Shown here one piece after another: positions 1 to 44,044 of a stretch of 44,044 nt of DNA. This stretch comes from Myxococcota bacterium (lineage in GTDB: Bacteria; Myxococcota_C; UBA6777), in NCBI GenBank assembly GCA_023150835.1, contig JAKLKB010000067.1, positions 1 to 44,044 of the forward strand. The letters run 5' to 3'. The position numbers and the translations under genes were made by a program. The notes beneath the pieces are model-generated. The model did no database searches, was not told the origin of the DNA, and saw only the letters and a program-made list of their open reading frames with translations. Every line of letters starts with the position of its first letter. Positions within the stretch are counted from its first letter, which is position 1.

Positions 1-235
1 GACGCCCTATTATTGGGCAGCCACAGCGGGCTGCCCCTACGTTCGATATCCGAGTGGTGCGTACACAAAAGAGAACACGTAGACGCCCGATTATTGGGCA
101 GCCACAGCGGGCTGCCCCTACGTTCGATATCCGAGTGGTGCGTACACAAAAGAGAACACGTAGACGCCCGATTATTGGGCAGCCACAGGGGGCTGCCCCT
201 ACGTTTTACGATCACGCGCCCTGCGGATCTCGTAT
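1..235. repeat. Family A repeat, 81-bp tandem array
   Basis: Units start at 1, 82 and 163, so the period is exactly 81 bp. The first two units differ by one base. Each holds a hairpin, GGGCAGCC then GGCTGCCC, followed by CCTACGTT. The first two units continue into CGATATCCGAGTGGTGCG; the last continues into the other family A end and stops at CGGATCTCGTAT (222-235). It therefore looks like one full family A element with internally amplified units. The reading frames through it are by-products of the 81-bp (27-codon) period. The left end lies outside the window, so the true copy number is unknown. Confidence 0.85.
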
Positions 236-296
236 CACGCTCTGCTTCGCCACGTTGCCTACGAGGCTACGCACCGCGAATCTTTTTTCGCACCCC

Positions 297-394
297 CGCG
301 ATCGCTTCGTATCCGTTCTTTTGGCCTTCATAGAGGCCAGAGCGAACCCTTGCGTTGAGGCGTCCTATCGCTTCGTATTTGTTTTCTTGGCCTT
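297..394. repeat. Imperfect direct repeat after the aminopeptidase gene
   Basis: A segment of about 30 bp, ATCGCTTCGTAT then GTT and TTGGCCTT, occurs at about 299-329 and again at about 364-393, next to the stop codon of the minus-strand aminopeptidase gene. The copies are about 65 bp apart and differ at a few bases. This may be a local duplication of the gene's 3' flank. No terminator-like stem with a T run was found here. Confidence 0.4.
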
Positions 395-1779
395 TAAGCC
401 GCTGTCCCCACCCACGCCTCGATATCTTCGACCTGTTTCGGGATCACAGGCCCCAAGACCTTGGAACCTTGGGCCGTCACCCACACATCGTCCTCGATAC
501 GGATCCCTCCAAACGCCAGCCAAGCCTCCAACCGGTCGTACGCAATAAAGTCTGCGTGACGCCCCTCTGCCTTCCATTGCCCGATCAATGCAGGGATAAA
601 ATAGATCCCGGGTTCCACCGTCACCACATAACCCTCCTCCAAGGTTCTCGCAAAACGCAGGAAATTCCGCCCAAATTGCGCACTACGAAGCCCTTCGCCA
701 CCGTATCCCACCTGATCGCCCAGATCTTCCATATCGTGAACATCCAAACCCAAAGCATGCCCCAAGCCATGCGGAAAAAACAACGCATGCGCTCCGATCG
801 CCACAGCCTCTTTCACGTCCCCTTTCATCAAGCCCACCCCCACAAGACCCGAAGCCACCGCCTCGCAAGCGATATCATGCACTTCGCTGTAAGCGATCCC
901 GGGACGAATCGCCGCGATCGCCGCAGATTGCGCCTGCAAAACCACCTCGTAGATATCCCGCTGCATCGGGGTAAATCGACCATTGATCGGCATCGTCCGC
1001 GTGATGTCCGAGGCATACAAGGATGGGGCCTCGAAACCCATATCCATCAACAACAAACGGCCATCCCGCAAGACCTCGCTGTCACCATGCGCATGCAAGA
1101 TCTCACCATGCGATGTAATAATCGGTGGATAGGCAACATCCACCCCTTCTTCATAAGCACGTCGCATCACTCGCCCGATCAACGAAGCCGTCGTTACCCC
1201 CGGTCGCAAGGCGCGCATCACTTCCTCGTACCCTGCGGCAGTCATCGCCAACGCCCGCTCGATCTCAGCCACTTCTTGCGCTGATTTCACCAGCCGCTGC
1301 GAAACGATCTCTTCACTCAAAATCTTCGAAGCCCCCGCCATCACCGCTTCTGTCGTACACCCAAACCAACGCGCCATCCGCATCCCAAGATCCGCCTGAT
1401 AAGGCCGTGTGTGCAACCATCCACCCGACGCATCGCGAATCCACTTCTCCAAATCCTCGATCGGATGGGCCTCTTCGACCTCTGCCCGCTGTCCCCATAC
1501 TTCTAGTGCATCCAACGGCCCTTCCCATACCACATCCTCTAACGTCGGTTGCGGGCCGAACAACAACGACCGTCCATCCGCTTCCAGCACTCCGACAAAG
1601 CCGGGATGATAGATCCCAAAGTAATACGCGACGTGTGAGTTCTGCCGAAAAGGCCGATACACATTGGCCCCGTAGTTGCGAGGTTGCAGCACATGACCCG
1701 CAAACAACACCCGCCCCGCCTCACCGCGTTCCCGCAATCTTCGATGTAGTTGCTCCCGTCGCTCCGCATAGATCCCCAT
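394..1779 (-). CDS. pepP: Xaa-Pro aminopeptidase, M24 family
   Basis: This is a metallopeptidase of the M24B (pita-bread) family, predicted to cleave the N-terminal residue from peptides with proline in second position; it is probably cytoplasmic. The 461-residue product has an N-terminal creatinase-like domain (about 1-170) and a catalytic domain with all five expected metal ligands: Asp in LLMDMG (about 246), Asp in YASDITRTMP (about 257), His in FFPHGLGHALG (about 338), Glu in TVEPGIYF (about 389) and Glu in IRIEDDVW (about 426). An upstream ATG at 1839 is in frame, but ATG 1779 was chosen because AAAGGAGG lies five bases before it. The gene is divergent from the SWIM/VWA/MoxR operon and is followed by repeats. 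The family is clear; distinguishing PepP from prolidase rests on the N-terminal domain and is less certain. Confidence 0.9.
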   Translation of the reverse strand: MGIYAERREQLHRRLRERGEAGRVLFAGHVLQPRNYGANVYRPFRQNSHVAYYFGIYHPGFVGVLEADGRSLLFGPQPTLEDVVWEGPLDALEVWGQRAEVEEAHPIEDLEKWIRDASGGWLHTRPYQADLGMRMARWFGCTTEAVMAGASKILSEEIVSQRLVKSAQEVAEIERALAMTAAGYEEVMRALRPGVTTASLIGRVMRRAYEEGVDVAYPPIITSHGEILHAHGDSEVLRDGRLLLMDMGFEAPSLYASDITRTMPINGRFTPMQRDIYEVVLQAQSAAIAAIRPGIAYSEVHDIACEAVASGLVGVGLMKGDVKEAVAIGAHALFFPHGLGHALGLDVHDMEDLGDQVGYGGEGLRSAQFGRNFLRFARTLEEGYVVTVEPGIYFIPALIGQWKAEGRHADFIAYDRLEAWLAFGGIRIEDDVWVTAQGSKVLGPVIPKQVEDIEAWVGTAA

Positions 1780-2070
1780 CCGATCCTCCTTTGATACAAC
1801 CAGCCCTTGACAGCAGACCGCACATCCAACACGCTCCACAAGCTTATTGCTTGATCTGCCGCGTTTTTCTGTGCCTGTGCCACGTCACGACAAACACGCA
1901 CGTTATCGTGCTTTCTCGCAACGCCACACAACACGCGATCTGCTTTTCCAAAAAGCTGACCGCGCCCAACATCCCATGCTCTCGGTCCACAAACTACATG
2001 GCCTCCCATACCAAAGCAAGCCACCACGAGGCTTTCCTCTCCGCCACCAAGGCCCATCAAAGGAGTTCGT
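1780..2070. other. Divergent intergenic region
   Basis: These 291 bp separate pepP (minus) from the SWIM gene (plus), so promoters for both should lie here. No convincing -35/-10 pair, operator or repeat family member was seen. The only clear signal is AAAGGAG at the right end, the ribosome binding site of the SWIM gene. Confidence 0.5.
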
Positions 2071-2562
2071 ATGTCCACCTCCCCGATCTCTCCCCTCCGC
2101 AGCGTGATCCAACGGCCCGATCAACCGCGCCCTCGCAACGTCAAAAAAGTCCCCTACGTCGAACTTTACAGCGGTCGCCTCCAAGGCGTCGTCTCCAGCG
2201 GTTCTGATATCGAACGCGTCTACGTCTCCTTTGTCGAGGCCAACACAGGTAATTTTTATTGCAGCACCAACAACAACCGCCCTTGTAGCGGCCTGAATCA
2301 CTGGGGGCCTTGCAAACACATCGAAGAGATGGCCGAACAAGCCATCGTTCAATATGGCGGCCTCGAAGTCGCCCGTTATCTGGGCGCAAAGCTCGACTCG
2401 GAACATCCCAATTGGTGGGAGATACGCAGCGTCTTGCCCGGATCGCAAACAAGAACTCCTGCCGCCGAAGTCTTCAGCCGCTTTCTCAGCTATCTCCGCT
2501 TCCTTGAACTCCCACGCCATGATGGACCCGCCCCCGAGATGACTTGGTTCACTTCACGCTGA
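2071..2562 (+). CDS. Small SWIM-like zinc-binding protein
   Basis: The 163-residue product opens the five-gene operon. Its core is Cys64-x7-Cys72-x8-Cys81-x-His83, ending in GPCKHIEEMAEQ. This resembles the second half of a SWIM zinc finger (CxCxnCxH), with the first CxC replaced by more widely spaced cysteines. A short beta-rich segment precedes it (VELYSGRLQGVVSSGS), as in other SWIM proteins. SWIM fingers bind DNA or protein; no partner can be read from this sequence. AAAGGAG five bases before ATG 2071 supports the start. In E. coli the SWIM domain of the related locus lies in the much longer YehQ; here it is separate from the next gene, 23 bp downstream. The zinc site is visible; the function is not known. 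Confidence 0.75.
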   Translation: MSTSPISPLRSVIQRPDQPRPRNVKKVPYVELYSGRLQGVVSSGSDIERVYVSFVEANTGNFYCSTNNNRPCSGLNHWGPCKHIEEMAEQAIVQYGGLEVARYLGAKLDSEHPNWWEIRSVLPGSQTRTPAAEVFSRFLSYLRFLELPRHDGPAPEMTWFTSR

Positions 2563-2585
2563 GCGACGAACTCAAAGGAAAAAAG

Positions 2586-3959
2586 ATGACAACCACATGG
2601 AAAGATATCTTGGAAATCCCTCCCGCCGTCCAACACAGCCAAGCGCTGCTCGATGGCTTTGATCGCTGTTTTCTTGTTGGCTTTGGCCGCCTCGGTGAAG
2701 AACACCTCGACACCCTTCATTCTCTCAGCCGTGTCTTTGGGCCGACCCCACTCGGAGAGGCTTTTGCGCACAGCCTCGAAGCCATCGAGCGTTCCGAGTT
2801 CAGCGAAACGCATTTTCAACGCCTCGCCGCTGCACGCGCTGCACTCCAAGGCGCACAACACGACGCCCTCCTCGCACAACTCAGCCAAGATCTCGGTCGC
2901 CCTCTTCATCCCTCTTCGCTCCCCCAAGCCGAAGCCCCCCAAGCCCCGACGGGACTCACCGAAGGCACCCGACAATGGCTGACAGAGCTCGCCCTCGCAG
3001 GTTTCCCCCAACTTACACGCCAAAGCCTTGATCCCTACCTCAACACGCTTGAACAGCTTCAACAAGATCCGTCCTCCGCACGCCTCGCCCTCCTGTTGAC
3101 GGGCTTTCTCGAAGAGATCTCCGCCGCCCTTCCGATCGCTTCGCCCCAGATGGTCCCGTTGCGCCGTTGGGTGGACCTCTGGACCCGCGCCATGCTGCTC
3201 GCCATCCGTACACCTTCCACACAAACCGCAACTCCCGTACAAGGCTCCTTTTTCCCGATGGGCGTCGATATCCACCATCATCCCTTTGCCGTCAGCTACA
3301 CCGTCCACGGCTTGCTCCAAGAAAAAGACGCCTCCCCGCGTTGGATCAAAACCACCCACACCTCCTACAAAGTCGACTTGCTTCAAGATGCCGAAACATG
3401 GCAGCTTTTTGAAACAGACCCTTTTCTTGAGGCGCTCAACGCCGGAAAGTCCGCCGAGATCAAACAAGGCCAGATCCTCGACAGCGGAGAGCTCCTTCCT
3501 CACCCCGACGTGCAACTTGGCAAGCCTTATGATGCCCTTGCTCTCGCCAAAACCCACCTCGCCCTAGAGGCCGAAAAGCCTGTCGCCTCGCTTTCTCCCT
3601 CGCCCATCGATCGCCATCCCGTGCAACTGGCTTTCCCCGTGTGGCTTGAAGGAGTGACTCGAAAAGAGGACGATGCTTCCTCCCTCCAACTGGACGGAAC
3701 CCCCTTGCGCCTCGCCGAAGAACGCATCTCTCTGCTGAGCGGGCTTGAGCAAACCGACCTTCAAAAAGTCCCCAGCATGATCGGACTCTTGCGCTATGAC
3801 CAAGATGGCTATGCCTTCCAACCGCTCGCCCTCATCAAAGACGCCAAAAAAGGCAAGCTGATCTTCGCAGGACAAGAAGCCTCCAAACAAGCCGCCGCCA
3901 AAAAAAGCAAAGTCCTTGAGATCCTCAAAGAGCGCTCCACTCGGTTGCTGCGCAAATAA
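2586..3959 (+). CDS. Unrecognised 457-residue protein of the MoxR/VWA operon
   Basis: I do not recognise a named domain in this 457-residue protein. It appears soluble and mostly helical in the first 230 residues (many Leu, Ala and Gln), with a more mixed second half that includes PMGVDIHHHPFAVSYTV near 220-235. There is no signal peptide or membrane span. The start at ATG 2586 was chosen over an in-frame ATG at 2544, which would overlap the previous gene, because AAAGGAA lies just before 2586. It sits 23 bp after the SWIM gene and 23 bp before the VWA gene, so it is surely co-transcribed. By position and combined length it could be the non-SWIM portion of a YehQ-like protein split into two genes; that is inference. 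Confidence 0.75.
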   Translation: MTTTWKDILEIPPAVQHSQALLDGFDRCFLVGFGRLGEEHLDTLHSLSRVFGPTPLGEAFAHSLEAIERSEFSETHFQRLAAARAALQGAQHDALLAQLSQDLGRPLHPSSLPQAEAPQAPTGLTEGTRQWLTELALAGFPQLTRQSLDPYLNTLEQLQQDPSSARLALLLTGFLEEISAALPIASPQMVPLRRWVDLWTRAMLLAIRTPSTQTATPVQGSFFPMGVDIHHHPFAVSYTVHGLLQEKDASPRWIKTTHTSYKVDLLQDAETWQLFETDPFLEALNAGKSAEIKQGQILDSGELLPHPDVQLGKPYDALALAKTHLALEAEKPVASLSPSPIDRHPVQLAFPVWLEGVTRKEDDASSLQLDGTPLRLAEERISLLSGLEQTDLQKVPSMIGLLRYDQDGYAFQPLALIKDAKKGKLIFAGQEASKQAAAKKSKVLEILKERSTRLLRK

Positions 3960-3982
3960 CCCAACGACCCGACGAGGCGAGC

Positions 3983-5599
3983 ATGTCTACAGAACAATTC
4001 CCAAAGCTGACCCGCCCACAAAAACAGCGGCAGCTTGTCTTTTGGCGGCTCCTCACCGCTGCCTTTGGACACTCCGAAAAAGGCCCCAACATCGAGCAGA
4101 TCACCCTCGACATCGCCGAGCAAGTCAAACTCCCCGCCGACATCCTTGATCCCGCCATCGGTATCGAACAGCTATTGCGCCGTCATCCCCAACTCAAGCC
4201 CGACTTTGACGCCATCGTCCCGCCCGATGCAGACGAGGACGAAAACGCCGAAGACACCGAAACAACAGCCAAGGCCCACCACTCATCGCCTCCCCCCTCC
4301 GCCTCCACCGCTTCGACGGTCCATGACAGCGCAAACTTCCATCCTACCGCTCACACCGAAACTCCCGAGCCCCATGCGCCGCCCACCATCCCTGCCGTCC
4401 AAGACGCCGATCTGCGCCGCAGTTTGGTCTTTTCCAAGCTGATCCTCAACGTCCTCGGCCCAAACACCCAAAGCCCCGTGATCTCGGCCCAACAATACAC
4501 CCAATGGCTTCAAGACCTCCAACACTTCGAGCAAGCCTTTGGCTACGCCCCCGGCCACCTGCTTACTCCGCAAGGCAGCGGACGTGGCGCAGGAAACGCG
4601 ATGTCGAGAGGAGGCCCCGGGCAAGGCAAAGCCGCCCAAGGACAACAGATCGTCGGAGGACAAAAGGGCAGTTTGAACTCGGGACATCCGGGCTTTTCGA
4701 TCAGCGAAGATCAACTGCGCGAAGGACTCTCCATGCTCGAAAGCGGCATGGTTCAACGTATGGAACTGCGCGAAGTCCTCAAAGATCCCCAACTTGCCGC
4801 CAAACTCACCCCTTCGATGGCCCTGACAGAACAACTCTTGCGCGACAAATCCAATCTCTCTGGTGTCGCACTCGCAACAGCCAAATCCTTGATCCAGCGC
4901 TTTGTTGATCAACTGGCCGAAGTCCTCAAAAAACAAGTCCAACAAACCGTCCGCTCCAAGATCGATCGTTCCGTCCCCCCCAAGCGCATCTTTCGCAACC
5001 TCGACCTCAAGCGCACCTTGTGGAAAAACCTCACCAACTGGAACGACAAAGAAAAACGCCTGTATGTCGATCGCCTTTATTACCATCATGCGGCCAAAAA
5101 GAAACTCCCCACGCGCATCATCGTTGTAGTCGATCAATCGGGCTCGATGGTCGAGTCGATGGTTCAATGTACCATCCTCGCCTCGATCTTTGCCGGACTA
5201 CCACGTGTTGAAGTCCACTTGATCGCCTTTGATACCGAAGTGATCGACCTCACCCCTTATGTCCGTGACCCCTTTGAGGTTCTTCTGCGCACCAACCTCG
5301 GCGGCGGAACCTACATCTACAAAGCCCTCGTCGAAGCCGCAAACAAGATCGTCGATCCCGCAAACACCGTCATGGTGCTGATCTCTGACTTCTACGAAGG
5401 CGGTAGCTACGAACTTTTGCTCTCTTATATCAAAAGCCTCAAAGAGTCGGGCGTTCACTTTATCCCCGTGGGAGCCGTGACCAACTCCGGCTACTTTAGC
5501 ATCGATAGCTGGTTTCGCACCAAACTCGGCGAACTCGGGATGCCTATCCTCTCGGGAACCCCCAAAAAACTGATCGAACAACTCAAAAACCTTCTCTAA
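3983..5599 (+). CDS. VWA-domain protein, YehP-like
   Basis: The 538-residue protein has a C-terminal von Willebrand factor A domain (about 373-538) with an intact metal-ion-dependent adhesion site: DQSGSM (about 383-388), the Thr of GGGTY (about 441) and the Asp of LISDFYEGG (about 468). The region before it has a variable, Pro/Ala/Thr-rich stretch (about 90-140), a Gly/Gln-rich stretch (about 195-235) and a helical segment (about 240-370). VWA proteins paired with MoxR ATPases usually serve as metal-dependent adaptors to the substrate or complex being remodelled. It precedes the MoxR gene, from which it is separated by 157 bp holding a family A repeat. There is no signal peptide, so it should act in the cytoplasm. 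The substrate is unknown. Confidence 0.88.
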   Translation: MSTEQFPKLTRPQKQRQLVFWRLLTAAFGHSEKGPNIEQITLDIAEQVKLPADILDPAIGIEQLLRRHPQLKPDFDAIVPPDADEDENAEDTETTAKAHHSSPPPSASTASTVHDSANFHPTAHTETPEPHAPPTIPAVQDADLRRSLVFSKLILNVLGPNTQSPVISAQQYTQWLQDLQHFEQAFGYAPGHLLTPQGSGRGAGNAMSRGGPGQGKAAQGQQIVGGQKGSLNSGHPGFSISEDQLREGLSMLESGMVQRMELREVLKDPQLAAKLTPSMALTEQLLRDKSNLSGVALATAKSLIQRFVDQLAEVLKKQVQQTVRSKIDRSVPPKRIFRNLDLKRTLWKNLTNWNDKEKRLYVDRLYYHHAAKKKLPTRIIVVVDQSGSMVESMVQCTILASIFAGLPRVEVHLIAFDTEVIDLTPYVRDPFEVLLRTNLGGGTYIYKALVEAANKIVDPANTVMVLISDFYEGGSYELLLSYIKSLKESGVHFIPVGAVTNSGYFSIDSWFRTKLGELGMPILSGTPKKLIEQLKNLL

Positions 5600-5610
5600 A
5601 GAGGGCTTAG

Positions 5611-5732
5611 ACAAGATCAGCCCACCGCGTGATCGCAAAATGGTGGGGCAGCCCCCTGCGGCTGCCCAACCACAGGGCGTTTACAACGGATCACATCGAC
5701 CCTTCGTGTACACTTCTCACGGATATCGTGTT
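5611..5732 (+). repeat. Family A repeat inside the operon
   Basis: This copy begins 12 bp after the VWA stop codon and ends before the MoxR ribosome binding site. It shows the family landmarks in order: a degenerate left end (AAGATCAGCCC), GCGTGATCGCAAAA, the hairpin GGGGCAGCCCCCTGCGGCTGCC, ACAGGGCGT, and the right end CGGATATCGTG. An in-frame upstream extension of the MoxR gene (ATG 5640) is produced only by this repeat. A hairpin here could weaken read-through or stabilise the upstream transcript; that is inference. Confidence 0.8.
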
Positions 5733-5756
5733 ATCAGATCGAAAGGATACCTGTTC

Positions 5757-7028
5757 ATGGCCAAGAAAAAAGCCCTCGTTCAAGAAGCCACCGAAGCCCA
5801 AGCTGTCACCGAAACCCAAGCCGAGATCGCCGCCACCTCCACCGAAGCAGCCTCCTCGCCTTCCGTTGCCACCGAAGCAGCCCCCAAACCTTCCAATCCC
5901 CCCAAGGCAGAAGAAAATCTGCGCGAACCTGCCGAAGTCAAATATGCCGAAGAACTCGCTTGGTTGGAGTCGGTCGATACAGGCAACAAGCCCTTTTCAT
6001 GGCGTCTCTCTCCTCGAATGATCCGCACTTTTATTCTTGGAACACAGCCGGGTGAAAAACTCGCTCGTAAGATCGATCAAAAGTTCTTTGGTGATGCGAC
6101 GCTTGTCGAACGCGCCATCGTCACGCTCGCTTCGGATCGCGGCTTGTTGCTGATCGGCGATCCCGGGACAGGAAAAAGCTGGCTCGCCGAACTGTTGGCC
6201 GCTGCGATCTGTGGCAACTCCACCCATGTCGTCCAAGGCACCGCAGGAACCACCGAAGATCAGATCAAATACTCATGGAACGTCGCACTCGTCATCTCCC
6301 AAGGCCAATCCCGCGACTCGATGATCGCCTCTCCCATGATGAAGGCCATGCAACTCGGTCAGATGGGCCGTTTTGAAGAACTCACACGCTGCACTTCCGA
6401 TGTCCAAGACGCCCTGATCTCCATCCTCAGCGAAAAATACATCGCCATCCCCGAACTCAGCACAAACAACGTCGTCTTCGCCCGCCCCGGCTTCAACATC
6501 ATCGCCACCGCAAATAGCCGCGACCGTGGCGTCAATGACCTCTCTAGCGCACTCAAACGCCGCTTCAATTTTATCCACATCCCGATCGTCACAAACAAAA
6601 AATCCGAGCGTGAGATCGTCATGTTCCGCACCCGCGACCTGCTGCGCCGAAACAACTTTGATATCGACGTTCCCGCCGTCTTGATGGATGTCCTCTTGCA
6701 AACCTTCGCCGATATGCGCGAATCCGCCGCTGCTGCCGCTTCGGACGATCAACGCCTCGAATCCTCTCTCTCTACCGCCGAACAGATCGGCGTTCTCGAA
6801 GATGCCATCCTTTACGGCAACTTCTTCGGTGAAAAGCTGCTTACCGCAAACGCCCTTGCCCGCTCGGTGATCGGCGGTCTCGTTCGCCGTGTCCCCGAAG
6901 ATCTCTCTGTGATGAACAAGTTTTGGCACGCTGTCGTGGAAAAACACGCCAAAGAAAACAAAAAAGACAACACTTGGAAGGAGTTTTCCGAAGGCGGAAA
7001 ATCCATCATGAGCGATATGTCGAAATAA
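5757..7028 (+). CDS. MoxR-family AAA+ ATPase, YehL type
   Basis: The 423-residue protein has a MoxR-type AAA+ core after an Ala/Pro/Glu-rich N-terminal tail (about 1-60). Walker A is GDPGTGKSW (about 134-142). The Walker B region reads MGRFEELTRC (about 202-211), with Glu-Glu in place of the usual Asp-Glu. Sensor 1 is ATANSRDRG (about 250-258) and the arginine-finger region is ALKRRFNF (about 264-271). MoxR ATPases form hexamers and work with VWA proteins as chaperone-like remodelling machines; YehL is one of the recognised MoxR subfamilies. ATG 5757 was chosen over ATG 5640 because GAAAGGA precedes it and the upstream part is repeat sequence. It lies between the VWA gene and the DUF5682 gene, a typical arrangement for this group. 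Confidence 0.9.
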   Translation: MAKKKALVQEATEAQAVTETQAEIAATSTEAASSPSVATEAAPKPSNPPKAEENLREPAEVKYAEELAWLESVDTGNKPFSWRLSPRMIRTFILGTQPGEKLARKIDQKFFGDATLVERAIVTLASDRGLLLIGDPGTGKSWLAELLAAAICGNSTHVVQGTAGTTEDQIKYSWNVALVISQGQSRDSMIASPMMKAMQLGQMGRFEELTRCTSDVQDALISILSEKYIAIPELSTNNVVFARPGFNIIATANSRDRGVNDLSSALKRRFNFIHIPIVTNKKSEREIVMFRTRDLLRRNNFDIDVPAVLMDVLLQTFADMRESAAAAASDDQRLESSLSTAEQIGVLEDAILYGNFFGEKLLTANALARSVIGGLVRRVPEDLSVMNKFWHAVVEKHAKENKKDNTWKEFSEGGKSIMSDMSK

Positions 7029-7076
7029 CGAACACGACGCCCTTCACCTGCCCGAACGATCGACAAGGACGAGACG

Positions 7077-10000
7077 ATGCCGCAACCACAAAAAAGCCGC
7101 ACCATCGCACAAGATCGCTTTGCTCCCTTACGCGGCCAGCTCCTCGCCGCAGTACAAGCCTTTTCCCAAGGCACCCACGCCATCGACAAGATGCTCGCCG
7201 CCATCGTGGACGATATGGAGCGCGCAACCAACGAACCCGTCGAGATCTTCCCTGTGGCCCACCACTCTCCCGCAGCCGCCATCCAGATCTTGCGCCGCCT
7301 CCAAGACGGCCCTACCCCCAAGGTCATCTTTGTGGAGTTGTGCGAAGATCTCCAACCCGTCCTACCCGGCCTCGCGGATTGTCAACTGCCGATCGCTCTC
7401 CAATCCTTTGCCACCGAAACAGCGGGCTTTCCGCCTGATTGGTCTCCGTTGACCGTTGTGGCCCCACTGACCGAGTTTTCCGCCGAATTTCAGGCCATCG
7501 CTTATGCGCTCAGCCACCCCGAACAGACCCAACTCGTCTTTGTCGATCGCTCGGTCGATCACATCTTTCAATGGCTCCCTCAACAAGAAGGCGCACTTGC
7601 CGAAGCCCTCGGCCACTCAGAAGATGAAGAAAGCATCTCCGAAGAAGCCGATGAAAACCTTCATGGAACCGCCTACGGCGTACAGATGGGACGAATGGAG
7701 CCGACATTCGAAGGCTTCCAAGAAGTCCTGCTCTCAAACGCCCGTGTACGCCACTTCTCCGAATGGTGGGACCAATACGTCGAGTCCTCGATCGTCGGCG
7801 CGGATTATCAAACTTACCGCGAAGTCATGTGTCTCGTGGGAAGCCTGATCCGCCGCCTCGGTCAATCCAAAGAACGGCTCGAAAATGACCGAAAACGCGA
7901 GCGTTATATGTGGACGCGGATCAAAGAACACCTCGCACAACACAAACTCCAGCCCGAAGAAACGCTGTTTATCTGCGGAGCCGCACACACCGCCTCAGAC
8001 GTCGACTCTTTTGGAACCCAAACTCCCCACCGCGATCCGATCCCGCCCCGCACCCAAACCAAATGGCTATACGGGATCATCCCTTCGAGCTTTCGCTCCA
8101 TCGAACAACAATTCGGTATGCCCGACGGGGCGATCTCGATCGCCGAAAGTGCGTGGAAACGAAGCCAAGAAGCCCTTGGACTGCGCTCTCTCGCGATCAA
8201 AGATATCAAAGACACCTCCCAAGCCAAACCAGCCCCCAAGAAAACCCCCAAAAAAACCACCCACCCGATCGATCCAACCAACGATGACGACGCCTCTTCC
8301 TCACCCATCGCGTCCATTTCAAGCGTTCCCGATGTCTTGGGCTTTTTGCAACGTCCGCCTCAGCTACTCGAACAAGACGAAGAACAACTCTTACGTTGGT
8401 GCGTTGAGATCGTCTCGATGGCCCGAGAAAACGGATACCTCGCTTCCACAGCCGATGCGATCGCCATCTACCAAACGGCGATCTTGCTTGGACGGATGCG
8501 AAACCGCCATCATCCCTCGCCTTACGACTTTCAAGACGCGGCGATCACCTGCCTCGAAAAAGATCGCACGCCCAAAAAGCGCAACGTCCAACGCTTATGC
8601 GAGATCTTGCTTGGCGGCGATCGCAGCGGTCATGTCGGTTATTCTTCTCTGCCTCCCCTCGCACAAGACGTCTACGACCGACTCTCCGCCTTGCCCGTCA
8701 CCCTCAAAGGAAAAACCATCCAGCGCGCTTTGATGGACTTTCGCCAAAATCCCGAATACTCCGCCTGTTCCGATCTGCTGTGGCGGCTTCATTACCTGCT
8801 CGGAAAAAACAATTCCCTTGTTCGCCCGATCATGGGTGAGCGCAACCTCGGGCAACGCGCTCTCCAAGAGTCATGGGATATCTCCATCGGAAAATACCAA
8901 GCCCCTCTGATCCAACTCGCTTACGAAGGCGTCTCCATCGAACAAGTCCTCGAACGTCGTTTGTTGCAGTATGCCTTTTCCTCCAAAGCCCGCACCGTCC
9001 AAGCCCTCGAAGCCACCGAGGACAGTCTGCTTTATCTGGAGGCTCGCCGACTCACCCAACGCCTCGGCGAACACGCCAACGATCTGCTCGTCCAAGAACT
9101 CGCAGCCGACGCCGCCCAAGATATCTTCGAGCGCGTCCGTCGCCTTGTGCATTACTACCGATCTACCCCAGAAGGTCTCCCGCCTTGGCTCCAACACTTC
9201 GTTGCAACGGGCTATTCGCACTTTTCCACCATGCTTCCCGAAGCCTTCAGCGATCGTGGCACTTCTCCCCAACAGATCAGCGGTATGTTGGCCTTTATCT
9301 TTACGCTCGAAAGCCTCGCTCTTTCGATGGGTTGCGAACGCAGCCAATTGATGATCGCGATCAAACAATCCGCATCGCTCACCCAAGATCCCGAAAAACT
9401 CGGGATCTTGTGGGCTGCAGAGTGGCTCCTTAGCGTTCGTGATATCGAGGAGATCCGCAGCTTCTTTGATCACCTGCTGGAAAATCCATTGACCCTTGCG
9501 GCTTTTCCCCGCTATCTCGATGGGTTTTTGCTTGCGCTCACCTTTACTCCGCTCGTCAGCCGATTGATCGTCGAACTGCTCTCCAAAGCCTTTGAACGCC
9601 TCCCTGATCAAGTGTTGATGCCGTGGCTACCGTCGCTTTTAATGGGCTTGCGCTCGCACAGCAACACCCTTCTCCCTTCCATCCTCCAAGAAGTCGCTCA
9701 GATCTATCCCAAAACCTCCAAAGAACTCGATGCGTGGATCGCCCCTTGGTATCGAGAACGCCGCAAACGCAAGACCACCATCCCCACCCCCCTCGTCCAA
9801 GAGATCCGCCCTGCTCTTCCCACGCTTTCTAACGAAGAACGCAGCATCTTTCAGATCATGGCCGATCATCCCCAAACCACCGACGCCCTCGCTCACCTGT
9901 TCGGAGTCGCCACAACATGGCGTTCTCCTGAAACAACCGAAACACCCGCCTCATCGACCGCTACTGCGGCTTTCCATGACCAACGCGAAGCCGACATCCA

Positions 10001-10244
10001 CGCAATTTTGCGCCATCATCCCCAAACCACCGACGCCCTCTCTTCATGGCTTGGGCTCTCCGCTTCGTGGCCCACAGAACCCACACATACGCCATCCGCT
10101 CTTGTCAGCGCAAAGCCCCATGCCAACGCCATCACCGAATATCTAGAACCCGAAGCCGCCGCTGCTGCCGCCCTCCTTCACCACCACCCCCAAACCCTCA
10201 CCGCCCTCGTCAAACATCTCATACCCAATCCGCAGAGTGTATGA
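7077..10244 (+). CDS. DUF5682 protein, YehM-like, with altered C-terminus
   Basis: The 1055-residue product is the last gene of the operon, with AAGGA before ATG 7077. The N-terminal part carries PVAHHSPAAA (about 58-67) followed by VIFVELCED, and later LFICGAAHTASD (about 298-309). These are the landmarks of DUF5682, which I relate tentatively to the EreA/ChaN/TraB-like fold. A low-complexity Lys/Pro/Thr linker (about 380-405) leads to a long helical region. Near the C-terminus the motif HPQTTDAL recurs at about 928, 980 and 1034. The last residues (IPNPQSV) are encoded by a family A repeat inserted into the 3' end; the downstream duplicate suggests the older end was KHLTR-stop. No transmembrane segment was seen. 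The E. coli relative YehM is uncharacterised, so no activity is assigned. Confidence 0.88.
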   Translation: MPQPQKSRTIAQDRFAPLRGQLLAAVQAFSQGTHAIDKMLAAIVDDMERATNEPVEIFPVAHHSPAAAIQILRRLQDGPTPKVIFVELCEDLQPVLPGLADCQLPIALQSFATETAGFPPDWSPLTVVAPLTEFSAEFQAIAYALSHPEQTQLVFVDRSVDHIFQWLPQQEGALAEALGHSEDEESISEEADENLHGTAYGVQMGRMEPTFEGFQEVLLSNARVRHFSEWWDQYVESSIVGADYQTYREVMCLVGSLIRRLGQSKERLENDRKRERYMWTRIKEHLAQHKLQPEETLFICGAAHTASDVDSFGTQTPHRDPIPPRTQTKWLYGIIPSSFRSIEQQFGMPDGAISIAESAWKRSQEALGLRSLAIKDIKDTSQAKPAPKKTPKKTTHPIDPTNDDDASSSPIASISSVPDVLGFLQRPPQLLEQDEEQLLRWCVEIVSMARENGYLASTADAIAIYQTAILLGRMRNRHHPSPYDFQDAAITCLEKDRTPKKRNVQRLCEILLGGDRSGHVGYSSLPPLAQDVYDRLSALPVTLKGKTIQRALMDFRQNPEYSACSDLLWRLHYLLGKNNSLVRPIMGERNLGQRALQESWDISIGKYQAPLIQLAYEGVSIEQVLERRLLQYAFSSKARTVQALEATEDSLLYLEARRLTQRLGEHANDLLVQELAADAAQDIFERVRRLVHYYRSTPEGLPPWLQHFVATGYSHFSTMLPEAFSDRGTSPQQISGMLAFIFTLESLALSMGCERSQLMIAIKQSASLTQDPEKLGILWAAEWLLSVRDIEEIRSFFDHLLENPLTLAAFPRYLDGFLLALTFTPLVSRLIVELLSKAFERLPDQVLMPWLPSLLMGLRSHSNTLLPSILQEVAQIYPKTSKELDAWIAPWYRERRKRKTTIPTPLVQEIRPALPTLSNEERSIFQIMADHPQTTDALAHLFGVATTWRSPETTETPASSTATAAFHDQREADIHAILRHHPQTTDALSSWLGLSASWPTEPTHTPSALVSAKPHANAITEYLEPEAAAAAALLHHHPQTLTALVKHLIPNPQSV

Positions 10245-10346
10245 TCGTGAAAGTGTAGGGGCAGCCCCCCGTGGCTGCCCAAAAACAGGACGTCTACAGA
10301 GGATCGCACCTCCCCGTTGATCTCACCGCCCTCGTCAAACATCTCA
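10197..10346 (+). repeat. 25-bp direct repeats flanking an inserted element
   Basis: Bases 10197-10221 and 10322-10346 are identical over 25 bp. The first copy is the coding end of the DUF5682 gene (LTALVKHL). The second lies after the inserted family A repeat, continues CCCGCTAG and so would restore a KHLTR-stop ending. The simplest reading is that the 100 bp between them were inserted with duplication of the target. Confidence 0.85.
10222..10321 (+). repeat. Family A repeat inserted in the DUF5682 3' end
   Basis: The element reads ATCCGCAGAGTGTATGATCG, then GTGTAGGGGCAGCC, a hairpin with GGCTGCCC, AGGACGTCTAC and GGATCGCACC, matching other family A members in the same orientation. It supplies the present stop codon of the upstream gene, and its hairpin lies just after that stop. 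It occupies the gap between convergent genes and could help terminate transcription. Confidence 0.8.
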
Positions 10347-10367
10347 CCCGCTAGGCCATGACTCCTA

Positions 10368-11327
10368 CTAGGCCATCACTTTTTTCGCGAACTGTTCGAG
10401 CTTTCGAGCATCCGCATTAAACCGACGGATCCCGTCCGAAAGTTTGTCCACAGCCATCGGATCTTCGTTGTGCATCCAACGGTAGGTCTTTTCGTCGAGG
10501 TGGATCTTTGCGAGGTCTTGTGCCTTGGCGCTTTCGACGCTCAAGCACTGTTCAACAGGTTCTTGGCTGCGTTTGAGTTCTTCGAGCAGATCAGGGCTAA
10601 TCGTCAAGAGATCGCAGCCTGCAAGCCGCACAACTTGTCCTGCTTTGCGAAAGCTTGCGCCCATCACTTGTGTTTTGTAATCGAATTTCTTGTAGTAGTG
10701 ATAGATCCGCGTTACCGAGGCCACCCCGGGATCTTGATCGAGCGGGATATCGGCCCCTTTCGCTTGTTTGTAATAGTCGTAGATCCGCCCCACAAACGGC
10801 GAGATCAGCGTCACCCCTGCCTCAGCGCACGCCACCGCTTGCGCAAAGCTAAACAGCAAGGTCAGGTTGCAGTGGATGCCTTCTTTTTCAAGACGTTCTG
10901 CGGCGCGGATCCCTTCCCATGTGCTTGCGATCTTGATCAAGATGCGTTCACGCGGAACACCCACTTCTTCGTAAAGCTCGATCAGTCGGTGTGCTTTCGC
11001 CACCGTCCCTTCTTGATCAAAACTCAAACTGGCGTCCACTTCCGTGGAAACACGCCCCGGGATAATCTCCAAGATCCGCTTGCCAAAGTTCACAAACAGC
11101 CGATCCATCAACAAATCCGTTTGCTGGCTGGTCTCGGTTGCGTGCTTTTGCGCGTAGCGATGAGCATCTTCAAGCAGATCTTTGTACTCGGGCTGTTGTG
11201 CGGCCTTAAACAACAGCGAAGGATTGGTCGTTGCATCTTGTGGCGTATACTGCGCAATCGCCGCGATATCGCCTGTGTCTGCAACAACGGTGGTCAGCTT
11301 TTTGATCGCATCAAGTTGGTTGCTCAT
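10368..11327 (-). CDS. tal: Transaldolase, TalA/TalB type
   Basis: The 319-residue product matches classical transaldolases in length and motifs. The Schiff-base lysine is in [13 protein letters not shown], the substrate-binding start is [13 protein letters not shown] (about 28-40), and [20 protein letters not shown] and [12 protein letters not shown] are also present. It moves a dihydroxyacetone unit between sedoheptulose 7-phosphate and glyceraldehyde 3-phosphate in the non-oxidative pentose phosphate pathway, in the cytoplasm. The frame stays open to 11822, but the start at ATG 11327 fits the family and has AAGGAGA before it; the extension is low-complexity repeat. It is a single gene, convergent with the DUF5682 operon. 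Confidence 0.96.
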
Positions 11328-11831
11328 CGGAATCTCCTTGTATCGACGAAGTGAACGGACAGCGCCCCAAAGATACGCAACCCCCCCAAAGATGCAAGAG
11401 GGCCAAAGCCACAACCCAAAAAAACCCATCAAATCCGTCTGTTGTGTACGTAAAAACGTAGGGGCTGCCCTCATCGGCGTTAGGTTAAGCGCTTGTTGGC
11501 CCCCCACCCCAAGCCCTCCCCCCTTACAGGGGTACAAAACGCGAAATAGGCAGAGGATGCGCGTTCGATCAACCCCTCCTGCCCCCCTGCCCCCCTCTCT
11601 GGCTCTTTGTTGCCGTTTTGCTCTCTGTCGTCGCAGGGAAGTGGCGGCGACGCGGCGAGGTGAAGTCTGCATCGTCCTAGAGCATCCGCCTTCTTCTCCC
11701 CCTCGCCTCCGCAGCACAGCAGGGAGAGGGGGCTGGGGGGTGAGGGGGAGACGACACCTGCCCCTGTCAGATACCCCCGCCCTTTGGGCTTTAATCGCCC
11801 CAACGAAAAAACCTCTCGCCACAAAGCAGGC
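11328..11831. other. Repeat-derived intergenic region
   Basis: These 504 bp lie upstream of the transaldolase gene. At about 11430-11472 there is a degenerate, partial family A repeat (AAATCCGTCTGTTGTGTACG, then GTAGGGGCTGCCC). From 11500 to 11770 the sequence is rich in C runs (CCCCCCACCCCAAGCCC, CCCCCTGCCCCCCTCTCTGG), a style common in intergenic repeats. Frames through it are compositional, and no gene or clear promoter was found. Confidence 0.5.
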
Positions 11832-12314
11832 TCACCGCACCCCAAAAAAGGCCAAGATCTCCGACGCATCACCACACAGCTTTTCGACAACAAGTTCTGG
11901 TGAGATAATGCCCGTCCTTTCGGCGATATCCAAAACGGCGATCGGTACATTTTTGAACTGGATCCCCGCTCCTCCGCCCCCTTGTTTGAGCGAGGCCCCC
12001 TGTTTGAGATCGAGCGCATAGACTTTGCGTTGTTCGGGGTCAGGATCGGACATATCGACGATCACAAAGTCCCCACAAAAACGCTGTTGGTGTGTACGAA
12101 ACAGCCACAGATTGCTTTTGCGCTCCAACAAGATCCGCGCAAATCGCTTTTCATCGTTGCAAAAATCAAAAAACACCGCATGGCTCAGCACAGCCGTCCG
12201 TGTGCTGTTGCAGCTTTTCGCCAAAAGATACGCGACAGGAGAGGAATACTTCAACCAATGCGGGGGGATACGAAGGATCGAGGGAACGCTTGAAGAGTGG
12301 GATGGGTAAGACAC
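11832..12314 (-). CDS. Conserved-looking hypothetical protein
   Basis: The 160-residue protein is not assigned to a family. It starts at GTG 12314 with GGAGG four bases upstream, a strong reason to accept this start. The readable features are RILLERKSNLWLFRTHQQR (about 60-78), a beta-rich GDFVIVDMSDPDPEQRKVYALDLKQG segment read in two parts, and the Gly-rich KQGGGGAGIQFKN (about 110-122), with no signal peptide or membrane span. The Gly-rich loop and the VVDM/ALDL strands give the look of a small folded domain that may act on a nucleic acid or ligand, but this is a guess. Gene order gives no functional clue. Confidence 0.65.
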   Translation of the reverse strand: MSYPSHSSSVPSILRIPPHWLKYSSPVAYLLAKSCNSTRTAVLSHAVFFDFCNDEKRFARILLERKSNLWLFRTHQQRFCGDFVIVDMSDPDPEQRKVYALDLKQGASLKQGGGGAGIQFKNVPIAVLDIAERTGIISPELVVEKLCGDASEILAFFGVR

Positions 12315-12588
12315 AGGACCTCCAAAAAAGTCAAGGCGTGTTCGGGACTCGCTTGCGCGAGTGCGAGACTGCGGAGATGAACTTTTTCAGAGGCGGAACT
12401 GCATCGGCGGGATCGCTCTTTCTGGCACAAAAGGCCATCATTTCGGGGCCATCAAACCCAACGCCACTTCAAAGAAAGCAGCACGAGCCTCCCACAACGA
12501 AAGACAAGGCGAAGGGTTCACAAACGCAAAGAGATCGCTCCAACAATATTTCCCCCCTCCAAAAGCCATCGGAATTTCGCAGCTACCA

Positions 12589-12706
12589 ATAGGACTTACG
12601 CAGTTGGATACGAAAAAGGCCCATGTTCGGGCGCGGGCGGTTCGCGAACCGCCCCTACAATGTGCTGACATCTCAGGGGTTTCCTTTTCAACGGCGTAAC
12701 TCCTAT
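12589..12706. repeat. Element C, 118-bp repeat with terminal inverted repeats
   Basis: The ends (12589-12606 and 12689-12706) are 18-bp inverted repeats matching at 16 positions, with outer sequence ATAGGACTTACGC. The middle (12635-12654) is a perfect 20-bp palindrome, GGGCGG...CCGCCC, followed by CCTACAA as in family A. It has no coding capacity. This architecture is that of a miniature inverted-repeat element. Only one copy was found in the window. Confidence 0.75.
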
Positions 12707-12710
12707 ACCA

Positions 12711-12840
12711 AAAGAAGCCGTGTTCGGACTCCACAAGCGACAGAGCCATTGTTTTGGAAAACCTGTGATCTTTTCGCCTGTACAGGGTCAAGGGAGCGTG
12801 GCTCCCTTGCGGGGCGTGGGGTTCCAACCCCAGATAATCA
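12711..12840 (-). repeat. Family B repeat, copy 1
   Basis: Read on the minus strand it begins with GGGGTTGGAACCCC and GCCCCGC, then AAGGGAGCC-ACG-CTCCCTT, GACCCTGTACAGGCG, AAAAGATCAC, TTTTCCAAAACA and ends with CCGAACACGGC. The same order of blocks occurs in three other places in the window. The two G/C palindromes would form RNA hairpins. It directly follows element C. Confidence 0.8.
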
Positions 12841-12995
12841 AGTCCAACCGCGTCACTCCAAAAGCCATCCCAACCACCACAAAACAAAGCGATGCCACAC
12901 TTGACTTTTCGGCCTTGAGCGGACTAGGCTGCGCGTTTGCGGTCGTGAAAAGAACGGATCGCCTTTGCGCTTGTTTTGAAAAAGGAAAAATACGC

Positions 12996-14876
12996 ATGTT
13001 TCGATTGCAACGTATGGCATGGTGTGGGTTTTTTGGGCTGTGGATGGGAGCGATGCTGTGGGCTTGTACACAAGACGTTCCCTGCAAAGCGGACTCTGAG
13101 TGCGCACAAAATCAATACTGCGACACCAGCCGCTCGAAATGCCGCCCCAACTGTAGCGCCGATCCCGACTGTCTCGCTGGCGAAACTTGCAACAAAGAGC
13201 GCAAACGCTGCCAAGGCAGCACGACCGAAAACGTCACACCCGACGGCGGAAATCCCGATGGCATCGGCCCTGATGGCGGAAACCCCGATGGCATCGGCCC
13301 TGATAGTGAAACCCCCGAAGGAACCGAAACGACCACCGAAAATAACCCTACCGAAACGCCCAACCCCGAACAAACCACAGGCGATTCTTCGATCCCGGGA
13401 AAATCGCCCAATTGTCCGGTCGAAACACGCGAATGTTATTCAGGCGCAGCAGGAACCCAAGGCAAGGGCGCTTGCAAAGCAGGAAAACAACGCTGCATCG
13501 ACGGAAATTGGGGTCCATGCGTGGGCGAAGTCGTCCCCAAAACCGAACAATGCAACGGGATCGACGACGATTGCGACGGCCAAGTAGACGGAAACTGCAC
13601 GACGTGGGCGACTTCCTTGGGTGGAAAAGGCGGCGATGAAGGCGCAAATATCGCGGTTAGCCCGTCCGGACAACACATCTATGTCACGGGCTCCTTCGCA
13701 GAAAACGCAACCCTCGGAGCCAAAAACCTCGTATCCAAGGGCGATTCGGATGCTTACCTTGCGCGTCTGGATAGCAAAGGCCAAGTGATGTGGGCCACCG
13801 CGTTAGGCGGAAGCGGAGAAGATCGCGGAAAGGCTGTAGCCACCGACGAAACGGGGAATCTCTACGCAACGGGACTTTTTGAAGGAAGCATCAATGTGGG
13901 GGCCGTCACGCTCAATTCCAAGGGCGGCAAAAATATCTACGTCGTAAAAATGGACGACACAGGCCGCGTACTTTGGGCGGCCACCGCAGGCAGCGCGACG
14001 GGTAGCGTCGAACCGCACGCCATCTTTGGCGACAAAGCAGGAAACGTCTACATCGCAGGTTCTTTCGGAGAGACCGCCAGTTTCGGCAGTGTGACGCTCA
14101 CCGCCAAAGGATATCTGGATGTATTTGTCGCAAAGCTCGATCCTTCGGGTCAATTTGTGTGGGCGACTTCTGCGGGTGGAACGGATAGCGAAGAAGCCTT
14201 GGGCGTCGCCGCAGACGAAACGGGCAACGTGTACATCACAGGCTACTTCCAAGGCAACGCATCCTTCGGCTCATCTGCGCTGTCTTCGGTCGGTACAACC
14301 AACGCATTCGTGTCCAAGCTCAACAACGCAGGGCAGTTCCAATGGACCACCACCAGCTCGCAAAGCTGGTACGCTGCAGGTCGCGGCGTCCAACTCGACA
14401 AAAGTGGAAACGTCTACGCTACGGGCTACTTTGAACAACAAGCCGCCTTTGGACTCAACGCCATCCGCTCCGATTATGGAACGGATACCTTCGTCGCCAA
14501 GATCAGCCCCACAGGCACCTTCATGTGGTCCAATTCGACCAGCGGCTACGCAAATAACCCGGGAAAGGGCCTTGGCATCGACAGCACAGGAAACTTGTAT
14601 ATCACGGGTTCTTTCGGCGGGCCGTTGACCTTGGGCAGCACCAAGCTCAATTCCCAAACACAAGATATCTACATCGCCAAGATCGGCACCGATGGAAAGT
14701 TTATCTCCGGCAAAGCCTTGTCTGGACGCGAAGTCAAGTCCAGCGACCACATCGCCACAGACACCAACGGCTCGGTTTACATCATCGGCACCTATCGCGG
14801 CAGCATGAGCGCGAACAGCACCACCCTCACCTCCAAAGGCTACACCGACACCTTCGTCGCAAAGATCACCTTCTAA
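12996..14876 (+). CDS. MopE-like lipoprotein with seven-repeat propeller
   Basis: The 626-residue protein is exported and lipid-anchored: its signal peptide ends in LWAC with Cys24. Residues 24-70 form a Cys-rich module (C-x5-C-x5-C-type spacing, as in disulfide-rich modules of myxobacterial lipoproteins). A Gly/Pro/Asp and Thr/Glu linker (about 75-130) contains short repeats (GGNPDGIGPD). A second Cys-rich part (about 135-204) ends in EQCNGIDDDCDGQVDGNC, a metal-binding-like motif known from MopE. The rest carries seven repeats of the type GNVYITGYF (SBBP-like), which suggests a seven-bladed beta-propeller exposed on the cell surface. ATG 12996, with AAAGGA upstream, was chosen because the upstream extension is repeat DNA. 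Its partner is unknown. Confidence 0.88.
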   Translation: MFRLQRMAWCGFFGLWMGAMLWACTQDVPCKADSECAQNQYCDTSRSKCRPNCSADPDCLAGETCNKERKRCQGSTTENVTPDGGNPDGIGPDGGNPDGIGPDSETPEGTETTTENNPTETPNPEQTTGDSSIPGKSPNCPVETRECYSGAAGTQGKGACKAGKQRCIDGNWGPCVGEVVPKTEQCNGIDDDCDGQVDGNCTTWATSLGGKGGDEGANIAVSPSGQHIYVTGSFAENATLGAKNLVSKGDSDAYLARLDSKGQVMWATALGGSGEDRGKAVATDETGNLYATGLFEGSINVGAVTLNSKGGKNIYVVKMDDTGRVLWAATAGSATGSVEPHAIFGDKAGNVYIAGSFGETASFGSVTLTAKGYLDVFVAKLDPSGQFVWATSAGGTDSEEALGVAADETGNVYITGYFQGNASFGSSALSSVGTTNAFVSKLNNAGQFQWTTTSSQSWYAAGRGVQLDKSGNVYATGYFEQQAAFGLNAIRSDYGTDTFVAKISPTGTFMWSNSTSGYANNPGKGLGIDSTGNLYITGSFGGPLTLGSTKLNSQTQDIYIAKIGTDGKFISGKALSGREVKSSDHIATDTNGSVYIIGTYRGSMSANSTTLTSKGYTDTFVAKITF

Positions 14877-14888
14877 ATTTCCTAGAAC

Positions 14889-15005
14889 TTATACGAGATC
14901 CGCCCGTTGTGTGATCGTAAAGATGTAGGGGTAGCCCCCCGTGGCTGCCCGATCATAGGGCATCTACATACTCTCGTTTGTGTGCATCACTCGGATATCG
15001 TATGA
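14889..15005 (+). repeat. Family A repeat, complete copy
   Basis: This is the cleanest single copy. The left end is ATACGAGATCCG (14891-14902) and the right end CGGATATCGTAT (14992-15003), an imperfect inverted pair with one mismatch. Between them lie GTGTGATCGTAAAGATGTAG, the hairpin GTAGCC...GGCTGCCC and GGGCATCTACATACTCTC. It starts 13 bp after the lipoprotein stop codon. Confidence 0.85.
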
Positions 15006-15017
15006 CGCATTTGGATG

Positions 15018-15147
15018 GTTTTTGTGGGGCGCGGCCCCACGCCCCGCAAGGGACGATCGCCCCTTGACCCCGTATCGGCGAAGAGATCGTCGTTTTCCAA
15101 ACAGACGGCTCTCTCGCTTGAATTGCCGCAAACTCGGGGGTTTTTGC
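15018..15147 (+). repeat. Family B repeat, copy 2
   Basis: Blocks in order: TTTTTGTGGGGCGCGGCCCC, ACGCCCCGCAAGGGACGATC, GCCCCTTGACCCCGTATCGG, GAAGAGATCG, TTTTCCAAACAGA, CTCTCTCGCTTGAA, and CTCGGGGGTTTTTG. The two palindromes and the closing T run could form a terminator for the lipoprotein gene upstream. Confidence 0.8.
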
Positions 15148-15199
15148 CAACCATGCAAATTCTCTCTGACCGTACGGGATCCTGCTCTCTCGCATCACT

Positions 15200-15277
15200 C
15201 CCACCACCCGCCTGTTTCACGTCGCCCCACCGCCCGCCTGTTTCACATCGCCCCACCACCCGCCTGTTTTACATCGC
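15200..15277. repeat. Three tandem 26-bp repeats
   Basis: Three consecutive 26-bp units (15200, 15226, 15252) share CCCACC, CCCGCCTGTTT and ACATCGC with one or two differences each. They lie between convergent genes, after the repeat elements. No coding role is apparent; they look like a minisatellite. Confidence 0.85.
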
Positions 15278-15306
15278 CCTTTTGACTTCGAGTGGACGGA
15301 CTTTTC

Positions 15307-16845
15307 TTATTTTTTGTGATATTCGACCGTCAATGTGAACTCGCTCGAATCTACGGCACTTTGAACACCGACAAAGAACGATCCCGGCCCTGCGACGGTG
15401 CAGGCTTCAAAGGAGCCTTCTTCGTAGGGGCTGCAAGCGAAATTGCCTGAGGTGATCTGTTCTTTGGGCTGATCTTTCCAAACATACAAATCAACATCGC
15501 CCGAACCTTCGATCTTGGCTTTCAGGTCCCCGCCAGAGACGGCGTAGGGGCCAAAGATCTTCCATTCGTTTTGGCGCAGCGTACCACGTTGGACATCCGA
15601 AACCATTGCGCCCTTGCCATCGGGGTTTGTGGTGGTTTTGGCGGGGATCTGCATGGTCGTGCAATGCACTGAACCGCCCCAAGGGATGATATCTTGTCCA
15701 CCTGCAACGCCCACGACGTTGTATCCGGGCATTTGATCACGATAGACCTTCAAAGCAGCGTCGTCTGTGGACAAACCATACAGCGGAACTAAAACGGTTT
15801 TGTTGACGATGGTGGAGTTGGTATAAGCGTAGTAAACGCGCCCGTCATCGGAGTCTTTGAAAAACATCGGGATACGCACGACTTTGAAGGGTTTGCCTTC
15901 GGCGTTGGTGTTGCTGGCGTAATACTTCGCGGCATCTTCTAACGAAGCGATCTCTTGGCTCGAAGCGCCCCATCCTGCGTTGGATTGGGCGACGATGATC
16001 ACTTCTTCGTTGAGGATCTTGGAGAACATATCGAGGTGAGTCGTGCCTTCTTGATAGAGCGGCTTGGGCGTGTAGGTCTTTTTGCAACCGAGATAACGCG
16101 CATACAACGTGGACAACTGCTCTGGCGAAAGGTTATTGAAATCAAAGATACCTGTGCTGGTCCAACAGGTGCCTTTTCCATCGCTCATAAAGTTTCCGCC
16201 TTCGGTGTAAAGGTGGGCTTTGTAGACGTCATCGCCCCACAAGGGGCCTAATTTGGCGGAGATAGCATCATCGAAGGTGCGGGTGGGGTAGTACTTGGTG
16301 TCCACGATCGCACGTTTTCCATCGACATAAACATGCCAAGGGCCGTAGTCACGGGACCAAAAGGCGTCGATGCTATTTTGGATCCATCGGACTTGGTTGG
16401 TGGCGATGCCTTTGGGGGTAAGGGTGTACTGGGTGATCTCTTCTTTGTCGGTGTCGTTGGCGTACACCAGATAAGGGATCGCACCTGCTTGGAGGATGCC
16501 TTTGATCATGTTGCCAAAGAATTCGTCCATCGTGTCGTCGTTGGCTGCGCGAACCAAGACGCCTTCCATCGGTTCGAACTCTGCGGGGACACGGACATTT
16601 CCTGTGGGAGCCGACGAATACATCGACAACAACACGGGCTCGCTTTGGATGATCTCTTTGGCTTTGCGGCGTTCCGCAGCGGTCATGGCCTTGGGCAACA
16701 GTCGCTTTCCTCGCAACGAATCTGGCGCAGCTGTGGGCGTTGTGACACGAAGGGTATCCCCTTCTCCAAGAGGCCACGTATCGCTGTCAAGGCGGCAGCC
16801 GACCGCGAACAAAGGCAAGAGGCACAAGAAAAGAATACGCTTCAT
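15307..16845 (-). CDS. Secreted agmatine-deiminase-family lipoprotein
   Basis: The 512-residue product is a lipoprotein (signal peptide ending LFAVGC, Cys17) of the agmatine/peptidyl-arginine deiminase family, which hydrolyses a guanidino group to citrulline or N-carbamoylputrescine plus ammonia. Guanidine-deiminase motifs are intact: WSRDYGPWHV (about 163-172), TEGGNF, TTHLDMF (about 269-275) and the catalytic Cys in GGSVHCTTMQIP (about 395). The C-terminal 90 residues (about 420-512), with GSGDVDLYVWK and GPGSFFVGVQS, resemble a pre-peptidase C-terminal (PPC) domain. The start at 16845 has AAGGAG upstream; a longer frame to 16914 is possible but has no signal peptide at its start. Export makes peptidyl-arginine or extracellular agmatine plausible substrates; which one is not visible. 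Confidence 0.9.
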   Translation of the reverse strand: MKRILFLCLLPLFAVGCRLDSDTWPLGEGDTLRVTTPTAAPDSLRGKRLLPKAMTAAERRKAKEIIQSEPVLLSMYSSAPTGNVRVPAEFEPMEGVLVRAANDDTMDEFFGNMIKGILQAGAIPYLVYANDTDKEEITQYTLTPKGIATNQVRWIQNSIDAFWSRDYGPWHVYVDGKRAIVDTKYYPTRTFDDAISAKLGPLWGDDVYKAHLYTEGGNFMSDGKGTCWTSTGIFDFNNLSPEQLSTLYARYLGCKKTYTPKPLYQEGTTHLDMFSKILNEEVIIVAQSNAGWGASSQEIASLEDAAKYYASNTNAEGKPFKVVRIPMFFKDSDDGRVYYAYTNSTIVNKTVLVPLYGLSTDDAALKVYRDQMPGYNVVGVAGGQDIIPWGGSVHCTTMQIPAKTTTNPDGKGAMVSDVQRGTLRQNEWKIFGPYAVSGGDLKAKIEGSGDVDLYVWKDQPKEQITSGNFACSPYEEGSFEACTVAGPGSFFVGVQSAVDSSEFTLTVEYHKK

Positions 16846-16962
16846 GAAAAACTCCTTCACCAAGAGAACAAACCCCTTTGGGTACGTTTGGGCATATGCG
16901 TTTTTTTTCCCCACGTCAACGGACTTCTGCTCTAGAGGCGGATAATTGGGAGATATCTTTTT

Positions 16963-19900
16963 TCAAAAGTCATCTTCTGAAGAAAGAGCCGCATGATCTT
17001 GCTCGTATTCACCGATCTGATAGATCAGTTCGCGGTACAGGCGGATATCGATCTGCGTCAAAGATTGGATGGTACGAAGCGCAAGCAACTCTTCACTCCA
17101 GATGCGATGTTCTCGGATCACCCGTTCAAATCGCTTTTGTAAAGAAGCGTGTACATCTCCCGCAACATCGGCTTTTGCAAGCGATATCAACGGTTTTCGC
17201 AAGACGGAGCGCTGCGAAAGATACGCCTCCCACGCACGCTCCACATGCTTTGCGATGTCGCTGTTTTGGATGTGTTTGGCTTGCAAGAAGGCGTCGAAGG
17301 CTTGACGCTCGGCATCTTTTCCGCGTCGAAACAGCACACGAAGCTCGTGCATCCACCGAGACCATCGTGCGCGGATGCGTTGACGCGGCGAGGACTCCTG
17401 CGAAGACACGGCTCGATGCAGATGGCTATACAAGAACCGATACTGCTCGTGTAAGGTGCGCGCTTCGTGATAATCCACCAGATACGCCGACGTGAGCGCA
17501 CGCAAGACCTCTCGTGTACGCCCGCGCAAGGGCGGCGCGATCTGTTCAAGAAAAGCGGCGAGTTCTTCTTCATCCAACCAACCCATCTCTGCGAGCAGAT
17601 CGCGAAAGGCAAACAATCGGCTCTCTTGTGTTTGGCGCATCGTATAAAAAAAGCTGCGTTCCTCTTCAAAGGCCGCAATAAAATCCAGATCCGCCTCCAG
17701 CCCACGCCCTTCTAATCCCGAAGAAGATCGACTGGGTAGAAAAAGCCCGAGATATTCGGCATCCAACATCGAACGCAAGCGCATCGACTCGATGTATAGG
17801 GGCTTTCGCATACGGTTGAGTTTTCTTGCAGCAACATGAAAGCCCGCCCATCCGACGCGATGCTCTGCCTTGACCGTTGGAGGATGAAGGATATCGCGCA
17901 CCAAGCGAAACACACCTCGCGTCCCCCAAAACAGCCCCTTGAGCAACCACCACACCACCGCAAACGGCGACAAAAAGATCCGACCACTCGCGCCATAGCG
18001 TTGATACATTTGATACAAATTGAAGGTCCGCTGTTCTTTGCTCAGGCGATGGAAGGGATAAAAACCGAAGATCTCACGCACAAGGGCTTTTCGCTCGGCT
18101 TTCATCAAACGCATCACCTCTTCGCCAAAGATATCGGCGATGGCGCGGTCTCGATCGGGCTGTACCGAAAGAAAATGCAGCGCCGTAAACTCGTTATGCA
18201 AAAAGGGGCGTTGGCTTTTCTTTTGTTTTTCGCGCTCGGGTTCTTGCTCTGTCTCGAAGATCGTCCCTTCCAAAAGCGCGAAGCGACGGGCCTTCCAAGT
18301 CTCATAATCTTGGCGATGCGCCTCGCTGCACCACGCAAGTTCACGCAGCGGAACACAGCGTTGATTGAAGTCGACGATCAAGCCTGCGATGCGTTGGGCC
18401 ATGCTTTCTGTGATCGCTGCAAACCACAGATACGGACCAAGATACAACAGCCAACGATCCTTCGAAAGATCCAGCCGATCCACACGCAACTGCTCAAACA
18501 ACCCCAATCGCAATCGGTGGCGTCGAAGGTTTTGCATCAACAAGTTTCCAAGAAGCTGGTTGGTGGTCTTGATATCGCTGCGGTGAAGCGGGGTTCCTTC
18601 GAGGTAATCCTCATACAACAACAGCATCTGCTCGCGTTCCATCCATCGGGTGCTTTGGTGCGTCTCGATTGTACCGCTGCCGCTCGCCAACAACGGCGAA
18701 GCCCCACGTTGGGCATACGCCATCTGCTCGATCTCGTCCATCTGCCCCCAAAGCTCCTTGAGTTGGGCAGAAACAGTCGGCATGGCCCGATCCCGCAAGA
18801 CATCTTCGGGGTGCAAAACACGCCGAGAAAGCGTCAACAAGTCCTTGTCACGGCGTTGGCGCTTCATCTGCTTCAAACGACCGATGAATTGGGCTTCATA
18901 TACCTTGGTATGCAGATCCGTCTCACCCCCTGCCAGCATCCGAAACCAATAGCCCATCGCCAACGGGATCAAACTCAACAAGCCCAACACCACGATCGAG
19001 GCCCCCAAAAAGCGACCCAAAAACAATGCCAAGCCATGCAACGCTTGGATCTGAAAGCCTTGGAGCAACAACGACACCAGTAAAAACAGAAAACCAAACA
19101 TCAACAAGCGCGTGGTCGGTCGCATCGTTGCGTTGATCAGCGCCAGCCCTACACGATCGAGGATCTGCGGGCCTGTCACCATCCCAAACCAATCGCCTAT
19201 CCAATGAATCACCCCTTGTATCCGCTCAAGACGGCGACCGATCCGCTGAATCACCCAAGCCACCGCAGCCGCAGGATCCAGATCTTCAATCCCTGTTGCG
19301 ATCTTCCGCAATATCGGCAGATAACGCACCCCGGGCGCGCAAACATACCGAAGAATTCGGTAGGCGTTGCGCACAAACGATGCCCCCAAGTTCTCTTCGA
19401 CCCGCACAGCATCCATACTGGTCATCTCGCGGATCAACCGTTCGAACGTGATCTCTCCGCCGCTGTGTGGAGCGCCATAACGCCTTGCGCGGTTTGTACC
19501 GCCAAAACGCTCGATACACCGACGCGATGACTCAAGCCGCCCACGCAAAAAAGGTAGCCGCTCCCCCACCGCAACTTTCTCTAGCCACATCCGCATGCGT
19601 TTGCGAGCGCGATCACGCAGGATCTGGATATCCTGCCCCACTTCATGCAAAGCCCCTTGCACAGGCTGTTCTTCGTCGCGTGGAAACAACAGGATGTTTC
19701 GATTAAAGATCGGCTCAAACTTCCGAAGTAGCCGATCTATCGCACGCACCAAAAACGTCGCCAAACGAAAGATCCGAACCAACGGGCGCAAAAAACGGAT
19801 GTACCTCGCGATGCGTTGCGCCCGCAACAACCGCGCCGTCCGCATCGCAGAGAGATGAGCCACTTGCGCGTGCGGCTGGATCAACCAAAACGCAAAACCA

Positions 19901-21468
19901 AACGGCAGGGACGGCAAAAAGTCGATCACAAAATGACGACCAAAGTACAAACCTCGCCGCTTTGCAAAAGACAGCTTCGTAAAAAACTCTGTCAGAAACC
20001 ACCCACAGATCGCCGTATCCACCCACATCAGCGCAAGATGCCAACCCGGCGAGAGCTTGATCTGCCACTCCAACACCAACAAAAACAAGACCACAAAGAT
20101 CAACATCAACGTGATATTTTCTGCACGCGCCACAAATGGCCGTCCCAACGTCGTTTCCAAACGAAACTGCACGTGCCGCTCTTGCGCTTCGGCTCGAATC
20201 CTCCGCCACAGCCGCTCTGTTTGTTGCACCATGCGATCATAGCGCGTAGCCGGTCGGAATCGCTTTTCTTGCAAGGGCCGCAAGATCTCTAATAACCACG
20301 TCGCCCGTAGCTCCGAGATCTCCAAAACCTGCGAAGCCTCTGCCAAAGGGATATCATCGACTTCGGCAAGGCGCTCATCAAGGTGATCCAACACCAGTTG
20401 AAGCTGGTCAGGGAACCACACACGAAACACCGCTGTTTCGACCTCTGCGATCAATTGCCGCATCCTCTGGCGCAAACTGCCGATCCGCGCATCCACCGCC
20501 AGCACCCACGCACGAACATTTCCGGTCTCACCTTCTCGGCAGGACTGGCGCACCAAAGACAAACGCAACGACTCGCCTTCGAGCAAAGACCGCCAAACCC
20601 GCGATAGATCGCGCAACAAAGCTGTCCGCAACGCGATCTGCTCCGCATCGGCCTGTTCCGCTTCCAAGCCCAAGACCAACGCAGTTCCCCCGCCCTGTCC
20701 TTCGGCTGCTTGTTCGGACGCTTTTGTGGTGGCCTCTGGGTCGAAAGCTTTGATCTTCCCCGTATAGGCTTGTCTTTGGCGTTGGGCTTGTTCGCTGCTT
20801 TGTAAGTCTTTTTCGGATGCATCCAAAAACGTTTTTAGTTCAAAGGACAATAACTCTCCCCGTGTCAAAGCCGCCTCTTGACGCAAGGGCGCGACTTGTT
20901 GACGCAGACGCTCACGCACTTGGCCGGGGAGTTCTTGAGAGGATTGCCTCAAAGCATCCGACGCTTGAACGCCCGCATCCAAGCGCCCTTCCACCTCTTC
21001 TGTCGAAAGCGCAACCGTCAGCCGCTCGATCTCGTATTCCACCCACGTCAGATCCGCCACCCCTTCGGCCAACCACGCACTCTCCAAACCACCCGCCCCC
21101 TCAAGCCACCACTGCAACGCGCTCAACTCGCTTTGCACTTCGGCCATCTCATGCAACGCATCCACCCGCTCTTTGACGACATCCCCGATCAGCCCGTCAA
21201 AACGCTTCCGCACTTCGTCAAACACCAACGCCGCATAAGCCCGACGATCCTCCCGCCGTTCCGCCATTCCAAACATCGCATATCCGCGCAAGGCTTCTTG
21301 CAGACGACTTTGCAATACGTCCCATTCACCGCCCTCACCTGTCACACGCGGCTGCACCAAAAACAACGCCCGCGACAAACGCCAGTACACCGCAACGTCC
21401 TCGCCTTGATCCACCCCTCCCAAGGCTGCTTCGATCTCTTCTCGCCATGTCTGATCATCCCAAGCCAT
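16963..21468 (-). CDS. Giant membrane protein with voltage-sensor-like domain
   Basis: The 1501-residue protein has a soluble, helical N-terminal part (about 1-440, rich in Leu, Glu and Arg). Then follows a four-helix segment (about 450-600) like S1-S4 of voltage-gated channels: S1 ITLMLIFVVLFLLVLEW, S2 ICGWFLTEFFTK, S3 FVIDFLPSLPFGFAF, and an S4 with Arg roughly every third residue (MRTARLLRAQRIARYIRFL). No pore motif such as TVGYG follows. A second hydrophobic hairpin (about 783-840) precedes a long cytoplasmic C-terminal part. It is therefore a voltage sensor without a recognisable pore, perhaps driving a soluble domain; that is inference. ATG 21468, with AAAGGTGG upstream, was chosen over an in-frame start at 21603, which would leave almost no promoter space to the divergent gene. 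Confidence 0.75.
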   Translation of the reverse strand: MAWDDQTWREEIEAALGGVDQGEDVAVYWRLSRALFLVQPRVTGEGGEWDVLQSRLQEALRGYAMFGMAERREDRRAYAALVFDEVRKRFDGLIGDVVKERVDALHEMAEVQSELSALQWWLEGAGGLESAWLAEGVADLTWVEYEIERLTVALSTEEVEGRLDAGVQASDALRQSSQELPGQVRERLRQQVAPLRQEAALTRGELLSFELKTFLDASEKDLQSSEQAQRQRQAYTGKIKAFDPEATTKASEQAAEGQGGGTALVLGLEAEQADAEQIALRTALLRDLSRVWRSLLEGESLRLSLVRQSCREGETGNVRAWVLAVDARIGSLRQRMRQLIAEVETAVFRVWFPDQLQLVLDHLDERLAEVDDIPLAEASQVLEISELRATWLLEILRPLQEKRFRPATRYDRMVQQTERLWRRIRAEAQERHVQFRLETTLGRPFVARAENITLMLIFVVLFLLVLEWQIKLSPGWHLALMWVDTAICGWFLTEFFTKLSFAKRRGLYFGRHFVIDFLPSLPFGFAFWLIQPHAQVAHLSAMRTARLLRAQRIARYIRFLRPLVRIFRLATFLVRAIDRLLRKFEPIFNRNILLFPRDEEQPVQGALHEVGQDIQILRDRARKRMRMWLEKVAVGERLPFLRGRLESSRRCIERFGGTNRARRYGAPHSGGEITFERLIREMTSMDAVRVEENLGASFVRNAYRILRYVCAPGVRYLPILRKIATGIEDLDPAAAVAWVIQRIGRRLERIQGVIHWIGDWFGMVTGPQILDRVGLALINATMRPTTRLLMFGFLFLLVSLLLQGFQIQALHGLALFLGRFLGASIVVLGLLSLIPLAMGYWFRMLAGGETDLHTKVYEAQFIGRLKQMKRQRRDKDLLTLSRRVLHPEDVLRDRAMPTVSAQLKELWGQMDEIEQMAYAQRGASPLLASGSGTIETHQSTRWMEREQMLLLYEDYLEGTPLHRSDIKTTNQLLGNLLMQNLRRHRLRLGLFEQLRVDRLDLSKDRWLLYLGPYLWFAAITESMAQRIAGLIVDFNQRCVPLRELAWCSEAHRQDYETWKARRFALLEGTIFETEQEPEREKQKKSQRPFLHNEFTALHFLSVQPDRDRAIADIFGEEVMRLMKAERKALVREIFGFYPFHRLSKEQRTFNLYQMYQRYGASGRIFLSPFAVVWWLLKGLFWGTRGVFRLVRDILHPPTVKAEHRVGWAGFHVAARKLNRMRKPLYIESMRLRSMLDAEYLGLFLPSRSSSGLEGRGLEADLDFIAAFEEERSFFYTMRQTQESRLFAFRDLLAEMGWLDEEELAAFLEQIAPPLRGRTREVLRALTSAYLVDYHEARTLHEQYRFLYSHLHRAVSSQESSPRQRIRARWSRWMHELRVLFRRGKDAERQAFDAFLQAKHIQNSDIAKHVERAWEAYLSQRSVLRKPLISLAKADVAGDVHASLQKRFERVIREHRIWSEELLALRTIQSLTQIDIRLYRELIYQIGEYEQDHAALSSEDDF

Positions 21469-21543
21469 CCGCACCACCTTTGCAATACAAGCCTTTTTGA
21501 GTACCTTCCCACACGCCACGTCATCCAAAACGACGCAACCACT

Positions 21544-21574
21544 TTGTTCGCTTCTCTTCTTTTGGGCGTATATT
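21544..21574 (+). promoter_or_regulatory. Candidate promoter of the AI-2E transporter gene
   Basis: TTGTTC (21544-21549) and TATATT (21569-21574) are 19 bp apart, 35 bp before ATG 21609. The spacing is slightly long for a sigma-70 promoter. It lies in the 140-bp region shared with the divergent voltage-sensor gene. Confidence 0.3.
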
Positions 21575-21608
21575 GCGCGCCCTACGCAAGCCAAAAAGGC
21601 CAAACACC

Positions 21609-22898
21609 ATGATCTCGCCGCGCAACTCCACCAACGCTTTGCTCACTTTGATCGCCCTTCTTTTGACTGGTGTGATCCTCAAACTCACCCAAGCTGTCTT
21701 GGTTCCTTTCGTTCTGGCGTGTTTCCTCACCGCAGCCCTTTATCCGCTGATCCGTTGGATGAATCGCTACATCCCTTCTTGGCTTTCACTGCTCTTGTTG
21801 CTCGGTCTCTTCGGCTTTCTGATCCTCTCCGACGCGCTGATCTTCCTCTTCAATCTCGAAGAGATTACCCAAAAAGCGCCCCAATACAACCAACGCATCC
21901 AACAACTCTTTCACGATCTAACAAAGTTCGGCGAACAATACGGCATCCAAGCACCTTGGAAAAAAATTAGCCCCGAACAAGCCGTCCGTTGGCTTCTTTC
22001 GATCCTTGGCGCTTGGATATCTTCGCTTTTTCTGATCCTTGGACAAGCACTCTTGGTTGTGTTCTTTATGATCTTTCTTCTCGTCGAAAGCCAGCAGTTC
22101 GAACGCAAGATCCGCGTCGCCTTCACCACCGATGAAAGCCAAGCCTTGCTCGCTTCGGTCTACTCCATCAACGAAAAGATCCAACGCTACATGGTCACCA
22201 AGACTTTTATCAGCCTTCTGACGGGCTTGATGACCAGTCTCGCAACCTTCCTGCTCGGCGTCGACTTCCCTGTCTTGTGGGGCATTATCGCCTTCTTGCT
22301 CAACTATATCCCCAACATCGGCTCGATCGTCGCGGTGATCCCGCCCGTCTTGATCGCCCTCCTTCAAAAAGAGCAAGGATTCGCCCTCGCTCTCGCGACC
22401 CTCGCGATCCTCACCACGATCCAAATGGTCGTCGGAAATCTTCTCGATCCCCATCTGACAGGCGATTCGCTCGATATCTCACCGCTCATCGTCTTTCTCT
22501 CGCTGGTCTTTTGGGGCTGGTTATGGGGCATCATCGGCATGATCCTCGCCGTCCCCCTCACCGTCGTGATCAAAGTTTTTTGCGAACACACACCCACACT
22601 CCGCCCCTTCGCCATCTTGATCGGTGGAGAACCTCGAACCACACTACCCCCCTCTTCGACACCTTCCGAAAAGCCCTCCTCTTCGACACCTTCCGAAAAG
22701 CCCTCCTCTTCGACACCTTCCGAAAAGCCCTCCTCTTCGACACCTTCCGAAAAGCCCCCCTCTTCGACACCTTCCGAAAATCCGAACGTTCTCCTCCCAA
22801 CAAAAAGCAGCTCTCCCGCCCGCCCCCCCGCACAAGTGACCTCGCAAATCCACCCCTCACAGGCTTCAAAGCTTCCAAAGAAAAAAAAGAAACGCTAA
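21609..22898 (+). CDS. AI-2E family transporter (PF01594-like)
   Basis: The 429-residue protein has the family's pattern: two N-terminal membrane spans (LIALLLTGVILKLTQAVLVP, FVLACFLTAALYPLI), a third span, a soluble helical insert (about 90-150), and a C-terminal bundle of spans with LLNYIPNIGSIVAVIPP (about 236-252) and VVGNLLDPHLTGDSLDISPL (about 282-301), both typical. The best-known members export autoinducer-2 or act as Na+/H+ antiporters, so the substrate here is open. After about residue 347 the sequence becomes a low-complexity tail with PSSSTPSEK repeats and ends in Lys. ATG 21609 follows AAAAGG. Confidence 0.9.
   Translation: MISPRNSTNALLTLIALLLTGVILKLTQAVLVPFVLACFLTAALYPLIRWMNRYIPSWLSLLLLLGLFGFLILSDALIFLFNLEEITQKAPQYNQRIQQLFHDLTKFGEQYGIQAPWKKISPEQAVRWLLSILGAWISSLFLILGQALLVVFFMIFLLVESQQFERKIRVAFTTDESQALLASVYSINEKIQRYMVTKTFISLLTGLMTSLATFLLGVDFPVLWGIIAFLLNYIPNIGSIVAVIPPVLIALLQKEQGFALALATLAILTTIQMVVGNLLDPHLTGDSLDISPLIVFLSLVFWGWLWGIIGMILAVPLTVVIKVFCEHTPTLRPFAILIGGEPRTTLPPSSTPSEKPSSSTPSEKPSSSTPSEKPSSSTPSEKPPSSTPSENPNVLLPTKSSSPARPPAQVTSQIHPSQASKLPKKKKKR
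22651..22784 (+). repeat. 27-bp tandem repeat in the transporter tail
   Basis: Five near-identical units of 27 bp (CTCTTCGACACCTTCCGAAA as core) encode PSSSTPSEK-type repeats in the C-terminal tail of the AI-2E transporter. The repeat is in frame, so copy number changes would lengthen or shorten the tail by nine residues each. Confidence 0.85.
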
Positions 22899-22912
22899 CA
22901 CGAATAGGACTT

Positions 22913-23025
22913 ATACGATATCCGGAAGAAGCGTACACAAAGCATCATTCGGATACGCCCGATTATCGGGCAGCCACAGGGGGCTGCCCCTACATTTACG
23001 ATCACACTATGGGCGGATTTCGTAT
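22913..23025 (-). repeat. Family A repeat, tandem copy 1
   Basis: It runs from ATACGATATCCG (22913) to CGGATTTCGTAT (23014-23025), in the opposite orientation to the copy at 14889. GGGCAGCCACAGGGGGCTGC forms the central hairpin. It starts 15 bp after the AI-2E transporter stop codon. Confidence 0.85.
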
Positions 23026-23026
23026 T

Positions 23027-23142
23027 ATACGATCTCCGAGTGATGCACACAGCAAAGGAGAATACGTAGACGCCCGATTATTGGGCAGCCCCCTGTGGCT
23101 GCCCCTACATTTTTACGATCACACAACGGGCGGATCTCGTAT
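23027..23142 (-). repeat. Family A repeat, tandem copy 2
   Basis: It runs from ATACGATCTCCG (23027) to CGGATCTCGTAT (23131-23142). The last T overlaps the TTA that flanks the IS5-derived element, so that element was inserted exactly at the end of this repeat. Confidence 0.85.
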
Positions 23143-23223
23143 TAGAGGGTGTTTGCGAAAAAGTGAAAAGTGTTTACATTCCCTTGAGATGAAGCAGAAT
23201 GAGCGAATAAAACGGAGGGAATG

Positions 23224-23460
23224 ATGAGCAAGCAGGAAGCGAAAGAACAAGTGGTGGCGGCTTATGATGGAGGAGAGAGAGATGACGTGCGGCTTGCTAA
23301 CCAATTCGGCGTGTCGGAGAGTTCCGTGCGTCTTTGGTTGCGCTTAGCCCACCGAGGGGTTCGATCGACGGACTCCAATCGAGGTTCTTCGGTGGAGATG
23401 GATCGTCGAGCGTACATTCGCTTGGCTCGGACGTTCGCGCCGGTTGAGCAAGGAATATGA
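23224..23460 (+). CDS. Short helix-turn-helix frame in the IS remnant
   Basis: The 78-residue frame begins at ATG 23224 with GGAGG five bases upstream. ATG 23221 directly before it is too close to the ribosome binding site. Residues about 10-45 ([20 protein letters not shown], then [11 protein letters not shown]) look like a transposase-type helix-turn-helix. From about residue 57 on the frame departs into sequence that encodes the transposase end in another frame, so the C-terminal part is meaningless. If made, the protein might bind DNA, but it is likely a by-product of the internal deletion. Confidence 0.45.
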
Positions 23461-23536
23461 ATACCTTGAAAGCTCATCCAAAACTTGGATCTTGCTCGCC
23501 ATGACTCAACTTATGCTAAAGAGATCGTCAACATGA
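23393..23536 (+). pseudogene. C-terminal fragment of an IS5-family transposase
   Basis: In the frame from 23393 the translation reads [20 protein letters not shown], then [20 protein letters not shown], to a TGA at 23534-23536, two bases before the right inverted repeat. This is the usual end of IS5-family transposases, and VERTFAW carries the last Glu of the DDE triad. The rest of the gene, with the two Asp residues, is absent. Confidence 0.85.
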
Positions 23537-23574
23537 TCCACTTTTTCGCAAACACCCTCTTACGTAGTTCGAAC

Positions 23575-23707
23575 ATTTTTGTGGGGTTGGAACCCCACGC
23601 CCCGCTTCCTTAGCGCGGCTCCCTTGACCCCGTGTTTGGCGAAAAGATCACTGCTTTCCAAACCAACAACACTCTCGCTTGAACGGGTGCGAACACGGTT
23701 TTTTTGG
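23575..23707 (+). repeat. Family B repeat, copy 3
   Basis: Blocks: ATTTTTGTGGGGTTGGAACC, CCACGCCCCGC, GCGGCTCCCTTGACCCCGTG, GGCGAAAAGATCAC, TTTCCAAACCAACAA, CTCTCGCTTGAACG, and GAACACGGTTTTTTT. It lies immediately beyond the right end of the IS5-derived element and close to a family A copy. Confidence 0.85.
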
Positions 23708-23724
23708 TCAACTGCTTAAGTCCT

Positions 23725-23923
23725 ATACGAAATCCGCCCATCATGTGCGCCCAAATGTAGGGGCAGCCCCCTGTGGCTGCCCAACCACAGGGTGTCTACA
23801 GCGGATCGCACACAACACATCACACGCCCCGACCCTTATGGTTGGGAAGATGGCTGCCCAACCATAAGGGTGTCTACAGCGGATCGCACCTACCCCTCGT
23901 GTACACTTCTTTCGGATATCGTG
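23725..23923 (+). repeat. Family A repeat, composite copy
   Basis: The left end is ATACGAAATCCG (23725) and the right end CGGATATCGTG (23913-23923), but the middle is longer than usual. The unit with GGCTGCCCAACCA and GGGTGTCTACAGCGGATCGC occurs twice, near 23776 and 23850, so this is a full element with an internal duplication. It ends 53 bp beyond the apaG stop codon. Confidence 0.8.
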
Positions 23924-23975
23924 CGAGGCGTGGGGTGGAACCCCAAAAACTCCCTTGATGACGCAAGTCCCGCCT

Positions 23976-24359
23976 TCAATTCATGGTTGACGGATCGAAC
24001 AGCATAAACTCCCCGATATCGGCATCAAAAGAGCGGCCTTCGTCGTCGATCATCTCATACGTCCCTTGCATCGAGCCTGTGGGGGTGGAGAGAGGGCAAT
24101 AGCTCGTATAGCGGAAGGCCTCACCGGGCAACAATCGCGGTTGTTCGCCGACCACGCCCGGGCCTTTGACTTCTTGGACCTGCCCCCAACCATCTGTGAT
24201 GATCCAGTGGCGGTTGAGCAATTTGGCAGGTTTTTTGCCGACGTTGGAGATCGTGATGGTGTAAGCAAAAAGCCATTGGCTGCGATCTTGTTCGGATTGT
24301 TCGGGCAAAAACTTGACTTCGACTTGAACACGAATGCCTTGGGTTGTTGTATCGGACAT
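23976..24359 (-). CDS. apaG: ApaG-domain protein
   Basis: The 127-residue protein is an almost pure ApaG domain, a fibronectin-III-like beta sandwich. The clear signature is WIITDGWGQVQEVKGPGVVG, EQPRLLPGEAFRYTSYCPLS, then TPTGSMQGTY. ApaG proteins are linked to Co2+ resistance and to Ap4A metabolism in enterobacteria, but the biochemical activity remains unclear. The start at ATG 24359 has GGAAAGG six bases upstream. It stands alone between repeat-rich spacers. Confidence 0.95.
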   Translation of the reverse strand: MSDTTTQGIRVQVEVKFLPEQSEQDRSQWLFAYTITISNVGKKPAKLLNRHWIITDGWGQVQEVKGPGVVGEQPRLLPGEAFRYTSYCPLSTPTGSMQGTYEMIDDEGRSFDADIGEFMLFDPSTMN

Positions 24360-24565
24360 CTCCAGCCTTTCCGTTGGATGAGAAAAAAATCACGGGCAAT
24401 TACGGATCTCCAAGATCCATGCGCGTAAGCGTTTTGTTGCTTCTTTGTGTTCCAACGAAGCTTCGATCAGACATCTTTCGAATATCGTATCAGCCCCTTC
24501 AAAAGGATGCAAAACAACCGAAGATGTCGCGAAAGAAAAAAGGATCGAGATTGCGCGGTGGGATA

Positions 24566-24694
24566 GGTTTTGTGGGGTGTCACCCCAGACCCCACAGGGG
24601 ACGTTCGCCCCTTGACCCCGTATTGGCGGGACGTTCCAACGTTTTTCAAACCAACGACTGCGCCGCTTGGTAAGTTGAGAACACGGCTTTTTTT
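24566..24694 (+). repeat. Family B repeat, copy 4
   Basis: Blocks: GGTTTTGTGGGGTGTCACCCC split by the palindrome centre, GACCCCACAGGGGACG, GCCCCTTGACCCCGTATTGG, TTTTTCAAACCAACGA, and GAGAACACGGCTTTTTTT. It matches copies 2 and 3 in the same order, more divergent in the first hairpin. The rest of the 24360-24565 spacer shows nothing recognised. Confidence 0.8.
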
Positions 24695-24742
24695 AGAGAA
24701 CGACCTGATTCTGGTAGGGCTTGCGGATTTGCTAATTAGATG

Positions 24743-24781
24743 GGGCGCGGCCCTTGCTTGTTGAGCGCGGCCCCCGCGCCC
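24743..24781. repeat. GC-rich inverted repeat after the M50B gene
   Basis: GGGCGCGG (24743-24750) and CCGCGCCC (24774-24781) are perfectly complementary and lie directly beyond the peptidase stop codon on the minus strand. There is no T run, so intrinsic termination is doubtful. The sequence resembles the first palindrome of family B. Confidence 0.45.
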
Positions 24782-25681
24782 TCAAAAAGAGGTGTTGGAC
24801 TCGCTTGCAGCGCGGATCTGCAAGGTGGGGGCATACCAAAGGCGGCGCAAAGCCAGCGCCAACATCCCCAGCGAAACGACCATCCACACGCCCGACCACA
24901 ACGCCGCAGGGCCAAACAGCGCATCGGAAACAGCCGAAGCATCGGACTTTGCAGGCAGACCGTTAACGACTTGATGTGTTGAAAACAAAACGCGTAAACT
25001 GGTCAGAGAATTGAGCGCACAAGCCGCCGACAAAAAGCTAAAAAACCAGCGCGTCACGCGCATCGATCCCCGCCACGCCAAAGCCAAACAAGCCGCTGCC
25101 CACCCAAGCAACACCGCGAAAGTAAAGGGATCGCGCCCAAACAGCGCCGAGATCAATAACAATCCCCCAAAAGCCCCCAACCCGACGCGCCCCGTGTCTT
25201 CCTCCGTCGTGCCGAGGCTCATCACCAAAAACACCCCAACCAACGCCACATACAACAACCCCCCCGCCCATCCGCGTACCATCAAAAGACCCACACCACC
25301 GAAAGCAACGGCCACCACCAGCCCCAACAAACGGCTTGCTTTGGTCGGGCGTTGCAAAAACAACATCATCATGCCCAAAAAGGCCGTACCCACATACCCT
25401 GCGCTTGCCACCACCACTCTCGAAAAACGCGAATCCGCGATCGCTGTAAGCGCACGCCCCGAAGTATCCGTAAATATCTCCAACTGATCAAACCGCCCCC
25501 CCACCGCCAACGCAGCAAGACCATGACAAAGCTCGTGAACCCACGTCGAAAACAACTCAAACGGATACAACGCATAACGCACGATCGGCAGGTTGGCAAT
25601 CAGCAACCAGACCACAAGCGCGCCGATCAATGCTCGATTTTCATACAAACCGCTCTTTTTCTCTGTAAGATTCGTCGTCAT
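24782..25681 (-). CDS. M50B-like membrane metallopeptidase
   Basis: The 299-residue protein is an integral membrane protein with about eight hydrophobic spans. WVHELCHGLAAL (about 48-59) contains HExxH, with Cys in one variable position, in or near the second span, as in the peptidase M50B-like family (PF13398). A second Asp ligand is not obvious. Members may cleave membrane substrates, but most are uncharacterised. ATG 25681 was chosen over an in-frame start at 25711 because AAGGAGG precedes it. The gene is 229 bp from fadA, in the same orientation, and this gap holds nothing I recognise. Confidence 0.8.
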   Translation of the reverse strand: MTTNLTEKKSGLYENRALIGALVVWLLIANLPIVRYALYPFELFSTWVHELCHGLAALAVGGRFDQLEIFTDTSGRALTAIADSRFSRVVVASAGYVGTAFLGMMMLFLQRPTKASRLLGLVVAVAFGGVGLLMVRGWAGGLLYVALVGVFLVMSLGTTEEDTGRVGLGAFGGLLLISALFGRDPFTFAVLLGWAAACLALAWRGSMRVTRWFFSFLSAACALNSLTSLRVLFSTHQVVNGLPAKSDASAVSDALFGPAALWSGVWMVVSLGMLALALRRLWYAPTLQIRAASESNTSF

Positions 25682-25910
25682 CGCGCCTCCTTGGGAATCG
25701 ATCAAGCCCATGTCTGCTCCGCTTTGGAAGCGGCCTCAAAAGCACCGCTTTGCTTTTTTCCTGTGCTCGCCCAAGATGGTACGCTGCGATGAATAGGACA
25801 AGTCCACCCTGCCCCAAACCCCCCCCCTCCTCTTTCGTTGTAGGCAACGATACAAACGACACCGTTCGCAAAAAACCGTAATACCAACCACCGTGCCTGT
25901 TTTATCGGGC

Positions 25911-27119
25911 TTAAAGATCGAGGTTTTCAAACAGACCGGCAGCGCCCATGCCACCGCCGATGCACATGGTGACGATGCCCCAACGCTTTTTGTGATCACG
26001 CAACCAGTAGAGAAGCTGGGTGGTGAGTTTGGAGCCTGTGCATCCGAGTGGATGGCCGAGAGCGATCGCTCCACCGTTGGGATTGATGCGGTCGCGGGTC
26101 AAGCCTTCTTTCTCGAAGCCACGGATGCAATACAGCGATTGCGAAGCAAAGGCTTCGTTGAGTTCCATGCAATCGATATCTGCAAGCGTGATCCCAAGGG
26201 GCTTGCCGAAGCGCTCCATCAGCTTGGGAACGGCCAAGGCAGGGCCGATCCCCATCTCGTCGGGATGCAAGCCAGCGGTCGCAAAGCCGTGCATCTTGGC
26301 GATCGGCTTGAGGCCGAGGGCCTTGGCTTTTTCGGCCTCCATCAACATCACAGCGGCGGCCCCATCGCTCATCTGCGAGGAGTTTCCAGCCGTCACGGTG
26401 CCGTGGTTTTCTTTGCCGCTTTTGGGGTTTGCGAAGGCGGGTTTGAGTTTCGCAAGCGCTTCAAGCGTCGAGGCGCGGGGGCATTCGTCGGTATCAAAAA
26501 CGAATTCGACTTTGTTTCCAGAACCATCGTACTTAAAGGTCCGAAGCGGGGCGATCTGTTCTTTGAAATCGCCGCGCTCAAGGGCCGCCATAGCGCGATT
26601 TTGGGATTCAAAAGCGAATTGGTCTTGTTCTTCACGCGAGATCCCGTAGCGCATGGCGACGTTTTCAGCGGTTTGACCCATGCTCATGTAGGCTTGGGGG
26701 AATTCGTGAGCAAGGCGGATATTGGGGACGATCTTGTTTCCGCCCATCGGGATCATCGACATCGTTTCGGTGCCACCGCCGATTCCAGCGTCGATGCTTC
26801 CTGTCACGATGCTTGTTTGCACTTGCCAGATCGACTGAAGGCCGCTCGCGCAGTAGCGGTTGACAGTCATCGCGGAGATCTCGTTGGGCAGACCGCCGAG
26901 GTGGACACACAGACGAGCGACGTTCATTCCTTGCTCAGCTTCGGGCATCGCGCAGCCCATCACGACATCTTCGATCTCTTTGGGGTCCACACCCACGCGC
27001 TCGACCAAGGCTTTCAAAACAGCACCGCCCATATCATCGGGACGGGTATGGACAAGGGAGCCACGCTGGGCTTTCCCGACAGCGGTTCGACAAGCACCGA
27101 CGATTACGGCTTCTCTCAT
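25911..27119 (-). CDS. fadA: Acetyl-CoA acyltransferase (thiolase)
   Basis: The 402-residue thiolase catalyses the last step of fatty acid beta-oxidation, thiolytic cleavage of 3-ketoacyl-CoA. The acylated Cys is in VNRYCASGLQS (about 87-97); NEAFAS, NGGAIALGHPLGCTG and the second catalytic Cys in CIGGGMGAAG (about 386) are all in place. It starts at ATG 27119 with AGGAG upstream. It follows the fadN-type gene by 172 bp on the same strand, so the two likely form the trifunctional pair. Length and motifs are normal. Confidence 0.96.
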   Translation of the reverse strand: MREAVIVGACRTAVGKAQRGSLVHTRPDDMGGAVLKALVERVGVDPKEIEDVVMGCAMPEAEQGMNVARLCVHLGGLPNEISAMTVNRYCASGLQSIWQVQTSIVTGSIDAGIGGGTETMSMIPMGGNKIVPNIRLAHEFPQAYMSMGQTAENVAMRYGISREEQDQFAFESQNRAMAALERGDFKEQIAPLRTFKYDGSGNKVEFVFDTDECPRASTLEALAKLKPAFANPKSGKENHGTVTAGNSSQMSDGAAAVMLMEAEKAKALGLKPIAKMHGFATAGLHPDEMGIGPALAVPKLMERFGKPLGITLADIDCMELNEAFASQSLYCIRGFEKEGLTRDRINPNGGAIALGHPLGCTGSKLTTQLLYWLRDHKKRWGIVTMCIGGGMGAAGLFENLDL

Positions 27120-27291
27120 AACGCACTCCTATCTAGAAAAACCATCCTATCATCTAGGGAAAAATGACGACAAGACGCCTCATTTTTGTTGAGATCTGGT
27201 GTTTGAGCCTCTGCAAAAAAGACCAAGCGCACACAGATATCGGGGAACGTACCGTTTCTTTCGCGGCGCTTGATATCCGATGCAGTGGGCG

Positions 27292-29709
27292 CTAGTTGCG
27301 CAGCGGTTTGTTGTTCATCAACATATACTGGATGCGCTCAAGGGTTTTTGCTTCGCCCAAAAGGCTCATAAAGGCTTCGCGTTCGAGATCGAGAAGCTCT
27401 TGTTCTGTGATGGTTTGGCCTTCTGCGCGCTTGCCACCACCGAGGATGTAGGCCAGTTTGTTTGCGATCTTTTGATCATGCTCAGACGCCCAACCAGCGT
27501 CCTTCATACCATCGACAGCGATCATAAAGGCGGCAGTTCCGCTTTCTCCGATCACAGGGATGTCTTCGCGGGGACGACCGGGATCATAACCGACCGCAGC
27601 AAGACCCAATGCGACTTCTTTGGCGCGAGCGATGCGGTATTCGGCGTTGGGAACCATCACATCTTGGCGACGGAAGAAGCCGTACTCTACGGCCTGTCCG
27701 AAGCTCGAAGCGACTTTGGCGGTGGCGATGCTTTCAAAAGCGTTGCGCAAGAAAGGCAGGAGGGATGGGCGGTTGCTCATATCCACACCTTCGGTAAAAC
27801 GCAAGAGAAACTCTTTTGTCCCACCTGCCGCAGGGATCAGACCCACGCCGACTTCGACAAGACCGCAATAAGTCTCCGCAGCTCCAACCACACGGTGCGA
27901 ATGCAAGCAAAGCTCCAAGCCTCCGCCGAAAGTATAGCCGATCGGGGCGGCCACCACGGGCGCAGGGCTGTATTTCATCCGCATATTGGCGTCTTGGAAG
28001 GCTTTGGCCATCTTCTCGACTTCATCGAGCGAGTTATTTTGGACGGCCATAAACACCAACATCAAGTTGGCCCCGACAGAGAAGTTTTTGGAATTATTGG
28101 CCAGAACAAGCGCCTTGTATTTTCCGGCATCAAGGAGATCCATCGCTTGGTTTTGCATCGCGATCGTCTCGTTGTCGACGGCATTCATCTTGGTGTGCAT
28201 CTCGAAAAGCAAGCAGCCATCGCCGAGATCCCAAAGAGAACCACCGTCATTGCTGCCCACCTTTTGTTGTTTCGGCAGCTTCTTGAGGATGATCACCTTT
28301 TTGTCTTCTTCAATCGGCAGATAGGTGTGGTTCACAAGGTCGTACTGATAACGCACGCCTGCTTCTTCTTTGTAGAAGGACTCGTTGCCTTTTTCGAGCA
28401 TGGTCAAGACGTTGGAAGGGACGGACAGACCGTCTTTTTGCATACGTTCGACGCTGGCACGAACACCGAGCGCATCCCACGAAGCAAACGGGCCGATCTC
28501 GCGGTTAAAGCCCCAACACATCGCTTGATCGACATCATGGACGCGATCCGCGATCTCAGGGATGCGGTTGGCGACGTACACAAGGCTGTTTGAGGTGATC
28601 GCCCATGCGAAGCGGCCCGCCCGATCGTCACTTGCGACCAAGGCTTTAAGACGCTTGCCGGGATCTTTGGTCTCTTCGGCTTTTTCCAGCGATGGAAACG
28701 ACGGTGAGTCCTCGGCTTTGTACTCCATCGTCTTCCAATCCAACACAAAACGCTCTTTGCCTTTTCCGCGCTTGTAAAAGCCGCTGTCTGCTTTGCGACC
28801 GAGCCAGCCTTTTTCGACCATCTTGGCGAGGAATGCGGGGGATTGGAAGGATTCGCGTGATTCGTCCCCAGAGCAGTGATCGTACACGGTTTGGGCGACG
28901 TGTTTGAGCGTGTCAAGGCCGACAAGATCGGCTGTTTTGAAGACAGCGGAGCTTGCGTTGCCGATCGGCTTACCGCAGATCGCGTCGACTTCGGTGATCG
29001 AATAGTCAAGTTCTTGCATCTTTTGGAGAGTCAAGAACATGCTCTGCACGCCGATACGGTTGGCAATAAAGTTGGGGGTATCCTTTGCCATCACCACGCC
29101 TTTTCCGAGGCGTTCGGTACAAAATTGTTCGACAAAGGTCAGCAGTTCGGGCTTGGTTTCGGGATGGGGGATGATCTCAAGGAGTTTCATAAAACGCACA
29201 GGGTTAAAAAAGTGCGTTCCCATAAAGTGGCTGCGCATCTCAGGCGAACAATCTTCGACCATCTTGATCACGCTCAGGCCCGACGTATTGGTCGAGATGA
29301 TGCTATGGGGTGCGCGATATTTGTCCACCTTGGCCAAGACCTGCTTCTTGATATCCATACGCTCGACAACGACTTCGATGATCCAATCGCACGATCCGAT
29401 CTTTTCAAAGTCATCTTCAAAGTTGCCGAGCTTGATCAGTTTCGCATCCACAGGCGTAAAGAACGCAGGCGCGGGTGGAGTGAGTTTGAGAGCTTTGTCG
29501 AGCGCGTCTTGGGCCATCTTGTTGCGGATGGCTTTGTCTCCCTTGTCGCGCTTGGCGCGGTCTTTTTCGGACAGCATATTGTCAAATGGTACGATATCCA
29601 ACACAAGGCACTCGATGCCACACCCCGCGAGGTGACTGGCGATCGCCATCCCCATGACCCCCGAACCCAACACGGCGGCTTTACGAATCGTCTGCTTTGT
29701 TCCGCTCAT
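27292..29709 (-). CDS. fadN: 3-hydroxyacyl-CoA dehydrogenase/enoyl-CoA hydratase, FadN type
   Basis: The 805-residue bifunctional protein has the dehydrogenase domain first: VLGSGVMGMAIASHLAGCG (about 10-28) binds NAD, and GTHFFNPVRFMKLLEIIP (about 150-167) is the catalytic signature. The hydratase domain follows at about 480-720, with GGGLELCLHSHRVVGAAE and GLVEVGVGLIPAAGGT carrying the two catalytic Glu. This domain order is that of B. subtilis FadN, opposite to E. coli FadB. The start at ATG 29709 has AAGGAGA ten bases upstream; a start at 29739 is less likely. With the downstream fadA gene it would carry out steps 2-4 of beta-oxidation. Confidence 0.94.
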   Translation of the reverse strand: MSGTKQTIRKAAVLGSGVMGMAIASHLAGCGIECLVLDIVPFDNMLSEKDRAKRDKGDKAIRNKMAQDALDKALKLTPPAPAFFTPVDAKLIKLGNFEDDFEKIGSCDWIIEVVVERMDIKKQVLAKVDKYRAPHSIISTNTSGLSVIKMVEDCSPEMRSHFMGTHFFNPVRFMKLLEIIPHPETKPELLTFVEQFCTERLGKGVVMAKDTPNFIANRIGVQSMFLTLQKMQELDYSITEVDAICGKPIGNASSAVFKTADLVGLDTLKHVAQTVYDHCSGDESRESFQSPAFLAKMVEKGWLGRKADSGFYKRGKGKERFVLDWKTMEYKAEDSPSFPSLEKAEETKDPGKRLKALVASDDRAGRFAWAITSNSLVYVANRIPEIADRVHDVDQAMCWGFNREIGPFASWDALGVRASVERMQKDGLSVPSNVLTMLEKGNESFYKEEAGVRYQYDLVNHTYLPIEEDKKVIILKKLPKQQKVGSNDGGSLWDLGDGCLLFEMHTKMNAVDNETIAMQNQAMDLLDAGKYKALVLANNSKNFSVGANLMLVFMAVQNNSLDEVEKMAKAFQDANMRMKYSPAPVVAAPIGYTFGGGLELCLHSHRVVGAAETYCGLVEVGVGLIPAAGGTKEFLLRFTEGVDMSNRPSLLPFLRNAFESIATAKVASSFGQAVEYGFFRRQDVMVPNAEYRIARAKEVALGLAAVGYDPGRPREDIPVIGESGTAAFMIAVDGMKDAGWASEHDQKIANKLAYILGGGKRAEGQTITEQELLDLEREAFMSLLGEAKTLERIQYMLMNNKPLRN

Positions 29710-29886
29710 TGACCCATCTCTCCTTCCAACAAACAACAATGGTTCTCGCGCTTCTGCTTTTTGGGGCGGCTTTCCTGCGCGGCTTGCTCATCAAACACGG
29801 CGACAGCCCGCAAGATCGGCCCATCACAAGCGCTCCCTAACATGATGAACGAGCGCTCAGAATCAAGTGGCGCGCAGTGTACAACG

Positions 29887-29912
29887 CTTTACAAAAAAAG
29901 CAAAGTGTAAAG
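29887..29912. promoter_or_regulatory. Inverted repeat upstream of the fad genes
   Basis: CTTTACA (29887-29893) and TGTAAAG (29906-29912) are a perfect inverted pair 12 bp apart, in the 207-bp spacer between the radical SAM gene and fadN. It could be an operator for a fatty-acid regulator or a weak terminator stem of the radical SAM gene. No regulator gene is nearby, so this is a guess. Confidence 0.35.
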
Positions 29913-29916
29913 TGCG

Positions 29917-31608
29917 CTAGGTGTATTTTTGAAGTTGTTTGCGCATGGTTTTTTCGTCGATCTTTCCGTTGATCTTCATGCGATGGATGGCTTTGCGGGA
30001 GAGAAGGATATCGAATTCGCCAAGAAGAGCGGAGGGCATCTTGCGTTCGGTGGCATCGAGGAATGCGCGGAGCTTGTTTTGGGGTTTGGGGGGATAAACG
30101 GCGAGGAGTTGTTGTTGGACGCGATTGGATCGATAGGCGCTTGGGCCTTCTTGGAAGATATCGCCGAGGGTCTCGCCAAGAATCGCAAAAGATCGCGAAA
30201 AGTCCGATTGTTCGGGAGAGATGGGTTCGAGCAAGGAGATGAGTTGGAGTCCCAGTTTGACGATCAAGCGGGCGGCTGCGGCTTCCATCAAATCATGCGA
30301 TTCTTGGGAGGTTTCGATGATATCTTCCATCTGTTCGTGCATGGCGTACATCGAATAAAGCAGGAGAAACAAGCGAGGGTCGCGCTCAAAGCGCAAAAAA
30401 TCCAGCGGCTTTCGCTGGCGAGCGAGCGGACTACCCGGGCTTGCGGAGAGGGTGTTGGTGACATTTTCGGGGGATATCTGGATGATCGAAGAATAGCGAT
30501 TGAGGCATTCCATCAGCGCAAGAAGTTCTTGTTGAACTTCAAAGAGATCCATCTCCCAATCAAAGGTGATCATATAAAAGACGATGCTCAGGCGGGTCTC
30601 TGCAAAGAAAGAAAGGACGGCCTCAAGGCGCAGTTGTTGGGCGTCGGCTTGTTGGAGGGTGTGGTATTTGTGAAGCCGCAACAGCTTTTTGGGGAGGAAG
30701 CTATCGACGCCGAGTCCGATGCCGTGGCGATTGCTGTAAGCGTAGCGCTGCCAGATCTCGGGGAATCGGGTGATCGCGTTGTAGAGGCTATCGACACGCG
30801 AAGAGAAAAAGATCGGCATGGTGTCAGCAGGGAGTGCATCGATCAAGGCGGATGCGCGGGCGGGATGGGCCGTGAACTGTGGCGAAGCGATATCCAAGCG
30901 TTGGACACCGAGATCACGCAGGTAGTGAACTTCTTGAGCGACCAAAGCGGGATCTTTGTAGACCGATCTTGCGGGGAGATTGGGACAAAAAGAACAAGCC
31001 GCCCAACAACCTGTCGCCCATTTGACGCAGGCTTTGTGCTGAAACACCGAAAAAGCGTAGTCTCGGGTGTGGTCTTGGAGATCAAGAGGCATCGGCGGAA
31101 GTCCCTTGATGCGGGTGACACCGTCTTGATCGAGGATCTGCGCGCCCAAAGAGACGAGTTGTGAACGGACGGCAGGATCGGCAAAAGACAATTCGTGCGG
31201 TGCGATGGTCTCAAACAGCCGTTCTCCCGGGCATTCGACGATCGTACAACAGGCCCACGCAGAAGTCCCGTATTTGTGGGCATAAAAGGTCGGATCGAAT
31301 TCAACGTCAGGCCCGCCCAAAAAGAGGTGGACGCCCCGCCCCTCAAATGGCGCAAGCAAGGCATCGACCAGTTCGATATCGCACTTAAAGGGAGCCAAAA
31401 AAGAAAGTCCCAAAAAGCTCGGAGCATAGGCCAAGATCGCAGCGATAGAGTCTTCGGGGGTGGGGGCACCAAGCTGAAACACGCGGCTTTCGTGTCCCGC
31501 AAGTTTGCAGAGGTTGTGCATCGCCACAAGGTGTACAGGATCAGAGAAAGCCTTGATGCCTCGGCTGCTTGAGTAGCGCCCTGTGTTGACGAATGCGATC
31601 TTGGCCAA
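29917..31608 (-). CDS. Radical SAM protein of unknown function
   Basis: The 563-residue protein has an N-terminal Rossmann-like region (about 1-130) of the type found before radical SAM domains in B12-dependent enzymes, but the DxHxxG cobalamin motif is absent. The radical SAM cluster motif is CWAACSFC (CxxxCxxC, about 196-203), preceded by KWATG and followed by a barrel-like part up to about 400. The C-terminal 160 residues are helical. The start is TTG 31608 with AAGGAG eight bases upstream; no in-frame ATG fits. It is 19 bp after the propeller gene on the same strand and may belong to the same transcript. The substrate is unknown. Confidence 0.8.
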   Translation of the reverse strand: MAKIAFVNTGRYSSSRGIKAFSDPVHLVAMHNLCKLAGHESRVFQLGAPTPEDSIAAILAYAPSFLGLSFLAPFKCDIELVDALLAPFEGRGVHLFLGGPDVEFDPTFYAHKYGTSAWACCTIVECPGERLFETIAPHELSFADPAVRSQLVSLGAQILDQDGVTRIKGLPPMPLDLQDHTRDYAFSVFQHKACVKWATGCWAACSFCPNLPARSVYKDPALVAQEVHYLRDLGVQRLDIASPQFTAHPARASALIDALPADTMPIFFSSRVDSLYNAITRFPEIWQRYAYSNRHGIGLGVDSFLPKKLLRLHKYHTLQQADAQQLRLEAVLSFFAETRLSIVFYMITFDWEMDLFEVQQELLALMECLNRYSSIIQISPENVTNTLSASPGSPLARQRKPLDFLRFERDPRLFLLLYSMYAMHEQMEDIIETSQESHDLMEAAAARLIVKLGLQLISLLEPISPEQSDFSRSFAILGETLGDIFQEGPSAYRSNRVQQQLLAVYPPKPQNKLRAFLDATERKMPSALLGEFDILLSRKAIHRMKINGKIDEKTMRKQLQKYT

Positions 31609-31626
31609 CCGCGTGGCTCCTTGCTT

Positions 31627-33129
31627 TTATTGGGGAGAGAGGCGGACGATCACGCCCGATTGGTAGGGCATGATCGTGTGGTAATTGGGGAAGGATCCGT
31701 AGCAAGTCCAGATGTATCCGTCTTTTGTAAAATCAACGGTGCGAGTGTACGCGCCTTTGCGAGGGAGCCGATACAGCGTGAATTGGTAAGTGGCGGGGTT
31801 GAGGCGGTACAGGCTATCGGAACCTGTGCCTGTGACCCACAGATCGCCCGTGTATCGGTTTCGGCGGATCGCATACGGATAATCGCCCGGGATCGGGAGG
31901 GAGAGTTGCTTGATGATCTTGCGTTGGTGCGTGTCGTACACGGTGATGCCACCCGTCCCAAGATGCGGAATCCACAAGCGATCTTGGGGATCGATGGCGA
32001 GCCGTTTGGGTCCAGACCACGAGACAAAAAGATCCCATTCTTCGGCTTTTCCCGTGGTGGGATCGAGCATCCCCAAGCGGTTTCCGTGTGTTTCGGTGTA
32101 CCACAAACGGCCCTTTGAATCGGCAACAACGGCATACAAGTGAACGCCTTCTTCGGGCAACCGTTGCGTTCGGGGGGTTTGGAAGACACGGATATGTCCG
32201 GTCTTTGGGTCAAGGCGCGAAAGGATCTCTTTGGAGAAGTGGTTGACCCATACGCGACCTTTGGGGTCTTTGTATACATAGCGATCAACGTCGAGGGCGA
32301 AGTATTGGACATTTGCGCCTTTTTGAAAGCCAGAATAGACGCGAAAGGTGTTGGTTTTGGTATCAAAGCGCGCAACTTGCTGGGTTTTGGTAAAGGTGAT
32401 CCAGATCTCTCCGTCGCGGCTGATATCCATCGAATGCGCCCCTGCGGGTTTTCCTTTGGGAGCCGAGATCGGAACGGGGAAAGCCTGTTTTGCGCCTGTT
32501 TTGAGATCGACACCGTACAGGATATTTCCAAAGTAATCGACGATCCAAGCCCGTCCACCGAGGATCGTGACGTCATGGTAAAACCCCTTGTGGACGCCGA
32601 TCGGGTATTCTTTCCATGCGGCTTTGGCTTCGGGCAGTGGGGGTGGTGCGCCCTGCGCAGGGATCTTCACATGTTTGAGCAGCCATGCGGTCAATTCACC
32701 CTTGCGAAAAGGGATCAAACGCAGTTCCAAGTCGTCGTCGATCTCGTGCATCCGTTTGATCACCGTGTCCCAACCGAGCTTATCGTAACGCATCGCAAAC
32801 GGTGGTGCGATCTGGTGGCAAGGCGTACAGCCCACAACAAACTTTCGCTTCATCTCTCCGTCAGGCAGACCTGCGATAATATCCGAAGATCGGATAGGAA
32901 GAACGCTTTGAGAGGTGGATTTGGTTTTGTTTTCGGAAGATGGCGGATGTTGGGGGGGCAAGGGCGATGCAATGCTTTGTGCAAAAAAGAAAAAACAACA
33001 CAAGGCCAAAGGCCCAACCGCCCCAAAGCACAGGCGAAAGCATACGCTGCGAAAACAAAAGCTGCGAGGATATGGAACGTCAGTAGTCAGGGATTCTTGA
33101 TCGACACAAGATAATAGGCAAGCGCCCAA
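31627..33129 (-). CDS. Heme c-bearing Vgb-like beta-propeller protein
   Basis: The 500-residue protein is exported: a hydrophobic stretch (LALCCFFFFAQSIAS) lies near residues 41-55. A CxxCH heme c motif (VGCTPCHQ) follows at about 99-106. The rest is a propeller of repeats such as GEIWITFTKTQQVARFD, GRLWYTETHGNRLGMLD and GDLWVTGTGSDSLYRLN, similar to virginiamycin B lyase and SMP-30-like propellers. The best start in frame is ATG 33129, which overlaps the upstream cytochrome gene by 43 bp and would imply coupling, but a later non-ATG start cannot be excluded. Since it follows di-heme cytochrome and oxidase genes, it may be a periplasmic redox or sensing protein; lyase activity is not claimed. 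Confidence 0.75.
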   Translation of the reverse strand: MGACLLSCVDQESLTTDVPYPRSFCFRSVCFRLCFGAVGPLALCCFFFFAQSIASPLPPQHPPSSENKTKSTSQSVLPIRSSDIIAGLPDGEMKRKFVVGCTPCHQIAPPFAMRYDKLGWDTVIKRMHEIDDDLELRLIPFRKGELTAWLLKHVKIPAQGAPPPLPEAKAAWKEYPIGVHKGFYHDVTILGGRAWIVDYFGNILYGVDLKTGAKQAFPVPISAPKGKPAGAHSMDISRDGEIWITFTKTQQVARFDTKTNTFRVYSGFQKGANVQYFALDVDRYVYKDPKGRVWVNHFSKEILSRLDPKTGHIRVFQTPRTQRLPEEGVHLYAVVADSKGRLWYTETHGNRLGMLDPTTGKAEEWDLFVSWSGPKRLAIDPQDRLWIPHLGTGGITVYDTHQRKIIKQLSLPIPGDYPYAIRRNRYTGDLWVTGTGSDSLYRLNPATYQFTLYRLPRKGAYTRTVDFTKDGYIWTCYGSFPNYHTIMPYQSGVIVRLSPQ

Positions 33130-33938
33130 CGATCGGCATCGGGGATGTAAGCATAAGAAAGCATCGCAGAGGCGGGATTATGCGAGCCACGCGTGAGGTA
33201 TGCAAAGATATCGAGCGGTCGGTTGCCGCATTTGTATTGGGCAGCGCGTAGATTTGCGGGAGGAATACTCTGATCTTTTGCGGAAGGCCCCTTACCATCG
33301 CCCTTTGTACCATGACAGGACCAACAAGCGTTCGCGAGGTAAAGCTGTTGGCCGCGTTTCTCCAAAACCGAGACAGGAAGAGACGGAGGGATCGCAGGAT
33401 CGGAAGGTGCAGAGTCCGGGACAGCGGGAGGTGCGGAAGGAACAGGCTTGATGGGCTTTTTGACGCCCAACGTGATCAGATAAGCCACCAATGCGCTGAT
33501 ATCGGGTTCTGTGATGCGTCCGCGATAGGTCGGCATGGTCGGCGGATAGTCTTGCACAAGGTATCGACCGGGATCGACGATCGCCGTCCGCAAAACCTCC
33601 TCCGTGACCAGAAGCTTTCGGCCATCTTGCAACGTCAGGGTCGAACCATACAGCCCTTTCATCGTCGGCCCCACCGAACGCTTCCCATCCACTGTGTGAC
33701 ATGCGTTGCACCCCTGTTGAAGAAAAATCTGACGGCCTTTCTCAGGATCGATCATCGCGATCCATCGGCGCTTTTGAAGCCGTGACGAAAACGCGCTTGT
33801 TTTTTTCAGCGAAACTGCGGGCCGATCAGGCCGTGCATACGAGGGCAACAGCAAAAAAAAGCCACCCCACACCGCCAAGCCAAAGCCCACCACCGCGCTC
33901 ACAAAAACCCGATCGGTCAGGGAAAAGAATGTCTGCAT
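33087..33938 (-). CDS. Membrane-anchored di-heme cytochrome c
   Basis: The 283-residue protein has an N-terminal anchor (VFVSAVVGFGLAVWGGFFLL, about 11-30) and two heme c motifs, CNACH (about 77-81) and CWSCH (about 206-210). The first domain (about 62-160) resembles the cytochrome domain fused to CoxB (QGCNACHTVDGKRSVGPT and the SALVAYLITLGV end). The second domain (about 195-283) is a diverged relative of the three near-identical cytochrome domains elsewhere in the cluster, with NACWSCHG, PPANLRAAQYKCGN and ASAMLSYAYIPDADRW. It faces the periplasm and should carry electrons in the respiratory cluster. GGAGG lies 11 bases before ATG 33938. Confidence 0.9.
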   Translation of the reverse strand: MQTFFSLTDRVFVSAVVGFGLAVWGGFFLLLPSYARPDRPAVSLKKTSAFSSRLQKRRWIAMIDPEKGRQIFLQQGCNACHTVDGKRSVGPTMKGLYGSTLTLQDGRKLLVTEEVLRTAIVDPGRYLVQDYPPTMPTYRGRITEPDISALVAYLITLGVKKPIKPVPSAPPAVPDSAPSDPAIPPSLPVSVLEKRGQQLYLANACWSCHGTKGDGKGPSAKDQSIPPANLRAAQYKCGNRPLDIFAYLTRGSHNPASAMLSYAYIPDADRWALAYYLVSIKNP

Positions 33939-33960
33939 GATCCAAAAACCTCCGTTAAAT

Positions 33961-33985
33961 GACCCAAACGCCCGTCACTTGGGTC
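33961..33985. promoter_or_regulatory. Inverted repeat upstream of the di-heme cytochrome gene
   Basis: GACCCAA (33961-33967) and TTGGGTC (33979-33985) are a perfect pair with 11 bp between them, 22 bp upstream of the cytochrome start. It could be an operator or a leader hairpin. The following 190 bp up to the family A copy show nothing else recognised. Confidence 0.35.
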
Positions 33986-34176
33986 GATTCGATAGATCTC
34001 AAACAAGAAAAACGAAGTTTAATAGGTTCACAGCATGGCACGGAACAAACCGCCAAAGCAAGAGCCACCCCCAAAAAGGTCCATGAAAGATACGGAAGAT
34101 ACGGAAAGAAGGCAGCCCGACGCTTCGGAATGCACGAAAAGAACAGAAAGGGGGGGGAAAGAACGAAAGGAGGTGG

Positions 34177-34290
34177 TACGAGATCCGGCCATCGCGTGAT
34201 CGTAAAGGTGTAGGGGCAGCAAGGCGTGGCTGCCCAACAATCGGGCATTTACGCACTCTCCTACGATCACAGATCTCTCGGATATCGTAT
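34177..34290 (+). repeat. Family A repeat at the coxD stop codon
   Basis: It runs from TACGAGATCCG (34177) to CGGATATCGTAT (34279-34290). The central hairpin is GGGCAGC...GGCTGCCC. The last T forms part of the TAA stop codon (34290-34292) of the minus-strand coxD-cytochrome gene, so the insertion is at the very end of that gene. Confidence 0.8.
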
Positions 34291-35270
34291 TATTTCTTGA
34301 GGGAGAGGAGATACTTGGCGATGGACCAACGATCGTTGTCGGGGATATGGGCGTAAGCCACCATGCCAGAGGCTTTATTGGGAGAGCCGTTGGAGAGGAC
34401 TTTGTAGATATCGCCGAGGCTACCGCCGTATTTGTAATTTCCGAGTGCAAAGTTGGCGGGTTTGACGGGCAAAGCAGCGGCAGCGGCTCCGTCGCCTTTG
34501 CCTTCGTTGCCGTGACAAGTCCAACAAGCATTGGCTTGGTAAAGCTTTTTGCCTGCCGCAAGCGAGGCAGCGTCGAACTGCGCGGCGGGGCGGGCCGCAG
34601 GTGCTGGAGCAGGTGCTGTCGGGCGGGCCGCAGGTGCTGTCGGACGGGCCGCAGGTGCTGGAGCAGGCGTTGTTGGACGGGCCACAGGTGCTGGAGCAGG
34701 CGTTGTTGGACGGGCCACAGGTGCTGGAGTCGCGGGGCGGGCGGCGGGTTGAGCCACTTTCGCGACACCGCGTTTTGCGGGGGTGGGATGCGCGGCAGCT
34801 TTGACGACATTGCCATGCGCGCCGTGTCCGTGTCCGTGATCGCCGCGTTTTTTGGCCTCATCGCAGACCTTTTTTCGGCGGTCGTTGTTTTTGAGGATCT
34901 CGGGATCGCAAAAAGGTTTGCCATCGATCAGGTTGACTTGGGTATGTTCTTCGGGAACCCATGTATCGCGAGCACCAAGATCATACACGGTGAAGGCGAA
35001 GAAGACGCCAAGAAAAACGATGGAGCTTGCAAAGAACAGAGAAAGAAAGCGGTCGTCGTAGCGCAGGTGCATAAAGTACCCCACCACAAAGCCTGCTTTG
35101 ATCAAAGCAACGGTCATCGCGATAGGGATAGCCAAGGCCCCAAGGCCCAGTTGAGAGACTTTGACCGTGATGTAGGTGAGGATCATCAGAGCAAAAAATA
35201 CCCCGAAGTAGATCGACAACGGGAGGACATGAGGCTCGTGAGAGCCATGAGAATCTTTGTGATGAGACAT
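34290..35270 (-). CDS. coxD: Cytochrome oxidase subunit IV fused to cytochrome c
   Basis: The 326-residue protein starts as a bacterial cytochrome c oxidase subunit IV (about 1-110), with three spans: IYFGVFFALMILTYITVKV, ALAIPIAMTVALIKAGFVVG (then YFMHLRYDDRF) and FFASSIVFLGVFFAFTVY. A His/Gly-rich part (GHGHGAHG), then a linker of Ala/Pro repeats (PTTPAPAPVAR, about 180-235), leads to a cytochrome c domain with CWTCHGNEGKGDG (about 248-260) and a distal Met in ASGMVAY. The fusion keeps the electron donor tethered to the oxidase. The start at ATG 35270 has GGAGT upstream. The last domain matches the two in the di-heme gene at 40001-41203 closely. The family A copy abuts the stop codon. Confidence 0.9.
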   Translation of the reverse strand: MSHHKDSHGSHEPHVLPLSIYFGVFFALMILTYITVKVSQLGLGALAIPIAMTVALIKAGFVVGYFMHLRYDDRFLSLFFASSIVFLGVFFAFTVYDLGARDTWVPEEHTQVNLIDGKPFCDPEILKNNDRRKKVCDEAKKRGDHGHGHGAHGNVVKAAAHPTPAKRGVAKVAQPAARPATPAPVARPTTPAPAPVARPTTPAPAPAARPTAPAARPTAPAPAPAARPAAQFDAASLAAGKKLYQANACWTCHGNEGKGDGAAAAALPVKPANFALGNYKYGGSLGDIYKVLSNGSPNKASGMVAYAHIPDNDRWSIAKYLLSLKK

Positions 35271-35291
35271 CGGACACTCCGTAGGTATGCG

Positions 35292-35951
35292 TTACTTTAC
35301 GAGGTAAAGTAGCGGGAAGAGGAAGATCCAGATGAGGTCGACAAGGTGCCAGTACAAGCCGACATTCTCAACGGGGCTATAGTAGGCTGCACTGAAAGCT
35401 CCTGTGCGGGTTTTGAGATAAATCCACAGCAAGAGCCCGATCCCGACGACAACGTGAAGTGCGTGCATTCCTGTCATCACAAAGTACAAGCCAAAAAAGA
35501 CTTCAGGATTTCCGGGGATATGCGTATAAGCGTAGTATTTTCCGGGGAAGATCCCGAGATGGAATTTGTGGGAATACTCGAAATACTTGACGACACAAAA
35601 GGCGAGCGCAAAACCGATGGTCAAGAGCAGATTGATCTCGGCCCATTTTTTGTTGCTGGTTTGGGCAGCGCGGACAGCGAGCGCCATCGTCAAGCTGCTG
35701 GTGATCAGGAACACGGTGTTGAGGGCACCCATGCTGACATCGAGATGTTCGTGGGCAGCAAGAAAGGTTTTGGGGTAGAGATAACGCAAGGCGATGTAGG
35801 CCATAAACAAGCCACTAAAGAAGAGGATTTCTTGCGCGATGAAGACCCACATCCCCAACTTCGCGGAGGCCGCCTGTTGGGCGGAGGAGTGGAAGTGGTG
35901 ATGGAGATGAGGTGGGTGTTCGGTATGTGCGTGATCGGCGACCTGACTCAT
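35292..35951 (-). CDS. coxC: Cytochrome c oxidase subunit III
   Basis: The 219-residue protein has the normal bacterial form: a His-rich N-terminal tail (about 6-25) and five spans. Signatures are KLGMWVFIAQEILFFSGLFM (about 32-51), FFGLYFVMTGMHALHVVVGI and SPVENVGLYWHLVDLIWIFL. It supports proton uptake and stability of subunit I. GGAGA precedes ATG 35951, and the gene is 21 bp from coxD and about 95 bp from coxA on the same strand. Confidence 0.97.
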   Translation of the reverse strand: MSQVADHAHTEHPPHLHHHFHSSAQQAASAKLGMWVFIAQEILFFSGLFMAYIALRYLYPKTFLAAHEHLDVSMGALNTVFLITSSLTMALAVRAAQTSNKKWAEINLLLTIGFALAFCVVKYFEYSHKFHLGIFPGKYYAYTHIPGNPEVFFGLYFVMTGMHALHVVVGIGLLLWIYLKTRTGAFSAAYYSPVENVGLYWHLVDLIWIFLFPLLYLVK

Positions 35952-36045
35952 AGCATGTCTCCAAGAAGTTGATGGGTTTTGGGGGCCGCATCAGAGATGC
36001 GGTCATTTCGTGTGATTCTTCGATCAGGCGGATCGAAGAAAAGAA

Positions 36046-37782
36046 TCAGTGGCCGCCGCCCAAGCTGTGATCGATTTCTTTGAAGTCGTAAGGGCCGTTG
36101 TACGCGATGGGTTGTTCGTGGAAGTTATGAGGCGAGGGGGGGGTTGCCGCTTTCCACTCCATGCTTTCTCCTGTCCAACGCAGATCGCTGTCGTTGTGGA
36201 CTTTTTTTCCAAAAAACAGCGAGTGCGTGAGATAGAACAGCGTAAAGGTCAACGCCAAGCCCAAGATCATCGAACCGACCGTCGAGATCTGGTGCATACG
36301 GGTGTAGATAGACAGAAGCTCTGGGGAGACTTGATCGTAGGTAAAGTATCGGCGGGGCATACCTTGGCTTCCCATCACAAACTGCGAAAAGAAGGTCAGG
36401 TTAAAGCCGATGAAGACAAAGATCGCCGAGATCCGACCGCACAATTCGTTGTAATGGCGTCCGAACATCTTGGCCCACCAATGGTGGATCGCGGCAAGAA
36501 AGGCCACAAGCGTCCCGCCGACCATGACGTAGTGGAAGTGTGCCACAACGAAGTAGGTGTCGTGGAGATGGACGTCTGTTGCGAGGGTGGCGAGGAAAAG
36601 GCCGGTCAATCCGCCGATGGTGAACAAAAAGATGAACGAAAGCGCGTTAAGCATCGGTGCATTGAATACAATCGAGCCTTTGTAGAGGGTGGCCACCCAG
36701 CTAAAGACCTTGATGGCGGTAGGAACAGCGACAGCAAAGGTGATCATGGAGAACAGCAGCGAAGCAAGGGGGGATTGGCCGCTGACAAACATGTGGTGGC
36801 CCCAGACAAGGAAGCCGATCAGCGCGATGGAAACGCTGGAAGCAGCGATAAATCCGTATCCAAAGATATGCTTGCGCGAATGGACGGAGATGGTTTCGCT
36901 GATCACACCGAAGGCAGGAAGGATCATGATGTACACAGCGGGGTGCGAGTAAAACCAAAAGAAGTGCTGGTACAACACAGGATCACCACCCATCGCAGGA
37001 TCAAAGATGCCGATGCCAAGGGCTCTTTCAAAGATCAGAAGCAGCAAAGTGATCGCCAAAACAGGTGTGGCGAGGATCTGGATCAAAGAAGTGGAATAGA
37101 GGGCCCACAAGAAGAGTGGGATCCGCGTCCAAGTCATCCGAGGGGCGCGCATCTTGTGAACGGTGACAACAAAGTTCACGCCTGTGAGGATAGAGGAGAA
37201 GCCGAGGATGAAGGCCCCAAAAGTCGAGGCGATCACAGCGGTGTTGGTGGAGGTACTGTAGGGAGTGTAAAAGGTCCACCCTGTATCCAAACCGCCCGAT
37301 GCAAGGGTATAAAGAAAGAACAACGCGCCTAGAACATAGATATAGAAGCTAAAGAGGTTTAGGCGCGGAAAAGCGACATCTTTTGCTCCGAGCATGAGGG
37401 GCAAAAAGAAGTTGCCAAAGGTCGCAGGGATGGACGGGATCAAGAACAAGAAGATCATGATCGCGCCGTGAAGCGTGAACAATTGGTTGTAAAGGTCGGC
37501 TGCAGCGAGTTTAAGTTCGGCTGCATTTTTTCCAGAGACAAAATAGGTCAAAAAGTCGGCACCGGGCGTAAAGAGTTCGGTGCGAATCAACAGCGCCAAG
37601 ACGCCGCCAAAAAAGAAAAAGAACAGGACAGAAGCCAGATACATCAGGCCGATACGTTTGTGATCGAGCGTAAAAAGCCACGACATGATCGAGTTGTCGA
37701 CGTTGAGGTAATCTTTTTCTTCTGCATGACCGGTGGCGGATGGGCCTCCACCCGGACGAATCGCATCTGTTGCAGTCGTCAT
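36046..37782 (-). CDS. coxA: Cytochrome c oxidase subunit I, A2 type
   Basis: The 578-residue subunit holds heme a and the heme a3-CuB centre that reduces O2. Ligands are intact: His in [10 protein letters not shown] (low-spin heme), the CuB His and cross-linked Tyr in [14 protein letters not shown] (about 276-290), the His pair in VWGHHMF, and the heme a3 and heme a His pair in [17 protein letters not shown]. The motif is YSHPAVY, not GHPEVY; this Tyr-Ser form marks the A2 class of oxidases, as in caa3 enzymes of Thermus and Rhodothermus. About 12 spans are present. The start at ATG 37782 has GAAAGGTG upstream. It follows coxB by 43 bp. Confidence 0.97.
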
Positions 37783-37825
37783 GCTTTCACCTTTCTACAT
37801 GATCAAGCAAAAGTCCGAAAAGGAC

Positions 37826-38893
37826 TTACTTCTTTTGAGCGTTATATTTTCCGTTGACGGATTGGATGTACGCAACAAGAGCGCGCAATTGTTTCGCATC
37901 AAGTTGACCTTTAAAGGTCGGCATCGCCGCAGGAAAACCTTTGGCGATTTTACGGTTGGGATATTCGATCGATTCGATGATATAGTCGTCGTCCATTTGG
38001 CCCGATGTTCCGTCGGCAAATTCGATCTTGGCACCATAGCGACCTTTAAACGACGGCCCCAAAACAGCGGTCCCATCGACGGAGTGACAGGTGTTGCATG
38101 TTTTGCTTGTGTAGAGTTCTTGCCCAAGGACATCCAAGGGCTTGTCGCTGCCGGCATCTTTCTCTTTTTCGGCGACCCATTTTTCGTAATGTGCCTGAGA
38201 GAGAACGTAGACTTTTCGCATCATCATCGAGTGCTGTTGGCCGCAGTACTCGGCGCAAAAGAGATTGTAGGGCTTGGAGAGGCTGACGTCGCCCCATTTT
38301 CCGGTCTTTGGATCTTGTTTTCGTGCGGTTTCTTCGGGCCATGTTCCCGTGGCTTGGCGCGCTTCAAACCAAAGAACCGTCGAGCGTTTGGGGATCACGT
38401 CGCGTTTGATCCGAAACTCGGGCAGGTAGAAACTGTGAAGAACATCGTTCGAGGTCATCACAAGTTTGATCGGTTTTTTCTCGGGGACATAGAGATTGGG
38501 CGAAGTGAAGGTGGTGTTGGGGGTGTTGTAAGTGAACTCCCAGCCCCATTTCCACGCACGCACTTGGATCTCCATCGCGTTGGCGGGGGGGACGTTGAGG
38601 GTGACCCACGCTTTGAATCCCCAAAAGAAGATCACAGCGAGCAAAACAGTCGGGATAGCGGTCCACCAGAGTTCAAGCGTGTTGCTGTGGGCGATAGGGC
38701 TGGTGCGTTGATCTGCGCTTTTTCGGCGATATCTCAGAGAGAAGTACACCATCGCAGCGATGATGCCGACAAAAAAGATCACAGACAGGTAATAGATAAA
38801 ATAGAAGACATTGTCGAGTTCTACTGCAACGTCCGAAGCCTGACGCGGCATCCAAAAGGTTGCAGTTGCGATGAGATGGTTGAGAGCGTTCAC
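37826..38893 (-). CDS. coxB: Cytochrome c oxidase subunit II with cytochrome c domain
   Basis: The 355-residue subunit has two spans (about 20-85), a cupredoxin domain with the CuA site CAEYCGQQHSMM (about 215-226) plus the His in VLHSFYLPEF, and a C-terminal cytochrome c domain with CNTCHSVDGTAVLGPS (about 265-280) and a distal Met in PAAMPTFKG. This is the caa3 form, in which the heme c passes electrons to CuA. The start was set at GTG 38893: GGAG lies eight bases upstream and its GTGA overlaps the sco1 stop codon, showing translational coupling. A longer frame from 38935 is possible but unlikely. Confidence 0.96.
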   Translation of the reverse strand: MNALNHLIATATFWMPRQASDVAVELDNVFYFIYYLSVIFFVGIIAAMVYFSLRYRRKSADQRTSPIAHSNTLELWWTAIPTVLLAVIFFWGFKAWVTLNVPPANAMEIQVRAWKWGWEFTYNTPNTTFTSPNLYVPEKKPIKLVMTSNDVLHSFYLPEFRIKRDVIPKRSTVLWFEARQATGTWPEETARKQDPKTGKWGDVSLSKPYNLFCAEYCGQQHSMMMRKVYVLSQAHYEKWVAEKEKDAGSDKPLDVLGQELYTSKTCNTCHSVDGTAVLGPSFKGRYGAKIEFADGTSGQMDDDYIIESIEYPNRKIAKGFPAAMPTFKGQLDAKQLRALVAYIQSVNGKYNAQKK

Positions 38894-39765
38894 GTCGCAT
38901 TCTCCACTTCTTTGCGTTGACGTTCGCGGATCCACAGGGTGGCCAAAAACAAGGCCAAAGCGAGCAAGGTCAAGATGCCTCCAAGCCGAACCAACCCAAA
39001 AGCAAACGTCGTGTATTTTCCGCTTGAGTCATCGTACATAAAACAGCTCATGATGAGCTGATCGAGGTACGATCCGATTTTGCCTTGTGAGGCTTCGATC
39101 AACGAAAATTTCAGATCGTTTGGTGTGTAGGCGACTTTTTGGCGGTACGTCGAGAGGTTGAGGTATTTCGAGATCTTTCCGTTGGGTGTGAGGACAAAGA
39201 TCACAGCCGGATGTGCGTACTGCTGATTTCGCGGGATGTATTTGTAGCCGAAGCCAAGGCTCTTTGCAAGACTGCGGATATCGGCATCTTTCCCCACCAT
39301 AAAAGTCCATTCGATGTGTTGTGGGGCGAGAGACTTGAGGTAGGCGGCGCGTTTTTTTGCAGCGAGATCAGCTGTTTCTTTGGGGTTGATGCTGATGGTC
39401 ACGATGCGTGTTTTTTGTAGGATCGAAGCCTCGGTGTGTTGGAGTCCATGAACGAGGCCATTGAGTTGCATCGTGCAGAGCATCGGGCAATTGTAGTAGT
39501 TGAGCGTGAGGATGACAGGGCGTCCGTCGCGAAAAAAATCGCGTAGTGGGCGGGACTTGCCTTCGTGATCTTGGAAGATGCGTTCGAGGTTGATCGATTG
39601 CCCGAGCATTTGTCGGACATCGACTCCGCTGAGTTCGGTGGGTTTTTGAGAAGAGACTGCATCTGCGGGTGGCTTTTTATCAGACGAAGAAGCCGACGCA
39701 AGGAAAGGCAGATTTCCCGCGAGCACCAACAATCCGATCCATGCGCCAAAGACAACAATACGCAT
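38890..39765 (-). CDS. sco1: SCO1/SenC copper chaperone
   Basis: The 291-residue protein has an N-terminal signal or anchor (RIVVFGAWIGLLVLAGNLPF), a thioredoxin-like SCO domain (about 50-240) with the copper motif YYNCPMLC (CxxxC, about 89-96) and a distal His in QYAHPAVIF (about 183), and a C-terminal span (GGILTLLALALFLATLWI). SCO proteins deliver copper to the CuA site of subunit II, which is the next gene. The start at ATG 39765 has AAGGA five bases upstream; ATGs at 39789 and 39840 lack one. It overlaps coxB by four bases. Confidence 0.95.
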   Translation of the reverse strand: MRIVVFGAWIGLLVLAGNLPFLASASSSDKKPPADAVSSQKPTELSGVDVRQMLGQSINLERIFQDHEGKSRPLRDFFRDGRPVILTLNYYNCPMLCTMQLNGLVHGLQHTEASILQKTRIVTISINPKETADLAAKKRAAYLKSLAPQHIEWTFMVGKDADIRSLAKSLGFGYKYIPRNQQYAHPAVIFVLTPNGKISKYLNLSTYRQKVAYTPNDLKFSLIEASQGKIGSYLDQLIMSCFMYDDSSGKYTTFAFGLVRLGGILTLLALALFLATLWIRERQRKEVENAT

Positions 39766-39785
39766 CGTTTCCTTCCACGGTGAAA

Positions 39786-39817
39786 GCATCCGCAAAACAG
39801 AACGTGCGTGCGGATGC
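39786..39817 (-). promoter_or_regulatory. Hairpin in the sco1-cox leader
   Basis: GCATCCGC (39786-39793) and GCGGATGC (39810-39817) form a perfect 8-bp stem with a 16-base loop, 20 bp upstream of the sco1 start. It may regulate the sco1-cox part of the cluster in the leader RNA, or mark the end of an upstream transcript, though no T run follows. The region 39818-40000 otherwise shows nothing recognised. Confidence 0.4.
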
Positions 39818-40000
39818 TGTGGTATCCCCCCAAACAACACAAAACAGGCTGGGGTTGCAGTCCGACAGACTACACTGTTTTATGTTTCAAACAAAAGGAG
39901 CCAGCACGGAAGTGATGGAGTATCGAGGCTTGAGAGGCGTATCGCCATCTCAAAGAGCGAGGTGTCCTTGTCGTGCGAGAAAGCGTAGACAAAAACAACG

Positions 40001-41203
40001 CTATTTTTTCAAAGACACCAGAAACTTGGCGATATCCCATCGGGTATTTTCGGGGATATGGGTATAGCCCACCATGCCGGAGGCTTTGTTGGGGGAGCCG
40101 TTGGAGAGGACTTTGTAGATATCACCAAGGCTGTTGCCGTATTTGTAGTTCGCAAGCACAAAGTTGGCGGGTTTGACGGGCAAAGCGGCGGCAGCGGCTC
40201 CGTCGCCTTTGCCTTCATTGCCGTGACAAGTCCAACAAGCATTCGCTTGGTAGGCTTGTTTCCCGCGTGCGATGGCGGCGGTATCTACGGCAGGGGCTTG
40301 GGGGCGAGGGGCAGGGGCTTGAGCGCGAGCAGCGGGCCGAGGCGCGGGGCTTGGCGCTTTTGGTGCAACAGGTGCAGCGGAGGCTTTCAACGAAAAGACG
40401 TACTTGGCAAGCGACCAGCGATCATTTTCGGGGATATGGGTATAAGCCACCATGCCAGAGGCTTTGTTGGGAGAGCCGTTGGAAAGGACTTTGAAGATAT
40501 CGCCTAGGTTGCCGCCGTATTTGTAGTTACCGAGTGCGAAATTCGCGGGTTTGACGGGCAAAGCGGCAGCAGCGGCTCCGTCGCCTTTGCCTTCGTTGCC
40601 ATGACAAGTCCAACAAGCATTCGCTTGGTAAAGTTTTTTGCCCGCAGCGATGGAAGCTGCGTCGATCTGGGGAGCGGGTGGAGGGATATCGCGACGAAGG
40701 GTGGGAGCAGCTTTGGGAGCTTCGCGGCGAGCGGTGGGGGCAGCTTTGGGAGCCTCACGACGAGCGACAGGGGCAGGAGCCTCGCGGCGGGGCGTGGGAG
40801 CGGAAGCCTCTTGCGTGGGAGAGAATGTCTTGAAGTATTGGGGATGTTTGATCAGGTATTGGATCCCCTGTTCGATGGGAGCGACATCATAGGTGACGTT
40901 TTGGGTACGGCCTTGGATCTCGACGCTTGCGGAGACTTGTCCGCCTTTTTGGGCGAGAGCCTGATCTTTTTGGCGGAAGGCAACGGAATCTGCGCGGATG
41001 GATGTCTCTTTTTCAAGGATATCCCTTGTCGTCCAAAAGCCGAGTATTTGTGTCGCAGCGACCATCGCGCCGACGATGGCGACGCTCAGGAACGTTAAAA
41101 AAGCCCCCAAACCAGCCGTATAGGGCTTGTCGTCTTCGAAGCCTTGGAGGTCGGCGGCGTGGGTGGATTCTTGTTTGGATTTGTCTTTCTCGTGGGTACT
41201 CAC
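40001..41203 (-). CDS. Di-heme cytochrome c with two near-identical domains
   Basis: The 400-residue protein has one N-terminal anchor (AGLGAFLTFLSVAIVGAMVA, about 31-50), a short soluble segment (about 60-130), an Ala/Pro/Arg-rich linker (about 135-180), a first cytochrome domain with CWTCHGNEGKGDG (about 199-211), a second Ala/Pro linker, and a second domain with the same motif (about 324-336). The two domains differ at few residues and match the one on CoxD. It sits between actF and sco1 and should pass electrons from alternative complex III to caa3. The start was set at GTG 41203 with GAGG eight bases upstream; the frame from 41254 begins right at a hairpin. Confidence 0.9.
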   Translation of the reverse strand: MSTHEKDKSKQESTHAADLQGFEDDKPYTAGLGAFLTFLSVAIVGAMVAATQILGFWTTRDILEKETSIRADSVAFRQKDQALAQKGGQVSASVEIQGRTQNVTYDVAPIEQGIQYLIKHPQYFKTFSPTQEASAPTPRREAPAPVARREAPKAAPTARREAPKAAPTLRRDIPPPAPQIDAASIAAGKKLYQANACWTCHGNEGKGDGAAAAALPVKPANFALGNYKYGGNLGDIFKVLSNGSPNKASGMVAYTHIPENDRWSLAKYVFSLKASAAPVAPKAPSPAPRPAARAQAPAPRPQAPAVDTAAIARGKQAYQANACWTCHGNEGKGDGAAAAALPVKPANFVLANYKYGNSLGDIYKVLSNGSPNKASGMVGYTHIPENTRWDIAKFLVSLKK

Positions 41204-41254
41204 GGTTTCTGCCTCGATCGCTGATGTAGGGGGTAAAGAGCCTGTACGCAGCAC

Positions 41255-41280
41255 GAGGCGACCGCCGAAACGGTCGCCTC
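41255..41280. terminator. 10-bp hairpin between actF and the di-heme gene
   Basis: GAGGCGACCG (41255-41264) and CGGTCGCCTC (41271-41280) pair perfectly around a 6-base loop. It lies between the actF stop (41380) and the cytochrome start (41203). No T run follows on the minus strand, so it is more likely an attenuator or mRNA processing/stability hairpin than a full terminator. Confidence 0.4.
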
Positions 41281-41379
41281 TTAATGTTGCGCATTCCCTT
41301 GATTTTTGGGGGGACGTGGATTGTACAAGCAGTTCAAACCACCGTCACTCTAGGAGATACGATGATTTGAGGACTTTGC

Positions 41380-42663
41380 TTAAACGTTCTCAAAAGCCAA
41401 GGATTCCTTGAGTCGGGGATCTTTGGCAGGGATCAAGTTGTTTTCGCCTGCCCAACGGAGTACGCTGGCGATGAAAAGCCCGCCGATACCGACAAAGTTG
41501 GCGAGAACAGGCAAGAGATGCAGCACGGAGAAATGAAACTCTTTGTGCATCGCGTGGCCGATCTGGTGGTACACAGAAGGCATGATCAACCAGTAGAGAT
41601 CGACGGCGTGGAGAACGAGCATCCAAACACAAGCGAACATCAGGGCTGTGGCATTGCGCTTGATGTGTCTGGACATCAAGAAAAAGAACGGAAGCACAAA
41701 GTGGCCAAACACGAGCAGTCCTGTCAAGCCACCCCAATTTTTGAGACGATCCGCGTACCACGTCGTTTCTTCGGGGATATTTCCATACCACTGAAGGAAG
41801 TATTGGGAAAAGCCGATATAGCTCCAAAAGACCACGAAGCCAAACAACAGCTTGCCGATATCTTGGTAGTGCTCATCTGTGATCAGATCACCGAGAAGCC
41901 CGGTACGACGGAGTCCGTGACCAAACAGCGCAAGCGTCGAGTAGATGGCGATGAGGGCACCCGCAAAGAAGTAAACGCCGAAAATGGTCGAGAACCAGTG
42001 CGGAGCGAGCGACATAATCCAGTCGAAAGAGGCGAAGGTCACGGTCATCGCGAACAGAACGATCCCTACAGGGCTGAGGCCGCGTTGTTGATGCGAAAGA
42101 GCGACGTCGCCTGTGGTGTCTTGAGCGATCGAACGCTTGAGGTAGAACCAGCTCAGCCCGTACCATACGACAAAATAGAAGACCACACGGATCAAGAAGA
42201 AGTTGACATTCAGGTAGGGGGCTTTGGCTTTCAAGAAGACGTCTTTGGGATCGGGATGAACCCACTCATGAAAGAGTGAAGGCAAGCCGATCAGGATCGG
42301 GATAAACAGCAAAGCCATCAACGGCAAGACGATCCCGCCCACACGCAAGTACAGGCCACCCATCACAAACTCTGCAAGGCGGCGAACGACCGTACTCCAT
42401 GCTGCACGCGTGGCGTGGTGAACCAGCACAAAAAACATCCCGCCCAAGATGATGGACAAGAAGAACAAGAAAGCGAACATATACGAGCCATAATAAACAG
42501 CGATGGTTTTTTTGTCGAACATCAGAGCCGACAAAGCACCCACCGCAAGGCCACCAAGCCCCGCAAACAGGGCCAGATCCGCAAACCGACGCCACGGGTG
42601 GTTTGCAGGCAACGTAATCTTTTCAGGAGCAAGGGGGAGTTCAGACGTGTGATGACCGCTCAC
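41380..42663 (-). CDS. actF: Alternative complex III subunit ActF (NrfD-like)
   Basis: The 427-residue integral membrane protein has about ten spans and resembles quinone-binding ActF/ActC subunits (NrfD superfamily): SIILGGMFFVLVHHATRAAW (about 75-94), FASFDWIMSLAPHWFSTIFG, and YGNIPEETTWYADRLKNWGG, all well conserved among ActF proteins. It should lie in the membrane part of the quinol:cytochrome c oxidoreductase. The start is GTG 42663, whose GTGA overlaps the actE stop codon (42660-42662); a frame to 42738 would overlap more and has no ribosome binding site. Confidence 0.93.
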   Translation of the reverse strand: MSGHHTSELPLAPEKITLPANHPWRRFADLALFAGLGGLAVGALSALMFDKKTIAVYYGSYMFAFLFFLSIILGGMFFVLVHHATRAAWSTVVRRLAEFVMGGLYLRVGGIVLPLMALLFIPILIGLPSLFHEWVHPDPKDVFLKAKAPYLNVNFFLIRVVFYFVVWYGLSWFYLKRSIAQDTTGDVALSHQQRGLSPVGIVLFAMTVTFASFDWIMSLAPHWFSTIFGVYFFAGALIAIYSTLALFGHGLRRTGLLGDLITDEHYQDIGKLLFGFVVFWSYIGFSQYFLQWYGNIPEETTWYADRLKNWGGLTGLLVFGHFVLPFFFLMSRHIKRNATALMFACVWMLVLHAVDLYWLIMPSVYHQIGHAMHKEFHFSVLHLLPVLANFVGIGGLFIASVLRWAGENNLIPAKDPRLKESLAFENV

Positions 42664-43340
42664 TTGCGCTCTCCTTTCTGTGCAACGCCCGGGAGGCGAG
42701 TCAATTGTAGAGCGCGGACATAGGCCACAATCGCCCAACGATCGAGGGTTTCGACTTGTGAGGCAAACGAGGGCATGGTACGCACGCCTTTTGCCATCGC
42801 TTCGTAGATCTGGCCCGGCGCCATCTTGCGAACGTAATCGGAATGAAGATTCTGAGGAACAAGGCCATTCGAGTACTTCGTCACGATGCCCTTGCCATCG
42901 CCGCTATAGCCATGACAAGGCGTGCAATAGATATTGAACTGCTCTTGGCCACGAGCGAGCAGCGCAGCATCCAACTTGAGCGTATGGCCGGGAGCATAAC
43001 CAAGCCGTTTCATCACGGCGGTCGATTCGGCTTTTTTGTCGATGGTGGGAACGGCATCAACATAGCTGCCGTCGGTTTTTTTTCCGTGGTGCCAAGCGCT
43101 GTCGCCTCGCGTCCAACCACGGGCGACTGTGCCGTCGACCAAGGGGCGCATCCCACGGGCATCTTGGAAAAAGAGATTTTCTTCTTGGGCATCAATGCGC
43201 TTTTGGCTGTCCATATTCCAGTTTGGGTGGATCGGCGGATTCGAGGACATCTGCCCACGACATCCGCTCAACAGCAAGCTGGTACACAGCAGACCGGCGC
43301 AAGAAATAGGCACAAACCAGCGTGAAAACAGGGACATCAT
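42660..43340 (-). CDS. actE: Alternative complex III subunit ActE, cytochrome c
   Basis: The 226-residue lipoprotein has a signal peptide ending LLLSGC (Cys27) and one heme c motif, CTPCHGYSGDGKG (about 141-153), with a distal Met in VRTMPSFASQV. The segment SSNPPIHPNWNMDSQKRIDA (about 32-51) and FFQDARGMRPLVDGTVARG are typical of ActE. It takes electrons in the periplasm and is anchored by lipid. GGAGAAG precedes ATG 43340. It overlaps actF by four bases and follows actD by 17. Confidence 0.95.
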   Translation of the reverse strand: MMSLFSRWFVPISCAGLLCTSLLLSGCRGQMSSNPPIHPNWNMDSQKRIDAQEENLFFQDARGMRPLVDGTVARGWTRGDSAWHHGKKTDGSYVDAVPTIDKKAESTAVMKRLGYAPGHTLKLDAALLARGQEQFNIYCTPCHGYSGDGKGIVTKYSNGLVPQNLHSDYVRKMAPGQIYEAMAKGVRTMPSFASQVETLDRWAIVAYVRALQLTRLPGVAQKGERK

Positions 43341-43357
43341 TGAACTTCTCCGGTCGC

Positions 43358-43909
43358 TTAAAGCTCGATCATCTCGGTGTGTTTGGCACCGATCTTTTTC
43401 AAGAACGCGGTAGTTTTTTCGGGATCAAACTGCGGATCGACGGCTTCGATCGAGATAAAGAACTTGTCATCGCTTGCTCGCTCAAATCGAGCGGACTTGA
43501 ACAACGGGTGATAGTGCATCGGGAGTTTGTTGAGGGCCAACATCCCGCCGATCGCACCGACCGCACCGAAGAGTACGCCAAGTTCGAAAGTCACAGGCAC
43601 AAAAGCTTGCCAGCTAAAGAGGGGCTTTGCGCTGATCACTAGGGGATAATCGACCACGCTCGTCCACCACTGCATCAACATCCCAAGCGCTGCCCCCGTC
43701 ATACCGCACACCAGAGCGATCCAAGGGACTTTGGAGGCAGGGATGCCCATCGCCTTTTCCAACCCGTGAACGGGGAAAGGAGTGTGCGCGTCCCACTTGC
43801 GAAAGCCCGCATCACGGACTTCTTCGCAAGCGTGATAGAGTTCGGCAGTCGAATCAAATTCGGCCAAGACACCGAACCATTTTTGTTGTTCTTCCTTTTG
43901 CCACTTCAT
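43358..43909 (-). CDS. actD: Alternative complex III subunit ActD (DUF3341)
   Basis: The 183-residue membrane protein matches ActD: FGVLAEFDSTAELYHACEEV (about 10-29), RDAGFRKWDAHTPFPVHGLE (about 30-49), then two spans (WIALVCGMTGAALGMLMQWW and FELGVLFGAVGAIGGMLAL) and LPMHYHPLFKSARFERASDD. The start was set at ATG 43909 where homology begins; no strong ribosome binding site was found, and the frame stays open to 44023 through repeat-like sequence. It should be downstream of actC, whose end may lie at the window edge. Confidence 0.93.
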   Translation of the reverse strand: MKWQKEEQQKWFGVLAEFDSTAELYHACEEVRDAGFRKWDAHTPFPVHGLEKAMGIPASKVPWIALVCGMTGAALGMLMQWWTSVVDYPLVISAKPLFSWQAFVPVTFELGVLFGAVGAIGGMLALNKLPMHYHPLFKSARFERASDDKFFISIEAVDPQFDPEKTTAFLKKIGAKHTEMIEL

Positions 43910-43928
43910 CGTTTTTAAGGCGCGGAGA

Positions 43929-43948
43929 CCCCCTTCTTTAGAGGGGGG
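43929..43948. repeat. Short CCCCC/GGGGG hairpin between actC and actD
   Basis: CCCCCTTCT and AGAGGGGG form an imperfect stem (one bulge) at 43929-43947, upstream of the actD start. Similar C/G-run sequences occur in intergenic DNA at 11500-11770. Confidence 0.35.
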
Positions 43949-44044
43949 AGGAAGCGCCGCCCTTTCTTTGTGTTGTGAGGGTGGTGGTTCGTGCGGCCAG
44001 CCGAGTGGTGGCCTTCTTGACATTGACGGAAGTGGTGAGGGTTT
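43938..44044 (-). CDS. Possible 3' end of actC
   Basis: A frame with G/C-ending codons (TLTTSVNVKKATTRLAARTT and 14 more residues) runs from the window edge to a TAA at 43938-43940. By gene order (actA-F) this would be the C-terminus of ActC, but the residues are not diagnostic. It could equally be chance. Confidence 0.25.
   Translation of the reverse strand, partial: TLTTSVNVKKATTRLAARTTTLTTQRKGGASSPL

Follow-up and report, generated by a model that had tools for sequence, protein, structure and literature searches.

The 44,044-nt window analysed here, a contig of a Myxococcota bacterium, carries five adjacent genes that form a conserved unit. In order, their products are a SWIM-like zinc protein, a protein here called B, a VWA-domain protein, a MoxR ATPase of the YehL type and a DUF5682 protein. 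This order, on one strand, is found in 85 of 86 inspected loci, mostly from Actinomycetota; the remaining locus is cut at its contig end. The N-terminus of the DUF5682 protein, the largest product, is predicted with moderate confidence to have a TIKI-superfamily fold. We tentatively favour, at somewhat below even probability, a five-subunit machine of the YehL-MoxR type, located in the cytoplasm and driven by ATP, in which DUF5682 would be a TIKI-type hydrolase partner and the SWIM-like protein together with B would serve recognition.

All five reading frames lie on the plus strand (Table 1) and are preceded by purine-rich sequences resembling ribosome-binding sites, most clearly before genes 1, 2 and 4. 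This agrees with the first-pass annotation, except that the spacers, described there as short, measure 23, 23, 157 and 48 nt and the VWA-MoxR spacer of 157 nt does not fit that description. It contains a copy of a dispersed palindromic repeat; in the congener KLAP109 (L029), 125 nt are missing from this spacer compared with the window.

Table 1. Features of the five-gene operon in the window.
Feature	Position	Strand	Basis
SWIM-like zinc protein gene, 163 aa, subunit 1	2071..2562	+	ORF call
Zinc site C-STNNNRP-C-x8-C-K-H, residues 64-83	2260..2319	+	87-row alignment
Protein B gene, 457 aa, subunit 2	2586..3959	+	ORF call; AF2 model
B residues 211-419, probable tandem OB-like region	3216..3842	+	VIA list
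VWA (CoxE/YehP-type) gene, 538 aa	3983..5599	+	Pfam VWA_CoxE; YehP identity
MIDAS DxSxS, residues 384-388	5132..5146	+	Translation; downstream GGGT and SD present
Dispersed palindromic repeat copy in VWA-MoxR spacer	5610..5734	+	Absent from KLAP109
YehL-type MoxR AAA+ ATPase gene, 423 aa	5757..7028	+	Pfam AAA_5; YehL identity
Walker A GDPGTGKS, MoxR residue 134 on	6156..6179	+	Intact
DUF5682/YehM-type gene, 1055 aa	7077..10244	+	Pfam DUF5682, two stretches
Predicted TIKI-fold domain, residues ~53-365	7233..8171	+	AF2 model + VIA
HHSP motif, H62 H63 S64 P65	7260..7271	+	H62, H63, P65 invariant in 10 DUF5682 proteins
E87	7335..7337	+	Invariant in 10 DUF5682 proteins
H304 (CGAAH / CGAWH motif)	7986..7988	+	Invariant in 10 DUF5682 proteins
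C-terminal tail, three HPQT repeats (residues 931, 981, 1037)	9867..10241	+	Translation

The resemblance to E. coli yehL/M/P/Q that had been proposed for this set was confirmed for three of its proteins. The MoxR protein matched Pfam AAA_5 (6.5e-37), has an intact Walker A motif and shares 38% identity with YehL, one of only two MoxR proteins in E. coli K-12, and about 70% with actinomycete orthologues, so that its designation as YehL-type stands. The VWA protein matched Pfam VWA_CoxE (2.5e-36) at residues 316-531 of 538 and is 34% identical to YehP; its MIDAS is intact, as annotated, with the T and D downstream of DxSxS. The DUF5682 protein matched its Pfam family in two stretches (2.5e-33) and is 24.5% identical to YehM. 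In both operons, homologous MoxR, DUF5682 and VWA proteins are thus accompanied by a zinc protein of the SWIM type. However, the order is MoxR, DUF5682, VWA, SWIM in yehLMPQ, and the 614-aa YehQ contains two CxCxnCxH sites, whereas the window has one non-canonical site on a separate 163-aa protein. The window set also differs by the extra protein B, by a 1055-aa DUF5682 protein with a tail repeat and by a MoxR protein in a clade of its own. In a quick tree with long outgroup branches, 85 MoxR rows formed this clade with a support of 100, outside yehL, OUT27 and the other DUF5682-associated subtypes. The branch that contains E. coli YehL did not include the window's MoxR, and the Myxococcota rows lay outside the actinomycete rows. 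A PDB sequence search with MoxR gave nothing useful.

The distribution of the set was studied by scanning genome contigs with an alignment of B. At least 453 relatives were confirmed and 80 of them were kept, nearly all from Actinomycetota plus two Myxococcota/Deltaproteobacteria MAGs; together with six earlier loci they make up the 86 loci. Tblastn and blastp recovered all five genes, with the order kept, in Nonomuraea, Embleya and Streptomyces megaplasmid records, at identities of approx. 52, 32, 45, 70 and 46% for genes 1 to 5. The expected conservation of the SWIM and VWA genes next to MoxR and DUF5682 in relatives was therefore borne out. This conservation rules out a chance arrangement, and since no flanking gene family outside the five recurs in more than five of the 86 loci while the order is constant in 85, the five genes can be regarded as a self-contained unit. 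Occurrence is patchy nevertheless: B was present in 2 of the 5 genomes from the family to which the window belongs, and within one actinomycete class 18 of the 247 species sampled had it. A scan of viral contigs with MoxR yielded no relatives.

Patchiness of this kind, with megaplasmids among the carriers, would suit a conflict or anti-phage system with DUF5682 as effector and SWIM/B as sensor. MoxR-vWA ternary conflict systems (VMAP and others) likewise consist of MoxR, vWA and a third protein and are widespread in actinobacteria (PMC7159879). We consider this explanation quite unlikely for the window, as PADLOC gave weak generic AAA/VWA matches and no conflict family, no defence neighbours recur, and the VWA protein, in which nothing follows the VWA_CoxE domain, lacks the fused C-terminal effector. 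Moreover, the components are very conserved (about 70% for MoxR across phyla) and do not diversify fast. The eLife survey of these conflict systems mentions neither SWIM nor the yeh genes (PMC7159879).

The first gene had been annotated as a SWIM-like zinc protein, and its zinc site is indeed located on a separate protein of 163 aa. This protein shares 45-84% identity with the first gene of the neighbouring sets in the 86 loci, and C64, C72, C81, H83 and the TNNNR stretch (66-70) are invariant in 87 of 87 rows. Its spacing is C-x7-C-x8-C-x-H and not the CxCxnCxH of SWIM. Pfam SWIM (PF04434) matched YehQ but not the 163-aa protein at E<=1, nor did any other Pfam family match it. Because of the non-canonical site and the missing Pfam match, the protein is termed SWIM-like rather than SWIM. 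PADLOC, NCBIfam and PHROGs returned no informative family for it or for B.

Concerning the question whether this protein and B together are a split YehQ, as their lengths had suggested, the results diverge. The combined length is indeed close (620 vs 614 aa), an agreement which is suggestive only. A search for genomes with both parts fused was successful, as the loci L028 (670 aa) and L079 each encode the SWIM-like protein and B in a single frame, and this supports them as one functional module. Both loci are nested within one supported Streptomyces clade of the quick MoxR tree; the fusions are therefore probably secondary. The comparison of B with the C-terminus of YehQ by hhalign did not reach significance: E was about 0.1, and the sole match covered 21 columns, C-terminal and in register at the expected place. 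Judged by reversed-profile controls, B was not significantly similar to the SWIM-447 and SWIM-HEAT profiles either. These proteins of other DUF5682 loci resemble the pair in having SWIM plus a C-terminal region of about 350 aa in a similar locus, but they are single polypeptides. The SWIM-like protein reached E 8e-4 against the merged SWIM-447/HEAT profile, with an hhalign probability of only 24%. As YehQ scored E 0.0016 against the reversed merged profile, values near 1e-3 were given no weight, and the colinear match of YehQ to SWIM-447 (E 0.002) was not counted for the same reason. The split-YehQ proposal is thus only partly supported, and B is at most a candidate counterpart of the C-terminal part of YehQ.

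Both the non-significant profile comparison and the nesting of the fusions would be expected if B had been recruited independently and were unrelated to YehQ, with a MoxR/VWA remodeller for which DUF5682 is merely a structural partner; to our knowledge, no activity has been found for any DUF5682 protein, which also fits. This combination seems unlikely in view of the length agreement, the gene set shared with yeh, the in-register C-terminal match and the TIKI-fold model of DUF5682 with its conserved polar residues.

For B, Pfam returned nothing above cut-off, in agreement with its description as a protein without a recognised domain; a DUF2300 match (E 0.012) was below cut-off and was dismissed. 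An AF2 model from a 41-row alignment (pLDDT 83.7, pTM 0.83) predicts a helical N-terminal domain (1-207), followed by a region made up of beta structure only (211-419) and by a helix at the C-terminus. Foldseek found no significant match to this model in the PDB. The VIA list consists mainly of OB-fold entries (SSB, PriB, RPA, HIN, LEF-3) with a best Z of 6.3, which does not reach the caution line of 8, and several of its pairs span B 211-420 (HIN, RPA70 and LEF-3). Thus, B probably carries a tandem OB-like region, a reasonable, if weak, inference from the model.

The fifth gene product had been described as a large HH-motif protein of a remodelling machine. The HHSP motif is present, while the predicted TIKI-type (TraB/ChaN/EreA) enzyme core had been missed. 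Ahead of the structure search, the TraB/ChaN/EreA group had already been suggested by three motifs: HHSP, (V/I)E and CGA(A/W)H. Ten divergent DUF5682 proteins from various loci, YehM included, share invariant H62, H63, P65, E87, D157 and H304. The N-terminal 385 residues were modelled with AF2 from 46 sequences (pLDDT 74.7, pTM 0.76). Foldseek on its own matched this model only to unrelated structures, none of them TIKI proteins, with E 0.45 at best. VIA, which only re-aligned Foldseek's 286 candidates, ranked five solved structures highest: two chains of Tetrahymena complex IV (Z 9.4 and 9.3), ChaN (Z 7.2 over 162 residues), RRSP (5.6) and the EreA-like BcR135 (5.0), the last three of them under the caution line of 8; the rows that followed were unrelated, with Z 4.5 and lower. 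The two Tetrahymena chains are probably the TraB-family subunit reported for this complex (PMC10060162). RRSP, ChaN and Bcr135 have been grouped as TIKI proteins, the active members of which have a 2His/2Glu catalytic set with His, Glu and His on successive strands, as in RRSP (PMC6254334).

The invariant H, E and H of DUF5682 are placed like this catalytic His/Glu/His in the model. Two of the 46 relatives weakly touched Pfam TraB_PrgY_gumN (E 0.12), and a PDB sequence search with the domain profile gave nothing useful. The TIKI assignment, made on the AF2 model, appears to be new as far as our searches show. DUF5682 differs from TraB/PrgY, ChaN, EreA and RRSP by its long C-terminal helical scaffold, by the constant MoxR/VWA neighbours of this subtype and by HH-x-P in place of E-x-H: the Glu of E-x-H, the first of the 2His/2Glu set, is absent, and an extra His is present. 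Since this Glu is missing, we infer catalysis by DUF5682 only provisionally. In the C-terminal tails of the relatives, H[PA]..CDA repeats similar to those of the window protein were observed.

MoxR/VWA pairs are remodelling chaperones in NorQD, CbbQO and RavA-ViaA; in NorQD, the target is remodelled in an ATP-driven manner, and the VWA MIDAS contacts the target, for which it is required, and is dispensable for MoxR binding (PMC9976466). NorQ/NorD, CbbQ/CbbO and RavA/ViaA pair a MoxR AAA+ protein with an intact-MIDAS VWA protein as the window does, but they belong to other MoxR subfamilies, and the window adds three conserved subunits. By analogy, a MoxR hexamer and its VWA partner, docking through the MIDAS, would remodel a target, and this may be DUF5682 itself or the substrate of DUF5682. 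In DUF5682, a helical scaffold would hold a hydrolase domain of the TIKI superfamily (TraB/ChaN/EreA-like), and the protein would be either an enzyme under MoxR/VWA control or a partner on which the pair works. The SWIM-like protein and B may act as a single recognition module and recruit the substrate, a protein or a nucleic acid. The cytoplasmic remodelling machine that the first-pass annotation had seen in this YehL/YehP/YehM-type set is retained, and owing to the predicted TIKI core it is recast as a remodelling system linked to a putative hydrolase.

A TIKI-type fold can also be non-hydrolytic, as in ChaN and PMT. The set might accordingly be a cofactor-insertion or maturation chaperone, with MoxR/VWA remodelling a metallo- or haem enzyme and a ChaN-like DUF5682 protein binding or delivering haem or metal without hydrolysis. 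Haem-binding ChaN being the third VIA match, and metalloenzymes being matured by NorQD and other MoxR/VWA pairs, this has to be considered; still, the invariant H-E-H of DUF5682 resembles the TIKI catalytic set and no flanking client gene recurs, although a client encoded elsewhere would make a metalloenzyme-like neighbour unnecessary. On balance, we regard it as a somewhat unlikely explanation. Returning to the hydrolase device, its extension to YehL-type MoxR systems in general, E. coli yehLMPQ included, is possible but doubtful: they would be ATP-gated hydrolases, with the TIKI-type enzyme DUF5682 under the control of a MoxR/VWA ring and substrate choice left to a SWIM/OB-like module.

YehL is a named MoxR subfamily (PMC3893208; PMC11432383), but no role for it is given in the literature searched, where DUF5682 is not mentioned either. 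As the parent YehL-type group is named but uncharacterised, and SWIM and yeh are missing from the eLife survey, the five-gene arrangement represents a new form of a kind already known.

With a known hydrolase fold predicted in the largest protein, the function of this conserved machine can now be tested. If DUF5682 is a TIKI-type hydrolase, H11, H12 and E35 of YehM are immediate mutation targets in E. coli. The five-gene variant places the zinc site and B on clean separate subunits and is frequent enough in actinomycetes for genetic study. If the ATP-gated reading is true, these systems would represent a new class of AAA+-controlled hydrolase.

Further DUF5682 loci encode SWIM proteins of another build, with 447 aa in one type and 968 aa with HEAT-like repeats in the other. 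Compared with one another, the two types give an alignment that spans 392 columns (E 4e-15). No MoxR, VWA or SWIM gene was found within the 19-kb surroundings of the DUF5682 gene at 8597-10834 of locus L024, a gene that is possibly a stand-alone member. A YehQ gene with 96% identity was observed on an IMG/VR contig (L119); this contig may be host DNA inside a viral bin.

The DUF5682 protein of the window ends in three HPQT repeats, and the tails of its relatives carry similar yet divergent ones. A weak match to the DprA winged helix was obtained at residues 912-944 (E 0.009). Elsewhere in the window, a segment of approx. 287 nt encoding the same cytochrome-c-like domain occurs in three copies with 79-86% identity, spread over two genes of a terminal oxidase cluster.

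Coordinates of the repeats, segments and SWIM genes
Feature	Sequence	Positions	Location
Palindromic repeat copies	window	1-243, 5638-5695, 10218-10308, 14888-14978, 22916-23112, 23720-23810, 34173-34263	
Repeat-bearing stretch, missing in KLAP109	window	5610-5734	VWA-MoxR spacer
Repeat-bearing stretch, missing in KLAP109	window	10222-10366	3' end of DUF5682 gene
Three HPQT repeats	window	9867-10241	C-terminus of DUF5682 protein
Cytochrome-c-like segment copies (~287 nt)	window	34303-34589, 40014-40300, 40392-40678	
SWIM protein of different build	L022	16011-17354	other DUF5682 locus
SWIM protein of different build	L026	3961-6867	other DUF5682 locus
SWIM protein of different build	L021	7069-8481	other DUF5682 locus

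A palindromic repeat with the core GGGGCAGCCCCCTGTGGCTGCCC is dispersed in the window. Its core pattern gave 359 matches in the genome of the window, compared with 0 for the reversed control. The congener KLAP109 (locus L029) lacks two stretches bearing repeat copies, the second of which alters the final residues of the DUF5682 protein and is flanked by a 25-nt duplication (10197-10221 and 10322-10346). The sequence comparison suggests that the palindromic repeat is either mobile or subject to loss.
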